Of a stretch of DNA of 64,000 nt, positions 1-64,000 are shown one piece after another. Position numbers and translations under genes: made by a program. The DNA lies in the IMG/VR virus record IMGVR_UViG_3300042448_001702, positions 62,001 to 126,000 of that record. One strand, written 5' to 3'. Position 1 is the stretch's first letter. Each line of letters opens with the position of its first letter. Below the pieces are notes generated by a model. The model had not been told where the DNA came from and did no database searches. It saw nothing but the letters and a program-made list of their open reading frames with translations. Source of the stretch: a virus.

Positions 1-12
1 ATTAAGTATGTA

Positions 13-43
13 CAAAGATACAAAAATATTTTTAATTTTCAAA
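13..43 (-). promoter_or_regulatory. Bacteroidota-type promoter
   Basis: On the minus strand TTTG lies 19 nt upstream of TATCTTTG, matching the -33/-7 elements of Bacteroidota promoters. It fires out of the left end of the window and overlaps the 3' end of the 43-residue gene next to it. Confidence 0.6.
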
Positions 44-163
44 ATCTTTTATTTTTTCTGGCCATTTGTTTCGCATATATTCAACATAGTGGTCTTGCTT
101 CATTCCATTATAGAACATCCAAGCAAAATAATAATCAAATATCCATTCTAATTTGCGTAACAT
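32..163 (-). CDS. Small hypothetical protein, 43 aa
   Basis: A short ATG-to-TAA frame rich in aromatic residues, with FYNGMKQ near the middle and ending EKIKDFEN. The FYNxMKQ stretch resembles FYNWMKQ in the HExxH protein at 3521-4129. Function unknown. Its tail overlaps a promoter that reads out of the window. It is called a gene from its packing next to 174-485 and its protein-like composition. Confidence 0.5.
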   Translation of the reverse strand: MLRKLEWIFDYYFAWMFYNGMKQDHYVEYMRNKWPEKIKDFEN

Positions 164-173
164 AATTTTATTA

Positions 174-485
174 TTAAAAATGAAGTGTTAAATCTATGTC
201 CATATTATACCGAAATTGGTCAGGTGATAATTGACCTTCGGTTGGTTCAAAATAAGAAACCTCTATTGTATGCCCTTGATTTAAAATTTTCTGAATGGTT
301 GGTTGGTACAAATCATTATCGTTCATTCTAGTTTCTAATTGTATTACCGAACCACCCTCTAAAATATATTTCACTTCTGAAAATTGAAATATTCTATTAG
401 TCTCTATAATCTGAAGGGCTGCGTGTTGTGGTTCTCCTTCGATTGAAGTATTAACCACTCTTGCTAATTTTTTAATTGTAGCCAT
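174..485 (-). CDS. Hypothetical protein
   Basis: A 103-aa soluble protein beginning MATIKKLARV. The open frame extends six codons further upstream, but the ATG at 485 was chosen because it has the standard local leader (AATTAAAACTT before ATG) and follows the stop of the upstream gene at 491. No recognised domain, signal peptide or membrane segment. Confidence 0.75.
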   Translation of the reverse strand: MATIKKLARVVNTSIEGEPQHAALQIIETNRIFQFSEVKYILEGGSVIQLETRMNDNDLYQPTIQKILNQGHTIEVSYFEPTEGQLSPDQFRYNMDIDLTLHF

Positions 486-490
486 AAGTT

Positions 491-871
491 TTAATTTAAA
501 CAAATATTTTTAAGTATATCTTCACCTTCTTTAATTCTTCCAATTTTTTGTTTAATTTCATCTACCAATTTTCTAGATGCCAAAACACTTTCCATCAATC
601 TACTACGATAATTCTCTACTTCATGCTTTGTTTCTACTTCATAACAAAACTGGTCAATAGCGTTATTGATAAGATTTTTTAATCCATCATCATCACCATC
701 AATCATACTCATCTCCATCATATTGATAAGAGATGCTGCGGTTGCGGATTTTATAATCATACTTACACCATTCTCAGCTTCTAATAGGTTACATAGAATT
801 ATAGTCATAGCAAATCGTTGCTCATTCACTCTAATTGCTTTTTCACCAGCGGTTAGTTTCTTTTTTCTCAT
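491..871 (-). CDS. Hypothetical helical protein
   Basis: A 126-aa predicted mostly helical protein with a basic start (MRKKKLTAGE), a hydrophobic stretch around residues 20-55 and a charged C-terminal helix that could form a coiled coil. Its ATG overlaps the TGA of the upstream gene (ATGA), so the two are probably translationally coupled. Function unknown. Confidence 0.75.
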   Translation of the reverse strand: MRKKKLTAGEKAIRVNEQRFAMTIILCNLLEAENGVSMIIKSATAASLINMMEMSMIDGDDDGLKNLINNAIDQFCYEVETKHEVENYRSRLMESVLASRKLVDEIKQKIGRIKEGEDILKNICLN

Positions 872-1059
872 TTTAATAATTTTATAAGCCTAAGTAAATA
901 CCATTTTGGTACTTCAAATTGGGCTCTAATGAATAATATTAATTGAAATGATGTCCTAAATCTAAGGTCATCTTCGGTTTCTTCCATTCTCCTATTAACG
1001 TGTCTTACAATCGGAAAGCTTAGAAGAATCCATATCAATAAAATTGTTAATCCATCCAT
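868..1059 (-). CDS. Small single-pass membrane protein
   Basis: A 63-aa protein with one hydrophobic segment at about residues 4-20 followed by a basic and acidic tail. It starts 2 bp after the HExxH protein gene ends and ends in an ATGA overlap with the next gene, so all three are probably co-transcribed. Function unknown. Confidence 0.7.
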   Translation of the reverse strand: MDGLTILLIWILLSFPIVRHVNRRMEETEDDLRFRTSFQLILFIRAQFEVPKWYLLRLIKLLK

Positions 1060-1061
1060 AC

Positions 1062-1781
1062 CTATAAATATTTGTTGAACACCTTTTGGTATTCTTTGTT
1101 TAATTGTTTAAGAATCTTTTTAGATACACCTTGAGCGAACTTTGTGTACTCACTATGCCAAGTTAGATACGCCTGAATCTCATCGTACACCACACTATCG
1201 GTATATCCCATATCTATTAGGTTGTTTCTGAATTTCATACGAATATCCAAAGGAATAGCATCGGTAATTTCATCCATCAATTCCTTATACTCTTTGTTGG
1301 TATAATATAAACCATGACAAACTTCGTGCATAAAAGTATCACTTTCAGTATCGTTAGCTCCAATAATATAAGCGTTCATATCCCTTTTATTCTTTTTATT
1401 GAACATACGGCTTTGAACATTCCATACAATATCTTTCATCACACCATCCCATTTACTTTTCCAATTATCAGGCATAGAACGAACACCATTTACAAACCCA
1501 TTTTTCTTTTTAGGTTTTTCAGTACCTTCGTAACATTCCCAAGCTATTGGTAGTGGTATATTAAATCCACCCCAATCAAATGCGTAAGTAAAAGCATCTC
1601 TATGCTCTTTACTATACCATTCAATAAAATCCCAAATGTTAAAGTGCTTACCTCTAAAATCAGGGTTAGGTGATTCATAAAATTCCTGTACTCTACAAAA
1701 TGTCATAGCCCTATCATAATGGTTGGGTATGATAACAGCGAACACTCTATCTTTAACTTCTTTTATTTGATAGTTTTTCAT
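1062..1781 (-). CDS. HExxH zinc metallopeptidase-like protein
   Basis: A 239-aa protein with HEVCH at residues 152-156, preceded by a polar YIIGANDTESDTFM stretch and followed by GLYYTN. This is the zincin signature: two histidines would bind zinc and the glutamate would be the general base. A downstream acidic residue such as those in VVYDEIQAY (about 198-206) could be the third ligand. No signal peptide, so probably cytoplasmic. It is one of four small HExxH proteins in the first 10 kb. The substrate cannot be told; it may be a non-catalytic relative. Confidence 0.65.
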   Translation of the reverse strand: MKNYQIKEVKDRVFAVIIPNHYDRAMTFCRVQEFYESPNPDFRGKHFNIWDFIEWYSKEHRDAFTYAFDWGGFNIPLPIAWECYEGTEKPKKKNGFVNGVRSMPDNWKSKWDGVMKDIVWNVQSRMFNKKNKRDMNAYIIGANDTESDTFMHEVCHGLYYTNKEYKELMDEITDAIPLDIRMKFRNNLIDMGYTDSVVYDEIQAYLTWHSEYTKFAQGVSKKILKQLNKEYQKVFNKYL

Positions 1782-1783
1782 AT

Positions 1784-1951
1784 TTAAAAAATTTCTTCAG
1801 CTATTCCTAATACTTCAGCTACAGCGAATAACACAGCGGCTGTGAAAAGGTCACCTACAAATAATCCGTAACATGCACCTAAACGAAAACCACTTTTAGT
1901 TACAGAAATGTAAAAGTGGCTCTTTGAATTACTTTCTTTTGGTTGTATCAT
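1784..1951 (-). CDS. Small membrane protein, 55 aa
   Basis: A short frame starting MIQPKESNSK with a Gly/Ala-rich hydrophobic segment at about residues 21-48 (SGFRLGACYG, then FTAAVLFAVAEVLG). It fills the gap between 1062-1781 and 1963-2202 with close spacing on both sides. Probably an inner-membrane peptide of unknown role. Confidence 0.6.
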   Translation of the reverse strand: MIQPKESNSKSHFYISVTKSGFRLGACYGLFVGDLFTAAVLFAVAEVLGIAEEIF

Positions 1952-1962
1952 AAAATTTATTT

Positions 1963-2202
1963 TTAACTTATTACATAATCGTATAACTCTCTCACCGAGT
2001 TTATACCATTTCTACTACTCATTGTATCAATGTCCGATAACCTCTCAACGTTACATCCTTCGTTAATCTCATCATAGGTACAATTGATATTACAACTACC
2101 TTCAACACAATACCAGCGTTTACCGCTGTATGTTTCGTAAACAAAAATAGTACCTCTATTTCGGGTACCATAAAATCCTTCTACTTCATACAAATTTGCC
2201 AT
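1963..2202 (-). CDS. Hypothetical protein
   Basis: A 79-aa acidic soluble protein with four cysteines, including CNINC, which may bind metal or stabilise the fold. The start is clear: the ATG at 2202 is preceded by the recurrent leader AAAAATTAAGTAT. Function unknown. Confidence 0.75.
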   Translation of the reverse strand: MANLYEVEGFYGTRNRGTIFVYETYSGKRWYCVEGSCNINCTYDEINEGCNVERLSDIDTMSSRNGINSVRELYDYVIS

Positions 2203-2220
2203 ATACTTAATTTTTATTTA

Positions 2221-2517
2221 TTAACTTAATGAACTTAATATTACACCTTTATAACCCATACTCTTTGCCTTCTCAATACCTTCCCACTCATAAAAGTTTT
2301 CACCAGGCACTTCGTAAAGATACAATCTGAAATTTTCACAAAACTTTAGAATGTGTTCACATTCACCATTCCAATCCAATTCCATAATATCAACATTCAA
2401 ACTAACTTTGAACCAATCCCAAACATCGCATATATTCAATACAGCGAATTCGTTTTCTAATTCAGAAACTACTCGGTTTCTACCGTCCATTTCATATTGT
2501 GTTACATTACTATTCAT
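2221..2517 (-). CDS. Hypothetical protein
   Basis: A 98-aa protein rich in Trp and acidic residues, including VWDWFKVSL and ELDWNGE. It has the same AAAATTAAGTAT leader before ATG as its neighbour and sits in the same run behind the promoter at 2918-2949. The C-terminal MGYKGVILSSL resembles an alpha/beta end but is not diagnostic. Confidence 0.75.
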   Translation of the reverse strand: MNSNVTQYEMDGRNRVVSELENEFAVLNICDVWDWFKVSLNVDIMELDWNGECEHILKFCENFRLYLYEVPGENFYEWEGIEKAKSMGYKGVILSSLS

Positions 2518-2539
2518 ATACTTAATTTTTATTTGTTAA

Positions 2540-2899
2540 TTAGATACCTTGCTCCCTACGCAACATCGTTTCGTGATATTCAGCTTCCGAATATTCAACA
2601 ACCTTTAAGTAAGGTTTGAAATCGGTAGTATAGTAACCATTAAGGTTAGCCAAACTAATCATTGTATCAATGAAATTTTGACGAGCATAGGTCATATCTG
2701 AACTACCAAACCCCTGGTCTTCCGGCCAATCTGAATAATCTTCAGTTAAGGATTCCAATGCCGAATATACTGCATCGGCGTAAGTAATAACTCTACCCGT
2801 GTACTTACCTACAACGGGGAAAGAATTTTTAATAACATCATAACCCTCAATCAATGGAGCGGTTTCAAATACCCTAATCGGGTCAAAAGGTAAACTCAT
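2540..2899 (-). CDS. Hypothetical protein
   Basis: A 119-aa soluble protein, first gene behind a strong Bacteroidota-type promoter (2918-2949), giving a leader of about 12 nt. No family recognised. It probably starts the operon that runs left to the window edge. Confidence 0.75.
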   Translation of the reverse strand: MSLPFDPIRVFETAPLIEGYDVIKNSFPVVGKYTGRVITYADAVYSALESLTEDYSDWPEDQGFGSSDMTYARQNFIDTMISLANLNGYYTTDFKPYLKVVEYSEAEYHETMLRREQGI

Positions 2900-2917
2900 A
2901 ATCTTAATTTTATATAG

Positions 2918-2949
2918 TAAAACTACAAATAATACCCGAAACTACCAAA
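2918..2949 (-). promoter_or_regulatory. Bacteroidota-type promoter
   Basis: TTTG, 20 nt, then TAGTTTTA on the minus strand, 19 nt upstream of the ATG at 2899. It lies directly downstream of the inverted repeat at 2980-3041, so terminator and promoter are paired. Confidence 0.75.
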
Positions 2950-2979
2950 TTTTTAGGGAAAAATCTTCAAAAAAATTTT

Positions 2980-3041
2980 ATTGATAATCAACACGTTAGC
3001 CGGGTGTCTCAAAAACCTCACGTAACGTGTTGATTATCAAT
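2980..3041. repeat. Dispersed repeat pair forming an 18-bp perfect inverted repeat
   Basis: The 18-bp unit AACGTGTTGATTATCAAT occurs on the + strand at 3024-3041 and as its exact reverse complement at 2980-2997, separated by 26 bp. On the minus-strand transcript the hairpin is followed by AAAATTTTTTT, so it could work as an intrinsic terminator for the gene ending at 3148. Other copies of the unit occur at 8154, 12540, 34681, 43055 and 45411. Confidence 0.8.
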
Positions 3042-3147
3042 TCAATATATATTATGCCATTTTTAACCGATTTTAGGGGGTCTTTTTGAATATAAGGTCA
3101 ATACCCAGCCCAGCACCCAAAACCATCAGGAAACGAATAAAAACGGG

Positions 3148-3519
3148 CTATTCTACACCATTTTTGGTATTCCAAACACCCCTTAATTTATCCAGTATCA
3201 TACGGGTCAAAACGGGTCCTGCCAACCCATCTAATACATATAAAATATCATTATCTGTGTACTTCAATTTTATACTATCGTTGATGTCATCAATTTCAGA
3301 TTGCTGATAATATTCGTTTTCTAATTGCTCTCTTTCTATGAGCATTTTATCTAATACATCGTTGGGCATTAGGTCACCATTATCATCAAATAGTGATACT
3401 TGTTTGTATTGTTTGTAATTTTCCATATATTCTACATATTCAAATGCCGAAATTCCAAATCGTTCATCCATTTCTTCCGGCGTTAGGTTATTGAGTAACT
3501 TTTCTTTTAGTTTTCCCAT
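3148..3519 (-). CDS. Hypothetical acidic protein
   Basis: A 123-aa protein starting MGKLKEKLLNN. The ATG at 3519 was chosen because it forms a TAATATG junction with the stop of the upstream gene; this junction recurs through the window. The sequence is helical and charged, with LTPEEMDERFG near the start. It is the last gene before the inverted repeat at 2980-3041. Confidence 0.7.
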   Translation of the reverse strand: MGKLKEKLLNNLTPEEMDERFGISAFEYVEYMENYKQYKQVSLFDDNGDLMPNDVLDKMLIEREQLENEYYQQSEIDDINDSIKLKYTDNDILYVLDGLAGPVLTRMILDKLRGVWNTKNGVE

Positions 3520-3520
3520 A

Positions 3521-4129
3521 TTAAATATTTTCTTCTCTATAAATTGTTTCAAATCTTTTAGGTAACTTACTATAATCCAACTTAAAGTTTGTTGGCATTG
3601 CTGCTACAACTTTCTTATTGTGGTATGGCATATTGTTTGGTTTACACCATCTACGAGTTTGCTTCATCCAATTATAGAACATCAAGTAACTATTAGCTTT
3701 CTTAATGTACTTATCGGTATCAATACTCAATCCCCATTCGTTAATCATTCTTACACTTCTCATTTCATTATCCCTTTCCAACTGAATAGCGATATTGAAA
3801 GCGTTTTCCAACGTTTGAGGTCTTTTGTACTTACCTTCCAACCACTCATCAATAACAGGCAATGCTCTACCTGCTTTTTTCCATAAATGCAAACCATCTT
3901 GCCATTGTGTAAGGTGACAATATTCGTGTACCAATATTTCCAATCCATCCGACTTACCCATTGAACATGCTAAGATAGCATCTACATCATCAAAGTATCC
4001 ACTACATCTAATGTTACCGGAAAGTTTTACATACTTCACATCTTTAATATGGGTCTTTATACCCAATCTCTTACACTCATCCTTAACAAACTGAATGAAT
4101 GCTTTATCGTTTTTACTTAATCTTTTCAT
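3521..4129 (-). CDS. HExxH zinc metallopeptidase-like protein
   Basis: A 202-aa protein with HEYCH at residues 68-72 (ILVHEYCHLTQW), the zincin motif with His-His-Glu for zinc binding and catalysis. A downstream Glu in the helix ERDNEMRSV could be a third ligand. The pattern recalls small phage and host SprT/ImmA-type proteins but no family can be fixed by eye. It is the first gene behind the promoter at 4143-4174, with a short leader containing AACCCC. No signal peptide. Confidence 0.65.
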   Translation of the reverse strand: MKRLSKNDKAFIQFVKDECKRLGIKTHIKDVKYVKLSGNIRCSGYFDDVDAILACSMGKSDGLEILVHEYCHLTQWQDGLHLWKKAGRALPVIDEWLEGKYKRPQTLENAFNIAIQLERDNEMRSVRMINEWGLSIDTDKYIKKANSYLMFYNWMKQTRRWCKPNNMPYHNKKVVAAMPTNFKLDYSKLPKRFETIYREENI

Positions 4130-4142
4130 AAAGGGGTTTTTA

Positions 4143-4174
4143 CAAATATACGAAATTATTTTGAATCTAACAAA
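4143..4174 (-). promoter_or_regulatory. Bacteroidota-type promoter
   Basis: TTTG, 20 nt, TATATTTG on the minus strand, ending 13 nt before the ATG at 4129. The leader AAAAACCCCTTT is shared in form with the leaders of 41727-42932 and 43108-45324. The -33 end of this promoter lies inside the 3' end of the upstream gene. Confidence 0.75.
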
Positions 4175-4440
4175 TCTATGTTTGTAGTTATTAATTGTCC
4201 ATCTTCTTCACTATACAATTCGGCAGTTGGGTTACCACCATTATCACCCGGCTCCAAATACTCTTCTGTTTCGAATAGTGTTTCTTGCTCATCGAAAGTA
4301 TCAACACACATATTATCGTGAAAACGAGCTGCCATTTCTGCTTTAGCATCATCTAAAGATTCAGCTTTAATTGTGTGGAACTCTCTTTGCCAAATTGTTA
4401 CCTTACGGTCTATAAAAAAATCAAAAGTTTGTGTAGGCAT
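4156..4440 (-). CDS. Hypothetical acidic protein
   Basis: A 94-aa protein starting MPTQTFDFFI and ending in a very acidic tail with EYLEPGDNGG. The ATG at 4440 overlaps the end of the upstream gene by 20 nt; a longer frame to 4509 would overlap it by almost 90 nt and is less likely. Its stop end overlaps the promoter at 4143-4174. Function unknown. Confidence 0.65.
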   Translation of the reverse strand: MPTQTFDFFIDRKVTIWQREFHTIKAESLDDAKAEMAARFHDNMCVDTFDEQETLFETEEYLEPGDNGGNPTAELYSEEDGQLITTNIDLLDSK

Positions 4441-4828
4441 GTGCTTTAAGTTTATTTTGTTTATTTTTAATGTGGTTATATGAATAACCATGTCTCTTTT
4501 TAAATTCACGAATTAGTATGTTAGCTTCATCATAGTATCCATATTTTCTCAACAATACCATAGCCAAACTATCTGCTTCAACTTCATCGTTTGGTCCTTT
4601 AATACCTGTATGATTGAGAATGATATGTGCTACTTCGTGAGCCTCTACGATTTTGTATATTGATTTATGTTGATTACCATCAATGAATATCAACTTTTGG
4701 TCAGGCGCTACAAATCCATATCCATAATCATTAAATAGTGGTGCTAAGACCTGATACTGATAATCTCCGGCTTCAATCACAGCTACCATAACTCCTTTGT
4801 GAAATTCACTTTCAAATAATTTTGCCAT
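4421..4828 (-). CDS. ImmA/IrrE-type (M78-like) metallopeptidase-like protein
   Basis: A 135-aa protein with HEVAHIILNHTG at residues 64-75 and DEVEADSLAM about 14 residues later. The HExxH helix followed by an ExEAD helix is the layout of the IrrE N-terminal-like/ImmA (DUF955) family, whose bacterial members cleave repressors or transcription factors. No DNA-binding domain is fused. The phage target is unknown. Four bases separate it from the upstream gene. Confidence 0.7.
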   Translation of the reverse strand: MAKLFESEFHKGVMVAVIEAGDYQYQVLAPLFNDYGYGFVAPDQKLIFIDGNQHKSIYKIVEAHEVAHIILNHTGIKGPNDEVEADSLAMVLLRKYGYYDEANILIREFKKRHGYSYNHIKNKQNKLKAHAYTNF

Positions 4829-4831
4829 AAC

Positions 4832-5413
4832 TTACCAAATTTTAAATCCACCACAAGCTCTAAGGAAATTAATCCAACGCTTGATATGTGCTAATGAACA
4901 ACTATGAGCTGATTCAACCAACTCACCTTTCTTTGTAACAATAGGGTTGTAAAGGATAGTACCATATTCATATTGTTGTTGCAATTCTAAGTTCTCATCC
5001 GAATAGAATTGACCTGTACCACTCTTTACCCAGCTACCCATCACTATCTGAATACGGTCATCATCTTCGGCCATAAACTCATTGTAACCACTATCATTAG
5101 TCAACATCAATTCCAATGCATCTGCTAACTTATCACATTGCTTTTGTGTACGAAGCCCTTTACCATCATTTGAACCCCAATGGTCCATATTCATTTTGAG
5201 TTTGTACTTATCGTTTGCTATTTCACATAACATACAAATAGGTCTCCAACCCCACCAATTAGAACGAAAGTAAACGCCAGGATTTTCTTCTTCCCATTCA
5301 TCTACTTTATTCCAATACTTTTGTTTTTGGTCATCGGTTGAAGCCTGATAATCTATTTGGTCAGGTCTTTCCGATTTTACTATTGGCTTTCTGCCGTATA
5401 TATCTACTCCCAT
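4832..5413 (-). CDS. Hypothetical phage protein (MGVDIYG start)
   Basis: A 193-aa soluble protein beginning MGVDIYGRKP and rich in Trp (SNWWGWRPIC). The adjacent gene product begins MGLDMYLSKK; the shared MGxDxY start suggests two members of a widespread family of uncharacterised phage and host proteins. No catalytic motif seen. Confidence 0.75.
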   Translation of the reverse strand: MGVDIYGRKPIVKSERPDQIDYQASTDDQKQKYWNKVDEWEEENPGVYFRSNWWGWRPICMLCEIANDKYKLKMNMDHWGSNDGKGLRTQKQCDKLADALELMLTNDSGYNEFMAEDDDRIQIVMGSWVKSGTGQFYSDENLELQQQYEYGTILYNPIVTKKGELVESAHSCSLAHIKRWINFLRACGGFKIW

Positions 5414-5431
5414 ATAAATTTGTTTTTAATA

Positions 5432-5884
5432 TTACCAACTTGAATGATATGAAAACTCATCAGCATCTCCATCACTAAGAGCTTCTTCTAAAATTTCTAT
5501 TGTACTATTAATACCTTCATAGTACCACTCATCATAACCAGTACCACCAAAGAAAAATCCGGAAGCAGTTGGTAGTAATTGTTCAGCTTTATCGTTATCA
5601 ATACTAACAATCTTACAAAGGTTAAGTAATTGCTCTAAATTCTCTCTACTAACATAGGCATCTCTACAATCATCAACACCACCCTGGCAGTTATCCACAA
5701 ACCATTGATGAATGGCGTTTGCTTTTCTCCAATACCCAACTTCTTCTACAATATAACTTACCTTCTTTGGGTTAATGTTTGTAGGGTTACCAGCTTTAGT
5801 GACCTTAACATCATAATTGTTATCACCATTGTGCTCCCAATACTTTACATACGTCTTTTTACTTAAATACATGTCTAATCCCAT
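5432..5884 (-). CDS. Hypothetical phage protein (MGLDMYL start)
   Basis: A 150-aa acidic protein starting MGLDMYLSKK, with GYWRKANAIHQWFVDN in the centre, a start and centre common among uncharacterised phage proteins. Leader AAAATTAAGTT before ATG. Probably distantly related to its neighbour at 4832-5413. Function unknown. Confidence 0.75.
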   Translation of the reverse strand: MGLDMYLSKKTYVKYWEHNGDNNYDVKVTKAGNPTNINPKKVSYIVEEVGYWRKANAIHQWFVDNCQGGVDDCRDAYVSRENLEQLLNLCKIVSIDNDKAEQLLPTASGFFFGGTGYDEWYYEGINSTIEILEEALSDGDADEFSYHSSW

Positions 5885-5916
5885 AACTTAATTTTTAATT
5901 TTTATTTTATAATTTA

Positions 5917-6111
5917 TTATCTATTCTTTGTTGGCGTTCTAATACTAGCTGCCCAATTTATGTTTGTACTTACCAAATTTTTATTTGTAAGTTGCTTTGA
6001 ACATTCACTACAATTAACTTTAGTTTTATCCAAATCATTATCCCAAACATATTCCTTTGTTAGTGCCCCACATTTACATTTGTAGGTTCGTTGTTTAAGC
6101 GTATTCTTCAT
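5917..6111 (-). CDS. Small zinc-ribbon protein
   Basis: A 64-aa protein with CKCG at residues 12-15 and CSEC at about 34-37, spaced as in a four-cysteine zinc ribbon. Such small ribbons usually bind nucleic acid or a protein partner. It sits in the same run as its neighbours. The partner is unknown. Confidence 0.65.
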   Translation of the reverse strand: MKNTLKQRTYKCKCGALTKEYVWDNDLDKTKVNCSECSKQLTNKNLVSTNINWAASIRTPTKNR

Positions 6112-6122
6112 TCTACTATATT

Positions 6123-6542
6123 TTATGATTCATAATCATCTTCGCCATCGTAATCTTCATCATCGTAAAAGTATCCCTGTGATTCACAACTATCAGGTCC
6201 ATAGTAATTGTATCTCCAACCCTTAGCTTCTTCTACTAAGTTAGGATACTTAACTGCGAATGTATGGTCACCACTTCCATTTTCTTTGAAAGCAATACCA
6301 ATACCCTCACCTCTCATATAATTGGTATATTTCTCACCTTTCAAATCTGAAGTTACTCCATTCATTTCGGCAAGTAATTCATAATAATCCTTACCACCAA
6401 ATACACCATAACCTTCATAGTTATCTTCGGTCCAAACATTACCTTTATCATCCATCATTTGAACTCGGAATGTACCTCTAACAGAGGATTCGTTACTGAT
6501 ACTCTTATCAGTGTCCATTGTTTTCCAACTAAAAAATCCCAT
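6123..6542 (-). CDS. Hypothetical phage protein (MGFFSW start)
   Basis: A 139-aa protein beginning MGFFSWKTMDTDKSI, a start found in a common family of phage proteins of unknown role. The C-terminus is very acidic (DDEDYDGEDDYES). ATG at 6542 with leader AAAATTAAAGTT. Confidence 0.75.
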   Translation of the reverse strand: MGFFSWKTMDTDKSISNESSVRGTFRVQMMDDKGNVWTEDNYEGYGVFGGKDYYELLAEMNGVTSDLKGEKYTNYMRGEGIGIAFKENGSGDHTFAVKYPNLVEEAKGWRYNYYGPDSCESQGYFYDDEDYDGEDDYES

Positions 6543-6553
6543 AACTTTAATTT

Positions 6554-6799
6554 TTATTTTAATGAATATTTTTGTTTACTTTCTTGTTCGTTATATACAG
6601 GAAGTTTTGTTTTGAAAAACTCTTGAATCCTATATACGTTCATCCATTGTACATCTTCCCAACGGCCATTTGAAGTTTTAACATATAAGTTCCACATATT
6701 GGCTCCACCAAAATCACTCATAGATTTTTCTGCACGCAGGTTACTTTCTTCTACTTCAAAATAACTAATGCCATTTGGCGCTGTGTAATTGTAATTCAT
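6554..6799 (-). CDS. Hypothetical protein
   Basis: An 81-aa soluble protein, probably a small beta-rich fold (NGISYFEVEESNL, then WEDVQWMNVYRI). The start at 6799 has the recurrent A-rich leader ending AAGTAT before ATG. No family recognised. Confidence 0.7.
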   Translation of the reverse strand: MNYNYTAPNGISYFEVEESNLRAEKSMSDFGGANMWNLYVKTSNGRWEDVQWMNVYRIQEFFKTKLPVYNEQESKQKYSLK

Positions 6800-6803
6800 A
6801 TAC

Positions 6804-7145
6804 TTATTTTTTATTTTTTATCTGAACAATGTGTTTACAATCTTTACCACGTCCGAAACCGTGCGCAGGACAACTACAAGTCCAAACACCGTCATCATTT
6901 ATCACTTTGTAGGTATTACCTTTACTACCTGCTACTTTATATTCCTTACGTTCTTTCTTAACAGGAGTTACTTTAGCTTTAACACCATACTCAATCTTAT
7001 CCCAAACCTTTTCCAACTCATCCCATCTATAACTCCTATCTACTTTTACCCAACCATCACCATCGGAACTACATATAACATACCATTGGTTACTGAATGT
7101 ACCTTGGAATGATACAGGTGGATAGTGTGAACGAAATCTTCTCAT
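6804..7145 (-). CDS. SWIM zinc-finger protein
   Basis: A 113-aa protein whose C-terminal part (about residues 84-108) has CSCPAHGFGRGKDCKH, a match to the SWIM pattern CxC-n-CxH that binds one zinc. SWIM fingers bind DNA or proteins. The N-terminal half is basic with KKERKEYKV before the finger. Four bases separate it from the gene downstream. Confidence 0.7.
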   Translation of the reverse strand: MRRFRSHYPPVSFQGTFSNQWYVICSSDGDGWVKVDRSYRWDELEKVWDKIEYGVKAKVTPVKKERKEYKVAGSKGNTYKVINDDGVWTCSCPAHGFGRGKDCKHIVQIKNKK

Positions 7146-7149
7146 TGTA

Positions 7150-7368
7150 TTATCTATATAAGGTTACAAAATGTCCGAAATACTTATCGAATGTTGCTAC
7201 TAAATGTTCGTAATCACCACTCATCATTTCAGCTTGAATTTTAGCTTTGTCCAATCCTAATTGCTTAGCTAAATTACCAGCTCTACCAATTAACATAAAT
7301 GCGTTACCATCAGGTCCTGTTAAGTCAATTTCAATAGTGGACTTACTCACTTTCTTTTTAATAGCCAT
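7150..7368 (-). CDS. Conserved phage hypothetical protein
   Basis: A 72-aa protein with IEIDLTGPDGNAFMLIGRA and SGDYEHLVATFDKYFG, a pattern recalled from uncharacterised proteins of large phages. No catalytic residues stand out. It is packed between neighbours with 3-4 bp gaps. Confidence 0.7.
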   Translation of the reverse strand: MAIKKKVSKSTIEIDLTGPDGNAFMLIGRAGNLAKQLGLDKAKIQAEMMSGDYEHLVATFDKYFGHFVTLYR

Positions 7369-7371
7369 AGT

Positions 7372-7533
7372 TTAATATTTAGTTTCTTTTTTGAAATACT
7401 CTTTTACAATCTCAATATTCTTAATCGTCAATATCTGATATGATAATTGAGTTACCGTAGAATACGGAACACCTTTAAGGTTAAACGAATCTCCACCTAC
7501 AGTGGTTACTTTAATGTCAAATACTGATTTCAT
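7372..7533 (-). CDS. Hypothetical protein, 53 aa
   Basis: A small protein starting MKSVFDIKVT. The longer open frame to 7623 overlaps the upstream gene by 89 nt; the ATG at 7533 forms the recurrent TAATATG junction with its stop at 7535 and is preferred. Function unknown. Confidence 0.65.
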   Translation of the reverse strand: MKSVFDIKVTTVGGDSFNLKGVPYSTVTQLSYQILTIKNIEIVKEYFKKETKY

Positions 7534-7534
7534 A

Positions 7535-8065
7535 TTATGCAACTTTATGATAAATTGTTTCACCATTTGAAAATCGGGCAGTAACTCCATACTTATCGGT
7601 ATAGTTACCAAACACTTTCTCAACTTCTTCTACTATTTCATCCGTAATCTTTACTGCTTTTTTGTTAGCCAATAAAGAATAAGCTAATCGTTGTGAATTG
7701 GAAAGGTTAGTATCCCATTCCAAAGTTCTTTCAATATCATCTAAATCACATTGGTTACCATTGATACCATACCAAACGTGCCAATCTAAGTTACAACCTT
7801 CATAGTAACCTGAACGTACAACAGCGGTAAGAACTACTTCTAAACTGAAATCTTTGTATTGAAAATCACGCTCAATAGAACAAATTGAACGAGATGGAAA
7901 TGACCTTAATTCATTCGGGTCACTTTTTGTGTAAGTTGAATAACCTTCAATAGAACCAAGTTCAGAATCAACATTACCTATCAAATCTTCATAATCCCAT
8001 TCGTTCTCCAAAGAACACGCAAAAATGTGGGTAGCGTTTACGTTGTGGAAATTGCTCGTAGCCAT
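7535..8065 (-). CDS. Hypothetical protein
   Basis: A 176-aa soluble acidic protein starting MATSNFHNVN, first gene behind the promoter at 8089-8120 with a leader of about 20 nt. The leader (ACTATGTAATAAAACTTAAAAA) differs little from that of the gene at 11976-12452, so the two operons may be co-regulated. No domain recognised. Confidence 0.75.
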   Translation of the reverse strand: MATSNFHNVNATHIFACSLENEWDYEDLIGNVDSELGSIEGYSTYTKSDPNELRSFPSRSICSIERDFQYKDFSLEVVLTAVVRSGYYEGCNLDWHVWYGINGNQCDLDDIERTLEWDTNLSNSQRLAYSLLANKKAVKITDEIVEEVEKVFGNYTDKYGVTARFSNGETIYHKVA

Positions 8066-8088
8066 AATTTTTAAGTTTTATTACATAG

Positions 8089-8120
8089 TAAATGTACAAA
8101 AACGGCACGATATATCCAAA
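8089..8120 (-). promoter_or_regulatory. Bacteroidota-type promoter
   Basis: TTTG, 20 nt, TACATTTA on the minus strand, starting the operon led by 7535-8065. Copies of the dispersed repeat lie 34-123 bp upstream of it. Confidence 0.75.
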
Positions 8121-8153
8121 TATTTTAGGGGTTATTTTTGGGGTCTAAATGCT

Positions 8154-8243
8154 AACGTGTTGATTCTCAATAAAGAATTTTTTAACTAATATAATTCATT
8201 GAAAATCAATAAGTTACATAAGTCATTGAAAATCAATGGGTTA
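8154..8243. repeat. Three copies of the dispersed AACnnnTTGATTnTCAAT repeat
   Basis: One copy is on the + strand at 8154-8171 (AACGTGTTGATTCTCAAT). Two are on the minus strand at about 8197-8216 and 8224-8243 (CATTGAAAATCAATGGG form on +). The last copy supplies the TAA stop of the 55-residue gene at 8241-8408. The block separates two transcription units. Confidence 0.8.
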
Positions 8244-8408
8244 GAATCTTTCGTCCTTAGTGTTCTTTATTATTTCGTGAACTGATAAGTTTGGGTTATC
8301 CTTAGCGTAAGCTATTGCTCTTAATAAGAATATAGATACTTCATCTCTTTTTTCAAGCTTCTTAATTAACTTATTAAGGTCATCCAAATTTTCATAAAAC
8401 TTGCCCAT
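8241..8408 (-). CDS. Small hypothetical protein, 55 aa
   Basis: A charged helical protein starting MGKFYENLDD with a leucine-rich segment (LNKLIKKLEKRDEVSIFLLR). The ATG at 8408 is 3 bp after the Smr-like gene. Its stop codon is part of a dispersed repeat copy, so the repeat may double as the 3' end of the operon. Confidence 0.65.
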   Translation of the reverse strand: MGKFYENLDDLNKLIKKLEKRDEVSIFLLRAIAYAKDNPNLSVHEIIKNTKDERF

Positions 8409-8411
8409 AGG

Positions 8412-8642
8412 TTATAGTTTATAATCTTTATCAAAGGTAACAATAATTTCACCGGCGTTATGCGCTGGGATATACCATTCAAATTTATGTTTATATAAAA
8501 TGTTTTCAGTAAGGTTTTTCATTCGGATAGAATTACCTATTATGATTCTGATAGGTAGTTCTTTGGCGTTAAGTAAAACAAAGTTCTCAACTTCATCTCT
8601 AACTTGGTGATGTAATAATCCGTGAAGGTCTAATTCTTTCAT
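8412..8642 (-). CDS. Smr-domain-like small protein
   Basis: A 76-aa protein starting MKELDLHGLLHHQVRDEVENF, with IRIIIGNSIRMKNL around residues 31-44. The LDLHG start and the G-x-S-x-R-M loop match the minimal Smr domain (usually about 80 aa), known for nicking or cleaving DNA or RNA and as the tail of MutS2. The usual HGxGxG loop is altered here (GNSIRM), so activity is uncertain. Confidence 0.55.
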   Translation of the reverse strand: MKELDLHGLLHHQVRDEVENFVLLNAKELPIRIIIGNSIRMKNLTENILYKHKFEWYIPAHNAGEIIVTFDKDYKL

Positions 8643-8652
8643 AACTTATTAA

Positions 8653-8979
8653 TTATTCAAACCATTGTGAGCGGTCAGTTTTGTGATGTTTAACATACAA
8701 ATCAGGAACTTTGGCAGTAATGTTTTTAGCAGCATCTCTTATCTTCTCGTTACGAACCCATTCACCTTCCCTACCAATCTTCTTAGCCTCTCTCAATTGT
8801 TTAGTTGAAAGATTACCACCGGCTGCCACAGATGCATATTTCTTAGTGTGGTATTGGTCTAATGGAACTGTGAACTCTTTTAAGTAAGCTGCTTTGGTAT
8901 CCAAATACTCAAAGAAATCATCTTCGGATAATTCTTTCAGTTGTTCATCAGTCAACTCATTTTGTGGGTCATACTTCAT
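8653..8979 (-). CDS. Hypothetical charged protein
   Basis: A 108-aa hydrophilic protein with an acidic N-terminal half (ELTDEQLKELSEDDFFEYLD) and a basic C-terminal half containing KKIGREGEWVRNEKIRDAAK. It could be a nucleic-acid-associated or head-associated protein but no family is recognised. Confidence 0.7.
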   Translation of the reverse strand: MKYDPQNELTDEQLKELSEDDFFEYLDTKAAYLKEFTVPLDQYHTKKYASVAAGGNLSTKQLREAKKIGREGEWVRNEKIRDAAKNITAKVPDLYVKHHKTDRSQWFE

Positions 8980-8983
8980 AGTT

Positions 8984-9202
8984 CTAAATAGTATCGTTTA
9001 CAATTTCAGCTTCAGGTACTTCGTTTACTAAATAGTGTGTATCATCCGGTCCTCTCAATAGTTTTTCAACGTGATATGCTTCACAAGCTTCTTGAGCTGT
9101 AAATTTATTAGAGAATAATCCCTGAACAAACCAACTATCTGCTTTAAATTTTCTTTTTATTACCCACACACTATTATTTGCATTTATCATTTCTATTTGC
9201 AT
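8984..9202 (-). CDS. Hypothetical protein
   Basis: A 72-aa protein with a compact alpha/beta appearance (SVWVIKRKFKADSWFVQGLF). The pattern of a strand followed by AQEACEAYHV recalls small phage adaptor-like proteins but is not diagnostic. It overlaps the end of the upstream metallopeptidase gene by 10 nt. Confidence 0.65.
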   Translation of the reverse strand: MQIEMINANNSVWVIKRKFKADSWFVQGLFSNKFTAQEACEAYHVEKLLRGPDDTHYLVNEVPEAEIVNDTI

Positions 9203-9561
9203 ATCTTAAACCAATTTAGTTCTTCCATTATAAATGCCTGTTTTTCGTATGGGTGATTATGATACTTATATCCCATACTATAATATCGTGCCATCCATTT
9301 TGGGTCTTGTAAATAATGAGTGTATTCGTGTACTATTGTTTTTGCCAAATCACTCTTTGATGTTATATTTTTTGAATAGATTATAATTTCGTTTTCTTCA
9401 TCATCATATTCACCATGCCAATCGTTATCAATACCTTCCGAATTCGGACTGTATTCTACAACTAAATACGGTGCATGTGGATGGTATTTACTTTCACCCA
9501 AAAGTTCTATTGTTCTATCTAAATAGATTTCAGCCAATCTCTCTACTTCTTTTTTATTCAT
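9193..9561 (-). CDS. HExxH zinc metallopeptidase-like protein
   Basis: A 122-aa protein with TIVHEYTHYLQDP; HEYTH lies at residues 78-82. About 24 residues later HPYEKQAFIMEE offers a Glu as third zinc ligand. This short layout (HExxH, then a P-x-E-xxA helix) is seen in small predicted zincins of phages and mobile elements. It overlaps the neighbouring genes by 8-10 nt. The substrate is unknown. Confidence 0.65.
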   Translation of the reverse strand: MNKKEVERLAEIYLDRTIELLGESKYHPHAPYLVVEYSPNSEGIDNDWHGEYDDEENEIIIYSKNITSKSDLAKTIVHEYTHYLQDPKWMARYYSMGYKYHNHPYEKQAFIMEELNWFKICK

Positions 9562-9862
9562 GATTTGCTATTTTGTAGGATAATAATTTTTTGAACGTAT
9601 CTATTGTTTTCAAATCCAATTTGCTCATTTCAAATATCTCAATTGGATTCCATTGCCTATCAATGTAGATTCCGCATTTGATACGATTTTGGGCTTTGGT
9701 TACAACAATAGTGAAAGGAGTATTACCCTTACCACTCATCGGAGCTATACGAACAACTTGTGCATCGGGTGCTATAGTCATTGTATCTTTATCAAATCCA
9801 TACATTGTATCAGGTGTGAATAAATTCTCACCATAAAGTTTATCCCAATTTTCTACTAACAT
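9554..9862 (-). CDS. Hypothetical protein
   Basis: A 102-aa soluble protein, probably beta-rich in the middle (TPFTIVVTKAQNRIKCGIYI). It ends 8 nt inside the next gene. No known domain recognised. Confidence 0.7.
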   Translation of the reverse strand: MLVENWDKLYGENLFTPDTMYGFDKDTMTIAPDAQVVRIAPMSGKGNTPFTIVVTKAQNRIKCGIYIDRQWNPIEIFEMSKLDLKTIDTFKKLLSYKIANHE

Positions 9863-9868
9863 AGTTTA

Positions 9869-10042
9869 TTATTTAATCCAATCTTCGTAAGCGAAATGAT
9901 ACGCATCTACAATAGGATGTCCATCTTCATGGTGATATTTTTTAGCAGTTTCTTCAACTTCATAACGAAGTCCCCAAGCACCTGCTTCTTCCAATATCAA
10001 TTCAATATCCATTTGTTCTTCTATTGTAATATTAGTTTTCAT
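9869..10042 (-). CDS. Small acidic hypothetical protein, 57 aa
   Basis: Starts MKTNITIEEQMDIELILEEA and ends HFAYEDWIK. The frame is fully open, starts within the last bases of 10032-10247 and ends just before 9862. The composition (alternating acidic and aromatic residues) looks like a real small phage protein. Confidence 0.6.
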   Translation of the reverse strand: MKTNITIEEQMDIELILEEAGAWGLRYEVEETAKKYHHEDGHPIVDAYHFAYEDWIK

Positions 10043-10247
10043 TGCCATCTCTTTTAATAGTTACGTTTGATTTGAAAAGAATGTGTGTAAGAAAATTAAT
10101 ACCCATAGCTTCGTATAAGGTAATTTGTGTTACACCAAAAATTCTAGGCATTAACCAATTCCAAAGGAACATTGTTGGAAACGCCAAAATGATTGCTGAT
10201 AATAACAACAATCCAATTACAATTAAAAATGCTTCTATTGCTTTCAT
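10032..10247 (-). CDS. Small membrane protein
   Basis: A 71-aa protein with a long hydrophobic segment at about residues 5-30, then LMPRIFGVTQITLYEAMGIN and a second weaker hydrophobic stretch. The motif F-W-N-W-L-M-P-x-I-F-G is common in small membrane proteins of Bacteroidota and their phages. Function unknown. Confidence 0.7.
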   Translation of the reverse strand: MKAIEAFLIVIGLLLLSAIILAFPTMFLWNWLMPRIFGVTQITLYEAMGINFLTHILFKSNVTIKRDGNEN

Positions 10248-10490
10248 TTAGATTAATTTATTTGCGATTCGTAAAATCGTTTCTTCATCTTCTTTTGATA
10301 ATCTCCAACTATTACCAATAAGTTTACTCACTTCTTTATCAAAGTCACCTGTTGGTACATCATCAGGATGCACTCCACCCATTTGTTTTGGAACATACCC
10401 ATCATCATAAAGTTCATCTGCTAATTCCTGTTTTTCCCAACTAGTCATCGAATATATGATTTCTTCAATATCAATGTCAATACTTGCCAT
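10248..10490 (-). CDS. Hypothetical acidic protein
   Basis: An 80-aa acidic protein starting MASIDIDIEEIIYSM with GDFDKEVSKLIGNSWRLSKED near the C-terminus. It directly abuts the stop-start of the membrane protein gene downstream. No family recognised. Confidence 0.7.
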   Translation of the reverse strand: MASIDIDIEEIIYSMTSWEKQELADELYDDGYVPKQMGGVHPDDVPTGDFDKEVSKLIGNSWRLSKEDEETILRIANKLI

Positions 10491-10520
10491 AATTTAATTT
10501 TTAGGTTTTACAATTAGTTT

Positions 10521-10775
10521 TTAAGCGTAACAATTAGCGTTACACATTGTTAATAAGAATATGTTCTTTCTACAATCGGAATCGGCTCTACTCATAGCCA
10601 AATACAAATTGTTAGCTACAACTGCTTCAACAAATCCACCACCTGCGTAAGATGATTTATCTCTTGTGGCCATAATAGAAACCATAATATCAAAAATATG
10701 GTCACTTACATTTTCTTCATTCCACTCTTTAGCGAATTGAATAGCTCGCTCTCTATATTTTTCTCTAATATCCAT
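10521..10775 (-). CDS. Hypothetical protein
   Basis: An 84-aa helical protein ending in LTMCNANCYA, with cysteines close to the C-terminus. It has the standard leader AAAATTAAAGTT before the ATG at 10775. Function unknown. Confidence 0.65.
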   Translation of the reverse strand: MDIREKYRERAIQFAKEWNEENVSDHIFDIMVSIMATRDKSSYAGGGFVEAVVANNLYLAMSRADSDCRKNIFLLTMCNANCYA

Positions 10776-10793
10776 AACTTTAATTTTTATTTA

Positions 10794-11435
10794 TTAATAA
10801 TCTACTTCTACCCAATTTGATGGATTAGCTACCTTAATCACATACTTAGCATCTGAATAACGTTTACCCTCTTTAGCTAAGTACCTTTGTGTTTTACGAT
10901 TCTTATAAGGTATTCTCAAATTAGCCAATATGTGTGAGAAACTATTCGAACCAGAATGAATTTTGTAATAAGTATGTAATTCAGTATAAGATACTGCACC
11001 TCTCCTATCTACATAATCCAATAACTTTTGTGTAATACCATTGAATTTTTTTGAATCTTCATATCTTTGAGAATCCTGCAACAATGTTGAACGATAATCT
11101 TCATCAGCTTCTTCGTTACTTACATAGTGTGAACGAATTTCATCTACCAATGGATTGGCATCACCTAATACATTTTTCAATGTAGAATCTAATCTATTGT
11201 TATAAGAAAATCCGGCACTATCATATTGGGGCGTTTCATCTTCTCTATACTCTTCTGCTCTTTCCAATATCCATTGTTTGAAAGCATCGTTGTGATACCC
11301 CATACCTTTGATAAGTGTTTGGAAAGCATCCATAACTTCATCCAAGTCCAAGTCACAATGGTCAATCTCTACGGTAGTTTTAGTACCATACGTTTGTGCC
11401 GTAAATATAGCCGGCTGATTTGTTTTATAAATCAT
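10794..11435 (-). CDS. Hypothetical protein with possible winged-helix region
   Basis: A 213-aa protein. Residues 130-200 (ITQKLLDYVDRRGAVSYTEL, then LANLRIPYKNRKTQ) look like a helix-turn-helix or winged-helix fold with a basic wing, so DNA or RNA binding is possible. The N-terminal half is acidic. Standard AAGTAT leader. No firm family. Confidence 0.6.
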   Translation of the reverse strand: MIYKTNQPAIFTAQTYGTKTTVEIDHCDLDLDEVMDAFQTLIKGMGYHNDAFKQWILERAEEYREDETPQYDSAGFSYNNRLDSTLKNVLGDANPLVDEIRSHYVSNEEADEDYRSTLLQDSQRYEDSKKFNGITQKLLDYVDRRGAVSYTELHTYYKIHSGSNSFSHILANLRIPYKNRKTQRYLAKEGKRYSDAKYVIKVANPSNWVEVDY

Positions 11436-11455
11436 ATACTTAATTTTTAATTTTA

Positions 11456-11668
11456 TTAATAAAAGAAACTATTCCATGCAATCCAATTAGGTACTTTGTA
11501 CTTAACTCCAACAAACTCCGGCTTAGGGAACTTATCGTATGGCGATGGAACTGATTCAAATGTTGAATTCACTTTATTTACTTTAACCAATCTTGCTCTA
11601 CAAGTTGGTGAAAAGTTTTGAGAAACATCTTTCCCAATAACTTGTTTTAAATCATTTACTTTATTCAT
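11456..11668 (-). CDS. Hypothetical protein, 70 aa
   Basis: A 70-aa basic protein starting MNKVNDLKQVIGK. The frame extends to 11758, but that would overlap the upstream gene by 86 nt; the ATG at 11668 with an A-rich leader is preferred. Its start resembles that of the upstream gene product (MNKLVFKVNE). Function unknown. Confidence 0.65.
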   Translation of the reverse strand: MNKVNDLKQVIGKDVSQNFSPTCRARLVKVNKVNSTFESVPSPYDKFPKPEFVGVKYKVPNWIAWNSFFY

Positions 11669-11672
11669 ATTC

Positions 11673-11951
11673 TTATTTTTTATTTTTATAAAATTGAAAA
11701 ACTTCAGCCCATCCACTACAAGCATCCCAATCGTATTTATAGAATGTCTTAGTACCAAATGAAACCGAACCTATACATTCAGCTCTACCACCCAACTTAG
11801 ATTCATTCATTTCCTTTAACTTTAAGAACTTCTTATAAGCGGACATTAAATCTTTACCATTGGAATTCTCCATAAGGTTACATACCAAAGGATACTTTTT
11901 AAGGAAAGCTATACAAGCCTTCTCATTAACTTTAAAAACTAACTTGTTCAT
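11673..11951 (-). CDS. Hypothetical protein
   Basis: A 92-aa soluble basic protein with three cysteines and a C-terminal aromatic cluster (FYKYDWDACSGWAEVFQF). It is 4 bp from the next gene. No family recognised. Confidence 0.7.
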   Translation of the reverse strand: MNKLVFKVNEKACIAFLKKYPLVCNLMENSNGKDLMSAYKKFLKLKEMNESKLGGRAECIGSVSFGTKTFYKYDWDACSGWAEVFQFYKNKK

Positions 11952-11975
11952 ATTTATTTTTATTTAATTGATTAA

Positions 11976-12452
11976 TTAAGCGGACAATAACCATTGTGAA
12001 TAAATTACATCATATTCTACACCCATTGTTATTGCCAATTTATCGAATACACGCTCTCTTACCAAACTATCACCAACGCCAATGTATTCATAAACATCTT
12101 CAAAGTTATCCAAAACTTTTTGTAAACCAGCAAAGGTAGCTTCAGGATTAATTTCAATACCCAATTCATCGGTTGGGAAAGCTTCTAAATAATAGTTTCT
12201 GATATTACCTTCGTTTTTTACAATTGAATAATTAGTTGAATTATCATATTCACCACCCCAATTACCGTTATCCAATTCAGACCATAACCAATTCAAATAC
12301 TCATCGGTTACACCCAATTCCAAATTCTGATTATGGAAAGTAAGAGCTTTTACAAACTTCATACGTTTGGTTGCCAATTCCGTATTGAAATTTACTTCAA
12401 TCATCGCATCGTTTAAGTGGGATGCTACCACAATTCCTAAATTGACCTTCAT
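11976..12452 (-). CDS. Hypothetical protein
   Basis: A 158-aa soluble protein starting MKVNLGIVVASHLND, first gene behind the promoter at 12475-12506. The leader ACTATGTAATAAAACTTAAAAA closely matches that of 7535-8065, which suggests shared regulation. No domain recognised. Confidence 0.75.
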   Translation of the reverse strand: MKVNLGIVVASHLNDAMIEVNFNTELATKRMKFVKALTFHNQNLELGVTDEYLNWLWSELDNGNWGGEYDNSTNYSIVKNEGNIRNYYLEAFPTDELGIEINPEATFAGLQKVLDNFEDVYEYIGVGDSLVRERVFDKLAITMGVEYDVIYSQWLLSA

Positions 12453-12474
12453 ATTTTTAAGTTTTATTACATAG

Positions 12475-12506
12475 TAAAGGTAGTAATTGTATTTGAATTA
12501 AACAAA
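12475..12506 (-). promoter_or_regulatory. Bacteroidota-type promoter
   Basis: TTTG, 20 nt, TACCTTTA on the minus strand, 22 nt upstream of the ATG at 12452. Dispersed repeat copies lie just upstream at 12540-12627. Confidence 0.8.
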
Positions 12507-12539
12507 TATTTTAGTGATTATTTTTGTCTCACAAATTCT

Positions 12540-12627
12540 AACGTGTTGATTATCAATAAAAAAGTTTTTGACAAAAAATAACCCATTGAAAATCAATGAG
12601 TTATAAGTTGTTGAAAATCAATGAGTT
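12540..12627. repeat. Three copies of the dispersed AACnnnTTGATTnTCAAT repeat
   Basis: One copy reads on + at 12540-12557. Two read on minus at 12584-12603 and 12609-12627 (both with TTGAAAATCAATGAGTTA on +). The arrangement (one forward copy followed by two reverse copies) is the same as at 8154-8243, so it is a repeated module rather than a chance palindrome. Confidence 0.85.
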
Positions 12628-12631
12628 ATGA

Positions 12632-12976
12632 TTATCCGTAATTTTCCCAATAATAGGCCCTAACTTTTTTACCCAATTCTTGGTCATTTGGTGTCCCCAA
12701 TACCCAATGTTTTGGTATTGTAATCATTTCTCTGCCTGAAGGTGAACCACCCGTATAACAATTTCCACAAAGTTGTCCAACGCCTTCAACATATCCGATT
12801 CTAGTATCAATATGTTGCTGTGTTCTATACACCGTAGTTTTTCCACAAATTACGCAATTATCAAATTGTTCGTTATCTTTAATTGTGGTGTATTCATACG
12901 AACCACCCATATCGTGTCCTACTTTTGTTACATTGTTGTTTTCATCAATTTGTAACGGCACATGTTGTGTTCCCAT
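12632..12976 (-). CDS. Small zinc-finger-like protein
   Basis: A 114-aa protein with CVICGK at about residues 41-46 and CGNCY about 33 residues later, a probable four-cysteine zinc site. The rest is polar. It ends directly before the repeat block at 12540-12627. Role unknown. Confidence 0.65.
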   Translation of the reverse strand: MGTQHVPLQIDENNNVTKVGHDMGGSYEYTTIKDNEQFDNCVICGKTTVYRTQQHIDTRIGYVEGVGQLCGNCYTGGSPSGREMITIPKHWVLGTPNDQELGKKVRAYYWENYG

Positions 12977-13017
12977 AACTTTTAAGTTTTAATGTTTATA
13001 TATACATATCTTAATTT

Positions 13018-13440
13018 TTAATTTTCTAAGTTTATATTCTCTGTGTACCATTCTAAAATTTCTTCGCCTGCTTTTATATCTCGTAGTGCTATCCCATTTA
13101 TATCAATGTTTACATTTTCTATATTAGGGTGTGCTGAATTACAATAACTGAATCCGTGGAATAAGAAATTTAATCCTTTGAATAATCGTATTATCTTATA
13201 TCCACATTCTTCGTTGATAAAATATTTGTGAAGTAAATGTTGCACCGATTTTGGTATTTTATCCAAATCACTATTAGGTACAACATAAATTCCAGTTTCA
13301 CCTTCCCAAATTGGAAACACATCTTCACCTTTCTTAATATCTTTGATGGCAAATACACCAACACCGTCTAAAGGTGAAACTGCTATTTCGGTTTTTATAT
13401 TATTAGCCAAATGATTTATAACTTCTTTAGTAATATCCAT
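13018..13440 (-). CDS. SET-domain protein (putative lysine methyltransferase)
   Basis: A 140-aa protein that is nearly all SET domain. DGVGVFAIKDIKKGE (about residues 25-39) matches the N-terminal GxG/GE motif. CNSAHPNIENV (about 100-110) replaces the usual NHSCxPN motif. ALRDIKAGEEILEWY (about 118-132) matches the AxrDIxxGEEIxxdY motif. Such proteins transfer methyl groups from AdoMet to lysines. There are no pre- or post-SET cysteines, as is usual in bacterial and viral short forms. The phage or host target is unknown. It abuts the nucleotidyltransferase fusion gene. Confidence 0.75.
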   Translation of the reverse strand: MDITKEVINHLANNIKTEIAVSPLDGVGVFAIKDIKKGEDVFPIWEGETGIYVVPNSDLDKIPKSVQHLLHKYFINEECGYKIIRLFKGLNFLFHGFSYCNSAHPNIENVNIDINGIALRDIKAGEEILEWYTENINLEN

Positions 13441-14733
13441 TTAGAATTCTCCATTTCGTTTTACAAGTTCATCAACTCCTATACCATTAGCTATATCCAA
13501 CAATACACTTTTTTCTTTCATACAAACTTCCATAGCCATAGCCAATAATTTTTTCTCAATTTCTTTTGGTATAACAACAATACCTTCGTTATCAGCAAAT
13601 ACTAAATCACCGGGTAGTATCCTAACACCTTCTATTTGTATTGGAACATTTATTCCATCCAAAGTTGCACGCCTTCTAACATCAATACATTTATTACCTT
13701 TAGCAAATACAGGAAACCCTAATTTCTTTACATCAGCTGAATCTCTAGTAACCCCACCAACAATTGCACCAACCGCACCAGAACGTATTCCTAAGTTAGC
13801 ATTTAGTTCACCAAAGTATGCGTAATCTGATATTTCGTTTTCAACAATTATAACATCATTTGGTACTATTGTATTATAACTATGTAATGCATTGTATATT
13901 CCTTTGTAACTATCACCTTCTTTTAACTTTCGTATCTTCAAAGTTTTAGCTCTACCAAAAATCTTAGCATCAATTATGTTTGGTTGTAATCCGTTTATTA
14001 TAGTTGAATATCCCAAATCATCTAACAAATCCGATAGCATCGAACTATTCAATTGACTTTTTAGGTTATCCAATAAGATTCTATCTTTCTCTCTCAAACC
14101 AGCTGCTATAAGATTTGCCAATTCAAAATCTTCAGGCCAATTAACATCAATGGCTTCGATTATACTTGCTTTAACTAAAAATGGATTATCACCTATTCTT
14201 CTTTGAGTTTGTATAGCACATTCTTTTTTTACTATGTATAATCCCATAGTTTCAATTGTTGTACTTTCCAAATCAACACTGTTAGGTATATTGTTTATAT
14301 CATACACAGGCTTACCATCTGTCCACGTATATAATTTTTCATCTCTAACTAAAACAGCCGAATCATATTTGGAATGTACTATTTGATTTATTGCTAATTT
14401 AATTGTATTGGTTTCTATAAAAGGTGATGTACATAAAATCTGAATGTATATATCGGCATCCACTTGCCTAACTTCATTCATAAATAATTTATTACCATCG
14501 GTTTTATTATCAGCCAAAGAATGGTCTCTCTTTAATACAAAATGATTTAAATGAGATGCCATACCAATTACCTCATTGGATTCAGTATCTAAATAAACTT
14601 CGTCTATAATATCACATTGTAAAAGTTTTTCTAATGTATGTAAGAATAGTGGTTTACCATCCAACAATTTTATATTTTTGTTTTCTATTCTTGAACTTGT
14701 TCCCTTTACAGGTAAAAACGCAACTATTTTCAT
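13441..14733 (-). CDS. CMP-sugar synthetase-like / RraA-like fusion protein
   Basis: A 430-aa two-domain protein. Residues 1-225 resemble CMP-nonulosonate cytidylyltransferases (NeuA/KdsB type): MKIVAFLPVKGTSSRIENKN is the P-loop-like start, followed by LTKLLQ-type helices and ILCTSPFIET. Residues 230-430 resemble RraA/HMG-aldolase proteins: GAIVGGVTRDSADVKKLGFP and GDLVFADNEGIVVIP. Known NeuA-type enzymes activate sialic-acid-like sugars with CTP; RraA-like domains act as aldolases or bind RNase E. The ATG at 14733 forms a TAATATG junction with the GT29-like gene, which supports a joint role in activating and transferring a nonulosonate-type sugar. The fusion is unusual. Confidence 0.7.
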   Translation of the reverse strand: MKIVAFLPVKGTSSRIENKNIKLLDGKPLFLHTLEKLLQCDIIDEVYLDTESNEVIGMASHLNHFVLKRDHSLADNKTDGNKLFMNEVRQVDADIYIQILCTSPFIETNTIKLAINQIVHSKYDSAVLVRDEKLYTWTDGKPVYDINNIPNSVDLESTTIETMGLYIVKKECAIQTQRRIGDNPFLVKASIIEAIDVNWPEDFELANLIAAGLREKDRILLDNLKSQLNSSMLSDLLDDLGYSTIINGLQPNIIDAKIFGRAKTLKIRKLKEGDSYKGIYNALHSYNTIVPNDVIIVENEISDYAYFGELNANLGIRSGAVGAIVGGVTRDSADVKKLGFPVFAKGNKCIDVRRRATLDGINVPIQIEGVRILPGDLVFADNEGIVVIPKEIEKKLLAMAMEVCMKEKSVLLDIANGIGVDELVKRNGEF

Positions 14734-14734
14734 A

Positions 14735-15334
14735 TTAATCAATTATGTGAATGTTCTTAAAATTAGTTAGTATTCTTTTTTCAAACTCACCATCATGTTC
14801 AACAACATCAGTTCCCATAATTTTTTTCCAAAATTCTTCGTTTGTAAAATCTTTATCGTAGTAATGACCTGATTTTAAGAAAAAATTAAACCCAACTAAA
14901 TGTACTTCTTTATTAAAGAACAAAGATAAATTTAATGCTAAAGTTCCTCCCGATGAAAGTCTAAATGTTGGGCTAATCATCAAAGGAAGTGATACATCCA
15001 ATAGTTTAGTTCCAGATTGTATATGTATTATATCATCTTTGCTGTTTGGATACTTTGGTGATGTTGTAAATATAGGAACACTACCACTATACTTTATATA
15101 ATTTTTTTCTAAATACTTTGTATGTTTGTGAGAAAAGTCACTGCAATGCAAAGATAATGCAGATATTTTAGTACCTGCATTTTCTTCATGTCCATCCAAT
15201 TGGAAATCATTGAAACGAATTACATATTCATAACTATCTATTATACTTCCCATATTTTTAATATCACCGTTTCCAACAAGTAATACTTTTTGAGGAATAC
15301 TAATAAATAAGTCTTGAACAGATGAGTAACTCAT
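14735..15334 (-). CDS. GT29-like sialyltransferase
   Basis: A 199-aa protein with VLLVGNGDIKNMGSIID (residues 17-33) then EYVIRFNDF, matching the large sialyl motif that binds CMP-sugar. RLSSGGTLALNLSLFF followed by EVHLVGFNFF (about 126-152) matches the small sialyl motif, and HYYD follows. This is the layout of glycosyltransferase family 29. No signal or membrane segment, so it would act in the cytoplasm. It is coupled to the CMP-sugar synthetase-like fusion gene, so CMP-activated nonulosonate is the likely donor. The acceptor is unknown. Confidence 0.7.
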   Translation of the reverse strand: MSYSSVQDLFISIPQKVLLVGNGDIKNMGSIIDSYEYVIRFNDFQLDGHEENAGTKISALSLHCSDFSHKHTKYLEKNYIKYSGSVPIFTTSPKYPNSKDDIIHIQSGTKLLDVSLPLMISPTFRLSSGGTLALNLSLFFNKEVHLVGFNFFLKSGHYYDKDFTNEEFWKKIMGTDVVEHDGEFEKRILTNFKNIHIID

Positions 15335-15335
15335 A

Positions 15336-15791
15336 TTATATTTTTACTAAGTGGTCAGCTGCATAAGTTGCAATTGGACCTAATGTTTTATATCGTACTT
15401 CATACCCCATACCTTCTACCATACCAACTGCTTGTCTGAACACTTCATTTGATTTAAAGCGTGGATCTGGATTCAAATCAATATCAATCCACTTTGGTTT
15501 TGGAATACCAGCTTCTCTTAAATATTCAGCTGCTTCAATTGCATACCAAACTTCGTTTAATAATCTTACTGAACGGGTTGGTTCTCTATCTGCTTTCCAT
15601 CTTCTATAAAGTACATGAGCTCCTTTTCCGTTATGGTACAAAGCCACAACAACGGCATATATTGTTTTATCGGCAAAGTTTTGCGAATCACATCCGATAA
15701 GAAGTTCAATATTTTCATTGTTTTCAAAATAGTTTTTAACATAAGGGATAAGTTCAAATTCTTCTCTACCATAAAGCTTTTTGTACTTCAT
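15336..15791 (-). CDS. YkuK-type RNase H-like protein (DUF458)
   Basis: A 151-aa protein starting MKYKKLYGREEF. IGCDSQNF (about residues 32-39), GKGAHVLYRR, IDIDLNPDPRFKSNEVF and the ending YAADHLVK match the YkuK/DUF458 family, predicted to have an RNase H fold with acidic metal ligands. The role in bacteria is not settled. The ATG at 15791 was chosen because the longer frame would run into tRNA-Leu. It is the first protein gene downstream of the tRNA array. Confidence 0.75.
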   Translation of the reverse strand: MKYKKLYGREEFELIPYVKNYFENNENIELLIGCDSQNFADKTIYAVVVALYHNGKGAHVLYRRWKADREPTRSVRLLNEVWYAIEAAEYLREAGIPKPKWIDIDLNPDPRFKSNEVFRQAVGMVEGMGYEVRYKTLGPIATYAADHLVKI

Positions 15792-15807
15792 AAATTTTGT
15801 TTTTGAG

Positions 15808-15889
15808 TGCCCCATAAGAGACTCGAACTCTTATGCTTCTCAGCACCAGATCCTAAGTCTGGCATGTCTACCAATTCCATCAACGGGGC
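15808..15889 (-). tRNA. tRNA-Leu(UAG)
   Basis: 82 nt, class II with a long variable arm. Anticodon loop CTTAGGA gives UAG for CUN codons. Acceptor GCCCCGT pairs with ATGGGGC; discriminator A. CCA is not encoded. Last tRNA of the array. Confidence 0.95.
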
Positions 15890-15894
15890 CTTTG

Positions 15895-16041
15895 CTGTAA
15901 GAGATGGATTCGAACCACCATAGTGCGATTCAGTTAGTAACACATTCCTGCAGGATGGTGGTCTACCCCATATTACTAACCTATTTCGTGCTCACCACCC
16001 CCGAGACAGGAGGGCTTGTCTGCCAATTCCAACACCTTACA
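15895..16041 (-). tRNA. Atypical tRNA-like element with ~77-nt insertion
   Basis: Acceptor strands TGTAAGG and TCTTACA pair over 7 bp. A Leu-like D arm (GGAATTGGCAGACA), an anticodon arm CCCTC-CTGTCTC-GGGGG (anticodon GUC if read normally) and a T arm GGTGG-TTCGAAT-CCATC are present. Between anticodon arm and T arm lie about 77 nt that fold into a GTTAGTAA/TTACTAAC helix with an inner hairpin. This could be a giant variable arm, an intron-like insert or a tRNA mimic. Charging identity is unclear. Confidence 0.55.
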
Positions 16042-16046
16042 ATGTG

Positions 16047-16131
16047 CAGAGAGTGAGGGATTCGAACCCCCGTTACCTTTCAGTAAAACAGTTTTCAAGA
16101 CTGCCGCCATCAACCACTCGGCCAACTCTCT
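16047..16131 (-). tRNA. tRNA-Ser(UGA)
   Basis: 85 nt, class II. Anticodon loop CTTGAAA gives UGA. Acceptor AGAGAGT/ACTCTCT, discriminator G as in serine tRNAs. T loop TTCGAAT. Confidence 0.95.
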
Positions 16132-16148
16132 GTTTAGTACTCTAATAA

Positions 16149-16412
16149 TTAGAATACTTTTTCATCTTTAAAGTCTTTAGTATCTAAAGTACTTTGATTT
16201 CTTCTTGCTTCTTCTGCTTCTTTATATACCCTAACCCAAGTTAAGAATATATCTACTGGTGCTAATATCCAACACATAATCAATAGAGCCAAAGAATCTA
16301 AACCAGGTGATATACCTAAACCACCTGCTCTTACATCTCTATTCCATTTTCGTATTGACATTACAAGACAATAGATGAAACAAATTACATAATACGTCCA
16401 AAATAATCCCAT
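16149..16412 (-). CDS. Small two-pass membrane protein
   Basis: An 87-aa protein with hydrophobic segments at about residues 4-20 and 40-60 separated by a basic loop (RKWNRDVRAGG), and a charged cytoplasmic-type tail. It lies inside the tRNA array between tRNA-Ser and the oxygenase gene. Function unknown. Confidence 0.75.
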   Translation of the reverse strand: MGLFWTYYVICFIYCLVMSIRKWNRDVRAGGLGISPGLDSLALLIMCWILAPVDIFLTWVRVYKEAEEARRNQSTLDTKDFKDEKVF

Positions 16413-16439
16413 AACATTTGTTTTTAATTATTAAAATTT

Positions 16440-16901
16440 TTATTTATTTTTTAGAAAGACAACTAAAACCTCTCTATTTCCTTTTTTAATTGGTTTAACT
16501 AAGTGTAGCTGATTTCCATTAAAAGCTATTATATCTCCTTTCACTAATGGAACATAATTTTTATCCAAATGAAATTCACCACCTTCAAATTCATCGTTTA
16601 GAATGAAAATAAAAGTTTTATTAGATGCACCAATATCACTATGTTCTTTTGCCCCTTCACCTTTTTTGTAATTTATATAATGAATTGATGTTATACATTC
16701 ATTAACATCATCTATTGGTATATTATTTTTTATAATATCTAGTAATTCATCATTTTTTAAATCACAAAAAAATCTTTCACTTTTTATGAAATATGGACTA
16801 TTTATATCATCTGAATTGCTAGGTACATATCTAGTATCATTACCATTTTTGTAAACCTCTTTTATTTTATTTATATCTTCAAATGAAATTTTATATTTCA
16901 T
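16440..16901 (-). CDS. 2-oxoglutarate/Fe(II)-dependent oxygenase (prolyl-hydroxylase-like)
   Basis: A 153-aa protein starting MKYKISFEDINK. YINYKKGEGAKEHSDIG contains the HxD iron ligands. Further on NGNQLHLVKPIKKGNREVL contains the distal His and the Arg that would bind 2-oxoglutarate, as in the P4H/PHD2-like subgroup. The product would be a hydroxylated protein or small molecule. The ATG at 16901 avoids overlap with tRNA-Gln, which lies just upstream. It may act on phage structural proteins, but the collagen-like protein here has little proline. Confidence 0.75.
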   Translation of the reverse strand: MKYKISFEDINKIKEVYKNGNDTRYVPSNSDDINSPYFIKSERFFCDLKNDELLDIIKNNIPIDDVNECITSIHYINYKKGEGAKEHSDIGASNKTFIFILNDEFEGGEFHLDKNYVPLVKGDIIAFNGNQLHLVKPIKKGNREVLVVFLKNK

Positions 16902-16912
16902 AATATTTTTTG

Positions 16913-16984
16913 TTACCCGAACTGGACTCGAACCAATACGAACAGAATCAAAATCTGTGATGCTAACCATTACATCATCGGGCA
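16913..16984 (-). tRNA. tRNA-Gln(UUG)
   Basis: 72 nt. Anticodon loop TTTTGAT gives UUG. Acceptor TGCCCGA/TCGGGTA, discriminator A. T loop TTCGAGT. Confidence 0.95.
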
Positions 16985-17071
16985 ATAAAACCCAAGCAAA
17001 TTAATGCTTGAGTTTGTAGTAATTGAAAAACATCTATTCTTCTTGCGGCCTAATACTAACAGGCCCACTTG

Positions 17072-17144
17072 AGCGAGAGACCAGGCTCGAACTGGCCACC
17101 TGAAGCTTGGAAGGCTACCGCTCTACCAAATGAGCTACTCTCGC
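17072..17144 (-). tRNA. tRNA-Gly(UCC)
   Basis: 73 nt. Anticodon loop CTTCCAA gives UCC. Acceptor GCGAGAG/CTCTCGC, discriminator T. One T-T mismatch in the anticodon stem. Confidence 0.93.
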
Positions 17145-17204
17145 TTTTGTGTAGGTGGGACTAACCTACTTCGGTTTTGTACTTCAACCATTAAAGTCCT
17201 TTTG

Positions 17205-17277
17205 AGCGGAAGACCAGGCTCGAACTGGCCACCCCAACCTTGGCAAGGTTGTGCTCTACCGAATGAGCTACTTCCGC
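17205..17277 (-). tRNA. tRNA-Gly(GCC)
   Basis: 73 nt. Anticodon stem-loop CAACC-TTGCCAA-GGTTG gives GCC. Acceptor GCGGAAG/CTTCCGC. The T arm is nearly identical to that of the neighbouring tRNA-Gly(UCC), which suggests duplication. Confidence 0.95.
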
Positions 17278-17285
17278 AATTTTTG

Positions 17286-17359
17286 TGGACCCACTTGGAA
17301 TCGAACCAAGCACCTACTGATTATGAGTCAGTTGCTCTAACCGAATGAGCTATAGGTCC
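17286..17359 (-). tRNA. tRNA-Met(CAU), elongator type
   Basis: 74 nt. Anticodon loop CTCATAA gives CAU. G1-C72 pair and a normal elongator D arm (TAGCTC/GAGC) argue against an initiator. A tRNA-Ile2 with modified C34 cannot be excluded. Confidence 0.9.
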
Positions 17360-17363
17360 GATG

Positions 17364-17437
17364 TGGAGAAGAAGGGAGTCGAACCCATGACCCTCTGCGT
17401 GCAAGGCAGATGCTCTAGCCAACTGAGCTACTTCCCC
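17364..17437 (-). tRNA. tRNA-Ala(UGC)
   Basis: 74 nt. Anticodon stem-loop TCTGC-CTTGCAC-GCAGA gives UGC. Acceptor GGGGAAG/CTTCTCC; the usual alanine G3-U70 pair is replaced by G3-C70 or is weakly placed here, which is worth noting. Confidence 0.93.
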
Positions 17438-17447
17438 TAATTGAACG

Positions 17448-17533
17448 TACCGAGGATGGGAGTCGAACCCACACGAGCTATTTCTGCTCAAAAGATTTTA
17501 AGTCTTTCATGTCTACCATTCCATCACCTCGGC
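17448..17533 (-). tRNA. tRNA-Leu(UAA)
   Basis: 86 nt, class II. Anticodon stem-loop AAAGA-CTTAAAA-TCTTT gives UAA. Acceptor GCCGAGG/CCTCGGT, discriminator A. Confidence 0.95.
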
Positions 17534-17558
17534 GGCGATACTATTTCAAATAACTATA

Positions 17559-17590
17559 CAAAGATACGAATAATATTTTAATTATCCTAA
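17559..17590 (-). promoter_or_regulatory. Probable promoter inside the tRNA array
   Basis: TTAG (one base off TTTG), 20 nt, TATCTTTG on the minus strand, placed just upstream of tRNA-Leu(UAA). It would give the left part of the array its own start. Confidence 0.5.
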
Positions 17591-17591
17591 T

Positions 17592-17819
17592 TTAAAATTT
17601 ACCCCATTGAGATTTATTTCGGTTTCCTTCAGCTATCTTAAATCCTAGCCAAACCTCACCTAATAATCTTTTTATTTTTTTCAATAAGGTATTATCTTTT
17701 TTATAATTTTCAATAACTTCTTCTTGAATAAGTTCAATCGCTTTACCATATGAAATTTCTTCATTTTGCAATTTGATTTCTAAATCTCGTATGAATGCGG
17801 TTTTAATATACTTTGCCAT
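17592..17819 (-). CDS. Hypothetical protein
   Basis: A 75-aa basic helical protein starting MAKYIKTAFIRDLE. It lies within the tRNA array between tRNA-Leu(UAA) and tRNA-Pro, and a probable promoter for the downstream tRNAs sits just after its stop. No family recognised. Confidence 0.65.
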   Translation of the reverse strand: MAKYIKTAFIRDLEIKLQNEEISYGKAIELIQEEVIENYKKDNTLLKKIKRLLGEVWLGFKIAEGNRNKSQWGKF

Positions 17820-17852
17820 TTATTTTATATTTCACTTATCCAAATCTTTTCG

Positions 17853-17926
17853 TAGGGAATGCCAGATTCGAACTGACGACCTCTTGGTCCCAAACCAAGC
17901 GCGATACCGGGCTACGCTAATTCCCT
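17853..17926 (-). tRNA. tRNA-Pro(UGG)
   Basis: 74 nt. Anticodon stem-loop CTTGG-TTTGGGA-CCAAG gives UGG. Acceptor AGGGAAT/ATTCCCT. Its first 10 nt are also the last codons and stop of the upstream 3D-domain gene. Confidence 0.95.
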
Positions 17927-18363
17927 ATGTTTGCTACATTATATAACTTAACCTTTCTGATTTTTGTTCCTTTATCATCTGGGTTAATTAATATATCAAT
18001 CTTTTTTGTCCATCTCTTCGCCATTAAATCTCTGACGGTATATACACCATCTAATTTACCAGCACCCTTCACTCTTACTTTTTGTCCAAACTTATACTTT
18101 CGTTTCAGGTCTCTGCTTATTGCTATTACCTTTTGTTTCTTTGGATTAAGGCTATCCAATTTGTAACCACTTGCGGTAATTAATGGAGTTGAATCGGTTT
18201 CACCTTTAGATACAGTGTACGTTGTTACGGTCACTAAATCATAAGGTAACTTTTTCTTTTCTATTATTTCATCCACAACTTCTTCCTCACTCCTTTCAGA
18301 GTTATTTATATTATGCGGAATGAATAACAAAAAGAAGCATGTTACTAAAGTTACATTTTTCAT
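17917..18363 (-). CDS. Exported 3D-domain (RlpA/MltA-like barrel) protein
   Basis: A 148-aa protein with a signal peptide at residues 1-18 (MKNVTLVTCFFLLFIP). A C-terminal double-psi barrel region has VTTYTVSKGETDSTP, ITASGYKLD and GVYTVRDLMAKRWTKKIDIL. The spaced aspartates match 3D-domain proteins related to MltA and Rpf-like wall enzymes, so a role in cutting or remodelling peptidoglycan in the periplasm is likely. Its stop codon lies inside the 5' end of tRNA-Pro, so RNA processing would trim one or the other. Confidence 0.7.
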   Translation of the reverse strand: MKNVTLVTCFFLLFIPHNINNSERSEEEVVDEIIEKKKLPYDLVTVTTYTVSKGETDSTPLITASGYKLDSLNPKKQKVIAISRDLKRKYKFGQKVRVKGAGKLDGVYTVRDLMAKRWTKKIDILINPDDKGTKIRKVKLYNVANIGN

Positions 18364-18378
18364 GTCTTACTTTTTATT

Positions 18379-18455
18379 TGGTGATTCGGAAAGGATTCGA
18401 ACCTTTGACCCACAGCTTAGAAGGCTGTTGCTCTATCCAACTGAGCTACCGAACC
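18379..18455 (-). tRNA. tRNA-Arg(UCU)
   Basis: 74 nt plus an encoded CCA. Anticodon stem-loop ACAGC-CTTCTAA-GCTGT gives UCU for AGR codons. Acceptor GGTTCGG/CCGAATC, discriminator A. Most other tRNAs here lack an encoded CCA. Confidence 0.95.
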
Positions 18456-18459
18456 AAAC

Positions 18460-18624
18460 AGTTGTTTCAACTTGCAAGTTTACTCTTAACATCTCTTTCT
18501 CTACAACGTCTGAACCTAATCTACATTTGTAGTCCGAATGTGGCGTTGGGTAATTACTCCATGCCTCTATGTAACTCTATGTGCCTTACCTTGTTACTAG
18601 GTGTGTTAAGTGTATGAAACAACT
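18460..18624. other. Structured tRNA spacer closed by a 10-bp helix
   Basis: AGTTGTTTCA (18460-18469) is the exact complement of TGAAACAACT (18615-18624). The enclosed 145 nt contain no ORF of note and form at least one smaller hairpin (ACATT/AATGT). The stretch from 18456 to 18703 has no gene; the rest holds a CACCT/AGGTG hairpin. Confidence 0.6.
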
Positions 18625-18703
18625 TAAAAGTATAATCACCTCACATCTGCAGGTGTTAAAGATTGCCGAGCTAATTGCATATACAATCTAATTATACCTT
18701 TTG

Positions 18704-18777
18704 CGGATTGTACGGGACTCGAACCCGTGAACTCCACCGTGACAGGGTGGCATGATAACCAACTTCACCAACAATCC
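18704..18777 (-). tRNA. tRNA-Asp(GUC)
   Basis: 74 nt. Anticodon stem-loop CCACC-CTGTCAC-GGTGG gives GUC. Acceptor GGATTGT/ACAATCC, discriminator G as in aspartate tRNAs. Confidence 0.95.
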
Positions 18778-18783
18778 TTAATC

Positions 18784-18849
18784 ACTAATTCACCTTTATC
18801 CGCACCATCCATGTCATGCACTGGTTGACAAACACCTCAATGAATTAGT
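18784..18849. other. Structured tRNA spacer closed by a 9-bp helix
   Basis: ACTAATTCA (18784-18792) pairs exactly with TGAATTAGT (18841-18849), closing the spacer between tRNA-Asp and tRNA-Thr. It has the same architecture as the spacers at 18460, 20937 and 21494. Confidence 0.55.
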
Positions 18850-18852
18850 TTG

Positions 18853-18924
18853 AGCTTCCATCCGGAATCGAACCGAATTATCTTGATTACAAGTCAAGCG
18901 CATCGCCTGCAATGCTTTGGAAGC
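18853..18924 (-). tRNA. tRNA-Thr(UGU)
   Basis: 72 nt. Anticodon stem-loop CTTGA-CTTGTAA-TCAAG gives UGU. Acceptor GCTTCCA/TGGAAGC, discriminator T. Confidence 0.95.
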
Positions 18925-18929
18925 GTTTT

Positions 18930-19012
18930 GATAAGAGAATGTCCCAGCCGTTTCTTTCTCTTATCTAACATACACTAACAGCTAAATACGGCTTGACTGA
19001 TTGTGATGTATG
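18930..19012. other. Two-hairpin spacer with possible kissing loops
   Basis: Hairpin 1 has a 10-bp stem, GATAAGAGAA (18930-18939) with TTCTCTTATC (18956-18965). Hairpin 2 has a 6-bp stem, CATACA (18969-18974) with TGTATG (19007-19012). Loop 1 contains AGCCGT (18946-18951) and loop 2 contains its complement ACGGCT (18988-18993), so the loops could pair. Lies between tRNA-Thr and tRNA-Glu. Confidence 0.6.
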
Positions 19013-19018
19013 CTATTG

Positions 19019-19090
19019 TACTCGGTACGGGAATCGAACCCGTATCACCACCGTGAAAGGGTGGTGTCCTAACCGTTAGACGAACCGAGC
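19019..19090 (-). tRNA. tRNA-Glu(UUC)
   Basis: 72 nt. Anticodon stem-loop CCACC-CTTTCAC-GGTGG gives UUC. Acceptor GCTCGGT/ACCGAGT, discriminator A. Confidence 0.95.
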
Positions 19091-19302
19091 ATAGATGGGT
19101 TGATGTGGTGAATCAATAAGTTAATATGATTACCAATTAATAAGAGTTTTGAGTGTGTTGACATTGCGCGAATGTTGACTCTATCAAGATTTGAGAGTTG
19201 AAATTATTTAATCATCATCGTTTAATACTGATTGGCAATGCGTCAGATTTGCAAGATAATAATAAAAACAAATTTCATCACTCACATCTTCCCAATTTTT
19301 TA

Positions 19303-19731
19303 TTAGATGGTTGTAGTTGCGTTATACACATCCAACTCATCCTGCAATCCCTCAATTTGATTTTCCAAATCTTTTATCATTTGGTCTTTTTGAGCGATAT
19401 TAATTTCTACTTCTTTCACCGATTGGATTGAACCAAATCTTTCGGTTACTTTACCTTCTTCACAACTCATTCCTTTAAGTTGCTTTACCTTTCCTTTTAG
19501 CTCTGCCATTAGGAAAATCTTACCATATACAGGTTGGTTAGCCTGATGGATTTTAGTTTTTAAATCAACCAACTCTTTGGTCAATTCTTCTGCTTCATTC
19601 AATACTCCATTTACGGAATATCTACGCAGGTTACCTTCCTCAATTGAGTTATGATTCTTAGCGATTTCATATAACGCTTTGATTTGAGTGGTAAGTTTGT
19701 TCTTTGCTTTTAAAGCCTGTTTTACGTTCAT
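19303..19731 (-). CDS. Coiled-coil protein, DIP1984-like
   Basis: A 142-aa almost entirely helical protein. It has heptad-rich N- and C-terminal segments and the middle motif LVDLKTKIHQANQPVYGKIF. The two-helix layout with L-x-x-x-I-x-x-x-N in the centre recalls the DIP1984 family (about 150 aa, role unknown). It is the only gene behind the promoter at 19754-19785 before tRNA-Glu, and lies inside the tRNA array. The 210 bp left of it hold only weak hairpins. Confidence 0.6.
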   Translation of the reverse strand: MNVKQALKAKNKLTTQIKALYEIAKNHNSIEEGNLRRYSVNGVLNEAEELTKELVDLKTKIHQANQPVYGKIFLMAELKGKVKQLKGMSCEEGKVTERFGSIQSVKEVEINIAQKDQMIKDLENQIEGLQDELDVYNATTTI

Positions 19732-19753
19732 CTCTTTTATGTTTTAAGTTATA

Positions 19754-19785
19754 CAAATATACGAATAATTTTTCAATTATCCAAA
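19754..19785 (-). promoter_or_regulatory. Bacteroidota-type promoter inside the tRNA array
   Basis: TTTG, 20 nt, TATATTTG on the minus strand, 23 nt upstream of the coiled-coil gene at 19303-19731 and just downstream of tRNA-Ser(GCU). Confidence 0.75.
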
Positions 19786-19794
19786 TTATTTATG

Positions 19795-19884
19795 CGGAGA
19801 GTGAGAGATTCGAACTCTCGGTACAGATTAACTCCGTACAACGGTTTAGCAAACCGGCCCTTTCGGCCACTCAGGCAACTCTCC
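19795..19884 (-). tRNA. tRNA-Ser(GCU)
   Basis: 90 nt, class II. Anticodon loop TTGCTAA gives GCU for AGY codons. Acceptor GGAGAGT/ACTCTCC, discriminator G. Confidence 0.95.
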
Positions 19885-19889
19885 GTTGG

Positions 19890-19961
19890 GGTGTAAGGAC
19901 GGTATCGAACCGTCTTATCTAGCTCCACAAACTAGCGCATCACCTTAATGCTTCAAACACC
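19890..19961 (-). tRNA. tRNA-His(GUG)
   Basis: 72 nt. Anticodon stem-loop CTAGT-TTGTGGA-GCTAG gives GUG. An extra G at position -1 faces C73, the histidine identity pair. Two T-T mismatches weaken the acceptor stem. Confidence 0.9.
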
Positions 19962-19964
19962 ATT

Positions 19965-20036
19965 TGGTTGCGGGGCCAGGAATTGAACCTGAATATCTGG
20001 CTTATGAGACCAAACGGATTACCTAATCTCCCCACA
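19965..20036 (-). tRNA. tRNA-Met or tRNA-Ile2 (CAU)
   Basis: 69 nt plus an encoded CCA. Anticodon loop CTCATAA gives CAU. Acceptor TGTGGGG/CCCCGCA is the same as in the fMet-like tRNA at 23160, but the D arm (GATT-AGGT-AATC) is short and not of initiator type. Identity between elongator Met and Ile2 is open. Confidence 0.8.
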
Positions 20037-20044
20037 ATATCAAG

Positions 20045-20115
20045 AGGCGAGTACAGGATTCGAACCTGTGTAAAAGTTTTTGCAGAACTTCATATCACCA
20101 CTCTAACAACTCGCC
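20045..20115 (-). tRNA. tRNA-Cys(GCA)
   Basis: 71 nt. Anticodon stem-loop AAGTT-CTGCAAA-AACTT gives GCA. Acceptor GGCGAGT/ACTCGCC, discriminator T as in cysteine tRNAs. Confidence 0.95.
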
Positions 20116-20123
20116 TTATTATG

Positions 20124-20196
20124 TAGCCCCTAAAGGATTCGAACCTTTAACCCAACGTCCGTAGCGTTGTGTGATAATCCATTTCACTAAAGAGCC
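20124..20196 (-). tRNA. tRNA-Arg(ACG)
   Basis: 73 nt. Anticodon stem-loop CAACG-CTACGGA-CGTTG gives ACG; A34 would have to be converted to inosine by a TadA-type deaminase, presumably from the host. Acceptor GGCTCTT/AGGGGCT contains G-U pairs. Confidence 0.93.
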
Positions 20197-20201
20197 AATT
20201 G

Positions 20202-20272
20202 CACGGGTAGTAGGATTCGAACCCACAACAACGGTTTTGGAGACCGGCATGATACCATTTCACTATACCCAT
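20202..20272 (-). tRNA. tRNA-Trp(CCA)
   Basis: 71 nt. Anticodon loop CTCCAAA gives CCA. Acceptor ATGGGTA/TACCCGT, discriminator G as in tryptophan tRNAs. Confidence 0.95.
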
Positions 20273-20277
20273 GTGTG

Positions 20278-20351
20278 TTGGAGTAGCGGGATTCGAACCT
20301 GCGGCATCTAACGTATCAGATTAGCGCTCTAACCAACTGAGCTATACTCCA
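20278..20351 (-). tRNA. tRNA-Ile(GAU)
   Basis: 74 nt. Anticodon stem-loop CTAAT-CTGATAC-GTTAG gives GAU. Acceptor TGGAGTA/TACTCCA, discriminator A. Confidence 0.95.
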
Positions 20352-20426
20352 ATGTGATAGGTTTCCATCCTATCGTATAATGTGTACATCATTATTTTAA
20401 CTCAATATTAAGTTCGGAACTTTTTG

Positions 20427-20500
20427 TGACCCCTAATGGATTCGAACCATTGACTCCTATATTAAAAGTATAGTGCTCTAACCAACTGAGCTAAGAGGTC
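20427..20500 (-). tRNA. tRNA-Lys(UUU)
   Basis: 74 nt. Anticodon stem-loop CTATA-CTTTTAA-TATAG gives UUU. Acceptor GACCTCT/AGGGGTC, discriminator A. The spacer to tRNA-Ile holds a GATAGG/CCTATC hairpin. Confidence 0.95.
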
Positions 20501-20540
20501 TGACTTTTGTCATACTTGTCACTTTCCATAGTATTTGTTT

Positions 20541-20750
20541 TTAATTGTTATCTTCTAATTCTATTTTACAATATTCGTCCAATGATATTTTATCAAATGT
20601 TATCCATTGTCCATTTCCAAAATCTACTGCGAACTTACCATCTTCTGGTAGATACGCAGTTACTATTCCTTTACTACCCATTTCAATTTTTCCTTTTGGT
20701 GTCACCAACTCTTTTATTAATGTACCAACTCCATGATTAAAATCTGCCAT
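20541..20750 (-). CDS. Small SH3-like hypothetical protein
   Basis: A 69-aa protein with GVGTLIKELV, GSKGIVTAYLPEDGKFAVDF and GQWITFDK, the alternating strands and glycines of a small SH3 or KOW-like barrel. It lies inside the tRNA array between tRNA-Phe and tRNA-Lys, so a role in binding RNA or the transcription complex is conceivable but unproven. Confidence 0.6.
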   Translation of the reverse strand: MADFNHGVGTLIKELVTPKGKIEMGSKGIVTAYLPEDGKFAVDFGNGQWITFDKISLDEYCKIELEDNN

Positions 20751-20772
20751 AATTGTTTTTTTAATTGTTAAG

Positions 20773-20845
20773 TGGTAATGAGTGGTATCGAACCACTTCC
20801 TAAAGATTTTCAGTCTTTCGCTTCTACCTAGTTAGCTTCATCACC
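20773..20845 (-). tRNA. tRNA-Phe(GAA)
   Basis: 73 nt. Anticodon stem-loop AAAGA-CTGAAAA-TCTTT gives GAA. Acceptor GGTGATG/CATTACC, discriminator A. Confidence 0.95.
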
Positions 20846-20849
20846 GGTG

Positions 20850-20931
20850 TTGGGGTAGACGGACTCGAACCGCCGAACTCAAATGAGAGCTGATTTACAG
20901 TCAGCCGCAATTGCCACTATGCGATACCCCA
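20850..20931 (-). tRNA. tRNA-Tyr(GUA)
   Basis: 82 nt with a long variable arm. Anticodon stem-loop CTGA-CTGTAAA-TCAG gives GUA. Acceptor TGGGGTA/TACCCCA, discriminator A. Confidence 0.95.
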
Positions 20932-20936
20932 ATGGC

Positions 20937-21030
20937 GTTCCATATAACTCACATTTGATAGCCCTATCGTGCTACTCACTCAATCCTACAACAGCTTTCA
21001 ACTGAGAGATTGTAGGAATGTGTATGGAAC
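20937..21030. other. Structured tRNA spacer with nested helices
   Basis: GTTCCATA (20937-20944) pairs with TATGGAAC (21023-21030). Inside, TCCTACAA (20984-20991) pairs with TTGTAGGA (21010-21017). The module fills the whole spacer between tRNA-Val and tRNA-Tyr. Confidence 0.6.
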
Positions 21031-21036
21031 ATGTTG

Positions 21037-21111
21037 TGGAAGTTACAGGATTCGAACCTATGACCCTCACGGTGTAAACGTGATGCTCTAAACCAGCTGA
21101 GCTAAACTTCC
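21037..21111 (-). tRNA. tRNA-Val(UAC)
   Basis: 75 nt. Anticodon stem-loop TCACG-TTTACAC-CGTGA gives UAC. Acceptor GGAAGTT/AACTTCC, discriminator A. Confidence 0.95.
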
Positions 21112-21120
21112 AACTTATCC

Positions 21121-21136
21121 CAATATGTCAAAGAAC
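21121..21136 (-). promoter_or_regulatory. boxA-like antitermination element
   Basis: GTTCTTTGACATATTG on the minus strand, between tRNA-Asn and tRNA-Val. The core TTCTTTGACA resembles rrn boxA (GCTCTTTAACA), the RNA site bound by NusB/S10 that keeps RNA polymerase from terminating on untranslated RNA. A second copy is at 22831-22846. Confidence 0.6.
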
Positions 21137-21144
21137 ATATACTG

Positions 21145-21216
21145 CGCTCCCTCTTGGATTCGAACCAAGGACCAACAGATTAACAGTCTGCTGCGCTACC
21201 GCTGCGCCAAAGGAGC
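21145..21216 (-). tRNA. tRNA-Asn(GUU)
   Basis: 72 nt. Anticodon stem-loop CAGA-CTGTTAA-TCTG gives GUU. Acceptor GCTCCTT/AGGGAGC, discriminator G as in asparagine tRNAs. Confidence 0.95.
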
Positions 21217-21223
21217 TTAAAAC

Positions 21224-21259
21224 GAAAAAACCTCTAACCGATTTGATTCAGTTAGAGGT
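21224..21259 (-). terminator. Intrinsic terminator within the tRNA array
   Basis: On the minus strand ACCTCTAAC, a 12-nt loop and GTTAGAGGT form a 9-bp stem followed by TTTTTT. It lies between the 50-residue gene and tRNA-Asn, so reading into the distal tRNAs would need antitermination or an independent start; a boxA-like site occurs shortly downstream. Confidence 0.75.
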
Positions 21260-21287
21260 CTTTCTATGTTGTTTTAAGTATAATCTA

Positions 21288-21440
21288 TTACCAACCTGAT
21301 GCTTCCTCTAACTGTGTACAAATATAATCCACCTTGCCTAAGTTTGCCGGATTACTAATCGTACTAAACATACGAATGCCTGCCCACTCATTTCTCAATG
21401 TAGGTTGCGAACAATTTGTATGTAGTGTTAAAGTTTTCAT
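21288..21440 (-). CDS. Small hypothetical protein, 50 aa
   Basis: Starts MKTLTLHTNCSQPTL and ends LEEASGW. It is a clean frame placed between the structured RNA region and the terminator at 21224-21259. It has two cysteines. Function unknown; it could be a leader-type peptide or small regulator. Confidence 0.5.
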   Translation of the reverse strand: MKTLTLHTNCSQPTLRNEWAGIRMFSTISNPANLGKVDYICTQLEEASGW

Positions 21441-21493
21441 CACTTTGTTATATTAATAAGTATATATAAATAATTTTTTCCGAATTGTTGTTA

Positions 21494-21584
21494 GTTTCAT
21501 CAGGCTTAAATAGGGGATGCCGAAGCACCCCCATCTAAGTTGTAATAAAAATTAAGATATGAAACGAACAACTTTTCAGTTGTT
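21494..21584. other. Structured spacer: closing helix with UUCG and GAAA hairpins
   Basis: GTTTCAT (21494-21500) pairs with ATGAAAC (21559-21565). Inside is a strong 8-bp stem with a UUCG loop on the minus strand (21513-21532). Just beyond, AACAACT/AGTTGTT (21567-21584) forms a 7-bp stem with a GAAA loop on the minus strand. It sits directly 3' of the Gly-like tRNA. Confidence 0.6.
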
Positions 21585-21588
21585 AGTA

Positions 21589-21660
21589 GAGCGGTGAAAG
21601 GAATTGAACCTCTCCTTTTCACTGGAATGTGAAATGTGCTACCGTAACACTTACACCGCA
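21589..21660 (-). tRNA. tRNA-Gly-like (UCC), abnormal anticodon loop
   Basis: 72 nt. The anticodon arm reads TTTCACATTCCAGTGAAA: either a 6-bp stem with a 6-nt loop ATTCCA or a 5-bp stem with an 8-nt loop CATTCCAG, never the normal 7 nt. D and T arms (GGTTCAATTCC) look normal; positions 1 and 72 are T-T. It lies directly 3' of the large structured RNA. Confidence 0.65.
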
Positions 21661-21903
21661 TAAATGGAAAGTTTTTTTGTAAGGTGGGAACTTTCCGAGC
21701 GCTTGCCTAACCACAGGTATCTATCGTGTCAACCATTTTCGTTTAGCCCTATTTGATAAGGGATTAACAGTCAAACTTACAAAAACCAGCCTATACTGTC
21801 TACATTAGTTTTGTTCTTTTAGGTCTACATAACTCTTTATTCTCAATAGGTGAACATTATGTAAAAGAAAGACCACGATAATTCATCTTACAGGATGAAT
21901 TTG

Positions 21904-21946
21904 CTCTCTCTATTGGAATCGAACCAATATACAACCATTGAGAAAG
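21904..21946 (-). other. T-arm/acceptor-like minihelix inside the structured RNA
   Basis: TATTGG-TTCGATT-CCAATA (21911-21929) is a perfect T-arm with the canonical TTCGATT loop. It is flanked by CTTTCTC (21940-21946) and GAGAGAG (21904-21910), which pair over 7 bp with one G-U. This mimics the acceptor and T-arm half of a tRNA without D or anticodon arms. Confidence 0.55.
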
Positions 21947-22830
21947 TAAAAACGTTGAGAATACACGTTGGGATAACTAGCTTTAGAAAGATTATTTTGA
22001 TTCCTTTCGTTTCCACACCCTTTTGAGATGTACCAGTCAATGCAGGTTAGTAAAGTATAACCACTCTTAAAGTTGTAACTTACTCTCTTACTACTCCCCT
22101 TATTCAATCCTGCCGAACTGATTCAACCTTGCGGGTCTATAAGCTTTTCGTAAAAATCATAACCACCTTGCGGGCGTTTATGGCTGGGAACAACTCCCAA
22201 CTATGTATGCACCTTTCGGTCACAACTGATGGACACTTATGCTTTATGTTTAATTATAGTTTTTCAAACCTAAATTGAAAATATAAAGTTTTGGTTTGTA
22301 GATTGATTCAGGTAGCGGTCCATCACCAGCTCCCCCATCTTTTGAACGAGAGAATACTAAACTACCCAATGCGTTATCTCAACGCCATACTTCAAGTCAT
22401 CTTCATTAATAGGGATTGGTGTCCCACATTAAAGGATAGTAACGCCACCACGCGTACACAGTCTTATCTTACGTCCTTTCGGATAGCTTGATTATCAAGA
22501 CCACTTTGGTATTGAATCACGCAATAGTAAAAAGGGATTAGCTTTCTATGTCTTACAATAATTCTATGAGTTATTCTTATTGTTCTTCCGAACTCAACCG
22601 AAGGTTCTACATACCCCCAGTTACCCAAACTCTTCTGCTACAGTGTTACCCTCACATACAAAGCCCAAGTAATATCTCACTTGCCTACTCAAGCTCATAA
22701 CCCTAAACGGATTACAAACCGCAAATCATTTAACCAAATGATTCACTTTATCCTACTTTCGTAGTTTATTTAATGACCATAGGCGGCCATCGTACACTAT
22801 GTAACACAAGGTTACTATGTGTAGTATCTT

Positions 22831-22846
22831 CAATATGTTAAAGAAC
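22831..22846 (-). promoter_or_regulatory. boxA-like antitermination element
   Basis: GTTCTTTAACATATTG on the minus strand, about 13 nt after the predicted start of the structured RNA. The core CTTTAACA equals that of rrn boxA, and its position right behind a promoter is the position it has in rrn operons. Confidence 0.65.
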
Positions 22847-22865
22847 TTTTGTTTTAAGAACAGAG

Positions 22866-22897
22866 TAAAGATACGAAATCTTTTTCAATTTTCCAAA
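22866..22897 (-). promoter_or_regulatory. Promoter of the large structured RNA
   Basis: TTTG, 20 nt, TATCTTTA on the minus strand; predicted start near 22859. First upstream element of the structured RNA, with a boxA-like site following. Confidence 0.75.
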
Positions 22898-22965
22898 ACT
22901 TTTTTTAAAGATTCTCAATTTTGTTTTCTGGCGAACCAATCAACTACTTTATTTTTGAATCTTAG

Positions 22966-22997
22966 TAAAGATACGATAATTTTTTCAAACTACCAAA
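22966..22997 (-). promoter_or_regulatory. Tandem promoter (copy)
   Basis: TTTGGTAGTTTG, spacer, TATCTTTA on the minus strand; the block is nearly identical over about 40 bp to the promoters at 23119 and 23258. No gene starts between it and the promoter at 22866. Confidence 0.75.
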
Positions 22998-23118
22998 TCT
23001 TTTTTTAATTAGTTAGTTAAAGTATCCGGCTTTGTAGTTTCTTTTCACTCTAACGAAACTAATGTTTAACGAGTCACTCAATCGGTTTTATTAGTTGATG
23101 GCTTCAACCTTAACTTTG

Positions 23119-23150
23119 TAAAGATACGATAATTTTTTCAAACTACCAAA
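23119..23150 (-). promoter_or_regulatory. Tandem promoter (copy)
   Basis: TTTGGTAGTTTG, spacer, TATCTTTA on the minus strand, just downstream of the fMet-like tRNA. Near-identical copy of 22966-22997. Confidence 0.75.
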
Positions 23151-23159
23151 TCTTTTTTG

Positions 23160-23231
23160 TTGCGGGGGAAGGATTCGAACCAACGGCCTCAAGGTTATGA
23201 GCCTTGCGAGCTACCTCTGCTCTACCCCACA
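23160..23231 (-). tRNA. tRNA-fMet-like (CAU)
   Basis: 72 nt. Anticodon stem-loop CAAGG-CTCATAA-CCTTG gives CAU. D arm GTAGAGCAGAGGTAGCTC has the initiator-type pairing. The acceptor starts U1-A72 rather than the mismatch of bacterial initiators, and only two of the three G-C pairs of the initiator anticodon stem are kept. First tRNA of the array. Confidence 0.8.
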
Positions 23232-23257
23232 ATATTATATTATTTAAAAGAACTTTG

Positions 23258-23289
23258 TAAAGATACAAATAATTTTTCAAACTACCAAA
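23258..23289 (-). promoter_or_regulatory. Promoter of the fMet-like tRNA
   Basis: TTTG, 20 nt, TATCTTTA on the minus strand. The transcript start is followed by AAAGTTCTTTTAAA, a weaker boxA-like sequence, and then the fMet-like tRNA. Confidence 0.75.
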
Positions 23290-23324
23290 TCTTTTTTTCT
23301 AAATGTGGATAACTTTCATAAATG

Positions 23325-23343
23325 CCTCAGAATCAATGAGTTA
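23325..23343 (-). repeat. Degenerate dispersed repeat copy
   Basis: CTCAGAATCAATGAGTTA on the + strand shares the right half of the dispersed repeat (ATCAATGAGTTA). It lies between the promoters at 23258 and 23369. Confidence 0.5.
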
Positions 23344-23368
23344 TACACATAGAATTAATAAGTATATA

Positions 23369-23400
23369 CAAATATACTAAAAAGATACGAATCCGCCAAA
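23369..23400 (-). promoter_or_regulatory. Most upstream promoter of the tRNA-array stack
   Basis: TTTG, 20 nt, TATATTTG on the minus strand, immediately after the stop of 23402-24088. With 22866, 22966, 23119 and 23258 it makes five leftward promoters in about 540 bp. The stretch 22860-23159 and 23232-23401 holds no gene apart from these sites. Confidence 0.7.
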
Positions 23401-23401
23401 T

Positions 23402-24088
23402 TTATTTTTTAGATTGTGCAACAAATGTTTGAGCTGCCTTAAATACAGGGTGTTTCTCATCGTATGCTAAAGCTGATTTAACTTTAATCATATTTCCTGT
23501 TGCTGGATTTTTAATAGTTTTGTCTAAAATATCTTTTGGTAATAAATGCATTAACTTTGTTTCATCATCAGAAACTTTAGGTTCTTCTGGCTTAAATACA
23601 AAAGTTTTTCCGCCTTTTAGTTTTGAATAAGCTTGTTGTATTTTATCAGGAGAAAACTTACCAATATTTTCTACCTTACCATCTTTGAATATAAGAGTTG
23701 CGTTTCCTTTAGTTTGTTCACCACCAAAGATAACCGCATCCTGTCCGTATTTTTTACCTAAGTTGTGAATATCTTTTGCTGAAATATTTGGAACGAAAAG
23801 TGATTCTTCGATAGCATCTTTTAGTAAGTTCTTCGGACAATCTTCGTATGATAGGTTACCATCCTGGCACTCAACCCAATGACCTTCTACTTTAAAGAAT
23901 CCATGCCCCATCTGCCTTAATTCAGCTTCTAATTCTTTATTAAGTTTTTTATTTTGGTTTGGAGTATTAGAATATCTATATGCGGTAAGCATACCCCAAT
24001 TTTTCACACTCTTTTTGCCCTGAATGTGTTGGAGAACTCTACCTAAAGAAGCTTCATCCAAACGTACTACTTTACATCCTTTTTCCAT
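23402..24088 (-). CDS. DUF3293-like protein with shared C-terminal tag
   Basis: A 228-aa protein. Residues 30-125 (GMLTAYRYSNTPNQNKKLN, FFKVEGHWVEC, EESLFVPNIS, LGKKYGQDAVIFGG) follow the pattern of DUF3293 proteins. The last 45 residues carry KTIKNPATGNMIKVKSALAY followed by a VFKAA helix. This tail also ends the HAD protein at 54162-54893 and, in weaker form, the kinase at 48460-49254. Biochemical role unknown; the tail may be a targeting signal. It overlaps the upstream gene by 22 nt. Confidence 0.6.
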   Translation of the reverse strand: MEKGCKVVRLDEASLGRVLQHIQGKKSVKNWGMLTAYRYSNTPNQNKKLNKELEAELRQMGHGFFKVEGHWVECQDGNLSYEDCPKNLLKDAIEESLFVPNISAKDIHNLGKKYGQDAVIFGGEQTKGNATLIFKDGKVENIGKFSPDKIQQAYSKLKGGKTFVFKPEEPKVSDDETKLMHLLPKDILDKTIKNPATGNMIKVKSALAYDEKHPVFKAAQTFVAQSKK

Positions 24089-24300
24089 TCATTGTATATT
24101 TCATTAGATAAATATATAGAATCGTGAAAATGGATTTTTTCTTGCACCTTCTTTAGTCTTTCCGAAATACGGTCAATTTTAGTTTGACGAGCCCATTTAC
24201 CCATATTATTTACAGGTATGTGAGCTTCAGCACTTGCTAATTCTTCCTTTAATTCGGATTCTTTAAGTTTAAGTTTTAATATGTTTTCGTTGATTTCCAT
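24067..24300 (-). CDS. Coiled-coil protein, near-leaderless
   Basis: A 77-aa charged helical protein (MEINENILKLKLKESELKEE) likely to form a coiled coil. The ATG lies 5 nt after the -7 element of the promoter at 24306-24337, so the mRNA would be leaderless or nearly so. Function unknown. Confidence 0.7.
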   Translation of the reverse strand: MEINENILKLKLKESELKEELASAEAHIPVNNMGKWARQTKIDRISERLKKVQEKIHFHDSIYLSNEIYNEWKKDVK

Positions 24301-24305
24301 CTATA

Positions 24306-24337
24306 CAAAGATACTAAATTTATTCGGATTTTCCAAA
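24306..24337 (-). promoter_or_regulatory. Bacteroidota-type promoter
   Basis: TTTG, 20 nt, TATCTTTG on the minus strand, ending 5 nt before the ATG at 24300. The -33 part overlaps the 3' end of 24320-24568. Confidence 0.75.
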
Positions 24338-24568
24338 TTTATTTAAACGTTTGGTAAACAATATATATGCCAACCAAAAGCAGCCTGAAATTGAGTAAAA
24401 GACCACGTCTGCTCCCCAATATGAGCCTGTTATATCCATCAATAGCTTGAACAGTGCATCGTACCCCAAAGGTAGAAAAAACATTGCCAGCATCAATGAT
24501 GTATCGCGATAGAGCATCAATCTGCTCTCTTTGTTTTCTAATTTTTTGATTGTTTTTTTCACTGTCAC
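24320..24568 (-). CDS. Small two-pass membrane protein
   Basis: An 82-aa frame with hydrophobic segments at about residues 23-45 and 55-72 (MLAMFFLPLGYDALF, FYSISGCFWLAYILF). The first possible codon is GTG at 24568. An ATG at 24578 lies in a different frame, 10 nt upstream, and an in-frame ATG lies near 24517. The true start is uncertain. Confidence 0.55.
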   Translation of the reverse strand: MTVKKTIKKLENKESRLMLYRDTSLMLAMFFLPLGYDALFKLLMDITGSYWGADVVFYSISGCFWLAYILFTKRLNKFGKSE

Positions 24569-24607
24569 CGTCGTCCATATATGGTTTCTTTCGTTAAGGT
24601 TTGTAAC

Positions 24608-25255
24608 TTATTTTATTAATTTATTCTTAACTAACTGCTTAAATAAATATTCAGATACTTTTCTATCAGATGGATAATGTAATCCACTCAATTCTCTTAC
24701 TCTTTTTATTTGATGATAAAAGTCATCTACTTCATCCGCAATTTCCGGCTTCATTTTTCCAAAATGATATAATATTACTAAAAAATCTAAAGTATGACCA
24801 GATGGATATGCTGCTGAATTTGCATCAGATGCGGTTATTGGATAAAGTGGTAAGTTTAGTTCCTTTGCCAATTGATATGGCCTTGGTCTATTGAACTTAT
24901 CTTTAAGGTAAAATAGAATCGGGTCCACATCACCAACCCATTTTAGTATTTCTTCCTTGCTAACATCTAATCCCAGCTTTTTTCCAACTATAACAAAGAA
25001 ATCATAGTGATTGGTTTCTATTAACTTACAAAATTTTAAATCTTCTTCGGATGCTTCTTTTGTAATTCTTAACAAATAATCTAACTCGTTTTTAGTTTCT
25101 TCGGATGAATTTTTGGGAAATGGATGATTTTCTAATACATCTTTGATGATACCAGTTTCTTCGCAGTCTTTGATGATACCGGAACGGTCTTCTCTTACCT
25201 TCTGCTCCTGTTCTTTAGTTGTATTACCATATTTAATATCATCCAAGTTCATCAA
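24608..25255 (-). CDS. PAP2-family phosphatase
   Basis: A 215-aa protein with the three PAP2/haloperoxidase motifs: KDKFNRPRPY (KxxxxxxRP), YPSGHTLD (PSGH) and RELSGLHYPSD (SRxxxxxHxxxD). Catalytic residues Lys, two Arg, two His and Asp are all present. There are no clear membrane segments, so it is a soluble class A acid-phosphatase-like form. It probably hydrolyses phosphomonoesters. It overlaps the AdoMet-decarboxylase-like gene by 17 nt; a second ATG 3 nt further in is an alternative start. Confidence 0.8.
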   Translation of the reverse strand: MMNLDDIKYGNTTKEQEQKVREDRSGIIKDCEETGIIKDVLENHPFPKNSSEETKNELDYLLRITKEASEEDLKFCKLIETNHYDFFVIVGKKLGLDVSKEEILKWVGDVDPILFYLKDKFNRPRPYQLAKELNLPLYPITASDANSAAYPSGHTLDFLVILYHFGKMKPEIADEVDDFYHQIKRVRELSGLHYPSDRKVSEYLFKQLVKNKLIK

Positions 25256-25694
25256 CTACTTTTTTCGTTTTAAATACATCGGTAATTTTTCTTACAACAC
25301 TCTTTTTAAAATGACCCGAATCAATCACTTTAAAATCTTTACCGTTTCTATCTATAAACTGCCAATGTGCTTCAGTTAATCCAAACCAATCATCTATATG
25401 GTTTAGTACATCTTTTGGTTTAAAATCCGAACAACTATAAATATCAAATTGAAACATAGCCGGATTTTCGTTATCCCAAACGTGAATAGATGCATGCGAT
25501 GTTGCTAATGTTACCGTTCCCGTTATCCCTTCGTTGCCCGGTTCATTAACATAAACCGATGTAGGACCTGCAACAACTTTCATTCCTACGTTGTCAACCA
25601 ATTGTGTAAACCATATGTTTAACACTTTTTCTGTTTGTGGTGGGGATTTTAAGTATCCCTTTACCAATAGATGCAAATGATTTGGTACGAACAT
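25239..25694 (-). CDS. speD: S-adenosylmethionine decarboxylase-like protein (SpeD family)
   Basis: A 151-aa protein. TLATSHASIHVWD (about residues 61-73) matches the SpeD segment around the self-cleaving Ser that becomes the pyruvoyl group; the usual Glu before it is Thr here. FQFDIYSCSDFKP (about 80-92) carries the catalytic Cys. Family members decarboxylate AdoMet for spermidine synthesis, but some phage relatives are thought to use other amino acids, and the changed motif leaves the substrate open. Cytoplasmic. It overlaps the PAP2 gene. Confidence 0.7.
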   Translation of the reverse strand: MFVPNHLHLLVKGYLKSPPQTEKVLNIWFTQLVDNVGMKVVAGPTSVYVNEPGNEGITGTVTLATSHASIHVWDNENPAMFQFDIYSCSDFKPKDVLNHIDDWFGLTEAHWQFIDRNGKDFKVIDSGHFKKSVVRKITDVFKTKKVVDELG

Positions 25695-25721
25695 TATTTA
25701 TTTTTTGTATAAATATAGTTT

Positions 25722-26087
25722 TTACCAGTAAGCCTCTTTTTTACTTTTCTTTTTGGGTTTTTTTTCTCCGTTTTGTAGCTTTTGGATTTCAGCACACCTT
25801 TCATATTCTTCCACCTCAATATAATATTCCATCATCTTTCGTAGTGTTAAATCAATATCGTCCTTCGATATGATAAAATCCACATTAATAGGTGGTTCTT
25901 TAAGTGCCGCCGGTCTTCTTCTTTGTGGTATCTTTGGTGATACCTGAAGTACTACTCTATCATCTTCTTCGGATTCTACAAAATCAAATACATTGGAATA
26001 TATGGAATCCATAATTACTCCTTTGTTATTATCAGCCCATTCTTCTATGGGAGTTCCAAAATCTATGTATATTTTTTTTGGTGTCAT
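25722..26087 (-). CDS. Hypothetical protein with UVR-like motif
   Basis: A 121-aa protein. Residues 78-107 (DIDLTLRKMMEYYIEVEEY then ERCAEIQKL) resemble the helical UvrB/UvrC interaction motif, also used by ClpC/McsA proteins. It has a proline-rich centre (PKIPQRRRP) and a basic tail. ATGA overlap with the bilin reductase gene. It may act as an adaptor. Confidence 0.55.
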   Translation of the reverse strand: MTPKKIYIDFGTPIEEWADNNKGVIMDSIYSNVFDFVESEEDDRVVLQVSPKIPQRRRPAALKEPPINVDFIISKDDIDLTLRKMMEYYIEVEEYERCAEIQKLQNGEKKPKKKSKKEAYW

Positions 26088-26716
26088 ATTTTTGGGAATA
26101 GTATGTTTTCCATAAAATAACGAGCTTTTTCCTCACCAATCTTAGCTTTTAATGCTGAAAATGTTCGAGGGTTTGTTGCCTGTATTTGACAATAAATATT
26201 CTGCTTCTCTATTACACTATTAATATCTTCTACTTTCTTTTCCATCCATAAGATAGAATTAAGATACCAATCATATCTGTCCAACACCCAATCACAAAAA
26301 CGAATAAATTCTTCATTACTTTCCGGCTTCAACATTATAAACTTATCAGAAAATACAGTAGCCCATTCAGGTAATGGTTTCCTATCCTTAAAATCAATAC
26401 CATTATCAAATGGGTAATCCTTCAGACCCGGACTCAAATCCATATAACATCCTGTTACTTTGTTTTCAGTACAAATTACATCAAACCCAAATATAGGTTC
26501 TGGACTCCATTTGTGTGGAAAGGTAGTAAAGTGAAGTACTTCTATATTCTTATCCCAATACCTTTCGATATGGGCCAAACGAAATGTGGAAGATTCGTAA
26601 CGATGATTAACCCATCCAAAGTCTTCGGTAAATACAGTCCCAACTTTAGGTGCAGCTAACACCATTTGTTGAAACTTATTCGCCAGCTGATTCAGATATT
26701 CGTTGTAGTTCATCAA
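26084..26716 (-). CDS. Ferredoxin-dependent bilin reductase (PcyA/PebS/PcyX family)
   Basis: A 210-aa protein. FRLAHIERYWDKNIEVLHF, PIFGFDVI, YMDLSPGL, LPEWATVFSDKFIML, DWVLDRYDWYL and a C-terminal NPRTFSALKAKIGEEKARYF match the full length of the bilin reductase family, including phage PebS. The Asp in FGFD fits the family's proton-donor position. Such enzymes reduce biliverdin to phycobilins using ferredoxin. It lies directly after the heme oxygenase gene and overlaps it by 41 nt. Subfamily and product cannot be assigned by eye. An internal ATG at 26665 is a second start option. Confidence 0.8.
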   Translation of the reverse strand: MMNYNEYLNQLANKFQQMVLAAPKVGTVFTEDFGWVNHRYESSTFRLAHIERYWDKNIEVLHFTTFPHKWSPEPIFGFDVICTENKVTGCYMDLSPGLKDYPFDNGIDFKDRKPLPEWATVFSDKFIMLKPESNEEFIRFCDWVLDRYDWYLNSILWMEKKVEDINSVIEKQNIYCQIQATNPRTFSALKAKIGEEKARYFMENILFPKI

Positions 26717-27221
26717 AAATAGCTATATTGTAATCTAATGCTTTGTTTGCTTCGTCTGCCCATTCATCTTTTTGAATTGCTCTAATACTTCCAGCAACTT
26801 CCCTCATATCACCATCGAACTCATACATCTTACCATTACCAGGAACTTTTGATTTCATCATCTGCCCACCAAACATTAGGGCTAAGTAGTTAAGATAAAT
26901 GTGCGGAAGTATTTCTTCATCCGATAATGATTTAATATATAAAAAATATTTTTCAGTTGAATCTAAAAGGTCAATTTCCAACCCAGCATCATCGCCAATT
27001 TCCATCAGTTCTTGAATATCTTTTAAGATATTATCAACTCTGTTAAGGGATGGGTGTGGTAGTGTTCTACCTCTTTCTATCGCATCGAATATTCCTAATT
27101 GTTGGCAAAGATATGCGATATATTCTTCTTTACTCAATTCTCCGTTTAACATTCTTTGATTGAATGTCATTTTTTCTGCTAACGAATGCTTCTCAGCGAT
27201 TGCTTCTTTTAATGGTAACAT
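26676..27221 (-). CDS. ho1: Heme oxygenase
   Basis: A 181-aa protein. EKHSLAEKMTFNQRMLNGE holds the proximal His (about residue 12), EEYIAYLCQQLGIFDAIE the second helix, and PHIYLNYLALMFGGQMMKS the distal GG motif over the heme. MYEFDG and EANKALDYNIAIFDEL complete the fold. Heme oxygenases open heme to biliverdin, CO and iron. The next gene is a bilin reductase, so the pair forms a two-step pathway from heme to a reduced bilin. It overlaps the SemiSWEET gene by 29 nt. Confidence 0.85.
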   Translation of the reverse strand: MLPLKEAIAEKHSLAEKMTFNQRMLNGELSKEEYIAYLCQQLGIFDAIERGRTLPHPSLNRVDNILKDIQELMEIGDDAGLEIDLLDSTEKYFLYIKSLSDEEILPHIYLNYLALMFGGQMMKSKVPGNGKMYEFDGDMREVAGSIRAIQKDEWADEANKALDYNIAIFDELQRISESAGE

Positions 27222-27468
27222 ATTTTGTGTTTTTGATTTTATAAAATAGCATTATTCCTACTAATGCCGTATTGAATACATAGTTTAATAATAATGGAAG
27301 GTCTTTCATTGGTATAATATATGTAAGCATGAAAAGTTCGCCACCAAACCAAAGTAACAAAAAGTTCCATCCTAAATGACATTTGTTATCTTTAATAGTG
27401 CGAACCACTTCTGGAATACCACATACTGCTAAAAGTATGCTACCAATAAATCCGATTGTTTCCATCAT
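27193..27468 (-). CDS. SemiSWEET / PQ-loop membrane protein
   Basis: A 91-aa protein with three hydrophobic helices. GFIGSILLAVCGIPEVVRTI carries the PQ-loop-like pattern (IPEVVRT), then NFLLLWFGGELFMLTYI and LLLNYVFNTALVGIMLF. The length and three-helix layout fit SemiSWEET sugar transporters, which work as dimers. It sits directly upstream of the heme oxygenase gene. Confidence 0.7.
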   Translation of the reverse strand: MMETIGFIGSILLAVCGIPEVVRTIKDNKCHLGWNFLLLWFGGELFMLTYIIPMKDLPLLLNYVFNTALVGIMLFYKIKNTKYVTIKRSNR

Positions 27469-27479
27469 ACTGTCTACTC

Positions 27480-27689
27480 TTAGAAATCACCTTCGGTGTG
27501 AACGAGATTATCATCCCATCCATCCCTACCAGCAATTTTGGTTACATCAGCATCATTGTCCCAATTCAGAAAATCTTCTCCTTTGTAATCAGGATGATTT
27601 TCTTTCATGTAGTCAATACCCCTTACCCATCTCCACGCTAACAAACCGCAAGAAAGAACAATAAATGTAACTAAGCCCAAAGTTACCAT
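27480..27689 (-). CDS. Small single-pass membrane protein
   Basis: A 69-aa protein with one N-terminal membrane segment (residues 2-22) and a long acidic tail (DYKGEDFLNWDNDADV). It may be a membrane-anchored adaptor. No family recognised. Confidence 0.65.
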   Translation of the reverse strand: MVTLGLVTFIVLSCGLLAWRWVRGIDYMKENHPDYKGEDFLNWDNDADVTKIAGRDGWDDNLVHTEGDF

Positions 27690-27716
27690 ATATTATTGTT
27701 TTTGTTTTTTCCTTGC

Positions 27717-28283
27717 TTAATCCCACCAAGCTCTCATATCAGTACCATCATAATTTTTACCGTACTTCTTTGAGTTCTTAGTGCCTTTAAAAATTTCCCA
27801 CAATTCTTTCCACTCACTATCTTCAATCTCACGTGCTCTTTTGAATACGTTACGATTATGTTCTTTTTGTTCCGGTGTATCTCTATCAATCATTACACCT
27901 TCCTCATCCAATTCCCAATCCCATCTAGTAATAGGACCTAATTCAGCTTCAGCTCTTTCTACAAAGTTATCTTCTCTATTATTACGAAGTAACTCCAAAG
28001 CCCTTCTCATAGATTTCACTTTTGGTTCTCTAGTCTCGCTCACTTCCATTCCCTTCGTACCCATTCCCTTTTCCATTATGATAAGAGAACGTTCCATCAT
28101 ATTCAAAGTGTAACGATAATCCCACCATTGATGGTCCCATAACTCCCTTCTGAATCTCCACACATTCTTTACAAAGAGTGGAATATCATATCGGAAGGTG
28201 GCATAGGTTCGGTATAACCAATGCTGATGCCATATTAGTCTTTTAAGTGATTTAGTAAAAGAATCTGTAATTTGTACTTTCAT
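27717..28283 (-). CDS. Conserved large-phage hypothetical protein
   Basis: A 188-aa protein rich in Trp and Arg at the start (LIWHQHWLYRTYATFRYDIP, KNVWRFRRELWDHQWWDY) and acidic later (TRWDWELDEEG). This recalls uncharacterised proteins of large T4-like phages. The ATG at 28283 forms a TAATATG junction with the upstream stop. Soluble; function unknown. Confidence 0.7.
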   Translation of the reverse strand: MKVQITDSFTKSLKRLIWHQHWLYRTYATFRYDIPLFVKNVWRFRRELWDHQWWDYRYTLNMMERSLIIMEKGMGTKGMEVSETREPKVKSMRRALELLRNNREDNFVERAEAELGPITRWDWELDEEGVMIDRDTPEQKEHNRNVFKRAREIEDSEWKELWEIFKGTKNSKKYGKNYDGTDMRAWWD

Positions 28284-28284
28284 A

Positions 28285-28446
28285 TTACTTTTTCTTTTTA
28301 AATAAGTCACTTAACTTCTTTGTTGGTCTTATTGTTCGAAGTCCACCATCTTCTGTCTCTTGCATTAAAGGTGCTCTCCAAATTTCATAGGCCATCCAAA
28401 GTGATACTACCACTAAAATGATTCCGAAAATTGTATATCCACTCAT
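28285..28446 (-). CDS. Small membrane protein, 53 aa
   Basis: Starts MSGYTIFGIILVVVSLW with one membrane segment at residues 4-20, followed by a basic tail ending DLFKKKK. It is coupled to the gene downstream by a TAATATG junction. Confidence 0.65.
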   Translation of the reverse strand: MSGYTIFGIILVVVSLWMAYEIWRAPLMQETEDGGLRTIRPTKKLSDLFKKKK

Positions 28447-28478
28447 ATATATTAATTTTAATTAAAAAAGTTGGGTTT

Positions 28479-28721
28479 TTATAAAGTTTTTTCTATTCGT
28501 ATTGTTATACCAGCATTTCCAGCTGATACAAAATATGTGTTGTATCTATTATCATTTATCCAACCATATTTATCAAATCTAAAAACGATTACATCATTAC
28601 CTTCAAACAAACAATGTATGGCATTTGTAGCATAATCAATAGAGGGTTCTCTTAAGAGTCCCATCTTCCAACTATTTACAAATTCCGGCTCTAACTCATC
28701 CGGTAAGATATTAATTATCAT
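28479..28721 (-). CDS. Hypothetical protein, 80 aa
   Basis: Starts MIINILPDELEPEF. The ATG at 28721 forms an ATGA overlap with the stop of the transporter-like gene; the longer frame to 28769 is less likely. Contains CLFEGNDVIVFRFDKYGW. No family recognised. Confidence 0.65.
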   Translation of the reverse strand: MIINILPDELEPEFVNSWKMGLLREPSIDYATNAIHCLFEGNDVIVFRFDKYGWINDNRYNTYFVSAGNAGITIRIEKTL

Positions 28722-29068
28722 TTCCAAAAAATTTGAACTCCCAATATGCAACATGCCAACATCAAACACACAAACGTTTTCATAGTTATTGGTTCTTTAA
28801 ACATTAAGATACTCATTATAGCAAATACAATTATACCTATTGCAAATCCTATTAATCTACTAGGCCATATTTCACCATTATAAGCAACAACAAAATGCTC
28901 TACCGATTTCATAAATAGGTAAGCCATTGGTATTGATGTTAAAAGCGTCAATATTGGATATTTGGATAATAATCCCCATTTAATATTACCTTGTAATTGT
29001 ACAAAAGTAATAATTTGGGCCACCAATCCATATAACGCACCCTTACAAAATTCAACTATAAAATTCAT
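28718..29068 (-). CDS. Small DMT/EamA-like membrane protein, leaderless
   Basis: A 116-aa protein with four hydrophobic helices; the last part FKEPITMKTFVCLMLACCIL followed by GVQIFWK resembles the end of drug/metabolite transporters. The ATG at 29068 lies only 4 nt after the -7 element of the promoter at 29073-29104, so the mRNA would be leaderless. The frame upstream of this ATG is not transcribed from that promoter. Confidence 0.7.
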   Translation of the reverse strand: MNFIVEFCKGALYGLVAQIITFVQLQGNIKWGLLSKYPILTLLTSIPMAYLFMKSVEHFVVAYNGEIWPSRLIGFAIGIIVFAIMSILMFKEPITMKTFVCLMLACCILGVQIFWK

Positions 29069-29072
29069 TTTA

Positions 29073-29104
29073 CAAATATACGAAAAATTCCTGAGATTAC
29101 CAAA
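29073..29104 (-). promoter_or_regulatory. Bacteroidota-type promoter of a leaderless gene
   Basis: TTTG, 20 nt, TATATTTG on the minus strand, then TAAA and ATG. It overlaps the 3' end of 29097-29642. Confidence 0.75.
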
Positions 29105-29642
29105 GACTTGCTGAACCAAATGTCATTGTACTACCATTATTAATGACATGACTTACAATACCGGTTTTACCATTTTTGGAATTAAGCCTATCCCTAAGAA
29201 ATGTTAGAAAATTCTTCACCTCTGTATCAGTTATTACTAAACTCTCAACAGTACTTAAAAAAATGGTTGGGTCTTTTAGGTGTTCCTTTACTACATACCT
29301 TTCCAAATGAATTGGTATTGTTGTAAATTGTTTAGGCGGAAATATCTTAACGCTCAGTTCCATATTATCAGCCCACAAATCTACTCTCACAAACTGGTCA
29401 CCATCCACCATTTCATATACATCAATGGTATAACGTGATTCTAATATTTGAGTTCCGGATACTCTCATAGGAACTCCAGCTATCTCAAATACTTTATTAT
29501 CTAACTTATTCCAATTTTCTATCTTCACACCTTTATCATCATTAGCCAGTAATATACATGCTAAATGATTATTACCAACTAAGTAATCATAATCTACATC
29601 AGATGTATCTTGTCCGCAGTATTGGCAAATCCATTTACTCAT
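29097..29642 (-). CDS. Zinc-finger N-terminus hypothetical protein
   Basis: A 181-aa protein starting MSKWICQYCGQDTSDVDYDY; CQYC forms half of a possible zinc site, with HLAC about 20 residues on as the other half. The remainder is beta-rich (KIFPPKQFTTIPIHLERYVV). It overlaps the thioesterase gene by 4 nt. Function unknown. Confidence 0.65.
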   Translation of the reverse strand: MSKWICQYCGQDTSDVDYDYLVGNNHLACILLANDDKGVKIENWNKLDNKVFEIAGVPMRVSGTQILESRYTIDVYEMVDGDQFVRVDLWADNMELSVKIFPPKQFTTIPIHLERYVVKEHLKDPTIFLSTVESLVITDTEVKNFLTFLRDRLNSKNGKTGIVSHVINNGSTMTFGSASLW

Positions 29643-29998
29643 TTTATTATACCATGTGGTTTTGGTCTTCCGTTTTCATCTACCGCAACAAATACAATCT
29701 TATCAATTTTAATGATAGTTTGCTTAGTATCTTTATTTCGAACTTCGCATGAAATTGTAACTGATGTTGTACCAAATTGTACTAACTCGCATCCTATCTC
29801 AATAATGTCACCAGTTTTTGCAGATGCCACAAAGTTGATTTCACTCATTGCCTTTGTAACAATACTTCGCTCACCTAATTGGCATATTGTAAATATGGAT
29901 GCTTCTTCATCTATCCACTTCAATACCTGTCCGCCAAATAGTGTGCCTCTAGCATTTAGGTCACCGGGCTTTATTAATTTTCTCGTTCTAAATTTCAT
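29639..29998 (-). CDS. Acyl-CoA thioesterase, hotdog fold (YciA-like)
   Basis: A 119-aa protein. NARGTLFGGQVLKWIDEEAS (residues 15-34) is the N-terminal helix motif of acyl-CoA hydrolases, with the catalytic Asp/Glu in WIDE. EINFVASAKTGDIIEIGCEL and KIDKIVFVAVDENGRPKP follow the family pattern. Such enzymes release CoA from acyl-CoA in the cytoplasm. Phage role unknown. Confidence 0.8.
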   Translation of the reverse strand: MKFRTRKLIKPGDLNARGTLFGGQVLKWIDEEASIFTICQLGERSIVTKAMSEINFVASAKTGDIIEIGCELVQFGTTSVTISCEVRNKDTKQTIIKIDKIVFVAVDENGRPKPHGIIK

Positions 29999-30233
29999 CT
30001 CTAACTCTTTTAATATCTATACATTCATCCCTCTTTATATCATCAAATGATTTCCATAGAGTAAATTTCTTTCCAACTCTAGGAAGGGAATGATGCTCTC
30101 TATGCCCACACCATTTACATTCTCTTACTACTACTCTAATAGTTGGTAGACCCATTGGGTGATTTGTAACTGGATGTTTTTCTTTTCGGTATTCCCAGTT
30201 GTGGCAACCGATGTAACAAAAGGGGTTGTGCAT
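29988..30233 (-). CDS. Small zinc-binding-like protein
   Basis: An 81-aa basic protein with CYIGCHNWEY at the start and CKWCGHREHH in the centre, likely joint zinc ligands (CxxxC/H and CxxC). It ends 11 nt inside the thioesterase gene. Role unknown. Confidence 0.6.
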   Translation of the reverse strand: MHNPFCYIGCHNWEYRKEKHPVTNHPMGLPTIRVVVRECKWCGHREHHSLPRVGKKFTLWKSFDDIKRDECIDIKRVRDEI

Positions 30234-30236
30234 AAC

Positions 30237-30995
30237 TTATATTTTATATCCTAATTTTTCAAATGCTTCATCCATATGACCATTCATATAATGTTGTATT
30301 GCCAAATGCGATTCCGGCTCAGCTATATCTGGTAATCCTATGTTATATGGGTCTAATGCCAATGATTTATACTTTGATTCAAATAATATTCTTGAATCAT
30401 GCAATAGATAAATTCCGTTTTCATACATCGCTCTACCCAAAACCCAATCATCAATTGTACAATCCAAAGGGTCTTCAACTATTCTCATATCTCTTTGTGC
30501 AATTTCCATTGCTTTTTTACTAACCAAATATCCACACCCACTAGCTATATATCCGCTTTTTAACACATAGTATCTATTAATATGAAATGGATTCCAACCA
30601 TCATTCGGATGACAACAACCCATATAATCAATATTTGATATTTCATTAAAATTTTGAATAAGCATATTATGAAATCTCTTAGGAGCAACGAATGAATCTG
30701 AATCAATTCTGAAATAGTATTCATATCCTGTTTCTTCTAATATCCATTTTATTGGTAACCTAATTGATTTATCATATAAGCCCAACTTTGTATCATCTGC
30801 TTTAAACCAAATTATATCTTCTTCTATTTTATAGTAATGTTCCAAATCAGGGTTACCAATTGCTATGTAAACATGGTATCCCATATTTCTCAAAGAAGTT
30901 ACCCAAGTCCTTCTACATTCTTTCCAATTTTGGTCCCACGGCTCAATTGTTGTGCCGGTTACCATAATTACCATTTTAGATATATCAAAAGCCAT
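30237..30995 (-). CDS. Fringe-like glycosyltransferase (GT-A), paralogue A
   Basis: A 252-aa protein. VIMVTGTTIEPWDQNWKECR starts the nucleotide-binding fold. YYFRIDSDSFVAPKRF carries the DxD-type metal motif (DSDS). GYLVSKKAMEIAQ and CTIDDWVLGRAMYENG match the later fringe/GT31-like motifs. No membrane segment, so it acts in the cytoplasm. It is a clear paralogue of 31875-32618, with TerC and a coiled-coil gene between them. Confidence 0.7.
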   Translation of the reverse strand: MAFDISKMVIMVTGTTIEPWDQNWKECRRTWVTSLRNMGYHVYIAIGNPDLEHYYKIEEDIIWFKADDTKLGLYDKSIRLPIKWILEETGYEYYFRIDSDSFVAPKRFHNMLIQNFNEISNIDYMGCCHPNDGWNPFHINRYYVLKSGYIASGCGYLVSKKAMEIAQRDMRIVEDPLDCTIDDWVLGRAMYENGIYLLHDSRILFESKYKSLALDPYNIGLPDIAEPESHLAIQHYMNGHMDEAFEKLGYKI

Positions 30996-30996
30996 A

Positions 30997-31647
30997 TTAT
31001 TTTTTCTTCAAAATTAAAGGTATAATAAACGCTAATAAAGTTAAGATTGAGAATACTGCATCTATGCTTTCAGTATTCAAATCATGCAACCAATATGATG
31101 ATACTAACTTCAATCCCAATGCTCCAATTACCCAATATGCTACTCTCTCCAATATAGGATTTTTCTCTAACACTTTCACAAACTTTGTTGTTGCAAATCT
31201 CATAGCAAGGATACCAATGAATACCCCACCACATATCAACCATAAGTTAGGTGTGAATGCTACAGCGGCAAATACATTATCAATACTGAATACTAAATCC
31301 ATCATCTCAATTGCTACGATAGTAGACCAAAGTGCTGATAGAAATGGTATCTTAATTGTCATCTTACTCTCACCACCCTGCTCAACTTTTGAAGATAGGG
31401 CTTTATATGCTAAGTACATAAGATACAATCCACCTGCTACTTTCAACCATACCAATTTGATAAGAACGGATGCGAATAGTAAAGCTAATCCTCTAAAAAG
31501 GTATGCTCCCGCTATCCCGTAAGTCAGCGCCTTTTTTTGCTGGTCTTTTGGTAACTCCTTTACCATCGCCGCAAGTACAGCCGCATTGTCTATACTTAGT
31601 ACAATTTCCAAAATCATTATGTTTAGGAAAATCAGTAACTCTGTCAT
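30997..31647 (-). CDS. terC: TerC-family integral membrane protein
   Basis: A 216-aa protein with about seven hydrophobic helices. LEIVLSIDNAAVLAAM and MMDLVFSIDNVFAAVAF are the paired acidic SIDN motifs of TerC/YkoY/Alx proteins, linked to metal (Mn) export and tellurite resistance. The family has 7-9 helices; this is a compact form. It would sit in the inner membrane. The coiled-coil gene upstream overlaps its start by 155 nt. Confidence 0.85.
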   Translation of the reverse strand: MTELLIFLNIMILEIVLSIDNAAVLAAMVKELPKDQQKKALTYGIAGAYLFRGLALLFASVLIKLVWLKVAGGLYLMYLAYKALSSKVEQGGESKMTIKIPFLSALWSTIVAIEMMDLVFSIDNVFAAVAFTPNLWLICGGVFIGILAMRFATTKFVKVLEKNPILERVAYWVIGALGLKLVSSYWLHDLNTESIDAVFSILTLLAFIIPLILKKK

Positions 31648-31864
31648 TGTTTTCTTTTTTTATTTCTGAATGTTCGTATGGATAACTATCCAATAAGGTT
31701 ATTTTTTCATCTAAGGTAATTATATGTTGTCTTAGATTTTCATTATCTCTACTTAATTGTTCTATCTCCAATTCTCTACCTTTGAATCGGGCATAGTTTA
31801 GGAAAGCAATAGTTCCAAATATAACGCAAAGTATTGCTAATCCATATTGTTTAATTGTGTTCAT
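31493..31864 (-). CDS. Membrane-anchored coiled-coil protein overlapping TerC
   Basis: A 123-aa frame. Residues 7-23 form a membrane segment and 30-70 a coiled coil (EIEQLSRDNENLRQHIITLD). The last 50 residues lie over the start of the TerC gene in another frame and are rich in Cys and Lys. The first 70 residues look genuine and spanin-like in layout; the tail may be real overlap or follow a frameshift. Confidence 0.55.
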   Translation of the reverse strand: MNTIKQYGLAILCVIFGTIAFLNYARFKGRELEIEQLSRDNENLRQHIITLDEKITLLDSYPYEHSEIKKENNDRVTDFPKHNDFGNCTKYRQCGCTCGDGKGVTKRPAKKGADLRDSGSIPF

Positions 31865-31874
31865 ATTTTTTGTT

Positions 31875-32618
31875 TTAAAATCCTAATTTATTTTTTGCCT
31901 CATCCATATGCCCGTTCATATAGTGTTGAATTGCTAAATATGAATTTGGTATTGATATATCGGGTACTTCGTTGTTAGGGTATTGAAATCCCATATAATA
32001 TTTTGAGTGTAGTAAAATTCTACCATCATGCAAAAGTGGTATATTGTTTTCCCACATAGCTCTCCCCAAAACCAAATCATCCCATTGTAATTCCTTATCA
32101 TCATCTATTCTCATATCCCTATCTGCCAATATCATAGCTTTTTTAGAAAGAAAATATGCAGCTCCACTTGCATAAATTCCTTTTTTCATTATATGGAATC
32201 TCATAGGTGGTTTATCCCACCACATATCTACCGGAATAGAACATCCCATATAATCAACATCACCATATTTGATAAAATTTTCATTTAACATTTTTTCAAA
32301 TCTTAATGGGGCTACAAAAGAATCTGAATCAATTCTCATATAGTATTGATATTTTGTTTCTGCAAGTATCCATTTTATTGGCAGCTTAATACTTTTATCA
32401 ACCAAACCATCCTTAGTATCATATGTTTTAAAATAAATTTTATCGTTATCTAAAAGATAATAATTTGATAAACTAGGGACACCAATCGAAATCTTTATGT
32501 TATATCCTAATTTTCTTAATTCGGGTATCCAAGTTCTTTCAGATTCCTTCCAATTTTTATCGTAAGGTTCTATATTTGTACCAGTAACCAATATTATTAG
32601 TTTTGATTTATCAAACAT
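31875..32618 (-). CDS. Fringe-like glycosyltransferase (GT-A), paralogue B
   Basis: A 247-aa paralogue of 30237-30995 with the same blocks: LIILVTGTNIEPYDKNWKE, YYMRIDSDSFVAPLRF (DSDS metal site), AAYFLSKKAMILADRDMRI and WDDLVLGRAMWENN, ending YLAIQHYMNGHMDEA. The pair probably adds related sugars or acts on related acceptors. Starts 1 nt inside the gene upstream. Confidence 0.7.
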   Translation of the reverse strand: MFDKSKLIILVTGTNIEPYDKNWKESERTWIPELRKLGYNIKISIGVPSLSNYYLLDNDKIYFKTYDTKDGLVDKSIKLPIKWILAETKYQYYMRIDSDSFVAPLRFEKMLNENFIKYGDVDYMGCSIPVDMWWDKPPMRFHIMKKGIYASGAAYFLSKKAMILADRDMRIDDDKELQWDDLVLGRAMWENNIPLLHDGRILLHSKYYMGFQYPNNEVPDISIPNSYLAIQHYMNGHMDEAKNKLGF

Positions 32619-32827
32619 TAAAAATATATTTTACGAATTGTGAAAAAATCTTTATAATCATTCTTATACACACTACCACCTACCAAATAGAATTCCGCAT
32701 CAGATAGTGTTGAAAATTTTCTTACATTATTTACGTCTTTGTAGGTATCGGTATCTTCCATCCAAGTACCACCTTGAGAAAGCCATTGGTTTGAACGATG
32801 ATTATATATAGCGTAATAACCTTTCAT
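32618..32827 (-). CDS. Hypothetical protein, 69 aa
   Basis: A small aromatic-rich protein starting MKGYYAIYNHRSNQWLSQGG. Joined to the downstream glycosyltransferase gene by a 1-nt overlap. No family recognised. Confidence 0.65.
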   Translation of the reverse strand: MKGYYAIYNHRSNQWLSQGGTWMEDTDTYKDVNNVRKFSTLSDAEFYLVGGSVYKNDYKDFFTIRKIYF

Positions 32828-32828
32828 A

Positions 32829-34100
32829 TTAATATCTATTATTGAATCCGATTGGTGAATACTTATCTTCTGATTTGTATTCTTCCTCTCCTATGTTATA
32901 TATTTCAGTTAGTGTCATTGGTTTGGTTGTCACATAATCTTTACCTAAGTGTTTCAATAGATTGTTAGCATCATCAATAGGTAATGCATCGAACTTATGT
33001 TCTGCAATCAATCTACCTTTACGAAGTAATGCCGAATCAATCTTAGCTTTATCCATATTGAATGTTGCAACAATCTGAATCTTTAGAATATCACTTAGGA
33101 TACCATCGGTAATATTAAGGATATTAGATACCCCATTTGCCCCACCATTGTTTCTATCCGTAATTACTCTCTCCGCATCTTCAATGAATAGGATTGAATT
33201 ACTATTCTGAATTAGGAATGGTGTCATCTCAGGTGATGTAATGAAGTCTGCTAAATAAGGTGGGATGAATAAAACTCTCTTATCCTTAATCTTACTTGCT
33301 ATATACTTTAGGTAGTGAGTCTTTCCCGTACCCGGCGTACCGTGTAAGAGTACCAATCCTTTACCATTCTTTTGGTTAAGTGTGTTGATAATCTTTTCGT
33401 GAATTGGTTTGAATCCTTTTCCATATCCCAATTCAATATCTAACTTTTGGTCAGGTAATTCAAACGAAGTTGTATCATATCCTCTTGGGGTTTGAATAAC
33501 TAAAGCAATGTTATTACTTTCATGCTTTCGTTTCTTACCCAATCCGATAATTCTTTCAACTAATTTGGTATATATTTCCGATTCATCATTCGAATATACC
33601 TGAACATCTACTCCAATACTATCTTTGAATGATTTCTTAACCTTACCATTCCATTTACGAATTACATTTGAGATATTGATTAGAGTAGTTACCCCACCAT
33701 TTCTCTTTTCCCATACTTCACTAGCACCATAGTTATTATGTCCATAGAATTCTCTAACATAAATTCTAGTGAACCCCATTTCTTTAACTGCCGTAAAGAA
33801 TGGTGCTTGCTTAATCTGATAATCATCGCTGATTCGGAAGTGCTTTGTGATAATCTTTCCCGTTTGGTTTTGAATATATGTACCAAATGGAAAATCATCT
33901 ACATCACTCAAACGATATGGTTGTCCAGTTGTTACATCACCAAGACTGGTGCCTCTCTCACTTACAATTTCATCATTATCATAAGCTTCTCTAATTGCTT
34001 CTAATAGTTCTTCTGGTGTATCATCATCAACCATAATATCACTTTCCAACAGTTTAATAAGTTGTCTTTCCTTTTCTAATATTTGTTCTCTTTTACTCAT
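32829..34100 (-). CDS. AAA+ ATPase, BCS1-like
   Basis: A 423-aa protein starting MSKREQILEK. The N-terminal 230 residues are unassigned. The AAA domain has Walker A GTPGTGKT (254-261), Walker B ILFIEDAE (303-310), IVATFNMDKAKIDSALLRKGR as sensor and arginine finger region. This arrangement fits BCS1/CDC48-like remodelling ATPases rather than replication helicases. The ATG at 34100 was preferred over 34127, which would lie inside the upstream gene. Confidence 0.75.
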   Translation of the reverse strand: MSKREQILEKERQLIKLLESDIMVDDDTPEELLEAIREAYDNDEIVSERGTSLGDVTTGQPYRLSDVDDFPFGTYIQNQTGKIITKHFRISDDYQIKQAPFFTAVKEMGFTRIYVREFYGHNNYGASEVWEKRNGGVTTLINISNVIRKWNGKVKKSFKDSIGVDVQVYSNDESEIYTKLVERIIGLGKKRKHESNNIALVIQTPRGYDTTSFELPDQKLDIELGYGKGFKPIHEKIINTLNQKNGKGLVLLHGTPGTGKTHYLKYIASKIKDKRVLFIPPYLADFITSPEMTPFLIQNSNSILFIEDAERVITDRNNGGANGVSNILNITDGILSDILKIQIVATFNMDKAKIDSALLRKGRLIAEHKFDALPIDDANNLLKHLGKDYVTTKPMTLTEIYNIGEEEYKSEDKYSPIGFNNRY

Positions 34101-34102
34101 TT

Positions 34103-34627
34103 TTATCGGTTTAGTTTTGTTATACATTCTTCTACCTTATCTCGCAATCTACCACCTTGCCCCCAATCACCATCAACTGCCACATGCCTCCACATTGGAA
34201 CTTTGGGTGATAACCATTTGAATTGCTCACCTAAACGAAGGTCATCAATAGCAATCCAATTTGTTATCTTATTATCTTTAGCCCACTTAGCAACTTCTAA
34301 TGCTCTTTCGTGGTCTATGGATGGTCTACTCATTTTGTGCCATAAGTCCTGATGTGTGGTTATATCAACCAAATGTGCGGTAATTCCATAGTGCCAGAAA
34401 ATGTGTTTCATCTGATTGAATGTGAAATGTTTTTTCCAATCTGAACTAAGTACTAACTCAGCGTTTGTTTCATCGCATATTTTTTGTAGTGCTTCACAAT
34501 CTTCTTTAACCCAAGGGTATGGTATTGTAAAGTCTTCCGGTCCACCTTTGATAGTAACCTTGCCATCATTCCAAGTTGCCCAAGCCAATGGGCCATCTAC
34601 ATCTATGAATATAATTTTACGTCTCAT
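34103..34627 (-). CDS. HAD-fold phosphatase (Swiss-army-knife type)
   Basis: A 174-aa protein. FIDVDGPLAWATW (residues 7-19) is HAD motif I with the nucleophile Asp, LVLSSDWKKHFTFNQM motif II and WIAIDDLRL motif IV. The pattern matches the HAD domain often fused to RNA-repair proteins. It may remove a phosphate from nucleic-acid ends or nucleotides. First gene behind the promoter at 34644-34675. Confidence 0.75.
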   Translation of the reverse strand: MRRKIIFIDVDGPLAWATWNDGKVTIKGGPEDFTIPYPWVKEDCEALQKICDETNAELVLSSDWKKHFTFNQMKHIFWHYGITAHLVDITTHQDLWHKMSRPSIDHERALEVAKWAKDNKITNWIAIDDLRLGEQFKWLSPKVPMWRHVAVDGDWGQGGRLRDKVEECITKLNR

Positions 34628-34643
34628 AACTTTTTATAATATA

Positions 34644-34675
34644 CAAATATACGAATTTTTTTGGAATAAATCAAA
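34644..34675 (-). promoter_or_regulatory. Bacteroidota-type promoter
   Basis: TTTG, 20 nt, TATATTTG on the minus strand, 16 nt upstream of the ATG at 34627. Dispersed repeats abut it upstream (34681). Confidence 0.8.
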
Positions 34676-34680
34676 TAAAT

Positions 34681-34729
34681 AACCCATTGATTTTCAACGA
34701 GTTATAATCAGTTGATTTTCAATGGGTTA
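34681..34729. repeat. Two copies of the dispersed repeat
   Basis: AACCCATTGATTTTCAAC (34681-34698) and GTTGATTTTCAATGGGTT (about 34711-34729), in opposite orientation. Between this block and the 34-residue gene (34730-34812) nothing further is seen beyond AT-rich sequence. Confidence 0.75.
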
Positions 34730-34812
34730 AAGTGGGTCTTAAAACGCTTTTAGAGCAATTTTAAGGGTGTCTCCCGCATGGCATGCAAGTCTTTGAGTAT
34801 TCTTATATTAGA

Positions 34813-34917
34813 TTAGCATTTTTTTCCAAATAACCCCTTTTTAAACAACATTTTACGGGTCTTTTTTGCTAACTGATTACGCCTTCTTACTTTCTTTTGT
34901 TTCTTAGTTAATGACAT
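34813..34917 (-). CDS. Very basic 34-aa peptide
   Basis: Starts MSLTKKQKKVRRRNQLAKK; about half of the residues are Lys or Arg. It may bind nucleic acid, like small phage packaging or ribosomal-type peptides. It is called a gene from the clean frame and gap position. Confidence 0.45.
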   Translation of the reverse strand: MSLTKKQKKVRRRNQLAKKTRKMLFKKGLFGKKC

Positions 34918-34937
34918 ATTAAAATTTTTACTAATAA

Positions 34938-35087
34938 TTATCTTTTTCTTTTATAATAACGATATATTTGGGTAATATATGAATCCAATAGCATTACTAT
35001 ATTAATAAATATAGCCAATGGTATTACAAAAATTATAACTCCCAATAACAAAAGTATAGTTGCTAATTTGAGAAAGAACTTCATCAT
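34938..35087 (-). CDS. Small membrane protein, 49 aa
   Basis: Starts [17 protein letters not shown] with a membrane segment over residues 4-32 and a basic tail ending YYKRKR. Its ATG overlaps the TGA of the IscA-like gene (ATGA). Confidence 0.6.
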
Positions 35088-35413
35088 AGTGAAAACGATT
35101 CACCACATCCACAAGTTCGAGATGCGTTTGGATTCTCCCATTGAAATCCTTTACCATTTAATCCATCTGAATATGTCAATTGAGTACCATAAAGATATAG
35201 TAAACTCTTTCTATCAATTACTACTTTCAATCCATCAGCCTCTACCACTTCATCAGTAGGTTCTATCTTATCATCGAAATCCATTGTATAAGATAACCCA
35301 CTACATCCACCACCTTTGATACCAACTCGTAAGTTATGAGTATCAGACGTTAAACCACCTTCCTTCATTAATTGGATTATGTGTTCTAATGCTTTAGGTT
35401 GTAGTGTTACCAT
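35084..35413 (-). CDS. iscA: A-type Fe-S carrier (IscA/HesB family)
   Basis: A 109-aa protein with the three conserved cysteines: [13 protein letters not shown] (first Cys near residue 37) and [11 protein letters not shown] at the C-terminus. This is the full A-type carrier, which holds a Fe-S cluster and passes it to apo-proteins. The scaffold IscU is encoded five genes upstream (36378-36776), so both are in one transcription unit. No cysteine desulfurase is visible in the window. Confidence 0.88.
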
Positions 35414-35415
35414 AA

Positions 35416-35685
35416 TTATTCAGTTTCTTCAGATATTATATCACCATACTCTTTGGCCGCTTTTGGATTTCTTTCCAATAGGATTTGATACGCAATTTGG
35501 TATCTACCTAACTCAATTTGGCAAGGGAAGTTTTCATTATGAAGTGAGTCAGCAGCTGCTGTTTGTACTTTAACTTCAGCTCTTAACTTACTTAATTCCT
35601 TTTGTTGTAAGAAACATATAAGGAGTACCGATACGGCTCCCGTTCCTACAATTGCTTTCTGATACTTTGCAATAAACTCTTTCAT
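35416..35685 (-). CDS. Membrane-anchored hypothetical protein
   Basis: An 89-aa protein with a membrane segment at about residues 10-27 ([15 protein letters not shown]) and a helical outer part with [16 protein letters not shown]. It sits between IscA and PspC genes. Function unknown. Confidence 0.65.
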
Positions 35686-35689
35686 AATT

Positions 35690-35869
35690 TTATTTTTTAG
35701 GTATAATAATCCACGCCAAACAGTACATAAAAATCATAGGGAATGGAGCACATATTAATGCCAAAAAAAGTAATCTCCAAATTGTTGGGTCACTATTTGT
35801 ATATTCGGCGATACCACCACACACTCCACCTATTCTACTATCTGTTGTACTTCTAAATAATTTTTTCAT
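35690..35869 (-). CDS. PspC-domain membrane protein
   Basis: A 59-aa protein starting MKKLFRSTTDSRIGGVCGGI. The block IGGVCGGIAEYTNSDPTIWR is the PspC signature, followed by one hydrophobic helix ending CLAWIIIPKK. PspC proteins sense or respond to membrane stress. The ATG at 35869 forms a TAATATG junction; the 12 residues before it were rejected. Confidence 0.8.
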   Translation of the reverse strand: MKKLFRSTTDSRIGGVCGGIAEYTNSDPTIWRLLFLALICAPFPMIFMYCLAWIIIPKK

Positions 35870-35870
35870 A

Positions 35871-36068
35871 TTATTTTGTTTTACTTCCAACCATTTGATA
35901 CGCATCCCAGACTTGTCCTAATGCGTATTCTATTTTGAATTTTATTTCTTCATCAGATTGAGCCAATGGGTGTTCCAAACAATGGTCATTTAAGTTACAC
36001 ATTATAACGTGTAATCTATCTAATAACTCCAAATAGTGTCCATCGTTTATTTCTATCTTATCTTCCAT
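35871..36068 (-). CDS. Hypothetical protein, 65 aa
   Basis: Starts MEDKIEINDGHYLELLD; acidic and helical with two Cys and two His that may bind metal (HVIMCNLNDHCLEHP). The ATG at 36068 shares one base with the upstream stop. Confidence 0.65.
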   Translation of the reverse strand: MEDKIEINDGHYLELLDRLHVIMCNLNDHCLEHPLAQSDEEIKFKIEYALGQVWDAYQMVGSKTK

Positions 36069-36376
36069 TATGGTAAAATTTGAGTTCCATCTAACCAAAC
36101 CGATTGAACCTTAGCCCCACTTACAGCCTTTTCACCAATATCTTTTAATTGCTGTCCACTTAGGCAGGTTGAATAAAAATTAAAAGATGTAGATGATGAT
36201 GTTGTGGTTATACTACTCGGTTTACAATTAGGTGGGAAATAATTTATCATCGTATTAATAACCGCCCTAATCTGCGTTCCATCCAAAGGTTTCTCCCACT
36301 TAATAGAATAAATGTGTAACTCAGCACCTACTTTTTGGCCGAATATACTCCTTAACCAGTTCAATAACTTTTTCAT
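36068..36376 (-). CDS. Hypothetical protein, 102 aa
   Basis: Starts MKKLLNWLRSIFGQ; a Ser/Thr-rich central stretch (SSITTTSSSTSF) follows PPNCKP. The ATG at 36376 forms a TAATATG junction with the IscU stop. Function unknown. Confidence 0.65.
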   Translation of the reverse strand: MKKLLNWLRSIFGQKVGAELHIYSIKWEKPLDGTQIRAVINTMINYFPPNCKPSSITTTSSSTSFNFYSTCLSGQQLKDIGEKAVSGAKVQSVWLDGTQILP

Positions 36377-36377
36377 A

Positions 36378-36776
36378 TTAATCAAATTTAATTGGTTCTA
36401 ATCCGTTTTTTGTTCGGTAATCATTGATAGCGGCTTGAACTGCATCCTGCGCCAATACCGAACAATGTATCTTTACAGGTGGTAGAGATAATTCCTCAAC
36501 TAAATCCATATTATCCAACTTAGCCGCCTCATCTACACTCTTTCCCTTTAACCATTCAGTTGCTAAGGAACTGGCTGCGATTGCCGAGCCACATCCGAAA
36601 GTTTTGAATTTGGCATCCGTTATGATACCATCTTCGATTTGGATTTGGAGCCTCATTACATCACCACATTCGGGCGCCCCAACTAACCCAGTCCCCACCG
36701 TTGGTTTACTCTTATCCAACGTACCAACATTACGGGGGTTTTGATAATGGTCAATGACCTTTTCTCCGTATGCCAT
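36378..36776 (-). CDS. iscU: Fe-S cluster scaffold protein IscU
   Basis: A 132-aa protein, the normal IscU length. Three cluster-binding cysteines are in place: APECGD (about residue 36), FGCGSA (about 61) and HCSVLAQDA (about 104). The start MAYGEKVIDHYQNPRNVG is the typical IscU N-terminus, and PPVKIHC matches the LPPVK site recognised by the HscA chaperone. IscU receives sulfur and iron to build 2Fe-2S clusters. It shares an operon with the IscA-like gene. Confidence 0.9.
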   Translation of the reverse strand: MAYGEKVIDHYQNPRNVGTLDKSKPTVGTGLVGAPECGDVMRLQIQIEDGIITDAKFKTFGCGSAIAASSLATEWLKGKSVDEAAKLDNMDLVEELSLPPVKIHCSVLAQDAVQAAINDYRTKNGLEPIKFD

Positions 36777-36788
36777 AATTTTTAGTTT

Positions 36789-36878
36789 TTAATACGGCCT
36801 TTGATTTTTCCAATACTCATACATAGCAAGGCCGAATGCTATGAATGTTGCTTCTAATTTTAAGAGTATAAGTTTCAT
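36789..36878 (-). CDS. Tiny membrane peptide, 29 aa
   Basis: MKLILLKLEATFIAFGLAMY then a short polar tail. One amphipathic or membrane helix. Fills the gap between 36776 and 36899. Weak evidence beyond the clean frame. Confidence 0.4.
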   Translation of the reverse strand: MKLILLKLEATFIAFGLAMYEYWKNQRPY

Positions 36879-36898
36879 ACCCTTAAATATTGGAAAGT

Positions 36899-37555
36899 TT
36901 AAATTAATGGATACGCTTTCCAATTTAATGGTATCCTAGTAAAATACAAAGATGGGTGGTTTTTATTCTCTGATAAATGATAATTTCGTTTTATCCAAAA
37001 TATATCATTTTCATTTGTTAAATTCTGCCCAAACGTTTGTGTTTTAAAATTTAATTCATTCCTATAAATTTGACGGGTTATAGAATGTTCCGGAAAAATT
37101 AATTTCTCTTTATGTCCGTCTTCCGGCGAAAATATTTTTATAATATCTTCACATTCACCCTCAAATACAAAATCAGCCACATATCCCATTTCAGAATTAA
37201 CCCAAAAATATATGTTTAACCCATCACCAAACAATTCATATAATTTAAATGGATTGGTTGGTATCATATCACTTCTCCACTTTATAGCCCTTTTATATCC
37301 CAACTCCATTGCTTTCATCATACCATTGATTGTAGAAATCTTTTGGTAATTGTAGTTGGCGTGTCCGGAGTGAGATGGTGGATTATTTTGAATTACAATC
37401 TCACTTGGATAAAACCAATCTTTAGGTATATAATTCCAAGTTGACCAAATGATTTGGTAATCACCGGATAGTAAAAAAGAATTCCTTATTTTCTTTACGG
37501 ATTCTTTATTTTCATACGTTCCTTGGATAACAACACATTTATTTGGTCTTGGCAT
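36899..37555 (-). CDS. WavE-like glycosyltransferase-related protein
   Basis: A 218-aa protein. CVVIQGTYENKESV, SGHANYNYQKISTINGMMKA and YKRAIKWRSDMIP follow the WavE/LPS-synthesis pattern (VxxQG, NYQ-x-ST, K-x-R-x-D), shared with 46913-47680. Probably a cytoplasmic sugar transferase or a partner of one. Donor and acceptor unknown. Confidence 0.6.
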   Translation of the reverse strand: MPRPNKCVVIQGTYENKESVKKIRNSFLLSGDYQIIWSTWNYIPKDWFYPSEIVIQNNPPSHSGHANYNYQKISTINGMMKAMELGYKRAIKWRSDMIPTNPFKLYELFGDGLNIYFWVNSEMGYVADFVFEGECEDIIKIFSPEDGHKEKLIFPEHSITRQIYRNELNFKTQTFGQNLTNENDIFWIKRNYHLSENKNHPSLYFTRIPLNWKAYPLI

Positions 37556-37575
37556 AAACTATCAAGAAATTTTCC

Positions 37576-37603
37576 ATAACGACTCATCCTTCGGATTCGT
37601 TAT
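37576..37603 (-). other. Hairpin at a gene end
   Basis: ATAACGA and TCGTTAT pair over 7 bp with an inner ATCC/GGAT helix. It covers the stop codon of 37600-37788 and lacks a T run, so it is more likely a 3'-end stabiliser or pause site than an intrinsic terminator. Confidence 0.4.
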
Positions 37604-37788
37604 TCGAACAAATTCACCGATGCCAATCTTACACCACCATTACCATTATCTACATATAATTGTAATTCACCTGTTTGGGCATTAAATACTTTTCTTCCTA
37701 ATTGCTCCGGCGTTGGTTGTAATGATTGAGATGCTATAAGTTCATTTAACTTATCTATCTGAATTTGTTGTAATGGTTCTAATTCCAT
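37600..37788 (-). CDS. Hypothetical protein, 62 aa
   Basis: Starts MELEPLQQIQIDKLNELIA; the C-terminal part VFNAQTGELQLYVDNGNGGV resembles short beta modules seen in phage tail or fibre proteins. Small and acidic. No firm family. Confidence 0.65.
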   Translation of the reverse strand: MELEPLQQIQIDKLNELIASQSLQPTPEQLGRKVFNAQTGELQLYVDNGNGGVRLASVNLFE

Positions 37789-37790
37789 AA

Positions 37791-38066
37791 TTAATAAATT
37801 GGGTCTATATATAGTATAACCTCATAAAGGTCTTTGTACCCACTATCCTTTGGTTCAATGCCTCTAATCTTCCACAACATTTTTTCGAAGTTTAACTTAC
37901 CACCTAAAGTGTAAGCCGGTCCACCTTCAAAATCAAATAGGGTCATATCCCCATTCTTATTTTGAGATTTACGAACAAACTGCGATTCTCCTAACACTCT
38001 AACTTTGTTTAGATTGATTCTTTCAATACTTCTCTCATGTCCGAATCTGCTCTTTACGATTTCCAT
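37791..38066 (-). CDS. Hypothetical protein, 91 aa
   Basis: A basic beta-rich protein with a central FDFEGG-type stretch (TLFDFEGGPAYTLGGKLNF). Two bp from the next gene. No family recognised. Confidence 0.65.
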   Translation of the reverse strand: MEIVKSRFGHERSIERINLNKVRVLGESQFVRKSQNKNGDMTLFDFEGGPAYTLGGKLNFEKMLWKIRGIEPKDSGYKDLYEVILYIDPIY

Positions 38067-38075
38067 AACTGTTTT

Positions 38076-38270
38076 TTAGTTGTTTTTGTTTTTAATAATA
38101 ATTGAAATTTGCTCTTTATCTTCCGAAGATAAGTTTTGAAACCACTCCGGATTTATATCACTATATAATTTTTTATCTTCTACATTTGGCGTTCCATCAT
38201 CATTTGATTGATAAACTCCAGTTTCGTCAGCCCATACATTTAAGGACTGTAATTTGATTAAGTTGTTCAT
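38076..38270 (-). CDS. Hypothetical protein, 64 aa
   Basis: A small acidic protein starting MNNLIKLQSLNVWADETG and ending IIIKNKNN. No motif recognised. Confidence 0.65.
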   Translation of the reverse strand: MNNLIKLQSLNVWADETGVYQSNDDGTPNVEDKKLYSDINPEWFQNLSSEDKEQISIIIKNKNN

Positions 38271-38286
38271 AGTACGGTATCTTTTG

Positions 38287-38778
38287 TTAGAATAAATATT
38301 CCAACCCTTTGGTATTCGGTTTCCTCAACTGAATATCCTGTATAGATTGCGGATTTTTCACTTTGCTGTTTTTCCTATACCATTCATACAAATCCTCTAA
38401 TGTACCTTTTCCTCTTTGTCTTTCCATAGCTTTATCCCACAAATCCTTTCCAAATTCCTTCTTTAATTCCGTCCTCAACTTCCATAATATGATTTCCTCA
38501 TCTCTAGCTGCTTCCAACTCCAACTTAATAGCTTTCACTCTTTTCATTCTACTGGCTTCCAATGCAGCCTGTTCCCTATTCTTTTGGTCAGTTCCACCAT
38601 AGTTCTTATATGTTTGTTCATAAGCTTTGGTAGCAGTTTCTCTCATCCCTTTAGCTTCATTGAACATATACGAATAATCAAAGTCACCATTCCTTATCTT
38701 TAACAACAATGGAGTATCTGCTTTAAGTGGTTTGTTTGGTCTACCTTTAGTCCACCATCTAAATGGATTATATCCCAT
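38287..38778 (-). CDS. Conserved large-phage hypothetical protein
   Basis: A 163-aa highly charged helical protein starting MGYNPFRWWTKGRPNKPLKA, ending LRKPNTKGLEYLF. The aromatic and basic start and long helices resemble uncharacterised proteins of large phages. Function unknown. Confidence 0.65.
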   Translation of the reverse strand: MGYNPFRWWTKGRPNKPLKADTPLLLKIRNGDFDYSYMFNEAKGMRETATKAYEQTYKNYGGTDQKNREQAALEASRMKRVKAIKLELEAARDEEIILWKLRTELKKEFGKDLWDKAMERQRGKGTLEDLYEWYRKNSKVKNPQSIQDIQLRKPNTKGLEYLF

Positions 38779-38782
38779 ATAA

Positions 38783-39208
38783 TTAATTTGTTATTAACAA
38801 TCGAATAGTCCCATCTTCATTGAACCATCCCTTTAACTTATACTCTTTATCATTATCAGATGCCGAAGTTAAGTATCCTTTTAAATGAGGTCTATTACCT
38901 TTCATATTCTCACCCATACTACTCTTAAAACTGATTGTGTATTTATCAACATGTCCACCACTACCCGGCACATTCGCCATAGGTTCAAAAACTTCTTTAG
39001 TAACATTGAAGTTAGTAAACCCTTCAATCTTTAAGTGACCAGCTGCCTGCAACTTACCTAATATGTGTTGGAATTGAGAATCACTTATACCATCTCTGCC
39101 GGATTTACGTGTAGCCATTTCAAATCGCATATCCTTTACTTTTCGTCTACAATATTTTCTTCTACCGGGTACAAATGCTGCTGCTTCGGGATACTTTGTT
39201 GGTTGCAT
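38783..39208 (-). CDS. Hypothetical basic protein
   Basis: A 141-aa basic protein with FVPGRRKYCRRKVKDMRFEM near the start and a beta-rich C-terminus. It might bind nucleic acid. It shares one base with the upstream stop. No family recognised. Confidence 0.65.
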   Translation of the reverse strand: MQPTKYPEAAAFVPGRRKYCRRKVKDMRFEMATRKSGRDGISDSQFQHILGKLQAAGHLKIEGFTNFNVTKEVFEPMANVPGSGGHVDKYTISFKSSMGENMKGNRPHLKGYLTSASDNDKEYKLKGWFNEDGTIRLLITN

Positions 39209-39480
39209 TATTTCAACAATTGAATTTGTTCCATAATTTTAGATACTTCTTCTGCTTTCAGATAACCCAACACATCATTTGTAATTGGAGTATCGTATGT
39301 AATATGTCCATTCTTACCGAACACTGCTAACTCATACAAACCATCCTTACCACCATAACTAAATTCGGTTTGAACAATTGATGCACCATATCCATTATCA
39401 AATGTGATACGAGCCTGAACCCCACCAAGATGCCCTGTATTTGGGTGTGGTTTAAAATCTAAATCTTTAAAGGTTTTCAT
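39208..39480 (-). CDS. Hypothetical protein, 90 aa
   Basis: Starts MKTFKDLDFKPHPNTG; beta-rich with GGVQARITFDNGYGASIVQ. The ATG at 39480 is preferred over a TTG at 39504. First gene behind the promoter at 39518-39549. Confidence 0.7.
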   Translation of the reverse strand: MKTFKDLDFKPHPNTGHLGGVQARITFDNGYGASIVQTEFSYGGKDGLYELAVFGKNGHITYDTPITNDVLGYLKAEEVSKIMEQIQLLK

Positions 39481-39517
39481 TTTATGCCTTTTAAGGTTGA
39501 ACAATTAATTAACTATA

Positions 39518-39549
39518 CAAATATACGAAAAAGTCTTGGAATTACCAAG
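39518..39549 (-). promoter_or_regulatory. Promoter embedded in a terminator hairpin
   Basis: CTTG, 20 nt, TATATTTG on the minus strand. Its -33 element lies within the second arm of the terminator hairpin at 39526-39554, so ending of one unit and start of the next share the same bases. Confidence 0.7.
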
Positions 39550-39554
39550 ACTTT
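39526..39554 (-). terminator. Intrinsic terminator of the SPFH operon
   Basis: On the minus strand AAAGTCTTGG, loop TAATT, CCAAGACTTT then TTC. A perfect 10-bp stem running into a short T run, 10 bp after the SPFH gene ends. Confidence 0.75.
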
Positions 39555-39564
39555 CTCTAAAAAT

Positions 39565-40488
39565 TTATTTTTGGATGTTTCTGAACAATTGTGGAACTTC
39601 GCCATATACCGGCAATTTACCATCCCATTTTTGTACATATTCCAATTGAATAAGTAACGGTGTCAATGTTTGCTGTTTCATCCTATTTGCTTCAGCTTCA
39701 GCTTTAGCGGAAGTAATTAGTGCCTGTGCATTACCTTCTGCAGTTGCTACTTTAATCTTAGCTTCAGCTTCTGCTTGCTTAACTTTATTCTCAGCCATCA
39801 ATGCCGATTGTACTGCGTTATTCTTAGCTTCAATAGCTGTTTTGAATGTTTCGGGATATACTAAGTTAGATGTGAATTGATTAACTACAAATCCTTCTGC
39901 TAATAACTGTCCTTCTAATATTCTACGAACTTCTATTTCAAACTTCTGTCTATTACTAATTAATTCATCAGCAGTATAAACGTTAGTTGCCAAACGGAAG
40001 GCATCAAATACAGCTGTCTTTAAAAAACCTTCTTCTATTTGGTCCAAACTTCTACGATATTTAGCGAAGATTGCCGGAACTTTCTCTCTCTTTACTGAAT
40101 AGTTAATGATTGGTGATACATGGAACTCACTACCATCTTTACTATTTACTACGAATGAATTATCACCTGTATATTCTTTGTGTTGAATAAACGTTGGGAA
40201 CTCATAGATGCTATGCGTAATTGGATTATAGAATACCATACCAGTTACTTCAGTCACATCACTTACACCTTTGTTATCACCATAAAGGTTTACTTTAACA
40301 CCCACATGTCCTGCATCAATTCTTTCACAAGATTTGAAAAGGAATACCATTAGGAATAATCCTATAACACTACCACCAATAATTTTTGTCATCTTTTTAA
40401 TTTTTAATTGTTGTTCTAATTTATATTGTTTAAGTTCTTCGTCACGTTCTCTTTCCAAACGTGCAAATCTTTCACTCATTGATTCCAT
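39565..40488 (-). CDS. SPFH/Band 7 (prohibitin-like) protein
   Basis: A 307-aa protein: charged N-terminus, membrane segment at about residues 36-52 (IIGGSVIGLFLMVFLF), SPFH domain (ERIDAGHVGVKVNLYGD through FTSNLVYPETF, about 55-220), then an Ala/Glu-rich coiled coil (KQAEAEAKIKVATAEGNAQA). These proteins form rings on the membrane that protect or scaffold other proteins. The next gene encodes a two-pass membrane protein that may be a partner. Confidence 0.85.
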   Translation of the reverse strand: MESMSERFARLERERDEELKQYKLEQQLKIKKMTKIIGGSVIGLFLMVFLFKSCERIDAGHVGVKVNLYGDNKGVSDVTEVTGMVFYNPITHSIYEFPTFIQHKEYTGDNSFVVNSKDGSEFHVSPIINYSVKREKVPAIFAKYRRSLDQIEEGFLKTAVFDAFRLATNVYTADELISNRQKFEIEVRRILEGQLLAEGFVVNQFTSNLVYPETFKTAIEAKNNAVQSALMAENKVKQAEAEAKIKVATAEGNAQALITSAKAEAEANRMKQQTLTPLLIQLEYVQKWDGKLPVYGEVPQLFRNIQK

Positions 40489-40489
40489 A

Positions 40490-40834
40490 TTACTTTGTTT
40501 TTTTAGTTACTGATTTTTTTCTAGTCTTTACAAAAGGTTCATCACTCTTAACACCATCAAATTGTTTAGGATTTCTTTTCTTTGGGTTTTCTTTAACCAT
40601 TTGTTCAGCTTCCTTCAATTCCTCTTTATCAACTATCCCACCTTTATCAGATGTTACATAAGAATAAAGTGCCAAACCACCCCAAATAATTAATAGCAAT
40701 AATCCAATACCTGCCATTATATTTGAAAATGTATTAGCAGTTGTAAGACCGGGATAAATTGCGAATTCTAAAATCAAAAATATGGTAATCACATTAAAGA
40801 TTTGTTCTTTGTACTTTTTTAAAAAATTTATCAT
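40490..40834 (-). CDS. Two-pass membrane protein with basic tail
   Basis: A 114-aa protein with membrane segments at about residues 13-29 and 38-60 and a charged, Lys-rich cytoplasmic tail. One bp from the SPFH gene, so probably linked to it. No family recognised. Confidence 0.65.
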   Translation of the reverse strand: MINFLKKYKEQIFNVITIFLILEFAIYPGLTTANTFSNIMAGIGLLLLIIWGGLALYSYVTSDKGGIVDKEELKEAEQMVKENPKKRNPKQFDGVKSDEPFVKTRKKSVTKKTK

Positions 40835-40835
40835 T

Positions 40836-41006
40836 TTATTTATTTTTTTTGTTTACTAAATCTTTTTTATCCCTCTCCATAATGATACGAAGTTGGGACT
40901 CTTTTAATAACCTTGCAGGTTCTTTATTTTCCTTTGGTGCTTCCTCTGGTATGCGATAGTTCTTCACTAACTTATCCATCCAGTCTTTTGTTGTATCCTT
41001 ACTCAT
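40836..41006 (-). CDS. Small charged protein, 56 aa
   Basis: Starts MSKDTTKDWMDKLVKNYRIP; very hydrophilic, ends in a Lys-rich tail. It sits one base before FolE ends and ends next to the membrane-protein start. Function unknown. Confidence 0.6.
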   Translation of the reverse strand: MSKDTTKDWMDKLVKNYRIPEEAPKENKEPARLLKESQLRIIMERDKKDLVNKKNK

Positions 41007-41007
41007 A

Positions 41008-41634
41008 TTAATTAAGTTTATTCATTTTTATAGCGTTCATAAATTCTTCTCTCACCAAATTATCCTTTTCCAAAAACCTACCACTAAATTTATTGGTAGT
41101 CATTAAGGAATCAGGATGTTGTACACCTCTCATACCACAACAAAGGTGATGTCCGCTGATTGATACCGCCACATGCTCACATTCCAATTTATCACTAAGG
41201 TATTTGTGTATTTGTTGTGTAAGCGATTCCTGCATTTGTGGCCTTCTACTAAACCAATCTACAACTCTATTCAACTTACTCAATCCTATTACATTCTTTT
41301 CGGGCAGATAAGCTACAGCTGCATATCCATAGAAAGGTAAGTTATGGTGAGCGCACATTGAGTTCACCTTAATACCAGTCTGAATTACTATACCATCATA
41401 ACCTTCCTCATTTGGAAATACAGTTATATTTGGTGCATGTGTCATACTCCCTTTAACCAAATCCTCTACCCAAGCTTTAGCTACCCTCAAAGGAGTTTCT
41501 ACCGTTTGTGGGTCAGCCTCATAATCAAATCCTAATGATTCTAAAAACAGGCCATAGTATTTAGCCGCATCTCTAATCCTTTTCTTCTTCTCAAAGGAAT
41601 CAATTACTTCGTTTTCGTTTGCTTTCTTTAACAT
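41008..41634 (-). CDS. folE: GTP cyclohydrolase I (FolE)
   Basis: A 208-aa protein, the normal FolE length. VNSMCAHHNLPFYG has the zinc Cys and His, VIGLSKLNRVVDWFSRRPQ and QESLTQQI are the substrate-pocket motifs, and GHHLCCGMRGV carries the third zinc ligand. It opens GTP to dihydroneopterin triphosphate, the entry to folate and to 7-deazaguanine (preQ0) synthesis. In phages FolE usually serves DNA modification, but no QueC, QueD or QueE gene is in view. Confidence 0.92.
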   Translation of the reverse strand: MLKKANENEVIDSFEKKKRIRDAAKYYGLFLESLGFDYEADPQTVETPLRVAKAWVEDLVKGSMTHAPNITVFPNEEGYDGIVIQTGIKVNSMCAHHNLPFYGYAAVAYLPEKNVIGLSKLNRVVDWFSRRPQMQESLTQQIHKYLSDKLECEHVAVSISGHHLCCGMRGVQHPDSLMTTNKFSGRFLEKDNLVREEFMNAIKMNKLN

Positions 41635-41670
41635 ATACTATGAATGACCATTAAAAAAATGTTTGTTTAC

Positions 41671-41701
41671 AAAAAATGGTGGATGACCGAAGTCACCCAC
41701 C
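41671..41701 (-). terminator. Intrinsic terminator after the MoxR-like gene
   Basis: On the minus strand GGTGGGTGAC-TTCG-GTCATCCACC then ATTTTTTG: a 10-bp stem (one G-U) with the very stable UUCG loop and a T run. Confidence 0.9.
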
Positions 41702-41726
41702 TTATGTTTGGATTTAACCCCTTAAA

Positions 41727-42932
41727 TTACCAAACAATTTTTTCACTATCATCTTCGGTTGGTTCGGTGAATAAAGCCTCATCAGCTTTCTCATCCTTTA
41801 CATACTTTTGTACCAACTGCTTAACATAGGTACGTTCACTATCCACACCACCATCATTACTGAAGAAGGGGAACATACTAATCTCAGCTGCTTCGAACAA
41901 ACTGAATCCATCATAGATAAGTCCAGCAGTTTCTACACTAGCACGAGTTGATACACCAGTTGATAATTTACCATCACCACCTTTAGCTATTTCTCTAGTA
42001 TGGTGAGCGATTTCAGCTACTGCTTTCAAATCATCATCATTAACAGCTGGATACATATACTTTAACAAGTCAAACTCCTGCGTATCGTTCAATACATCCA
42101 TTTCAATTGTAGTGAAACGGTCTAAGATAGCACGGTCAAGAACACGCGTTGATGTATATTCACCACCAATGTTAGCCGTAGCGATAAAGGTAACACCTTC
42201 AGCCACATTTACAATTGGTGAATCAACAGCTTCATCCAAACGAAGGTAACGTTGTCCCAAATCCAACACTGTCATAAGAATATTCCAAGCATCAGGATGT
42301 GCTCTACTCAACTCATCCAATAGGATAACAGCGTTTGGAGTGGTGATTGCTTTTACGAAAGCGGATTCAGCGAAGAAAGTACCTTTCTTAGAATCAAAGT
42401 GCGTGTTACCAATCAACGTTGCTCTAGCATCTTGCGTAGCACCTAAGTTGAAATAGAAATCAGGTCTCTTTAAACCTTTAGTTAATGCTTTAGCTGCTAA
42501 TGTCTTACCACAACCAGCAGGTCCAGTCATCATAATATTTTTAGCTCTCACAGCTGAACGAATAAGGTATTTCCATTTAAGGTCTGAAATAACCAATCCT
42601 TCAGGTTTAAGTTTAACCGATTCGTTATGGATAAAATCGGTAATCTCTTTATGATTATCCAATTTCTCAACATTAACTTCGGCGTTGCTTTTCAATGGAG
42701 CAACTAAGTTATCAAATTCAGCCATATCGGTTAAGCGGTATTGAATCTTACCACCACTACCAACTACTTTACGAAGTGCTTTACCAGCTTCGAAAGCTTT
42801 CTTACGAGTACCAGTACTAATTCCGTTAGTACCTACAATTTTACCAGCAGTATTTGCTAGTTTGAAATGTGAGCCTACCTTCACTACTTTGAAGATTACT
42901 TTACTCACTTTGTCTACATTAGACTTTGCCAT
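41727..42932 (-). CDS. MoxR/CobS-like AAA+ ATPase
   Basis: A 401-aa protein. The N-terminal 130 residues include a basic, repeat-like part. The AAA domain has Walker A GPAGCGKT (137-144), Walker B VILLDELSRAHPDAW (about 200) and FIATANIGGEYTSTRVLDRA (sensor and arginine region). This fits MoxR/CobS/NorQ ATPases, which work with VWA-domain partners to remodel or load metal enzymes. The VWA partner gene lies directly upstream behind its own promoter. First gene behind the promoter at 42989-43020. Confidence 0.85.
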   Translation of the reverse strand: MAKSNVDKVSKVIFKVVKVGSHFKLANTAGKIVGTNGISTGTRKKAFEAGKALRKVVGSGGKIQYRLTDMAEFDNLVAPLKSNAEVNVEKLDNHKEITDFIHNESVKLKPEGLVISDLKWKYLIRSAVRAKNIMMTGPAGCGKTLAAKALTKGLKRPDFYFNLGATQDARATLIGNTHFDSKKGTFFAESAFVKAITTPNAVILLDELSRAHPDAWNILMTVLDLGQRYLRLDEAVDSPIVNVAEGVTFIATANIGGEYTSTRVLDRAILDRFTTIEMDVLNDTQEFDLLKYMYPAVNDDDLKAVAEIAHHTREIAKGGDGKLSTGVSTRASVETAGLIYDGFSLFEAAEISMFPFFSNDGGVDSERTYVKQLVQKYVKDEKADEALFTEPTEDDSEKIVW

Positions 42933-42988
42933 AATTAAGGGGTTTTAAATATAAATAATAATTGTTATTTCTTATCAATCTTACTTCG

Positions 42989-43020
42989 TAAAGATACGAA
43001 AAATACCTGAAACTACCAAA
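42989..43020 (-). promoter_or_regulatory. Bacteroidota-type promoter
   Basis: TTTG, 20 nt, TATCTTTA on the minus strand, giving a leader of about 50 nt that ends AAAACCCCTTAATT before the ATG at 42932. The spacer GTAGTTTCAGGTATTTTTCG closely matches that of 2918-2949 in its first half. Confidence 0.8.
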
Positions 43021-43054
43021 TGTTTTTTTAATTATTTTTTGAGATTACAAATGG

Positions 43055-43110
43055 TTGAAAATCAATGAGTTAGCTGTATTTTTGCTAACTCATTGATAAT
43101 CAATTAGTTA
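43055..43110. repeat. Two copies of the dispersed repeat forming an inverted repeat
   Basis: ATCAATGAGTTAGC (43061-43074) and GCTAACTCATTGAT (43084-43097) are exact complements 9 bp apart and extend into TTGAAAATC and AATCAATTAG on the outside. The hairpin follows the VWA gene end and may stop its transcript, directly before the promoter at 42989-43020. Confidence 0.8.
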
Positions 43111-45324
43111 TGAATTTTGTGGTTTACTCATAAACAATTTGTTCATTGTACGGGCCACTTCGTTTACATTAGTTACATTAATATAACTAGCTGAAGGTCC
43201 ATAACACTCTTTGAATATACGAGCTGAACTATTTGTGGTTTCATCCATATCGTAACCATTATCTGCCACAAAGTAACTCAATACTTTGATACCCATACTC
43301 TCAATAGATTTCATCATCTTACGAGTGTGTTTAGCTGCATTACTACCACTATAACTCATACCCTTGCCATGGAAGTAAGGTTCACCATCTGATATGTTTA
43401 AGAAGTATGAATCAACTTCGCCATTACTACCTACCATTTGTTTTGAAATTGCTTCGAAACACAAACCTTCAGGCGTAGTTCCGTTTGGATGTAAATAACC
43501 AAACAACTGCTTAACCTTCATAAACTTATCCACTCTACTATCATAAGCCAATACAATATAAGGTAACTCACCAGTTGTTGTACGGAAACTAATTTGAATG
43601 TTAAGGTTAGGAATCATATCAACTGCCTTAGCCAATGCCACAATATTAGTCATAGTTTTATTCCACTTAGAACCACTCATTGAACCAGAGGCATCTACTG
43701 AAATATGTAGGTTAGCTTTTTTGAACATATCAATCTCTCTAGTAAAGAACACATGCTCATTACCATACCCCAAAGAAGATACCATTCGTTTATCCATCTT
43801 ACCTACAAGCTGGCGATTGAAAATCGTTTCTCTACTCTCACCTCTAACTTGCATTTTCTTACCCAATAAAGTACCAATACGAATACCTTCTAACACTTCT
43901 TTAGCGTGCTGCTCATACATAGTATCTTCGGTACTACTCCATCTTTTGGTTGTAAGTGGGAAGTTATCTTGCTCCATTAAGCTACGAGTCATCTTCTTAA
44001 CCACAACACATTCAATACCTTTGAACGAAGAAGAAGTACCATAATAATCCTGTGCTACTACTTTCATCTCTGCGCCAGCTTCCTCAATTGATTGAAGTTG
44101 TTTGGATTCAGATTGAGACATTTTAGATTTCTTAATGTTACCACGTAAGAACTCTTTTTGTTTCTCAATCTTCTTACGAATGATGTCCATCTGTCTTTGT
44201 GATAATCTACCATCAGCAGGTTTATCGGAAGGTTTACCACCTTTACCAACTTTAACACTAATCTTACCGGTCATACCTTTACCATCTTCAGCAGGTTCAT
44301 TAGAATCACCACTCATATCCGAATCACCATTGGTATCACCACTTTTATCATCACCATCATCATCACTCATTTGAACATCAATATCATCTTCACCCGCTTC
44401 TTGCTCACCCTCACCTGCTTGCCCATTACCACTACCTTGTCCAATTCCGTTTTGTTGTTGTTGCTGATTAAGTGGTTCAATAGCTTCCACAATTATTGAG
44501 TAAACTTCAATAGCAACTTTAAGTGCATCTTCAGTTGTTCTCAACCTACTGATTTGATTAAGTTGAATTACCGAAGCGATAGAACGTAATTGTTTAAGGG
44601 CATCTAACCTACTGAATTTAGAATGTAGGTTAATCAATCGGAACATATAAGCCTCAAACGTTTCTTCGGTGAACTCATCAGATTTCATACCCTTATCAAT
44701 AGCAGGGTCATTGAAAAACTTATCATACATTGAACGATAATAATCTCTATAACCGGGTGCTGATTTGTAGATGAAGTTATCAATCCTTCTATCTTCTACA
44801 TAGTTAAGTAAGTCTTTCACAATACCTGTAAAGTATTGAATACCTTTAGCTTTAGAAACTTCATCCAATCGTTTGTATTCTTCACTACCAACAATACGAT
44901 GTATTGCCGAATCCAAATCTCTCAATAATTGGAAATTGGAAAGTTTGATGTGTGAACCTTCATGCAATGCCAAACCTACGGCCGGGTCAAACTCCTTCGG
45001 TTCAGCTATGTTAGCCGAAATAGTTACTACCTTACCATCAGTATAGGAATCGCCTTTAGTTGAAAACTTAACAGGAATAGATTGACCTGTTACAATAGAT
45101 ACGAAGTTAGCGATTGCTCTACGATGAGCTGCCAACTTATATAGGTTCTTAGTAGCAATCTCTTTTGTAGTGTATGTACTATAAACTGGAGAGTGGTAAT
45201 CCACATCCCAATCGTCCATCCACCAAGAGGATTTACCATAAGAACTATATGATTTACTTTTTTTGGATTTGCCACTAACTAAGTGGTCTTTTGTACCTGT
45301 CTTAAAATCGGAATACCAACTCAT
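43108..45324 (-). CDS. Large VWA-domain protein with HExxH motif (CobT-like partner)
   Basis: A 738-aa protein starting MSWYSDFKTG. HEGSH at residues 121-125 (GLALHEGSHIKLS) is a zincin-type motif. A highly acidic linker follows in the middle (GEQEAGEDDIDVQMSDDDGD region). The C-terminal VWA domain has the metal site DASGSMSGS and ISDGEPYF. The layout acidic linker plus VWA next to a MoxR-like ATPase is that of CobT/NorD. The ATG at 45324 was chosen because the promoter -7 element (45355) lies downstream of the longer frame's start. Confidence 0.8.
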   Translation of the reverse strand: MSWYSDFKTGTKDHLVSGKSKKSKSYSSYGKSSWWMDDWDVDYHSPVYSTYTTKEIATKNLYKLAAHRRAIANFVSIVTGQSIPVKFSTKGDSYTDGKVVTISANIAEPKEFDPAVGLALHEGSHIKLSNFQLLRDLDSAIHRIVGSEEYKRLDEVSKAKGIQYFTGIVKDLLNYVEDRRIDNFIYKSAPGYRDYYRSMYDKFFNDPAIDKGMKSDEFTEETFEAYMFRLINLHSKFSRLDALKQLRSIASVIQLNQISRLRTTEDALKVAIEVYSIIVEAIEPLNQQQQQNGIGQGSGNGQAGEGEQEAGEDDIDVQMSDDDGDDKSGDTNGDSDMSGDSNEPAEDGKGMTGKISVKVGKGGKPSDKPADGRLSQRQMDIIRKKIEKQKEFLRGNIKKSKMSQSESKQLQSIEEAGAEMKVVAQDYYGTSSSFKGIECVVVKKMTRSLMEQDNFPLTTKRWSSTEDTMYEQHAKEVLEGIRIGTLLGKKMQVRGESRETIFNRQLVGKMDKRMVSSLGYGNEHVFFTREIDMFKKANLHISVDASGSMSGSKWNKTMTNIVALAKAVDMIPNLNIQISFRTTTGELPYIVLAYDSRVDKFMKVKQLFGYLHPNGTTPEGLCFEAISKQMVGSNGEVDSYFLNISDGEPYFHGKGMSYSGSNAAKHTRKMMKSIESMGIKVLSYFVADNGYDMDETTNSSARIFKECYGPSASYINVTNVNEVARTMNKLFMSKPQNS

Positions 45325-45354
45325 ATAAAAGGGGTTTTGTTGATTAATTATACC

Positions 45355-45385
45355 CAAATATACGAAGATTTCCTGATATAGCAAA
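45355..45385 (-). promoter_or_regulatory. Bacteroidota-type promoter
   Basis: TTTG, 19 nt, TATATTTG on the minus strand. The start of transcription falls near 45348 and so fixes the start codon of the VWA gene at 45324. The leader ends AAAACCCCTTTTAT before ATG. Confidence 0.75.
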
Positions 45386-45410
45386 ATCTTTTTTAATCTT
45401 TTTTATAAGT

Positions 45411-45430
45411 GATTGAAAATCAACCAGTTA
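45411..45430 (-). repeat. Dispersed repeat copy
   Basis: GATTGAAAATCAACCAGTTA on the + strand, between the stop of 45434-45619 and the promoter at 45355-45385, the same place as other copies. Confidence 0.7.
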
Positions 45431-45433
45431 TGC

Positions 45434-45619
45434 TTAATCCAATTCCTCATCATCATACCCATCCATAGGAAAAGATGACTCAATTTCTTCAAAAAGGAAT
45501 GTCAGTTCTTTGTGGGCATCTTCTACCCTACGCCAATCTTCAAAGGACATAGCATCTTCTAGCATATCAATCACCTGTTTTACTTTATTTTCAATATTCA
45601 TAGTGCTAATATTTTTCAT
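45434..45619 (-). CDS. Small acidic helical protein, 61 aa
   Basis: Contains VIDMLEDAMSFEDWRRVEDA and an acidic tail. Two start codons are possible (45619 or 45601). It ends right before a dispersed repeat. Function unknown. Confidence 0.6.
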   Translation of the reverse strand: MKNISTMNIENKVKQVIDMLEDAMSFEDWRRVEDAHKELTFLFEEIESSFPMDGYDDEELD

Positions 45620-45651
45620 TTAAATATAATGATATTAAACTAAACGAAAAA

Positions 45652-46467
45652 CTAATCTACTTTGAACTCTTTTTTTACATCTTTTACAAATGTGCCGGCT
45701 GGATTAACATTTAGTTCCTTTTCATCACTACATTCAATAGTTTCTTCCGCTGGGGAAACGTAGTTGTTATAATATTCATGTGGTGAATCTTTCCAAACTC
45801 TTGTAATCAATAGATAATTTGGAAAGCTTCTTATTTGAATATGAATCTTTTTAAAGTGAACGTGTAGTAAATGTTCTGCAGGAATCATATAATGTCCAGC
45901 CTGCTGATATTCCATTGCTTTTAAAAATACAAATGCGTAGTAATCCATAATTTTTGGTGTACCATACGCAAATATATCAGTAATACTTGCCGAATCGGGC
46001 CACATTTGTGCTTTAATTCTACCCATAGGGATATTCAGCATTTGATTATATCTAATTTCAAAATTATCATCCAATACAATGTCTGTTCTTGCTCTTATTA
46101 CCAAATCATATTCAATTCCTATATGTTTGGATAGCATATTAGCTCTCCATATTTTATAGTACATTGATATTTGTCTAAATTCTTTTGCTGCTTTTTTTAA
46201 ACCATCATTGAAAAAGGATGGTGGGTCGACATACATAGAAGCAATATCTAATGTTGTTTCTTTAAAAACATCATATCTTTCAACTTCCCATTTTTTTGGT
46301 GTATATATTTTTAGAAAATTATTTATAGTATCACCTTTATCTTCATTTTCTTCATCCCAAAATGAAGCATATACATCCATCTTATATTTTTCAATAAGTT
46401 CAGTCCAAAAAGTTTTTGTTTCATTTAGGTCTCTCATATGACCCGAAAAACATAATGCTATTTTCAT
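45652..46467 (-). CDS. Glycosyltransferase-like protein
   Basis: A 271-aa protein. KIALCFSGHMRDLNETKTFW (start) and YDLVIRARTDIVLDDNFEI (about residues 119-137, with a DxD-like TDIVLDD) are typical of an uncharacterised phage and capsule glycosyltransferase group. ISMYYKIWRANMLSK precedes it. Cytoplasmic. Donor and acceptor unknown. It overlaps the GDPD-like gene by 4 nt. Confidence 0.6.
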   Translation of the reverse strand: MKIALCFSGHMRDLNETKTFWTELIEKYKMDVYASFWDEENEDKGDTINNFLKIYTPKKWEVERYDVFKETTLDIASMYVDPPSFFNDGLKKAAKEFRQISMYYKIWRANMLSKHIGIEYDLVIRARTDIVLDDNFEIRYNQMLNIPMGRIKAQMWPDSASITDIFAYGTPKIMDYYAFVFLKAMEYQQAGHYMIPAEHLLHVHFKKIHIQIRSFPNYLLITRVWKDSPHEYYNNYVSPAEETIECSDEKELNVNPAGTFVKDVKKEFKVD

Positions 46468-46916
46468 TGCTCTTTATATTTTTGAATGTAATCTGAACAT
46501 ATTCCACTACACTTTGAAACATCATCATTATTTATTTCGGGCATTACTGCTATACTTTTTTTAATTGGCTGTTTACCAGGATATACCCAAACATAATTAA
46601 ATGATGTCAATGTCATTGTATCTTCTTCATGCCAAAACCAATTGATATTAGCGGCTTCATAATCATTTTCTGCAAAATATTCAACTGCGTGTTTATTCTT
46701 ACAATGAATCCACAACCTATCACTTCTATCATCCATCCAATCAAAATCTATTTCGTATTGTGGCTCATCGTGTCCTAACGACCATTTACCATCAACATAC
46801 CAAACATCAATTTCAACATCATATCCTAATGTAATTGCTTCATCTATATATTCAGGTTTATTTTCGGCATCTGTTACCCTTCCGTTTACATTTCCTCTAT
46901 GTGATATGTATATCAT
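46464..46916 (-). CDS. Glycerophosphodiester phosphodiesterase-like protein
   Basis: A 150-aa protein. ISHRGNVNGR has the first catalytic His and Arg, ENKPEYIDEAITLGYDVEID has the metal-binding acidic residues, and WSLGHDEPQYEID the second His. This is a short GDPD fold of a type found in capsule gene clusters. It may act on phosphodiester-linked glycans. 4-nt overlaps on both sides tie it to the two flanking glycan genes. Confidence 0.75.
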   Translation of the reverse strand: MIYISHRGNVNGRVTDAENKPEYIDEAITLGYDVEIDVWYVDGKWSLGHDEPQYEIDFDWMDDRSDRLWIHCKNKHAVEYFAENDYEAANINWFWHEEDTMTLTSFNYVWVYPGKQPIKKSIAVMPEINNDDVSKCSGICSDYIQKYKEQ

Positions 46917-47680
46917 TTATTTGGAATTTTATAAGGCTCATCACTAAATAGTTGGTCAATTGTGGAAATACTATAATTTCTTTCTGGTATAAAATTATCT
47001 CTCCATTCTACTTTGAAACAATTTGCTTTTATCTTATATGGTTTTAATACATCAATATTTAGAATATCAAAATTTTCTTTCATTAAAATTCTACCATCAA
47101 TTTTTTCAAATTTATTAGGGTGTTTTGCATTTAAATAAGATTTTGTTAATCGCTCTTCAGGAGAATGCGTATTACCCCACTTCCAAAATTTACCATCTAT
47201 TATCCATTTGGAAACATTTAACTTACCATTATCAAAATTATGTTTAGTTTCTTTAAACATTAATGACATATTTTCTTTTGTTCCCGCCATCAAATGGTCC
47301 GATACGTGATATTCTGCAAATGACCAATGTCTAAAAAATACGGATGATGTATATATCTTATCTTCATTTTTCTTTATGGTATTTACAATATTTTCTAAAT
47401 TTGACCAATATTCATCACCCCTTATTTTTATTACATATTTTGTTGTAACACACTCTAAGGCATTAATTGTGGATATTAATTGATAATTCAAATTTTGGTC
47501 ACCAGATAGTAATGGTATTTGTGATAAAATTATTCTAAAGTTATCGTGAATGTTCAAAAAATTAATTTGATTATCAACCCATGTAGAAATAATAACTTTA
47601 TATTGCTTATAATTTTCTAACCAAAAATCATAGGCTTCTTGTGAAATTCTACCTTGAACAATAATAGTAACATCTTCCAT
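46913..47680 (-). CDS. WavE-family glycosyltransferase-like protein
   Basis: A 255-aa protein: VTIIVQGRISQEAYDFWLEN, KVIISTWVDNQINFL, GDQNLNYQLISTINALECV and YVIKIRGDEYWSN follow the WavE (LPS core synthesis) pattern in order. Later HLMAGTKENMSLMF. Cytoplasmic. It forms a tight block with the GDPD-like gene and the glycosyltransferase-like gene. Confidence 0.7.
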   Translation of the reverse strand: MEDVTIIVQGRISQEAYDFWLENYKQYKVIISTWVDNQINFLNIHDNFRIILSQIPLLSGDQNLNYQLISTINALECVTTKYVIKIRGDEYWSNLENIVNTIKKNEDKIYTSSVFFRHWSFAEYHVSDHLMAGTKENMSLMFKETKHNFDNGKLNVSKWIIDGKFWKWGNTHSPEERLTKSYLNAKHPNKFEKIDGRILMKENFDILNIDVLKPYKIKANCFKVEWRDNFIPERNYSISTIDQLFSDEPYKIPNK

Positions 47681-47700
47681 TCGTATAACTATACATTATG

Positions 47701-48111
47701 TTATTTTGTCCAGCCAATTTTTTTACCGGCTTTTACTCTACGCTCATATTCTTCTTCTGAACCGGGAAATCTCCAAGCCCATACTAACCAAAATAACATA
47801 AATAATGCTATCCCAATCAGTGCTCCCACTTTATGTAATGTAAATAATAGAAATGTATAGCTCACCAAACAACAAAGAAGCATAATATACTTAACCTTTG
47901 TTGGATATATTCTTTTAGTTTCCCATCTGATAAGATGTGGTGAGAATGTTGGGTGCGTATGCAACCAATGATTTAATGCTGGCGAACTTTTAGCGAATGC
48001 CCATGCAGCTAGTACCACAAAAGTTGTCATAGGTACGCCTGGTACAATAGCTCCTATGTATGCACAACCTACAAAAAGTAAGCCGAGCGCTCTCCATAAC
48101 CATTTATTCAT
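47701..48111 (-). CDS. DUF454 (YbaN-like) membrane protein
   Basis: A 136-aa protein starting MNKWLWRALGLLF. IGAIVPGVPMTTFVVLAAWA and FAKSSPALNHWLHTHPTF are the DUF454 signature, with three to four membrane helices. The family is widespread and uncharacterised. The ATG at 48111 was preferred over one seven codons earlier. Confidence 0.8.
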   Translation of the reverse strand: MNKWLWRALGLLFVGCAYIGAIVPGVPMTTFVVLAAWAFAKSSPALNHWLHTHPTFSPHLIRWETKRIYPTKVKYIMLLCCLVSYTFLLFTLHKVGALIGIALFMLFWLVWAWRFPGSEEEYERRVKAGKKIGWTK

Positions 48112-48122
48112 AACTCTATATA

Positions 48123-48284
48123 TTAATCCCAATCATCAGAATAACTCTTTTTACCTTTAATTGGTTTTGAGTCCTTCTTCTTTGGTTTTTGTTTCTTAAC
48201 TTTGCTTTTATCTTTTATGTATAATTCTTCTTCATCAATTTCGTTATACACAAACTTTTTCAAGTAAGCTTTTCCGTTTTTCAT
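48123..48284 (-). CDS. Small Lys-rich protein, 53 aa
   Basis: Starts MKNGKAYLKKFVYNEIDEEE and has a Lys-rich second half ending SYSDDWD. It shares a GKKSY motif with the 41-residue protein just upstream, which hints at duplication or a common partner. Function unknown. Confidence 0.55.
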   Translation of the reverse strand: MKNGKAYLKKFVYNEIDEEELYIKDKSKVKKQKPKKKDSKPIKGKKSYSDDWD

Positions 48285-48293
48285 AAACCCATT

Positions 48294-48419
48294 TTATCTA
48301 CCCTGTCCTCTATACTTTTTAGGTGCTTGTGCTTTAGGACCATACGATTTTTTTCCTTTTGGATTACTCTTTCTTTTACCAAAAGATACTTTGTTTGCCG
48401 AACCTACTGATTTAGCCAT
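48294..48419 (-). CDS. Very basic small protein, 41 aa
   Basis: Starts MAKSVGSANKVSFGKRKSNP and ends KKYRGQGR; about a third of the residues are Lys or Arg. Possibly a nucleic-acid-binding or head-packaged peptide. Clean frame filling the gap. Confidence 0.5.
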   Translation of the reverse strand: MAKSVGSANKVSFGKRKSNPKGKKSYGPKAQAPKKYRGQGR

Positions 48420-48459
48420 TTGTTGTTACAATTTTAACGTAAATTTGTAACGTAACCTA

Positions 48460-49254
48460 TTATTTGCTTCTAACTTTCTTTAGAGCTCTTGCACCCAATA
48501 TCCATTTTTTTCCTATTGGGTTTTCAATTGGTTTTCTAAGGAAAGAATCAACTTGCTTTTGTACTGATTTAGAAACTGGATGGTATTCCGTATTATCTAC
48601 TATGATAAAATTGTTGTGGAATATTCCCTGAAACTTACCCATATTCTCTTGGCACTTTCTCCAAACGTCTTTTACCAACGATTCAGGTAGGCTTCTGCTT
48701 CTTTCAGCATTTCTTTTTAATGCAACTTCCAACGAAGTGTTTACGAATACCATATAACAATCATATCCAAGCTTTTCGGCTTTGTCTTTTTTGTTACGGA
48801 TTTTAAGAACTTCATCTCCCGTTCCGTCAATTATCATTCCTAAACGTCCTGCTTCGTAAAATTCTTGTTGTTTCTTAGTAACCTCTTTAGCCTTATTACG
48901 AATAGAATCACCAGTCTCCCCAGCTATAAAAGCCCAGAAGTTAGGGTCATTCTTTTCGATGTCTGCTAAATCTTTTGGATTGATTCCTCTTTTTTTGAGA
49001 GCTTGTTCAAATGCGGTGTCTGAATTGATTATCTTCAATCCACCTGCCGATACCGAATCCATTTCTCCCCTACCAACACCAAAGATTTCCTTTGCCGTGT
49101 AGGATTTACCGCTACCCGGTCCACCAGCCAAAAAGATACATTTAAGGATACCAGGATCATCAACTCCTTCGGTGATAATATCTACGAATAAGTTTGTTCT
49201 GATTTCCTTTAGCTCTTTTTGGATAGTAGATAGTTCGGATATAAGCTTTTTCAT
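48460..49254 (-). CDS. P-loop kinase (zeta-toxin/polynucleotide-kinase-like)
   Basis: A 264-aa protein. IFLAGGPGSGKSYTAKEIFG (about residues 41-60) is Walker A, IINSDTAFEQALKKRG the substrate segment, GMIIDGTGDEV Walker-B-like and RNAERSRSLP a lid region. Layout is that of zeta-toxin or Pnk-type kinases that phosphorylate nucleotide sugars or nucleic-acid ends. The C-terminal RKPIENPIGKKWILGARALK resembles the tag at the ends of 23402-24088 and 54162-54893. Confidence 0.7.
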   Translation of the reverse strand: MKKLISELSTIQKELKEIRTNLFVDIITEGVDDPGILKCIFLAGGPGSGKSYTAKEIFGVGRGEMDSVSAGGLKIINSDTAFEQALKKRGINPKDLADIEKNDPNFWAFIAGETGDSIRNKAKEVTKKQQEFYEAGRLGMIIDGTGDEVLKIRNKKDKAEKLGYDCYMVFVNTSLEVALKRNAERSRSLPESLVKDVWRKCQENMGKFQGIFHNNFIIVDNTEYHPVSKSVQKQVDSFLRKPIENPIGKKWILGARALKKVRSK

Positions 49255-49257
49255 TGA

Positions 49258-49506
49258 TTACTTACTAGTCTTCTTCTTTGCTGCTGGCTTTTTCTTTTCA
49301 ACAACAATAGTCTTAGCAACTTTTTTAGCCTTATCAGCTACTTTCTTTACTTTAACTGCAACTTCCTTAACTTCTTCGATTTTTTCTTCGATAGTATCTG
49401 GAATGTTATTGTTGTTCTTATCTTCAATCTTTCCAGACTTCATACCGAAGTATGCGAATGTACCACCGATTGCAAGAACTGCCAAAATAATTAAAAATGT
49501 TCCCAT
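49258..49506 (-). CDS. Membrane-anchored Lys/Ala-rich protein
   Basis: An 82-aa protein: membrane segment at residues 3-21, DKNNNNIPDTIEEK (a calcium-loop-like DxNxNNIPD motif) and a histone-H1-like tail (KKPAAKKKTSK). It may tether nucleic acid or charged polymers to the membrane. Similar small proteins occur in Bacteroidota. Confidence 0.65.
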   Translation of the reverse strand: MGTFLIILAVLAIGGTFAYFGMKSGKIEDKNNNNIPDTIEEKIEEVKEVAVKVKKVADKAKKVAKTIVVEKKKPAAKKKTSK

Positions 49507-49558
49507 AATTTTTGTTTTAAGGTTTATCTATAAATATATAGTTTTTTTGTAAACAAAC

Positions 49559-49816
49559 TTAATCCTCATCGTATAAAGAGTATCTTTTAACAGGTTTCTC
49601 AACCTTTATTTCCTCTTTATAGATTACTTCTACCGTCCCTTTACGAGCTGATAGGAAGAAATCCGTTTGTCCGGTTTGTTGAAAATGATACTCCAACCCA
49701 TCGGTTAGAGATTCTAAAATGGTAGAAGGAGAGTCTACCGGCTGCCATCTATCACCCGGTGGTACTCTCCTTAATACTACTTCTTTAACTTCTTCTATTT
49801 TAGTTTCAAAAGCCAT
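49559..49816 (-). CDS. Hypothetical protein, 85 aa
   Basis: Starts MAFETKIEEVKEVVLRRVPP; contains PGDRWQPVDSPSTILESL. Joined to the DUF4494 gene by a 1-nt overlap. No family recognised. Confidence 0.65.
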   Translation of the reverse strand: MAFETKIEEVKEVVLRRVPPGDRWQPVDSPSTILESLTDGLEYHFQQTGQTDFFLSARKGTVEVIYKEEIKVEKPVKRYSLYDED

Positions 49817-50037
49817 TATTTAATAACTTGTAAGATTTTAGATTCTTTAGCCGCAGATACTTCATAGTCTAATTGAATACCTGCTTTTTCGAATTCTTTA
49901 ACTACCCTAGCTTCAGCTTCCGTAACGGTCATAGCATCAACCAAATAGTTTTCTTTCACTTTTTTGATTTTTGTACCACCTTTACCGCCATCTACCTCAT
50001 GTTGTACTGTTACTGTAACTTCAAAATACTTTGCCAT
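49816..50037 (-). CDS. DUF4494 protein
   Basis: A 73-aa protein: FEVTVTVQHEVDGGKGGTKI then KVKENYLVDAMTVTEAEARV is the DUF4494 pattern, a family largely confined to Bacteroidota and their phages (often about 100-200 aa, so this is a short form). First gene behind the promoter at 50064-50095, with a 27-nt leader. Function unknown. Confidence 0.75.
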   Translation of the reverse strand: MAKYFEVTVTVQHEVDGGKGGTKIKKVKENYLVDAMTVTEAEARVVKEFEKAGIQLDYEVSAAKESKILQVIK

Positions 50038-50063
50038 AATTTTATGTTTTTAATGTTTAATTA

Positions 50064-50095
50064 CAAATATACTACTTTTTTCTGAATTTTCCAAA
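50064..50095 (-). promoter_or_regulatory. Bacteroidota-type promoter
   Basis: TTTG, 20 nt, TATATTTG on the minus strand, directly after the stop of the HNH gene and 27 nt before the ATG at 50037. Confidence 0.8.
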
Positions 50096-50659
50096 TTAAT
50101 ATTCATATTCTTTTTTAGGTCCAGAAAGGTTTCCATTTATTAAGAACGAACAATTGAAACACAACATTCTTAAATTATCGTATTGATGATTCTTTTTGTT
50201 ACCATCTAAAAAGTCTAAAACTAATGGAACTCTATGGTCTGTTATTCTCCTTTCTTCAAATCCACAATTTGAACATTTTTCTTCAACATAGCCACTAAGT
50301 AGTAATCTTTTTTTAAGTTTCCATACAGGATACTTTGGATACTTACCAGCTATAATATCGTCCAATGCATGAAATCCACCCTGGGTTTGAGTTCCTTTTC
50401 TTATACCCAATCCGTGTGGATTTTTAAGGTCCTCAAATACACCATATTCTCTTGCGTATTTTTTATAGGTATTATATGATACCCCTAATAATTTTGCTGC
50501 TTCAGCCGCCGAACGGGCTTTTTTTTGTATATCCTTTATTTCACTTTCTAATAAAGGTCTAGCACCCAATCCCCTCTTTGTTCTTCGTTGGGGTGCCAAT
50601 GATAAATTCTTTGTAGGGTCAAAGTTAGGAAATTCCCTAAATTCTTTTTGCTCTTCCAT
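50096..50659 (-). CDS. HNH-type endonuclease with N-terminal helix-turn-helix
   Basis: A 187-aa protein. Residues 40-75 (SAAEAAKLLGVSYNTYKKYA) form a helix-turn-helix. The C-terminal part has CSNCGFEERRITDHRVPLV, LDFLDGNKKNHQYDNLRMLC and CFNCSF: an HNH-like nuclease with two CxxC zinc pairs. This layout is seen in free-standing phage homing-type endonucleases. The catalytic His is in TDHRVPL. Confidence 0.75.
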   Translation of the reverse strand: MEEQKEFREFPNFDPTKNLSLAPQRRTKRGLGARPLLESEIKDIQKKARSAAEAAKLLGVSYNTYKKYAREYGVFEDLKNPHGLGIRKGTQTQGGFHALDDIIAGKYPKYPVWKLKKRLLLSGYVEEKCSNCGFEERRITDHRVPLVLDFLDGNKKNHQYDNLRMLCFNCSFLINGNLSGPKKEYEY

Positions 50660-50707
50660 AACAATTTTGATAGACTTATTTGCTTTCTTTATATAAGTAT
50701 ATCAATT

Positions 50708-50968
50708 TTATTTTTTCGGATTATTTTTTTTATTTTCAAATTCAATTTCTACCGAAATCCATTTTCCTCTTGGACAACCACCCATAACAGGCGTATATAT
50801 TTTTTTACTTAGCATACACCCACACTCTCCACAATGAATATATGGATTATCTTTTTTAGAATCGCATTTATCACAAATTTCCATTCTAGCAATAGCCAAT
50901 CCGCTTTCCCATTCATTTGGATTATATGATATTTTCCAAGCCCTAAATATTTCTTCTATTTTGTTCAT
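50708..50968 (-). CDS. Small zinc-ribbon protein
   Basis: An 86-aa protein with ICDKCDSKK, IHCGECGCMLSKK and GGCPRGKWI: six cysteines of a zinc ribbon type common in large phages. ATGA-type overlap with the kinase gene upstream. Possibly nucleic-acid binding. Confidence 0.7.
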   Translation of the reverse strand: MNKIEEIFRAWKISYNPNEWESGLAIARMEICDKCDSKKDNPYIHCGECGCMLSKKIYTPVMGGCPRGKWISVEIEFENKKNNPKK

Positions 50969-51381
50969 ATCTTTTGGTTTTCTCTCAAATAATGAACTAA
51001 TTTAGTAAATGATTGTACTGCATTATCTGATGTTGTATCCATATCAAAAAAGTTTTCTTGCGGTTGTTCGTATTCGCACATTCTATCTTTCAATTTTTTC
51101 TTATTAGCATGTACATATATCTCTACTATACCATCACCGCATTTATTTTTGAATTCCTCTCTTTGTTTTAAATCAGGCGATGTGATAGAAACTACAACAT
51201 CACAATTATTATTATTTAAAAAGGCTGAAATTATTTGTGCTTCATTTATATCAAACGTATCGTTATCAATATGAAAGACATCCTTTCTCCAATTACGTTT
51301 TTCCGTTTGGAGAAGTTCTTTAAGTTTGTTTGCTTGTATTGTTTTGCCCGTACCCGGCTGCCCCGTAAACCAATATATCAT
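50965..51381 (-). CDS. Adenylylsulfate-kinase-like P-loop protein
   Basis: A 138-aa protein. IYWFTGQPGTGKTIQANKL is the APS-kinase-like start with Walker A GQPGTGKT. HIDNDTFD and VVVSITSPDLKQREEFKNKC match the following motifs (substrate Asp, SPxxxxRE). It is shorter than CysC (about 200 aa), so the substrate may differ. Phage forms are known near glycan genes. Confidence 0.65.
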   Translation of the reverse strand: MIYWFTGQPGTGKTIQANKLKELLQTEKRNWRKDVFHIDNDTFDINEAQIISAFLNNNNCDVVVSITSPDLKQREEFKNKCGDGIVEIYVHANKKKLKDRMCEYEQPQENFFDMDTTSDNAVQSFTKLVHYLRENQKI

Positions 51382-51428
51382 AACTTTGTTTTACATAAGT
51401 ATTTTATTTTAAAATAATTTAAAATAAA

Positions 51429-53819
51429 TTATGCTACTTGTGTTACAGTTGCTATGATGGCTGGCGCTATAGGTCTAACAGGAACCAATGAACTACTAAC
51501 ACTTGCTAATTCTAAATTAGTATCCGAAGTTGCATATCGTAACTCCATATAACTACCAGATTCCATAGTATATATTAAATTCATTGAACCAATACTATAT
51601 CCGTTATTAGCTACACCAAATACGGAGTTAGAATACTCAACATCAGTTCCATTTTTTGCAAACCAAGTATGAAGGGTTGCAATCTGATTATCGTTAGTAT
51701 CCATTTGAATACTATATTGGAAGTTGTAAATACCAGTATGTTCAAAAACTATTTTCGTATAAGTATTCGCGCCAGCGCTTCCACTTAAATACATACCACT
51801 TTTTACATATAATGGTGATACTCCATTAACAAAAGATGCGGAATACAATTGGTTTTGTGTTAGTAATAACGAACCCGTATTTACCAATGATAGGAAATTA
51901 AACTGCTTCTGTCTATTTTTGTAAAAATCACCATCAACATACATTGAACCAGTAAAGTATGATGAACCCGTTACGGTCATTATTGAATTTTGGAAGTGCG
52001 TGCTACCACTTACAAAAACAGAACCACTTAATACAGTATTACCAATTAGCGTGTTGTCTCCAGTTTGAACGGTTGACCCACTCATTTGAATACTACCACT
52101 TAATATAGTGTTACCAATTAGTGTGCTTAATCCACTTTGTATCATTGAACCGGTTAAGTTAAATGAACCACTAATTGTTTGAGTACCATAAAAAGTGTTT
52201 GCCGATGCGGTTTCTGCAAATTTATAATAGTTTGATATTTGGGTTGATGAAGATACAATATCTACTGCTTTTAATGAAGCAGTATATAATTCTATTGCCG
52301 AAATTTCTCCTTTTATAGAACCAGTTGATTCATATAAATTTGAGTTTAAAGCAAATACATCATAGTTTTGTATTTGAGTTGATGATGAAACAATAGCTAC
52401 TGCTTTTAATGAAGCAGTGTAAGATTCTATATTATTTAATTCAATTCTAGCTGAACCTGTAAATGTATTAATAGCTGTTACTATTTCATCATAAGCTATC
52501 GGTCTCCATTTAGAATCCGTATAACCCATAATTTTTGCTTCACTTGAATTATAAATCAACTGTCCCTCACCTAATACTAAACTATTGGTTTGAGCGTTTG
52601 TAAAAGATGCCAACCTAAGTGATGATGATGAAATTAATACTACAGTTGCTGCTGTCAAACTTAACGATGATGGAGAAACAATTTCAGGATTTGCTGATTG
52701 TGATAAATAAACCCCAGATGCACTTACAAATTCACTAATATGTGCTTTACCATAAACGGATAAAGTATTTGTTACTGCATCAAATGTAAGATTAGTTTCA
52801 ACACTTCCACTTCCAGCCGGTAAATAAGTTATTAGACCATTATTTGTACTGCCTGATAATGGAAGTAAACTTGTACCCGATGAACCACTACTACCGCTTG
52901 AGCCACTTGTACCATTTTCACCAGATGAGCCGCTTGTGCCAGATGTACCGCTTGTGCCAGAAGTTCCTGGCGAACCATTACCGGAAGTTCCGCTTGTACC
53001 GCTTGAGCCGCTCGAGCCAGATGTACCAGCACCATCAGTACCGCTACTACCCGATGACCCACTACTTCCGCTTGAGCCGCTTGTACCGCTTGAGCCACTA
53101 CTTCCGCTTGAACCATCAGTACCAGGCAATCCCGGACCACCGCTAGAACCTGATGACCCACTTGAGCCATCACTTCCTTGTGAACCATTTGTACCCGATG
53201 AGCCGCTAGAACCTGATGAACCAGGTAATCCACTACTACCAGAAGAACCAGATGTACCATTTACACCACTTGTACCAGAATCTCCCGAAATTCCGCTTGA
53301 ACCGCTTGAACCGCTTGAACCGCTTGAACTACTTTCTCCACTTGAGCCGCTTGAACCAGAAGAACCAGGTGAACCTTGTACACCATTCACTCCAGATGAA
53401 CCAGAACTTCCCGAAGTTCCAAAGAATGTACCATTTTCTCCATTTACACCAGATGTCCCACTTTGACCGGATGAACCACTTGAGCCGCTTGAACCACTAC
53501 TACCACTTTCTCCTGAACTACCCGATGAGCCGCTTGAACCGCTTGAACCATCAGTACCATTTTGTGATAAACCACTACTACCAGATGAACCAGATGAACC
53601 TGCACTTGCATTAGTACCGCTAGAGCCACTTGAGCCACTACTTCCGTTTGACCCACTTGTACCACTACTTCCGCTTGAACCAGATGAGCCACCTGAGCCA
53701 GCAGAACCGCCAGTACCGGATGTTCCAATATTTATCAAATTTTCAAGATAAGAAAAGTTGGCATCCATTTCGGAAGCTGTAAGTGGAGAGCCTTTAGGAA
53801 TTCTTAATATTAATGACAT
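51429..53819 (-). CDS. Collagen-like tail-fibre-type structural protein
   Basis: A 796-aa protein. MSLILRIPKGSPLTASEMDA, then NFSYLENL, is a start found in phage fibre proteins. About residues 33-318 are a Gly-x-y repeat, mostly Gly-Ser-Ser and Gly-Thr-Ser with little Pro, giving a long collagen-like rod. The C-terminal part is beta-rich and has two copies of SLKAV-x-IVSSSTQI and two of IGNT-x-LSGS, ending in a globular domain. A trimeric surface fibre is the likely form. Long open frames on the + strand here are shadows of the repeat. Confidence 0.8.
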   Translation of the reverse strand: MSLILRIPKGSPLTASEMDANFSYLENLINIGTSGTGGSAGSGGSSGSSGSSGTSGSNGSSGSSGSSGTNASAGSSGSSGSSGLSQNGTDGSSGSSGSSGSSGESGSSGSSGSSGSSGQSGTSGVNGENGTFFGTSGSSGSSGVNGVQGSPGSSGSSGSSGESSSSGSSGSSGSSGISGDSGTSGVNGTSGSSGSSGLPGSSGSSGSSGTNGSQGSDGSSGSSGSSGGPGLPGTDGSSGSSGSSGTSGSSGSSGSSGSSGTDGAGTSGSSGSSGTSGTSGNGSPGTSGTSGTSGTSGSSGENGTSGSSGSSGSSGTSLLPLSGSTNNGLITYLPAGSGSVETNLTFDAVTNTLSVYGKAHISEFVSASGVYLSQSANPEIVSPSSLSLTAATVVLISSSSLRLASFTNAQTNSLVLGEGQLIYNSSEAKIMGYTDSKWRPIAYDEIVTAINTFTGSARIELNNIESYTASLKAVAIVSSSTQIQNYDVFALNSNLYESTGSIKGEISAIELYTASLKAVDIVSSSTQISNYYKFAETASANTFYGTQTISGSFNLTGSMIQSGLSTLIGNTILSGSIQMSGSTVQTGDNTLIGNTVLSGSVFVSGSTHFQNSIMTVTGSSYFTGSMYVDGDFYKNRQKQFNFLSLVNTGSLLLTQNQLYSASFVNGVSPLYVKSGMYLSGSAGANTYTKIVFEHTGIYNFQYSIQMDTNDNQIATLHTWFAKNGTDVEYSNSVFGVANNGYSIGSMNLIYTMESGSYMELRYATSDTNLELASVSSSLVPVRPIAPAIIATVTQVA

Positions 53820-53885
53820 GGTTCTTTTATGTTATTTTTGTAATGTTATAACAGTAAATATATTCAAATACTAAAAGAAATGATT

Positions 53886-54158
53886 TTAATCTTGAGAAAA
53901 TCCCCTTTTCTTCTTCTTAGTTCCCAATGCTGATTCAGAAAGTGTTCCGATAGCAATTTTGTCCAAAATTACTTCTCTTTGATTTCTACGAATAGCCTTT
54001 TGTTTTTCTTCTCTCTTTTGAGTTGTGGGCTTAGTGTATTCCTTTCGGTTTTTTAATTCTATTATATGCCCAGACTTAATAACCTTTCTTTTGAATTCTT
54101 TAAGAGCCTTATTTATGTCCTGCTTTGTACAGTCCACTATAACTATTGATACTCCCAT
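53886..54158 (-). CDS. rpsU: Ribosomal protein bS21 homologue
   Basis: A 90-aa protein: INKALKEFKRKVIKSGHIIE, LKNRKEYTKPTTQKREEKQK and AIRRNQ follow bS21 from end to end (family about 60-70 aa), then a 25-residue extension ending TKKKKRGFSQD. bS21 binds the 30S platform near the anti-Shine-Dalgarno site. Large phages are known to carry copies, thought to bias host ribosomes to phage messages. It lies next to the fibre gene. Confidence 0.85.
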   Translation of the reverse strand: MGVSIVIVDCTKQDINKALKEFKRKVIKSGHIIELKNRKEYTKPTTQKREEKQKAIRRNQREVILDKIAIGTLSESALGTKKKKRGFSQD

Positions 54159-54161
54159 ATA

Positions 54162-54893
54162 TTATTTAATTTGTTGTATAGCTGCTTTATAAACTTTGGA
54201 GTCTTTATCATAACGTAAAGCAGATGCAATTTTTATATCTTTGTTTGTTTCAGGATTTTTAATTCTTTTATTTAAAATCGTATCTTTTTCTTTTTGTGAT
54301 TTCTGCATAAAAGAATGCCAATTTTGTGATATTGGATTAAATACTTTAGGTTGAGATTCTTCTTTTGATTTTACATGCTGAATCTTTTGTTTTATGTTTG
54401 GGTACTTTTTTAATCTTTTTCGTACTGCCTCAACATTTTTAATTGAATCATCTACAAAGAAAACATCATCATACTTCTCATCCCTTACTTTTGCTTCAAT
54501 CCAGTCTGCTTTCTTTTCAGGATCAGCATCACCTAAAGCAACAACATTTAAATTACGAATTCCTAAATCTCTAATAAAGTCATAAACAGGTTTATATGCA
54601 CTCCTAGCAGTAAGAATGTAAATAGTTCTACCGCTATCAGATGCAGACATTCTTTTTAATAATTCAAAATACCCTTTAATTAACTTTGGATTTGATACCT
54701 TTTGAAAATCGGCATAATCAAATACATCACCAGGTCTTTCTTTGTAAACAGCATATTGACCAGGACTTAATTTTGATTTCTTACCATCTTTATGAGTTAC
54801 ATATATAAAAGAAGATGTTTTGACAAGTGTATCATCAAAATCAAATACCCTTAACTTCTTATCTTCAGTAAATAAAGTTCTTGAGATTGGCAT
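54162..54893 (-). CDS. HAD-superfamily phosphatase with shared C-terminal tag
   Basis: A 243-aa protein. RVFDFDDTLVKTSS (residues 15-28) is HAD motif I, TIYILTARSAYKPVY motif II and DDVFFVDDSIKNVEAVRKR motif IV. Similar to phage polynucleotide 3'-phosphatases. The last 50 residues carry NKRIKNPETNKDIKIASALR and a VYKAA helix, the same tail as in 23402-24088. The tail is separate from the HAD core, joined by a basic linker. Confidence 0.75.
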   Translation of the reverse strand: MPISRTLFTEDKKLRVFDFDDTLVKTSSFIYVTHKDGKKSKLSPGQYAVYKERPGDVFDYADFQKVSNPKLIKGYFELLKRMSASDSGRTIYILTARSAYKPVYDFIRDLGIRNLNVVALGDADPEKKADWIEAKVRDEKYDDVFFVDDSIKNVEAVRKRLKKYPNIKQKIQHVKSKEESQPKVFNPISQNWHSFMQKSQKEKDTILNKRIKNPETNKDIKIASALRYDKDSKVYKAAIQQIK

Positions 54894-54902
54894 TAAAACC
54901 TA

Positions 54903-55193
54903 TTATTTTAATTTAATTACAATAAATCCTTCAGTAGCTCCACCAGTACCTAATCGTATAGGTCCTCTATCACCAACGGGAGCTGCTAACATTGCTGCTG
55001 GTATAGCTTCAATTAAATCATCTACCATTTGATTTAATCTGGTCTTAGAATAAAAATCACCCGGAGCTACAATCCACATTTTATCCTTAAAGTGCTCAAG
55101 ACGAACTTTACTACCTAAAGTTTGTTTTACTATCTTTTCCAATTTAGGATTAGATACTTCTACTAATAATGATTTAAGTGATACATTTGCCAT
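54903..55193 (-). CDS. Hypothetical protein, 96 aa
   Basis: Starts MANVSLKSLLVEVSNPKLEK; soluble with a Gly/Pro-rich C-terminus (LAAPVGDRGPIRLGTGGATE). Packed between the HAD gene and the coiled-coil gene. No family recognised. Confidence 0.65.
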   Translation of the reverse strand: MANVSLKSLLVEVSNPKLEKIVKQTLGSKVRLEHFKDKMWIVAPGDFYSKTRLNQMVDDLIEAIPAAMLAAPVGDRGPIRLGTGGATEGFIVIKLK

Positions 55194-55196
55194 TTC

Positions 55197-55508
55197 TTAT
55201 CCGTTTAATAATTTTTTGTTTCTTGGAGTCTTTACTAATTTATCATTCTCTTTGGTAAGGAATTCCACTTTAACACTCAATTCAGCTACTTTAGCTGTCA
55301 TATCCAAAACCATCTTTCGTAATTCATCCTTCTCTCTGGAAGATGCGGCGAGAAGTGCTTCTAATTTAGTAATACGGTCTTTGCAATCATGTCTGATAAA
55401 CTCATCATCTTTCTCCTTACGCATTGCTCTCTTTTCATAGTAACGAAATGCGGTTGTTCCACTTAATACTGTGATTGCCGTTATTAATACCGAATATATG
55501 TTTTCCAT
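55197..55508 (-). CDS. Membrane-anchored coiled-coil protein
   Basis: A 103-aa protein with an N-terminal membrane segment (residues 5-20) and a long coiled coil (DRITKLEALLAASSREKDEL, MTAKVAELSVKVEFLTKEND). This layout resembles inner-membrane spanins or holin-associated phage proteins. Function not proven. Confidence 0.65.
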   Translation of the reverse strand: MENIYSVLITAITVLSGTTAFRYYEKRAMRKEKDDEFIRHDCKDRITKLEALLAASSREKDELRKMVLDMTAKVAELSVKVEFLTKENDKLVKTPRNKKLLNG

Positions 55509-55835
55509 TTAGATGTCTTTTTGTGGTTCTTCTTCAGTTTGAGGTAACGCTGCTGCAACTCTTTCTTGTCCTTTCTTATCGAAGTATTCTTTTACATACT
55601 TCAATCTCTTTTCGGTATCCAAAATTTCATGGTAGTCCATATCCATAAGGTCATTTAGAATCTGACCTCTATTTGATGTTTTCTTTCCAGTTACTACAAT
55701 AGCTACTTGCTTCTTTGTAGATGGAGTACCTCTATCATAGTATTTCATAATAGCTTTAAGGTGAGTATCGTTAATACCCATCTCTTTTATGAAGTTTTCT
55801 CTTATTATAGCTCTAATTTGCTCTTTTATATTCAT
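55509..55835 (-). CDS. Hypothetical protein, 108 aa
   Basis: Starts MNIKEQIRAIIRENFIKEMG; a helical protein with DRGTPSTKKQVAIVVTGKKT in the middle. Immediately adjacent to the coiled-coil gene. No family recognised. Confidence 0.65.
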   Translation of the reverse strand: MNIKEQIRAIIRENFIKEMGINDTHLKAIMKYYDRGTPSTKKQVAIVVTGKKTSNRGQILNDLMDMDYHEILDTEKRLKYVKEYFDKKGQERVAAALPQTEEEPQKDI

Positions 55836-55861
55836 TTCATCTAATTTTACGATAATAAATA

Positions 55862-56764
55862 TTAGATTTGAAGATTAGGTTGATTTTTTTGAATTAATTT
55901 TGTAGCGAATGTTGAAATTTCTTGTCTTGCTATATCATAGGCCCTATCATAAAACTCCTTTTTCTTATCTATTGGTTTTATTTTATCAGCAAATTCAGGT
56001 ACCCTATTAATATAATCCTCTGTTATATAAACCCCATCTAATACAAATTGTTGTACATTGTATCCTAATTTTATTGCTATCTTTCCGGCTTCCATCCCAT
56101 ATGTATCTTCAGGCCCATATCCCCCAAATGATTCCGGAATATCTACTAATTCCCAAAATGATTTAGAATATAAAGTATGCATTCCACATCCAAATTTAAG
56201 TGTTGGAATTTGCTTTGCACTTATAAAATTAATTTTTTGATTGTATGTATTTTCAATAACTTCTTTTGAATCTATTGCATATCCAAATGGTTTATCTAAA
56301 TATTCAGAATGTGTTAAGTAGTCCCAACTAGTATCCCACCATTTTGGTAAAGATGGAGATAATAAATAAATACCATCTAATTTGTAAGATACATCCAATT
56401 GGTATCGTAACATATGTTCGTGAAACAGAATATCAGTATCACAAAATATAAATTGGTCATAATCCAATTTATAACTTTCTCTCTTTTGTTGTGTAGTTCC
56501 CCAACAAGATGTATCTAATATAATTTCATTTATATTTTTTAATCCATTAAAAAGAACACCAAATCTGGCTACAAAATATGATTGTTTGTATTCGCTATTA
56601 TCCCAATCTGTTAATTTTGGATTTAGGTTTAGTGTGGCTTTAATTGTAACATCATCATCGTTATTAAGATATTTAAAGGCTTTATGCATTTGAATCATAA
56701 GTCTTTCAAACATTTCCATTTCGGATGGCATTACATGGATACAAATTAGGGTTCTTTTTTTCAT
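55862..56764 (-). CDS. GT-A glycosyltransferase-like protein
   Basis: A 300-aa protein. DQFIFCDTDILFHEHMLRY holds the DxD metal motif (CDTDILF, about residues 106-112). FGCGMHTLYSKSFWE and GGYGPEDTYGMEAGKI resemble the acceptor-side block of galactosyltransferase-like enzymes. Cytoplasmic. It overlaps the epimerase gene by 4 nt, so the sugar made there may be the donor. Confidence 0.65.
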   Translation of the reverse strand: MKKRTLICIHVMPSEMEMFERLMIQMHKAFKYLNNDDDVTIKATLNLNPKLTDWDNSEYKQSYFVARFGVLFNGLKNINEIILDTSCWGTTQQKRESYKLDYDQFIFCDTDILFHEHMLRYQLDVSYKLDGIYLLSPSLPKWWDTSWDYLTHSEYLDKPFGYAIDSKEVIENTYNQKINFISAKQIPTLKFGCGMHTLYSKSFWELVDIPESFGGYGPEDTYGMEAGKIAIKLGYNVQQFVLDGVYITEDYINRVPEFADKIKPIDKKKEFYDRAYDIARQEISTFATKLIQKNQPNLQI

Positions 56765-57609
56765 AATGAATTTATATAATCTTTTAATTTATCGGTTGGT
56801 TTCCAATTTAATCTCTCCAAAGCATCGTTATTTTCTCTACAAGTTTCTCTATAATTACCTTTTTGGTTAGGCATATAAACTTTATCAACGCCAAACTTTT
56901 TAACAAACATATCAGCAACCTCATTAAGTGAATAGTTAAAACCAGTTCCCAACTCCCATGCATCTTCATGTGTTTCAGTTCCAAATCCTATTTTAATTAA
57001 TCCATCAACAATATCATCAATATGAGTGAAATCTCTACGTTGTTTACCGTCACCAACAATAGTTATTGCTTTTTGTGTTATACATTGACCTCTCCACTTA
57101 CCAATTACAGCTGCCCACTTACCATCAGTAATTTCGTATGGACCATACACATTATAAAATCTTGCAATCTCAATGTTAGTTCCAAATACTTTACGATACA
57201 TCTTACATACATCCTCACCTAACTTTTTATACATTGCGTAAGGTGATTGAAATGGGTCATGCCATTGTGAAGATGAACCACTATATACTACTTTTACATT
57301 CCACTTTCTAGCCCAATCACATACAGCTTCAGTACCACTTACGTTTACTCTAAAGAAATCCGATGGAGTTTCAAATGATGGTTGTATTCTACTTAATGCT
57401 GCTAAGTGAAAGCATAAATCAACTTCATCGCCTTTGATAAAATCAATTTGCTCTACATTCATAGGAAGGTATCTTACTCCTTCAATTTGATTATCAACCA
57501 CTCCAACAGAATAATCATCTATTACAATTACTTTGTGCCCTTCTTCTTTTAACCTTTTTACTAAATTAGTTCCAACAAAACCAACTCCTCCTGTTACAAT
57601 TATATTCAT
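56761..57609 (-). CDS. NAD-dependent sugar epimerase (extended SDR)
   Basis: A 282-aa protein: GGVGFVGTNLVKRL is the NAD-binding GxxGxxG, FHLAALSRIQPSF follows, YSGSSSQWHDPFQSPYAMYK carries Ser and YxxxK, and RFYNVYGPYEITDGKW and GDGKQRRDFTHIDD are UDP-glucose 4-epimerase-type blocks. It would interconvert nucleotide sugars in the cytoplasm. The exact substrate is not clear. Confidence 0.85.
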   Translation of the reverse strand: MNIIVTGGVGFVGTNLVKRLKEEGHKVIVIDDYSVGVVDNQIEGVRYLPMNVEQIDFIKGDEVDLCFHLAALSRIQPSFETPSDFFRVNVSGTEAVCDWARKWNVKVVYSGSSSQWHDPFQSPYAMYKKLGEDVCKMYRKVFGTNIEIARFYNVYGPYEITDGKWAAVIGKWRGQCITQKAITIVGDGKQRRDFTHIDDIVDGLIKIGFGTETHEDAWELGTGFNYSLNEVADMFVKKFGVDKVYMPNQKGNYRETCRENNDALERLNWKPTDKLKDYINSL

Positions 57610-57610
57610 A

Positions 57611-58837
57611 TTAAAATACGTTTTTGAAAAATGGTGGGACCATATCTTTTGTCCTTAAATTAAGTATATGTATTTGGAATATATCCCATTCAAAACTACC
57701 AATTGAATCCGTTTGTTGAATTATAAATGGTATGTTTTTTATAAACTGCCCATAGTGTTCATTTTTTAATTTAGAGCCATCAAACAATATTTGTACATCA
57801 CCTCTCATCAAATCTCCTATGTTATGAACCTTTTCTGATATTTTGAACATTGATTGATTTTCTTCGTTTGCTATATAAGCAGAAAAATCACAATCAACGT
57901 AAATATGGTCACACCAAGGTTCTAAAACACCTAACAAATAAGGTGTACAATTATGAACTACAAATGAGGTATCGTATCTGTTTGGTACAATTGGCATCAT
58001 AAGTTCATCATGTAAAACATCAGTATGCCATTTTCTCCACCATTCTCTAAATTTGTTTTGACGAAGTTTTGTATATTCTTCAGAATCTTTTGGTTTATAC
58101 CATTTTGTTCCATCTGGTAAATCAATTACCTTTTCTATTTCAATGCCATCTTTGAAACGTGAACCTCTACAAGTCATATGATATACAAAAGCATCTCTAC
58201 TTTGTATTAACTCATATTGCTGTAAATGAAATCTATTGAATATATCAGAATCTTCCAACTCCATTGGTGCGAATAAAAGGTCATGTCCACCAATACAAAC
58301 AAAATCTTCTTTATATAACATCCAAGGTGCAAAGATACCTTTTGTTGTTTTATCTTCCATCACATATTCGGTTTCATAAACGAACTTTTGGAATGCACCA
58401 TTATCAAATGATTCCGGCTCCATACCAAAATCCATTACATACTTTTCAGGACCAGGTGGATGTAATGGTGGTTCAATACGAGTTGCTGAAACTACGCTCA
58501 TTGGTTTTAAATGTTTTAGCATATTCCCAACATAGTTTTGAGTTACAATCATATCCGAATGTAATATAGTTACTACCGGAGTTTCGGCTAATCTAATACC
58601 AATATCATAAAGTACAGTATGTCCTACTCTATTATCAGAACCATTCCTATATGTTTTAATGTATGGTTTATTTAGGTTGTTTACCCATTCCCAAGTTCCA
58701 TCATTAGAAGCATCATCTAATATTACTATGTTATGAGTATCCCCATAACAATCTTCAATACTATTAACTGCTTGCTTTAAATATTTTAAATTATTTCGGC
58801 AAGGTATAATAAATGTTATACGTTGATATTGTGCCAT
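57611..58837 (-). CDS. GT2 glycosyltransferase
   Basis: A 408-aa protein. ITFIIPCRNNLKYLKQAVNS and VILDDASNDGTWEW form the GT2 start, and TPVVTILHSDMIVTQNYVGN contains the DxD (HSDM). A C-terminal 150-residue extension (WCDHIYVDCDFSAYIANEEN) is unassigned. No membrane helices. Joins the nucleotidyltransferase fusion gene by a 1-nt overlap. Confidence 0.8.
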   Translation of the reverse strand: MAQYQRITFIIPCRNNLKYLKQAVNSIEDCYGDTHNIVILDDASNDGTWEWVNNLNKPYIKTYRNGSDNRVGHTVLYDIGIRLAETPVVTILHSDMIVTQNYVGNMLKHLKPMSVVSATRIEPPLHPPGPEKYVMDFGMEPESFDNGAFQKFVYETEYVMEDKTTKGIFAPWMLYKEDFVCIGGHDLLFAPMELEDSDIFNRFHLQQYELIQSRDAFVYHMTCRGSRFKDGIEIEKVIDLPDGTKWYKPKDSEEYTKLRQNKFREWWRKWHTDVLHDELMMPIVPNRYDTSFVVHNCTPYLLGVLEPWCDHIYVDCDFSAYIANEENQSMFKISEKVHNIGDLMRGDVQILFDGSKLKNEHYGQFIKNIPFIIQQTDSIGSFEWDIFQIHILNLRTKDMVPPFFKNVF

Positions 58838-60213
58838 TATTTGTTATAATTTTCTAAGTAATATTTTAAATCCTCAGGTGTTCCCAATCCCCACATTTTT
58901 TCAATGTTAAATGTTTTTACTTTCTTACCATCTTCAATTGCTTCATTAAATGTTGGACAAGTATAAAATTCGTTGTTAGTTCTGATGTTCTTATCAATCA
59001 TTTGTTCCGCATATTTAACATAGTCAGAACCTTTAGCCCAATAATAAACACCAACAGTTGCTATATCTGAAATTGGATTCTTCTCCGCAACTTCTGTTAC
59101 ATATCCATAGTCATCTACTTTAGCGAATGACCATTTTGGATGTGTTGCTTTAAAAGTAACAATACCACCATCAACTTTTTGTTCAATCATCTTATACATA
59201 AACTCATTTGAATCCCACTCTACAAATTGGTCAGAGTTTGCCATAACCAATGGAGCATCGTTATCAATATATTCTTTTGCTAATAGGGTTGTACAAGCAG
59301 CTCCCTCAGTCAAACCATCAACTTCTACAATCTTACAATTAGGAGTGATTAAGTTTAGGAGAGTATCTAAATTATACTTTTCTCTATGTTCTTTTTGTAC
59401 TACATAAATGTATGTAGCTTCTATATTTAAGTTATCCACTACAACCTGAATCATTGGTTTACCTTCCACATCAATTAGTGGTTTTGGAAATGTATAACCT
59501 GCCTGTTGAAATCTACTTCCTGCTCCTGCCATTGGAATTAATACATTCATCTTACCACCTTGCCATTTTGGTGTACTCATACTTTTCTTTTCGTTTAATT
59601 TGTTTGTTATTTTTTCCAATGTCAAATCATGCGGGTTATCTACTCTTAATACACTTGCTCTACTTCTACTTGCTGCCAATAACCCATGTGGAGAATCTTC
59701 TACAATTAGGGTTTCTTCCGGCAATACACCCATCATACTCATAGCCTTCCAATACATTTCAGGATGCGGTTTAGAGTTCTTTACATCCTCATTGGAGAGG
59801 ATTAAGTCCATATACTCAATAAGACCTATCTTTGAAAGCATTACCAATACCGAGCGCCTAATTGAGTTTGAGCAACATGCGAGCTGATACCCCCTTTCCC
59901 TCAACTCATTAAATAGATAAACCAATATATGATTTGTTTGCAATTGTGATATTGCCTGAATTGTTAGGTGTTGTTTTCTAAACCAAATATTGTCATAAAA
60001 CTCAGGATGTAGTCCTTTATTTTTTGTAAGTAGTTCTAATTTTTGGGTTGTCTTTAATCCATCATAAATTGAAAGATGCTCAGCTTCGGTAATAACATAT
60101 TCATTACCTGTTACGATTTCAGTTTCTCTAAGAGCCTGATTAAGCGTATCGTAATGTATTTGTTTTGCTTCAACCAATACACCATCCAAATCAAATATTA
60201 TTAATTTTGTCAT
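58837..60213 (-). CDS. HAD phosphatase / sugar nucleotidyltransferase fusion
   Basis: A 458-aa two-domain protein. Residues 1-215 are a HAD phosphatase: KLIIFDLDGVLVEAKQIHYD, CCSNSIRRSVLVML, KPHPEMYWKAMSMMG and IVEDSPHG. Residues 222-458 are a nucleotidyltransferase: NVLIPMAGAGSRFQQAGYTF, PKPLIDVEGKPMIQ, MANSDQFVEW. The order phosphatase then NTP transferase, next to a PfkB kinase resembling the HldE kinase domain, looks like heptose-type sugar activation (kinase, phosphatase, nucleotidyltransferase). Confidence 0.85.
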   Translation of the reverse strand: MTKLIIFDLDGVLVEAKQIHYDTLNQALRETEIVTGNEYVITEAEHLSIYDGLKTTQKLELLTKNKGLHPEFYDNIWFRKQHLTIQAISQLQTNHILVYLFNELRERGYQLACCSNSIRRSVLVMLSKIGLIEYMDLILSNEDVKNSKPHPEMYWKAMSMMGVLPEETLIVEDSPHGLLAASRSRASVLRVDNPHDLTLEKITNKLNEKKSMSTPKWQGGKMNVLIPMAGAGSRFQQAGYTFPKPLIDVEGKPMIQVVVDNLNIEATYIYVVQKEHREKYNLDTLLNLITPNCKIVEVDGLTEGAACTTLLAKEYIDNDAPLVMANSDQFVEWDSNEFMYKMIEQKVDGGIVTFKATHPKWSFAKVDDYGYVTEVAEKNPISDIATVGVYYWAKGSDYVKYAEQMIDKNIRTNNEFYTCPTFNEAIEDGKKVKTFNIEKMWGLGTPEDLKYYLENYNK

Positions 60214-60968
60214 GGAAGTGCTTTTAAATGTTTACCAACTTTAGTAACTCCTTTATGTTGAACTGCTATTGTGGCACATTCATTACCATAAATTATTGCA
60301 CTTTGAATATCATTTGTTCTACAATATTGAATTACCAATGCAGAAATAAATGAATCTCCGGCGCCACTATTATCTCTAACTTCAACTTCTGCCACATTGT
60401 ATTCTTTATCCATATACTTACATCCCTTTCCACTCATAGTTACAATTAATTTATCGTAGAATTCTTTGAAGTATTGTCCAGCTGCGATATTGTTTTCATA
60501 CTCATGCTCATTTATTTTAATGAACCTAGCTCCTAACATTTTTTCATTAATAATCTTTTTAGTATCAATGAATACAATATCATGCTTTGAACAAATATAC
60601 TCAATATCATCATACTCTAAAAATCCTTTATTGTAATCTGATATAATAACTGCGCAATAATTTTCAAAAGGAATATATTCTAGTCCTTCTACTCTTTTTG
60701 ATTTGGCCGAATCAGAATCTACTCTAATGATTTGATGGTTTGTTTTTTCCTCAACATATCTTGTTTTAGTAATAACTTCCGAATTCGTAACTAAATCAAC
60801 TTCAACACCCAATGATTCTATATTTTCATATACGTTAGCTGCCATACCACCTGTTTCAGTCTTTCTTTGTGGAATGAATACAGGTACAGGAGCTTCAGGG
60901 CAAAGTCTATTTGCTTTACCATAAATGAATACATCTTTACAACTATCTCCTATAACTAATATTTTCAT
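60210..60968 (-). CDS. PfkB-family sugar kinase (HldE N-domain-like)
   Basis: A 252-aa protein. VIGDSCKDVFIYGKANRLCP, EAPVPVFIPQRKTETGGMAA, NVYENIESLG and VRDNSGAGDSFISAL (the DxxGAGD catalytic motif with base Asp) match the kinase half of HldE/RfaE, which phosphorylates heptose 7-phosphate. It is shorter than the 310-residue family norm. 4-nt overlap with the fusion gene downstream. Confidence 0.85.
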   Translation of the reverse strand: MKILVIGDSCKDVFIYGKANRLCPEAPVPVFIPQRKTETGGMAANVYENIESLGVEVDLVTNSEVITKTRYVEEKTNHQIIRVDSDSAKSKRVEGLEYIPFENYCAVIISDYNKGFLEYDDIEYICSKHDIVFIDTKKIINEKMLGARFIKINEHEYENNIAAGQYFKEFYDKLIVTMSGKGCKYMDKEYNVAEVEVRDNSGAGDSFISALVIQYCRTNDIQSAIIYGNECATIAVQHKGVTKVGKHLKALP

Positions 60969-60969
60969 A

Positions 60970-61374
60970 CTACCAACTAATTTCCCAATCTTTAAATTCT
61001 GCTGCTAAGCAATCAATCTTATAATCTTTTCTACCACCCATTACTTCTTGAATTTTGTTTTTAGCAACATTACGGATTCCATTTAATCCATGTGTTAATT
61101 CTAAATTATTACCATCTTTAATTCCCTTACGATAATTTGATTCGTTATGCCAAATATGTAAGTTCATTTGTGATAAAACTATAATCGCTCTGATTGTTTC
61201 AGCTGTAATTGGTTCTTTACTTTCATCCAAATACAATTGAATATCATGCACAATTGCTTTTATTTCTTCCGCGTATTCTTCTTTATGTTCGGTAATGAAT
61301 ACTTCTTTTAATTGAACGATACTTAAACGGTCAACTAATTCACTTAATGTAGGTAAATACTTTCTTTCTGTCAT
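60970..61374 (-). CDS. Hypothetical protein of glycan clusters (DUF4254-like)
   Basis: A 134-aa helical protein: YLPTLSELVDRLSIVQLKEV, FITEHKEEYAEEIKAIVHDI and WHNESNYRKGIKDGN. The pattern recalls DUF4254-like proteins found in polysaccharide clusters. Sits between kinase and epimerase genes with 1-bp gaps. Role unknown. Confidence 0.6.
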   Translation of the reverse strand: MTERKYLPTLSELVDRLSIVQLKEVFITEHKEEYAEEIKAIVHDIQLYLDESKEPITAETIRAIIVLSQMNLHIWHNESNYRKGIKDGNNLELTHGLNGIRNVAKNKIQEVMGGRKDYKIDCLAAEFKDWEISW

Positions 61375-61375
61375 A

Positions 61376-62311
61376 TTATAAATTTGTAAAATTTTGATTA
61401 TTTTTCTTAACTACCAATTTGTAAGCCTGTATCAATTGTTTGATTCCATAATCCAAATCATAAATTGGTTTCCATCCTAACGCTTCTAATTTCTCATTTG
61501 ATACGATATAGTTTCTTTTATCAAAATCTTCTTTGAAATCATCTTGCTTAATTACTAATGATGGGATATGTGATTTAATTTTTTCTGCTAATTCTAATTT
61601 AGATAAGTTAGCGGTTGATAATCCAACATTAAATGCTTGCCCCTTACACTTCTCATAATTTTCAATAACAAATTGGAATGTACGAGCTATGTCCTGAACG
61701 TGTATGTAGTTTCTTTTAAAGTGTCCTTCAAATAACACTAAGTAACCATCTACCACACTCTTATATGTAAAGTCATTTACTAAAAGGTCAGTTCTCATAC
61801 GAGGTGATACACCAAACACAGTTGCCAATCTCAACGATACACCATTTCCTTTTGCTAACATTGCGTTTTCAGCATCACACTTAGTTGTTGCATATAATGA
61901 TAATGGTTTGAATGGCGATTCTTCAGTAATGATTGAATCCGATGAACCATATTGTGAATTGGTATTTGGTAAGATTAACTTTTGGTCATCTCTTAATACT
62001 TCTAATACATCTGCTATCTGTTGATAGTTCACAGCTACCGTTAATTCTGGATTAGCTTTACATGCCGGCATACCTACAATTGCTGCTAATGGAATAATAA
62101 CATCGTTCAATGATACTAATTCTTGCAAAAGTTTTTTATCTCTAACATCCCCCAATTCAAAATGGAATTTAGGATTTCCAAATAAATGTAATAGTGATAA
62201 TTGACCATACATCAAATTATCCAACACAGTAACAGTGTAACCTGCTTCTAATAAATGTTTAGTAAGGGTTGAACCTAAATAACCCCCACCACCTGTAATT
62301 AATACTTTCAT
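61376..62311 (-). CDS. NAD-dependent sugar epimerase/dehydratase (extended SDR)
   Basis: A 311-aa protein: LITGGGGYLGSTLTKHLLEA (GxxGxxG), VLDNLMYGQLSLLHLF, NTNSQYGSSDSIITEESPF, SLYATTKCDAENAML (YxxxK) and RNYIHVQDIAR. Fits nucleotide-sugar epimerases of LPS clusters. It precedes a DUF4254-like gene and overlaps the next epimerase gene by 4 nt. Confidence 0.85.
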   Translation of the reverse strand: MKVLITGGGGYLGSTLTKHLLEAGYTVTVLDNLMYGQLSLLHLFGNPKFHFELGDVRDKKLLQELVSLNDVIIPLAAIVGMPACKANPELTVAVNYQQIADVLEVLRDDQKLILPNTNSQYGSSDSIITEESPFKPLSLYATTKCDAENAMLAKGNGVSLRLATVFGVSPRMRTDLLVNDFTYKSVVDGYLVLFEGHFKRNYIHVQDIARTFQFVIENYEKCKGQAFNVGLSTANLSKLELAEKIKSHIPSLVIKQDDFKEDFDKRNYIVSNEKLEALGWKPIYDLDYGIKQLIQAYKLVVKKNNQNFTNL

Positions 62312-63279
62312 AATCTTTGTTTTATATCGTTATATACTTTTATCATCCCATCTCTCAGAGATGTTTGTGCTTCCCAATCTAATTCTTCTTTTGCTTTAGA
62401 TACATCACACCACTGTCCCCATATTACTGTTTTCTTATCAGTATCCCATTCTATTTCAATATCCTTTCCACTTATTTCAACAGCCGTATTTGCTATATCT
62501 TCTACCGTACATCTTTCACCTTTACCAACATTGTATGGACCTACTAATTGCTTAGTATCCATTGCTTCAATCATCTTTTCAATACAATCCAAAGCATCAT
62601 CAATGTAACAATAAGAACGAGTTTCTTTACCAGTACCCCATACTCTAAATGGTACTTCAGGATATTTGATTGCTCTATGTGAGAATACAGGAATTACTGA
62701 ACCAGTTTCCAATCCAAAGTCTTGATTTGGTCCGTAGATACCAATGAATCTTGCTATTGCTGCTTTTAACCAATCGTTTTCAACTATTGCCGATTCAATT
62801 GATTTTTCACCAATTAGTTTTGCCCAACCATATGTTAGTTCGGGATTAGCTGGATATGCATCTGATTCTTTAATCATTGGAGAGTCTGCAATCATTTGTA
62901 ACTCCTTTGGATAAATGTGTGCCGATGATGCGTAAAAATATGTATCTATTTTGTAATGCAATATTGCTTTCAAAACATTTGCATCCATCTCCATATTTGT
63001 TTTCATAACACCATATGGATTATCCAAATAAACACCAATACCACCAACTTTAGATGCCAAATGTATAACCACATCTTTATCTTCAAAGAATTGCTGCATT
63101 GTTTCGTAATCTGTCAAATCACATACAACCAATTTTAATCGTTTAATGTTTTCAACGAAATCAACTTTACCTCTTTCCAAATTATCAATAGCAGTAACTT
63201 CATGTCCTCTTTCAACTAATCTCTTAACTAAATGAGAACCTATAAATCCCGCTCCGCCCGTAACTAATATTTTTTTCAT
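62308..63279 (-). CDS. NAD-dependent sugar epimerase/reductase (GDP-fucose-synthase-like)
   Basis: A 323-aa protein: LVTGGAGFIGSHLVKRLVER, HLASKVGGIGVYLDNPYGVM (similar to the Fcl/GMER block), YASSAHIYPKE, ELTYGWAKLIGEK (YxxxK) and KETRSYCYIDDALDCIE. Likely a GDP- or NDP-sugar epimerase in the same pathway as 61376-62311. Overlaps the methyltransferase gene by 4 nt. Confidence 0.85.
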   Translation of the reverse strand: MKKILVTGGAGFIGSHLVKRLVERGHEVTAIDNLERGKVDFVENIKRLKLVVCDLTDYETMQQFFEDKDVVIHLASKVGGIGVYLDNPYGVMKTNMEMDANVLKAILHYKIDTYFYASSAHIYPKELQMIADSPMIKESDAYPANPELTYGWAKLIGEKSIESAIVENDWLKAAIARFIGIYGPNQDFGLETGSVIPVFSHRAIKYPEVPFRVWGTGKETRSYCYIDDALDCIEKMIEAMDTKQLVGPYNVGKGERCTVEDIANTAVEISGKDIEIEWDTDKKTVIWGQWCDVSKAKEELDWEAQTSLRDGMIKVYNDIKQRL

Positions 63280-63992
63280 AATACGAATGAATCAATTTTA
63301 TTTCTTAATGTTTCATATTTTTTATTAAAATATGTTGAATCAACAACCTCACCATTAACATAAGAATTATTTACTATTTTTTCAAAATTATTTGCTAATA
63401 AAAATTCGTCAAATTCAATTGGTTTGGGGTTATTTTCATAATAATTAAAAGTATTTACTTCACAATTTAAATAAACTATTTTATCTAAATATTTTCCAGC
63501 ACTTTTGATTATATCTAAATCTTTTCCTTGAGTATCTATTTTAACAATGTCAATATGGTCAAATCTTTCCCAATCTATTCTATCAAGTAATTCAAAAAAT
63601 GGATAAACATCAACATCACTTAATTCTCTAACCGAATCATCTAATTGATTTGTTGGTTTCAAAAGAGATGAAACACCAACATCATTAGACATATGATAAA
63701 ATGGTTTTGTTGTTTTTTCGGCAACGTTATCAAGTGCAAGATTTAATAATAAAAAGTTATCATTTGGAAACGAAACACCAATACCATATTGATTAGTATA
63801 TAAACCATTCCTTATAATAGAATCTACAGCGTATTTATTAGCTTCAATTCCAATAACAAAAGTATTTTTATTTTTATTTAACCAATATGATGAATTTGGT
63901 GCACAATAGCTCAATCCTATATCAAATCTGATGCTTTCTACATCCGATGGAATATCGAATTTTCCGTTTTCATTTAAAAATCTTTCTAACAT
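63276..63992 (-). CDS. FkbM-family methyltransferase
   Basis: A 238-aa protein. SIRFDIGLSYCAPNSSYWLN and VIGIEANKYAVDSII form the AdoMet-binding start, and HIDIVKIDTQGKDLDIIKSA is the FkbM signature block. Such enzymes often O-methylate sugars in capsule or O-antigen clusters. First gene of this run visible in the window; its promoter lies beyond 64000. Confidence 0.8.
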   Translation of the reverse strand: MLERFLNENGKFDIPSDVESIRFDIGLSYCAPNSSYWLNKNKNTFVIGIEANKYAVDSIIRNGLYTNQYGIGVSFPNDNFLLLNLALDNVAEKTTKPFYHMSNDVGVSSLLKPTNQLDDSVRELSDVDVYPFFELLDRIDWERFDHIDIVKIDTQGKDLDIIKSAGKYLDKIVYLNCEVNTFNYYENNPKPIEFDEFLLANNFEKIVNNSYVNGEVVDSTYFNKKYETLRNKIDSFVL

Positions 63993-64000
63993 TATAATCT

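What the first reader, a model, noticed from the sequence alone, without database searches (positions are those of the whole stretch)
21666..22859. About 1.2 kb of highly structured noncoding RNA inside a phage tRNA array
The stretch has no credible protein frame yet contains at least a dozen perfect or near-perfect local helices, including 7-8 bp stems (21881-21900, 22724-22743), three GAAA-capped stems (22474, 22753, 22211) and a closing stem at 21666-21696. It has its own promoter (22866-22897) and a boxA-like site. GOLLD and ROOL, very large ornate RNAs known from phages, also sit beside tRNAs, but I could not recognise their consensus motifs, so this may be a divergent member or a new class.
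Basis: partly seen in the sequence, partly recalled or inferred. Interest (0 to 1): 0.88.

Follow-up and report, generated by a model that had tools for sequence, protein, structure and literature searches.

The report
GOLLD RNA plus undescribed pseudoknotted RNA
A lake-type bacterial virus carries a known giant cage-forming RNA (GOLLD) next to its tRNA genes, and the same stretch also holds a second, apparently undescribed folded RNA set between tRNA-like pieces that probably act as cutting signals.

Summary
All features lie on the minus strand.

(1) About 22860-21948 is a full-length GOLLD RNA. The Rfam GOLLD model matches 22369-21952 over its whole length, 295.9 bits against a threshold of 150. 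Homologues occur in more than 100 viral contigs, and some 36 helices covary in both the 5' cap and 3' ring domains. It is a normal GOLLD member. ROOL does not match.

(2) 21947-21903 is a tRNA-like minihelix: acceptor and T arm, no anticodon arm.

(3) 21881-21664 is a separate RNA of about 215 nt ('RNA2') with no Rfam match. It occurs in 23 contigs, nine of them outside the model's training set, with covarying helices and a covarying loop-linker pairing.

(4) 21661-21589 is an aberrant tRNA-Gly-like element.

A Bacteroidota-type promoter and a boxA site precede GOLLD. The boxA is present in 98 of 105 homologous leaders, against 2.6 expected. In the nearest clade, 37 of 40 GOLLDs are followed directly by a tRNA-like element.

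Best reading: one boxA-protected untranslated transcript, cut at tRNA-like punctuation into GOLLD, which forms the nanocage, and RNA2. Identity and structures are shown by computation; processing, assembly and function are inferred.

The parts
22866..22897 (-). Bacteroidota-type promoter, TTTG-N20-TATCTTTA, driving GOLLD; start expected near 22860
   Evidence: Sequence; promoter-like match in 93 of 105 GOLLD leaders against a mean of 17.3 in random windows of the same loci. Start site is inference.
22838..22846 (-). boxA-like site GTTCTTTAA (putative NusB/S10 antitermination site) at the 5' end of the GOLLD transcript
   Evidence: 98 of 105 GOLLD leaders carry GTTCTTTRA against a control mean of 2.6, maximum 7
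21948..22860 (-). Full-length GOLLD RNA, about 910 nt (5' cap domain about 22784-22371, 3' ring domain 22369-21952, AU-rich linker about 22307-22238)
   Evidence: Rfam RF02032 295.9 bits over 22369-21952; full-length nhmmer homologues; covarying helices in both domains; non-nested covarying pairs. 5' end inferred from the promoter.
21952..22369 (-). Conserved GOLLD 3' domain, Rfam model positions 1-416
21903..21947 (-). tRNA-like minihelix: 6-7 bp acceptor stem, GG-containing D-loop-like strand, canonical T arm (TTGG TTCGATT CCAA), no D stem, no anticodon arm; abuts the GOLLD 3' U-tract
   Evidence: Sequence; 13 of 40 nearest-clade GOLLDs have it at the same place; acceptor arms covary, 1 of 10000 permutations; 41 viral contigs carry the pattern
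21664..21881 (-). 'RNA2': about 215-nt structured RNA of no known family; P1, P4, a 3' hairpin (21696-21666) whose loop pairs with upstream linker (PK2), and a probable second pseudoknot P3
   Evidence: No Rfam match at E up to 1 or 5 (L106); covariance model R1 finds 23 contigs, 9 of them outside the training set; covariation
21666..21696 (-). 3' hairpin of RNA2 (GGAAAGTT/AACTTTCC); loop CTTACAAAAA complementary to TTTTTGTAAG in the RNA2 linker (10 bp)
21589..21661 (-). tRNA-Gly-like element with an 8-nt anticodon loop (CATTCCAG); acceptor GCGG/CCGC; type not assignable by ARAGORN
   Evidence: ARAGORN 'tRNA-???'; Rfam tRNA 34.1 bits, cut-off 29; a similar element follows GOLLD in 24 of 40 nearest relatives
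23016..23115 (-).
   Evidence: Stems covary, 0 of 10000 permutations; at least 119 viral contigs, 0 of 84,980 bacterial and archaeal genomes; no Rfam match at E up to 1

Best explanation
The interval is one untranslated phage transcription unit, read on the minus strand from a Bacteroidota-type promoter at 22897-22866. RNA polymerase passes a boxA at once; as in rRNA operons, this should load the NusB/S10 antitermination complex and stop Rho from ending a long RNA without ribosomes (inferred). The first product is a full-length GOLLD RNA (about 22860-21948), expected to assemble with copies of itself into a hollow cage like the solved 14-mer (inferred from family). A tRNA-like minihelix follows immediately (21947-21903), then RNA2 (21881-21664), then a tRNA-Gly-like element (21661-21589). 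RNase P would cut in front of each tRNA-like element and tRNA 3'-processing enzymes behind it, releasing GOLLD with a defined 3' end and RNA2 as a separate molecule: tRNA punctuation (inferred from anatomy). RNA2 folds with P1, P4 and a 3' hairpin whose loop pairs with the linker, within one molecule or between copies; its function is unknown, and my best guess is a trans-acting partner of the same phage RNA programme. Shown: identity of GOLLD, its covarying structure, boxA enrichment, conserved adjacency of the tRNA-like elements, RNA2 as a conserved folded RNA. Inferred: antitermination, cleavage, cage assembly, function.
For: GOLLD: RF02032 full-length match, 295.9 bits; full-length homologues incl. 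two huge-phage genomes, and a partial match in an Acinetobacter phage isolate; about 36 covarying helices in both domains; strongly covarying non-nested pairs, e.g. 22324-22319 with 22233-22228, 22212-22208 with 22044-22040, 22011 with 21961, 22610-22608 with 22300-22298. These have the character of the loop-linker contacts described for the solved 14-mer (PMC12286853). boxA: 98 of 105 leaders against 2.6 expected. Punctuation: 37 of 40 nearest-clade GOLLDs have a tRNA-like element starting within about 20 nt of the 3' end, 24 tRNA-Gly-like and 13 minihelix; minihelix acceptors covary; in 11 of the RNA2 contigs read (L068, L091, L092, L115, L138, L152, L168, L304-L306, L311) RNA2 starts 0-2 nt after the tRNA-like element. 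RNA2: 23 contigs; P1 and P4 reached by 0 of 50000 permutations and the loop-linker pairing by 16 of 50000; 60 double-sided compensations against 24 in shuffles, covariation score 0.448 against 0.208; out-of-sample L252 carries a fresh compensatory P1 (GCCG/CGGC) and loop pairing (GGAAA/TTTCC).
Against: No transcript data exist for this uncultured phage; no cut site, end or expression is measured. GOLLD ends in a U-tract behind a short stem, which could end some transcripts without processing, and more distant GOLLDs end in an ordinary terminator with no tRNA-like element. Minihelices also occur away from GOLLD. The permutation tests ignore relatedness of the sequences. P3 of RNA2 is weaker (702 of 20000) and not seen in a few members. 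In this window a 22-nt hairpin separates the minihelix from RNA2, so they do not abut here.
Confidence: 0.75

Rival explanations
1. Plain GOLLD member beside tRNAs; everything 3' of 21948 is decayed tRNA and spacer without function.
For: GOLLD is securely identified. Phage tRNA arrays hold degenerate tRNAs; ARAGORN cannot type the element at 21589-21661.
Against: RNA2 keeps pairing across 23 contigs with compensatory changes, also in sequences outside the training set. The minihelix acceptors covary and the placement after GOLLD recurs in 37 of 40. Decay does not give that.
Confidence: 0.1
2. One large RNA: the 3' segment is an extra domain of this GOLLD and stays attached to it.
For: Same strand, no promoter found between, RNA2 usually downstream of GOLLD.
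Against: A tRNA-like element separates the two. Close GOLLDs such as L122, L016 and L094 lack RNA2, and L252 has RNA2 but no GOLLD in its 4.1-kb locus. The consensus helices of the GOLLD alignment end at about 21951.
Confidence: 0.1
3. The tRNA-like elements are there to be charged or to be cargo (covalently linked tRNAs in or near the cage), not to be cut off.
For: Kretsch et al. note tRNAs in the GOLLD linker and draw them linked to the cage (PMC12286853). The tRNA-Gly-like elements keep the acceptor pairs and _CC anticodon expected for glycine identity (inference from known GlyRS rules; sequences).
Against: The minihelix form has no anticodon arm at all, and several Gly-like forms have 8-nt anticodon loops or T loops without TTCRA, so decoding is unlikely. 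No tRNA lies in the linker here.
Confidence: 0.15

Closest known systems
GOLLD RNA (Rfam RF02032)
   Same: Full-length match to the conserved 3' domain, structured 5' domain, about 910 nt, AU-rich linker, phage tRNA array, downstream of a tRNA-Met as in env-38
   Different: boxA at the 5' end, and a minihelix and RNA2 directly downstream; I found no earlier description of these in the papers held, but the founding GOLLD papers were not readable here
ROOL RNA
   Same: Large ornate phage RNA near tRNAs that forms a cage
   Different: No match to its Rfam model in the window
MALAT1/mascRNA-type 3' processing (from own knowledge)
   Same: A tRNA-like element directly behind a long non-coding RNA, where RNase P could set the RNA's 3' end
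   Different: Phage, minihelix without anticodon arm; cleavage not shown here
rRNA operons with boxA (NusB/S10 antitermination)
   Same: boxA near the start of a long untranslated transcript with tRNAs, GTTCTTTAA core
   Different: Cage RNA instead of rRNA; no protein binding tested
tmRNA (RF00023)
   Same: Pseudoknotted RNA with tRNA-like parts in the same arrays of relatives
   Different: RNA2 has no tRNA-like domain of its own and no match; relatives carry a separate tmRNA; the phage record has none over the cut-off

Membership tests
GOLLD (RF02032) | Covariance-model score above the curated threshold over the conserved 3' domain | tested here: met
   295.9 bits against 150, model 1-416 of 416
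GOLLD (RF02032) | Structured 5' domain and length above 800 nt | tested here: met
   About 910 nt; covarying helices 22784-22371. Identity of the 5' domain with that of env-38 itself not compared.
GOLLD (RF02032) | Variable linker between structured domains | tested here: met
   AU-rich 22307-22238, no consensus helix there
GOLLD (RF02032) | Phage or prophage origin beside tRNA island | tested here: met
   IMG/VR record of 160 kb, 27 tRNA genes in the window
GOLLD (RF02032) | Loop-linker contacts of the assembled cage | tested here: inconclusive
   Non-nested covarying pairs present; one-to-one assignment to bridges of the solved structure not possible without its coordinates
GOLLD (RF02032) | Homo-14-mer nanocage | not testable with these tools
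   Needs RNA and cryo-EM
ROOL | Match to the ROOL covariance model | tested here: not met
   No match at gathering score, nor at E up to 1
Any Rfam family, for RNA2 | Match to one of 4227 models | tested here: not met
   None in window at E up to 1 or in L106 at E up to 5
tRNA, for 21947-21903 | Acceptor stem and T arm | tested here: met
   Sequence; acceptor covariation
tRNA, for 21947-21903 | D stem and anticodon arm | tested here: not met
   Only about 10 nt between acceptor strand and T arm; not found by ARAGORN or the Rfam tRNA model

The most novel reading that the evidence does not exclude
RNA2 is a new family of structured phage RNA, made together with GOLLD from a boxA-protected transcript and released by anticodon-less tRNA-like minihelices that serve as processing punctuation. 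RNA2 may work with the GOLLD cage, for example as cargo or assembly partner, and its loop-linker pairing may itself join copies of RNA2.
Probability: 0.4. Interest if true: 0.8.

Novelty: new variant of a known kind. Interest (0 to 1): 0.58.

Why it matters
GOLLD is one of very few natural RNAs known to build a protein-free cage, and nobody knows what it does. Here it comes with things that can be tested: a boxA that suggests how a phage makes such a long untranslated RNA, tRNA-like elements that could set its 3' end, and a second conserved folded RNA in the same unit that could be its partner or cargo. The contigs also give a deep alignment for both RNAs.

Tried and rejected
ROOL: no model match. 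tmRNA for RNA2: rejected, no match, and relatives have tmRNA elsewhere in the array. One 1.2-kb RNA: rejected (see rivals). RNA2 as a duplicate of the GOLLD 3' end: weak nhmmer overlaps in L067 and L069 suggested it, but no such overlap appears with the RNA2 profile. RNA2 in sequenced phages by blastn: no match. A first search for tRNAs after GOLLD gave mostly 'none', because most GOLLDs outside this clade end in terminators and the clade's elements are aberrant; repeated with element-specific patterns. Related phages by protein 23402-24088 found only one contig, 100% identical there. The founding GOLLD papers (PMC4140389, PMC7549688) are not held. Literature searches for boxA with such RNAs gave nothing relevant.

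Full report
What is there. The window is part of a 160-kb IMG/VR virus record. It has 27 tRNA genes on the minus strand between 15.8 and 23.2 kb. Within 21666-22859 no ORF is longer than about 66 aa. Rfam finds GOLLD (RF02032) at 22369-21952 minus, full model length, 295.9 bits, E 1e-83, and nothing else above threshold but tRNAs. No ROOL.

GOLLD is complete. A single-sequence nhmmer search with 22860-21952 against fetched loci gave full-length matches over about 909 positions in many IMG/VR contigs. In one search, 235 contigs had a match at E below 1e-3, many of them partial or weak. Sequenced phages with a match are two uncultured huge phages (LR756502, LR745206) and, over 10% of the query, Acinetobacter phage vB_AciJM_313; all pass the GOLLD threshold. 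On 107 non-redundant sequences RNAalifold gives about 36 helices between 22784 and 21951, nearly all with double-sided changes, in both the 5' part and the 3' part. Outside the nested structure, the strongest compatible covariation joins 22324-22319 with 22233-22228, 22212-22208 with 22044-22040, 22011 with 21961, and 22610-22608 with 22300-22298. The solved env-38 GOLLD (PMC12286853) has a kissing contact between L20 and J13/15, a pseudoknot of L22 with J17/22, and pairing of L27 with J24/26. I read the first three sets as these or similar contacts, but I had no coordinates to prove the assignment. By family, a cage is expected; it is not shown here.

Start of the transcript. A Bacteroidota-type promoter lies at 22897-22866 and a boxA core GTTCTTTAA at 22846-22838. 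In 105 homologous leaders 98 have GTTCTTTRA, against a mean of 2.6 (maximum 7) in 200 draws of random windows from the same loci; 93 have a promoter-like site against 17.3. The boxA link is new to me for GOLLD. Antitermination is inferred from rRNA operons, not tested.

The 3' quarter is not GOLLD. Directly behind the GOLLD U-tract lies a minihelix at 21947-21903: acceptor CTTTCTC/GAGAGAG, a short strand with GG, T arm TTGG-TTCGATT-CCAA, no anticodon arm. In the 40 distinct nearest GOLLDs with enough downstream sequence, 13 have this minihelix and 24 a tRNA-Gly-like element at the same place; 3 have neither. Minihelix acceptors change together: TTATCAT/ATGATAG, TTATCTA/TAGATAA, TTTTTAC/GTAAAAA, CTTTCTC/GAGAGAG (1 of 10000 permutations). 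Several Gly-like elements have 8-nt anticodon loops or a T loop without TTCRA, so they probably do not decode. More distant GOLLDs that were read mostly end in terminators instead. A scan for the minihelix pattern gave 41 viral contigs, of which about 25 have it beside GOLLD, so it is not exclusive to GOLLD.

RNA2. At 21881-21664 lies a separate RNA. It has no Rfam match and no blastn match in sequenced phages. MAFFT alone lines up 14 homologues so that P1 and P4 pair in 94% of cells. A covariance model from these 14 finds 9 further contigs, at E 1e-18 to 1e-37. On 23 sequences, 60 double-sided compensatory cells stand against 24 in shuffles, covariation score 0.448 against 0.208, and sliding the partners destroys it (this alignment is fitted to the model, but that is not). 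The 3' hairpin loop pairs with the linker upstream: GTAGGG/CCCTAC, GTGGGG/CCCCAC, GGGGAA/TTCCCC, GGGAGG/CCTCCC, GGAAGG/CCTTCC, GGAAA/TTTCC and, in the window, TTTTTGTAAG/CTTACAAAAA (16 of 50000 permutations). A second pseudoknot, P3, is likely but weaker (702 of 20000). L252 has RNA2 without GOLLD in its locus, and L122, L016 and L094 have GOLLD without RNA2. So RNA2 is its own RNA. Whether the loop pairing is within one molecule or between copies cannot be told from sequence.

How it probably works. In 11 of the RNA2 contigs RNA2 begins 0-2 nt behind the tRNA-like element, and in the window its last hairpin ends about 5 nt before the next one. Together with boxA this fits one long untranslated transcript, cut at tRNA-like punctuation into GOLLD and RNA2. 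RNase P accepts acceptor-T-arm minihelices in general (own knowledge). Cleavage, transcript ends, cage assembly and any link between RNA2 and the cage are inference.

Limits. Permutation controls ignore phylogeny. The original GOLLD papers could not be read, so 'undescribed' means: not in Rfam 15 and not found in the papers held.

Noticed in passing
window 23016-23115 (-): RNA4: conserved small RNA with a covarying closing stem and inner stem and invariant TTGAAGCCA / TAATAAAACCGA / AAAGCCGG. In several contigs (L245, L246, L254, L257, L262) it sits just before a uvsX/recA-like gene, with a Shine-Dalgarno after it.
   Followed up: partly
window 22917-22970 (-): RNA5: a further promoter-driven unit, GATTC...GAATC closing stem, near-identical in L122, L145, L152.
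   Followed up: no
L019, L138, L168, L226 and others, upstream of GOLLD: RNA6: motif TAGGTGATGAAAGATACTCG with covarying flanks, 29 distinct flank pairs; not seen in this window.
   Followed up: partly
L105, L182, L215, L225-L239 (downstream of GOLLD): RNA3: about 68-nt element AGTAATTT..GAGCATGACTTGACGTGGCGTATTTTGAA..AAATTACT, in 20 contigs, each with a full or partial GOLLD match beside it.
   Followed up: partly
window 21443-21288 (-): Small ORF of 51 aa (MKTLTLHT...QLEEASGW) behind the array; variants ending LEDTDVG recur at the same place in relatives. No Pfam or PHROG match.
   Followed up: partly
L019, L068, L105, L106, L182, L252: Relatives carry a tmRNA in the same array; the window's phage record has none over the cut-off.
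   Followed up: partly
L002 about 3790-3900; L003 downstream of GOLLD; L105, L233, L334: tRNA genes with D-loop insertions (about 20-45 nt, often a hairpin) next to GOLLD.
   Followed up: no
window 13441-14742 (-): Fusion of a cytidylyltransferase domain (PF02348) with an RraA-like domain (PF03737).
   Followed up: no
window 23402-24088 (-): Protein upstream of the RNA units matches the S-adenosylmethionine lyase family (PF23780), a known anti-restriction type.
   Followed up: no
L346, L347, L352, L356, L357, L364: Anticodon-less tRNA-like minihelices with well-paired acceptor stems in other phages, no GOLLD found in those loci; L364 has two.
   Followed up: no
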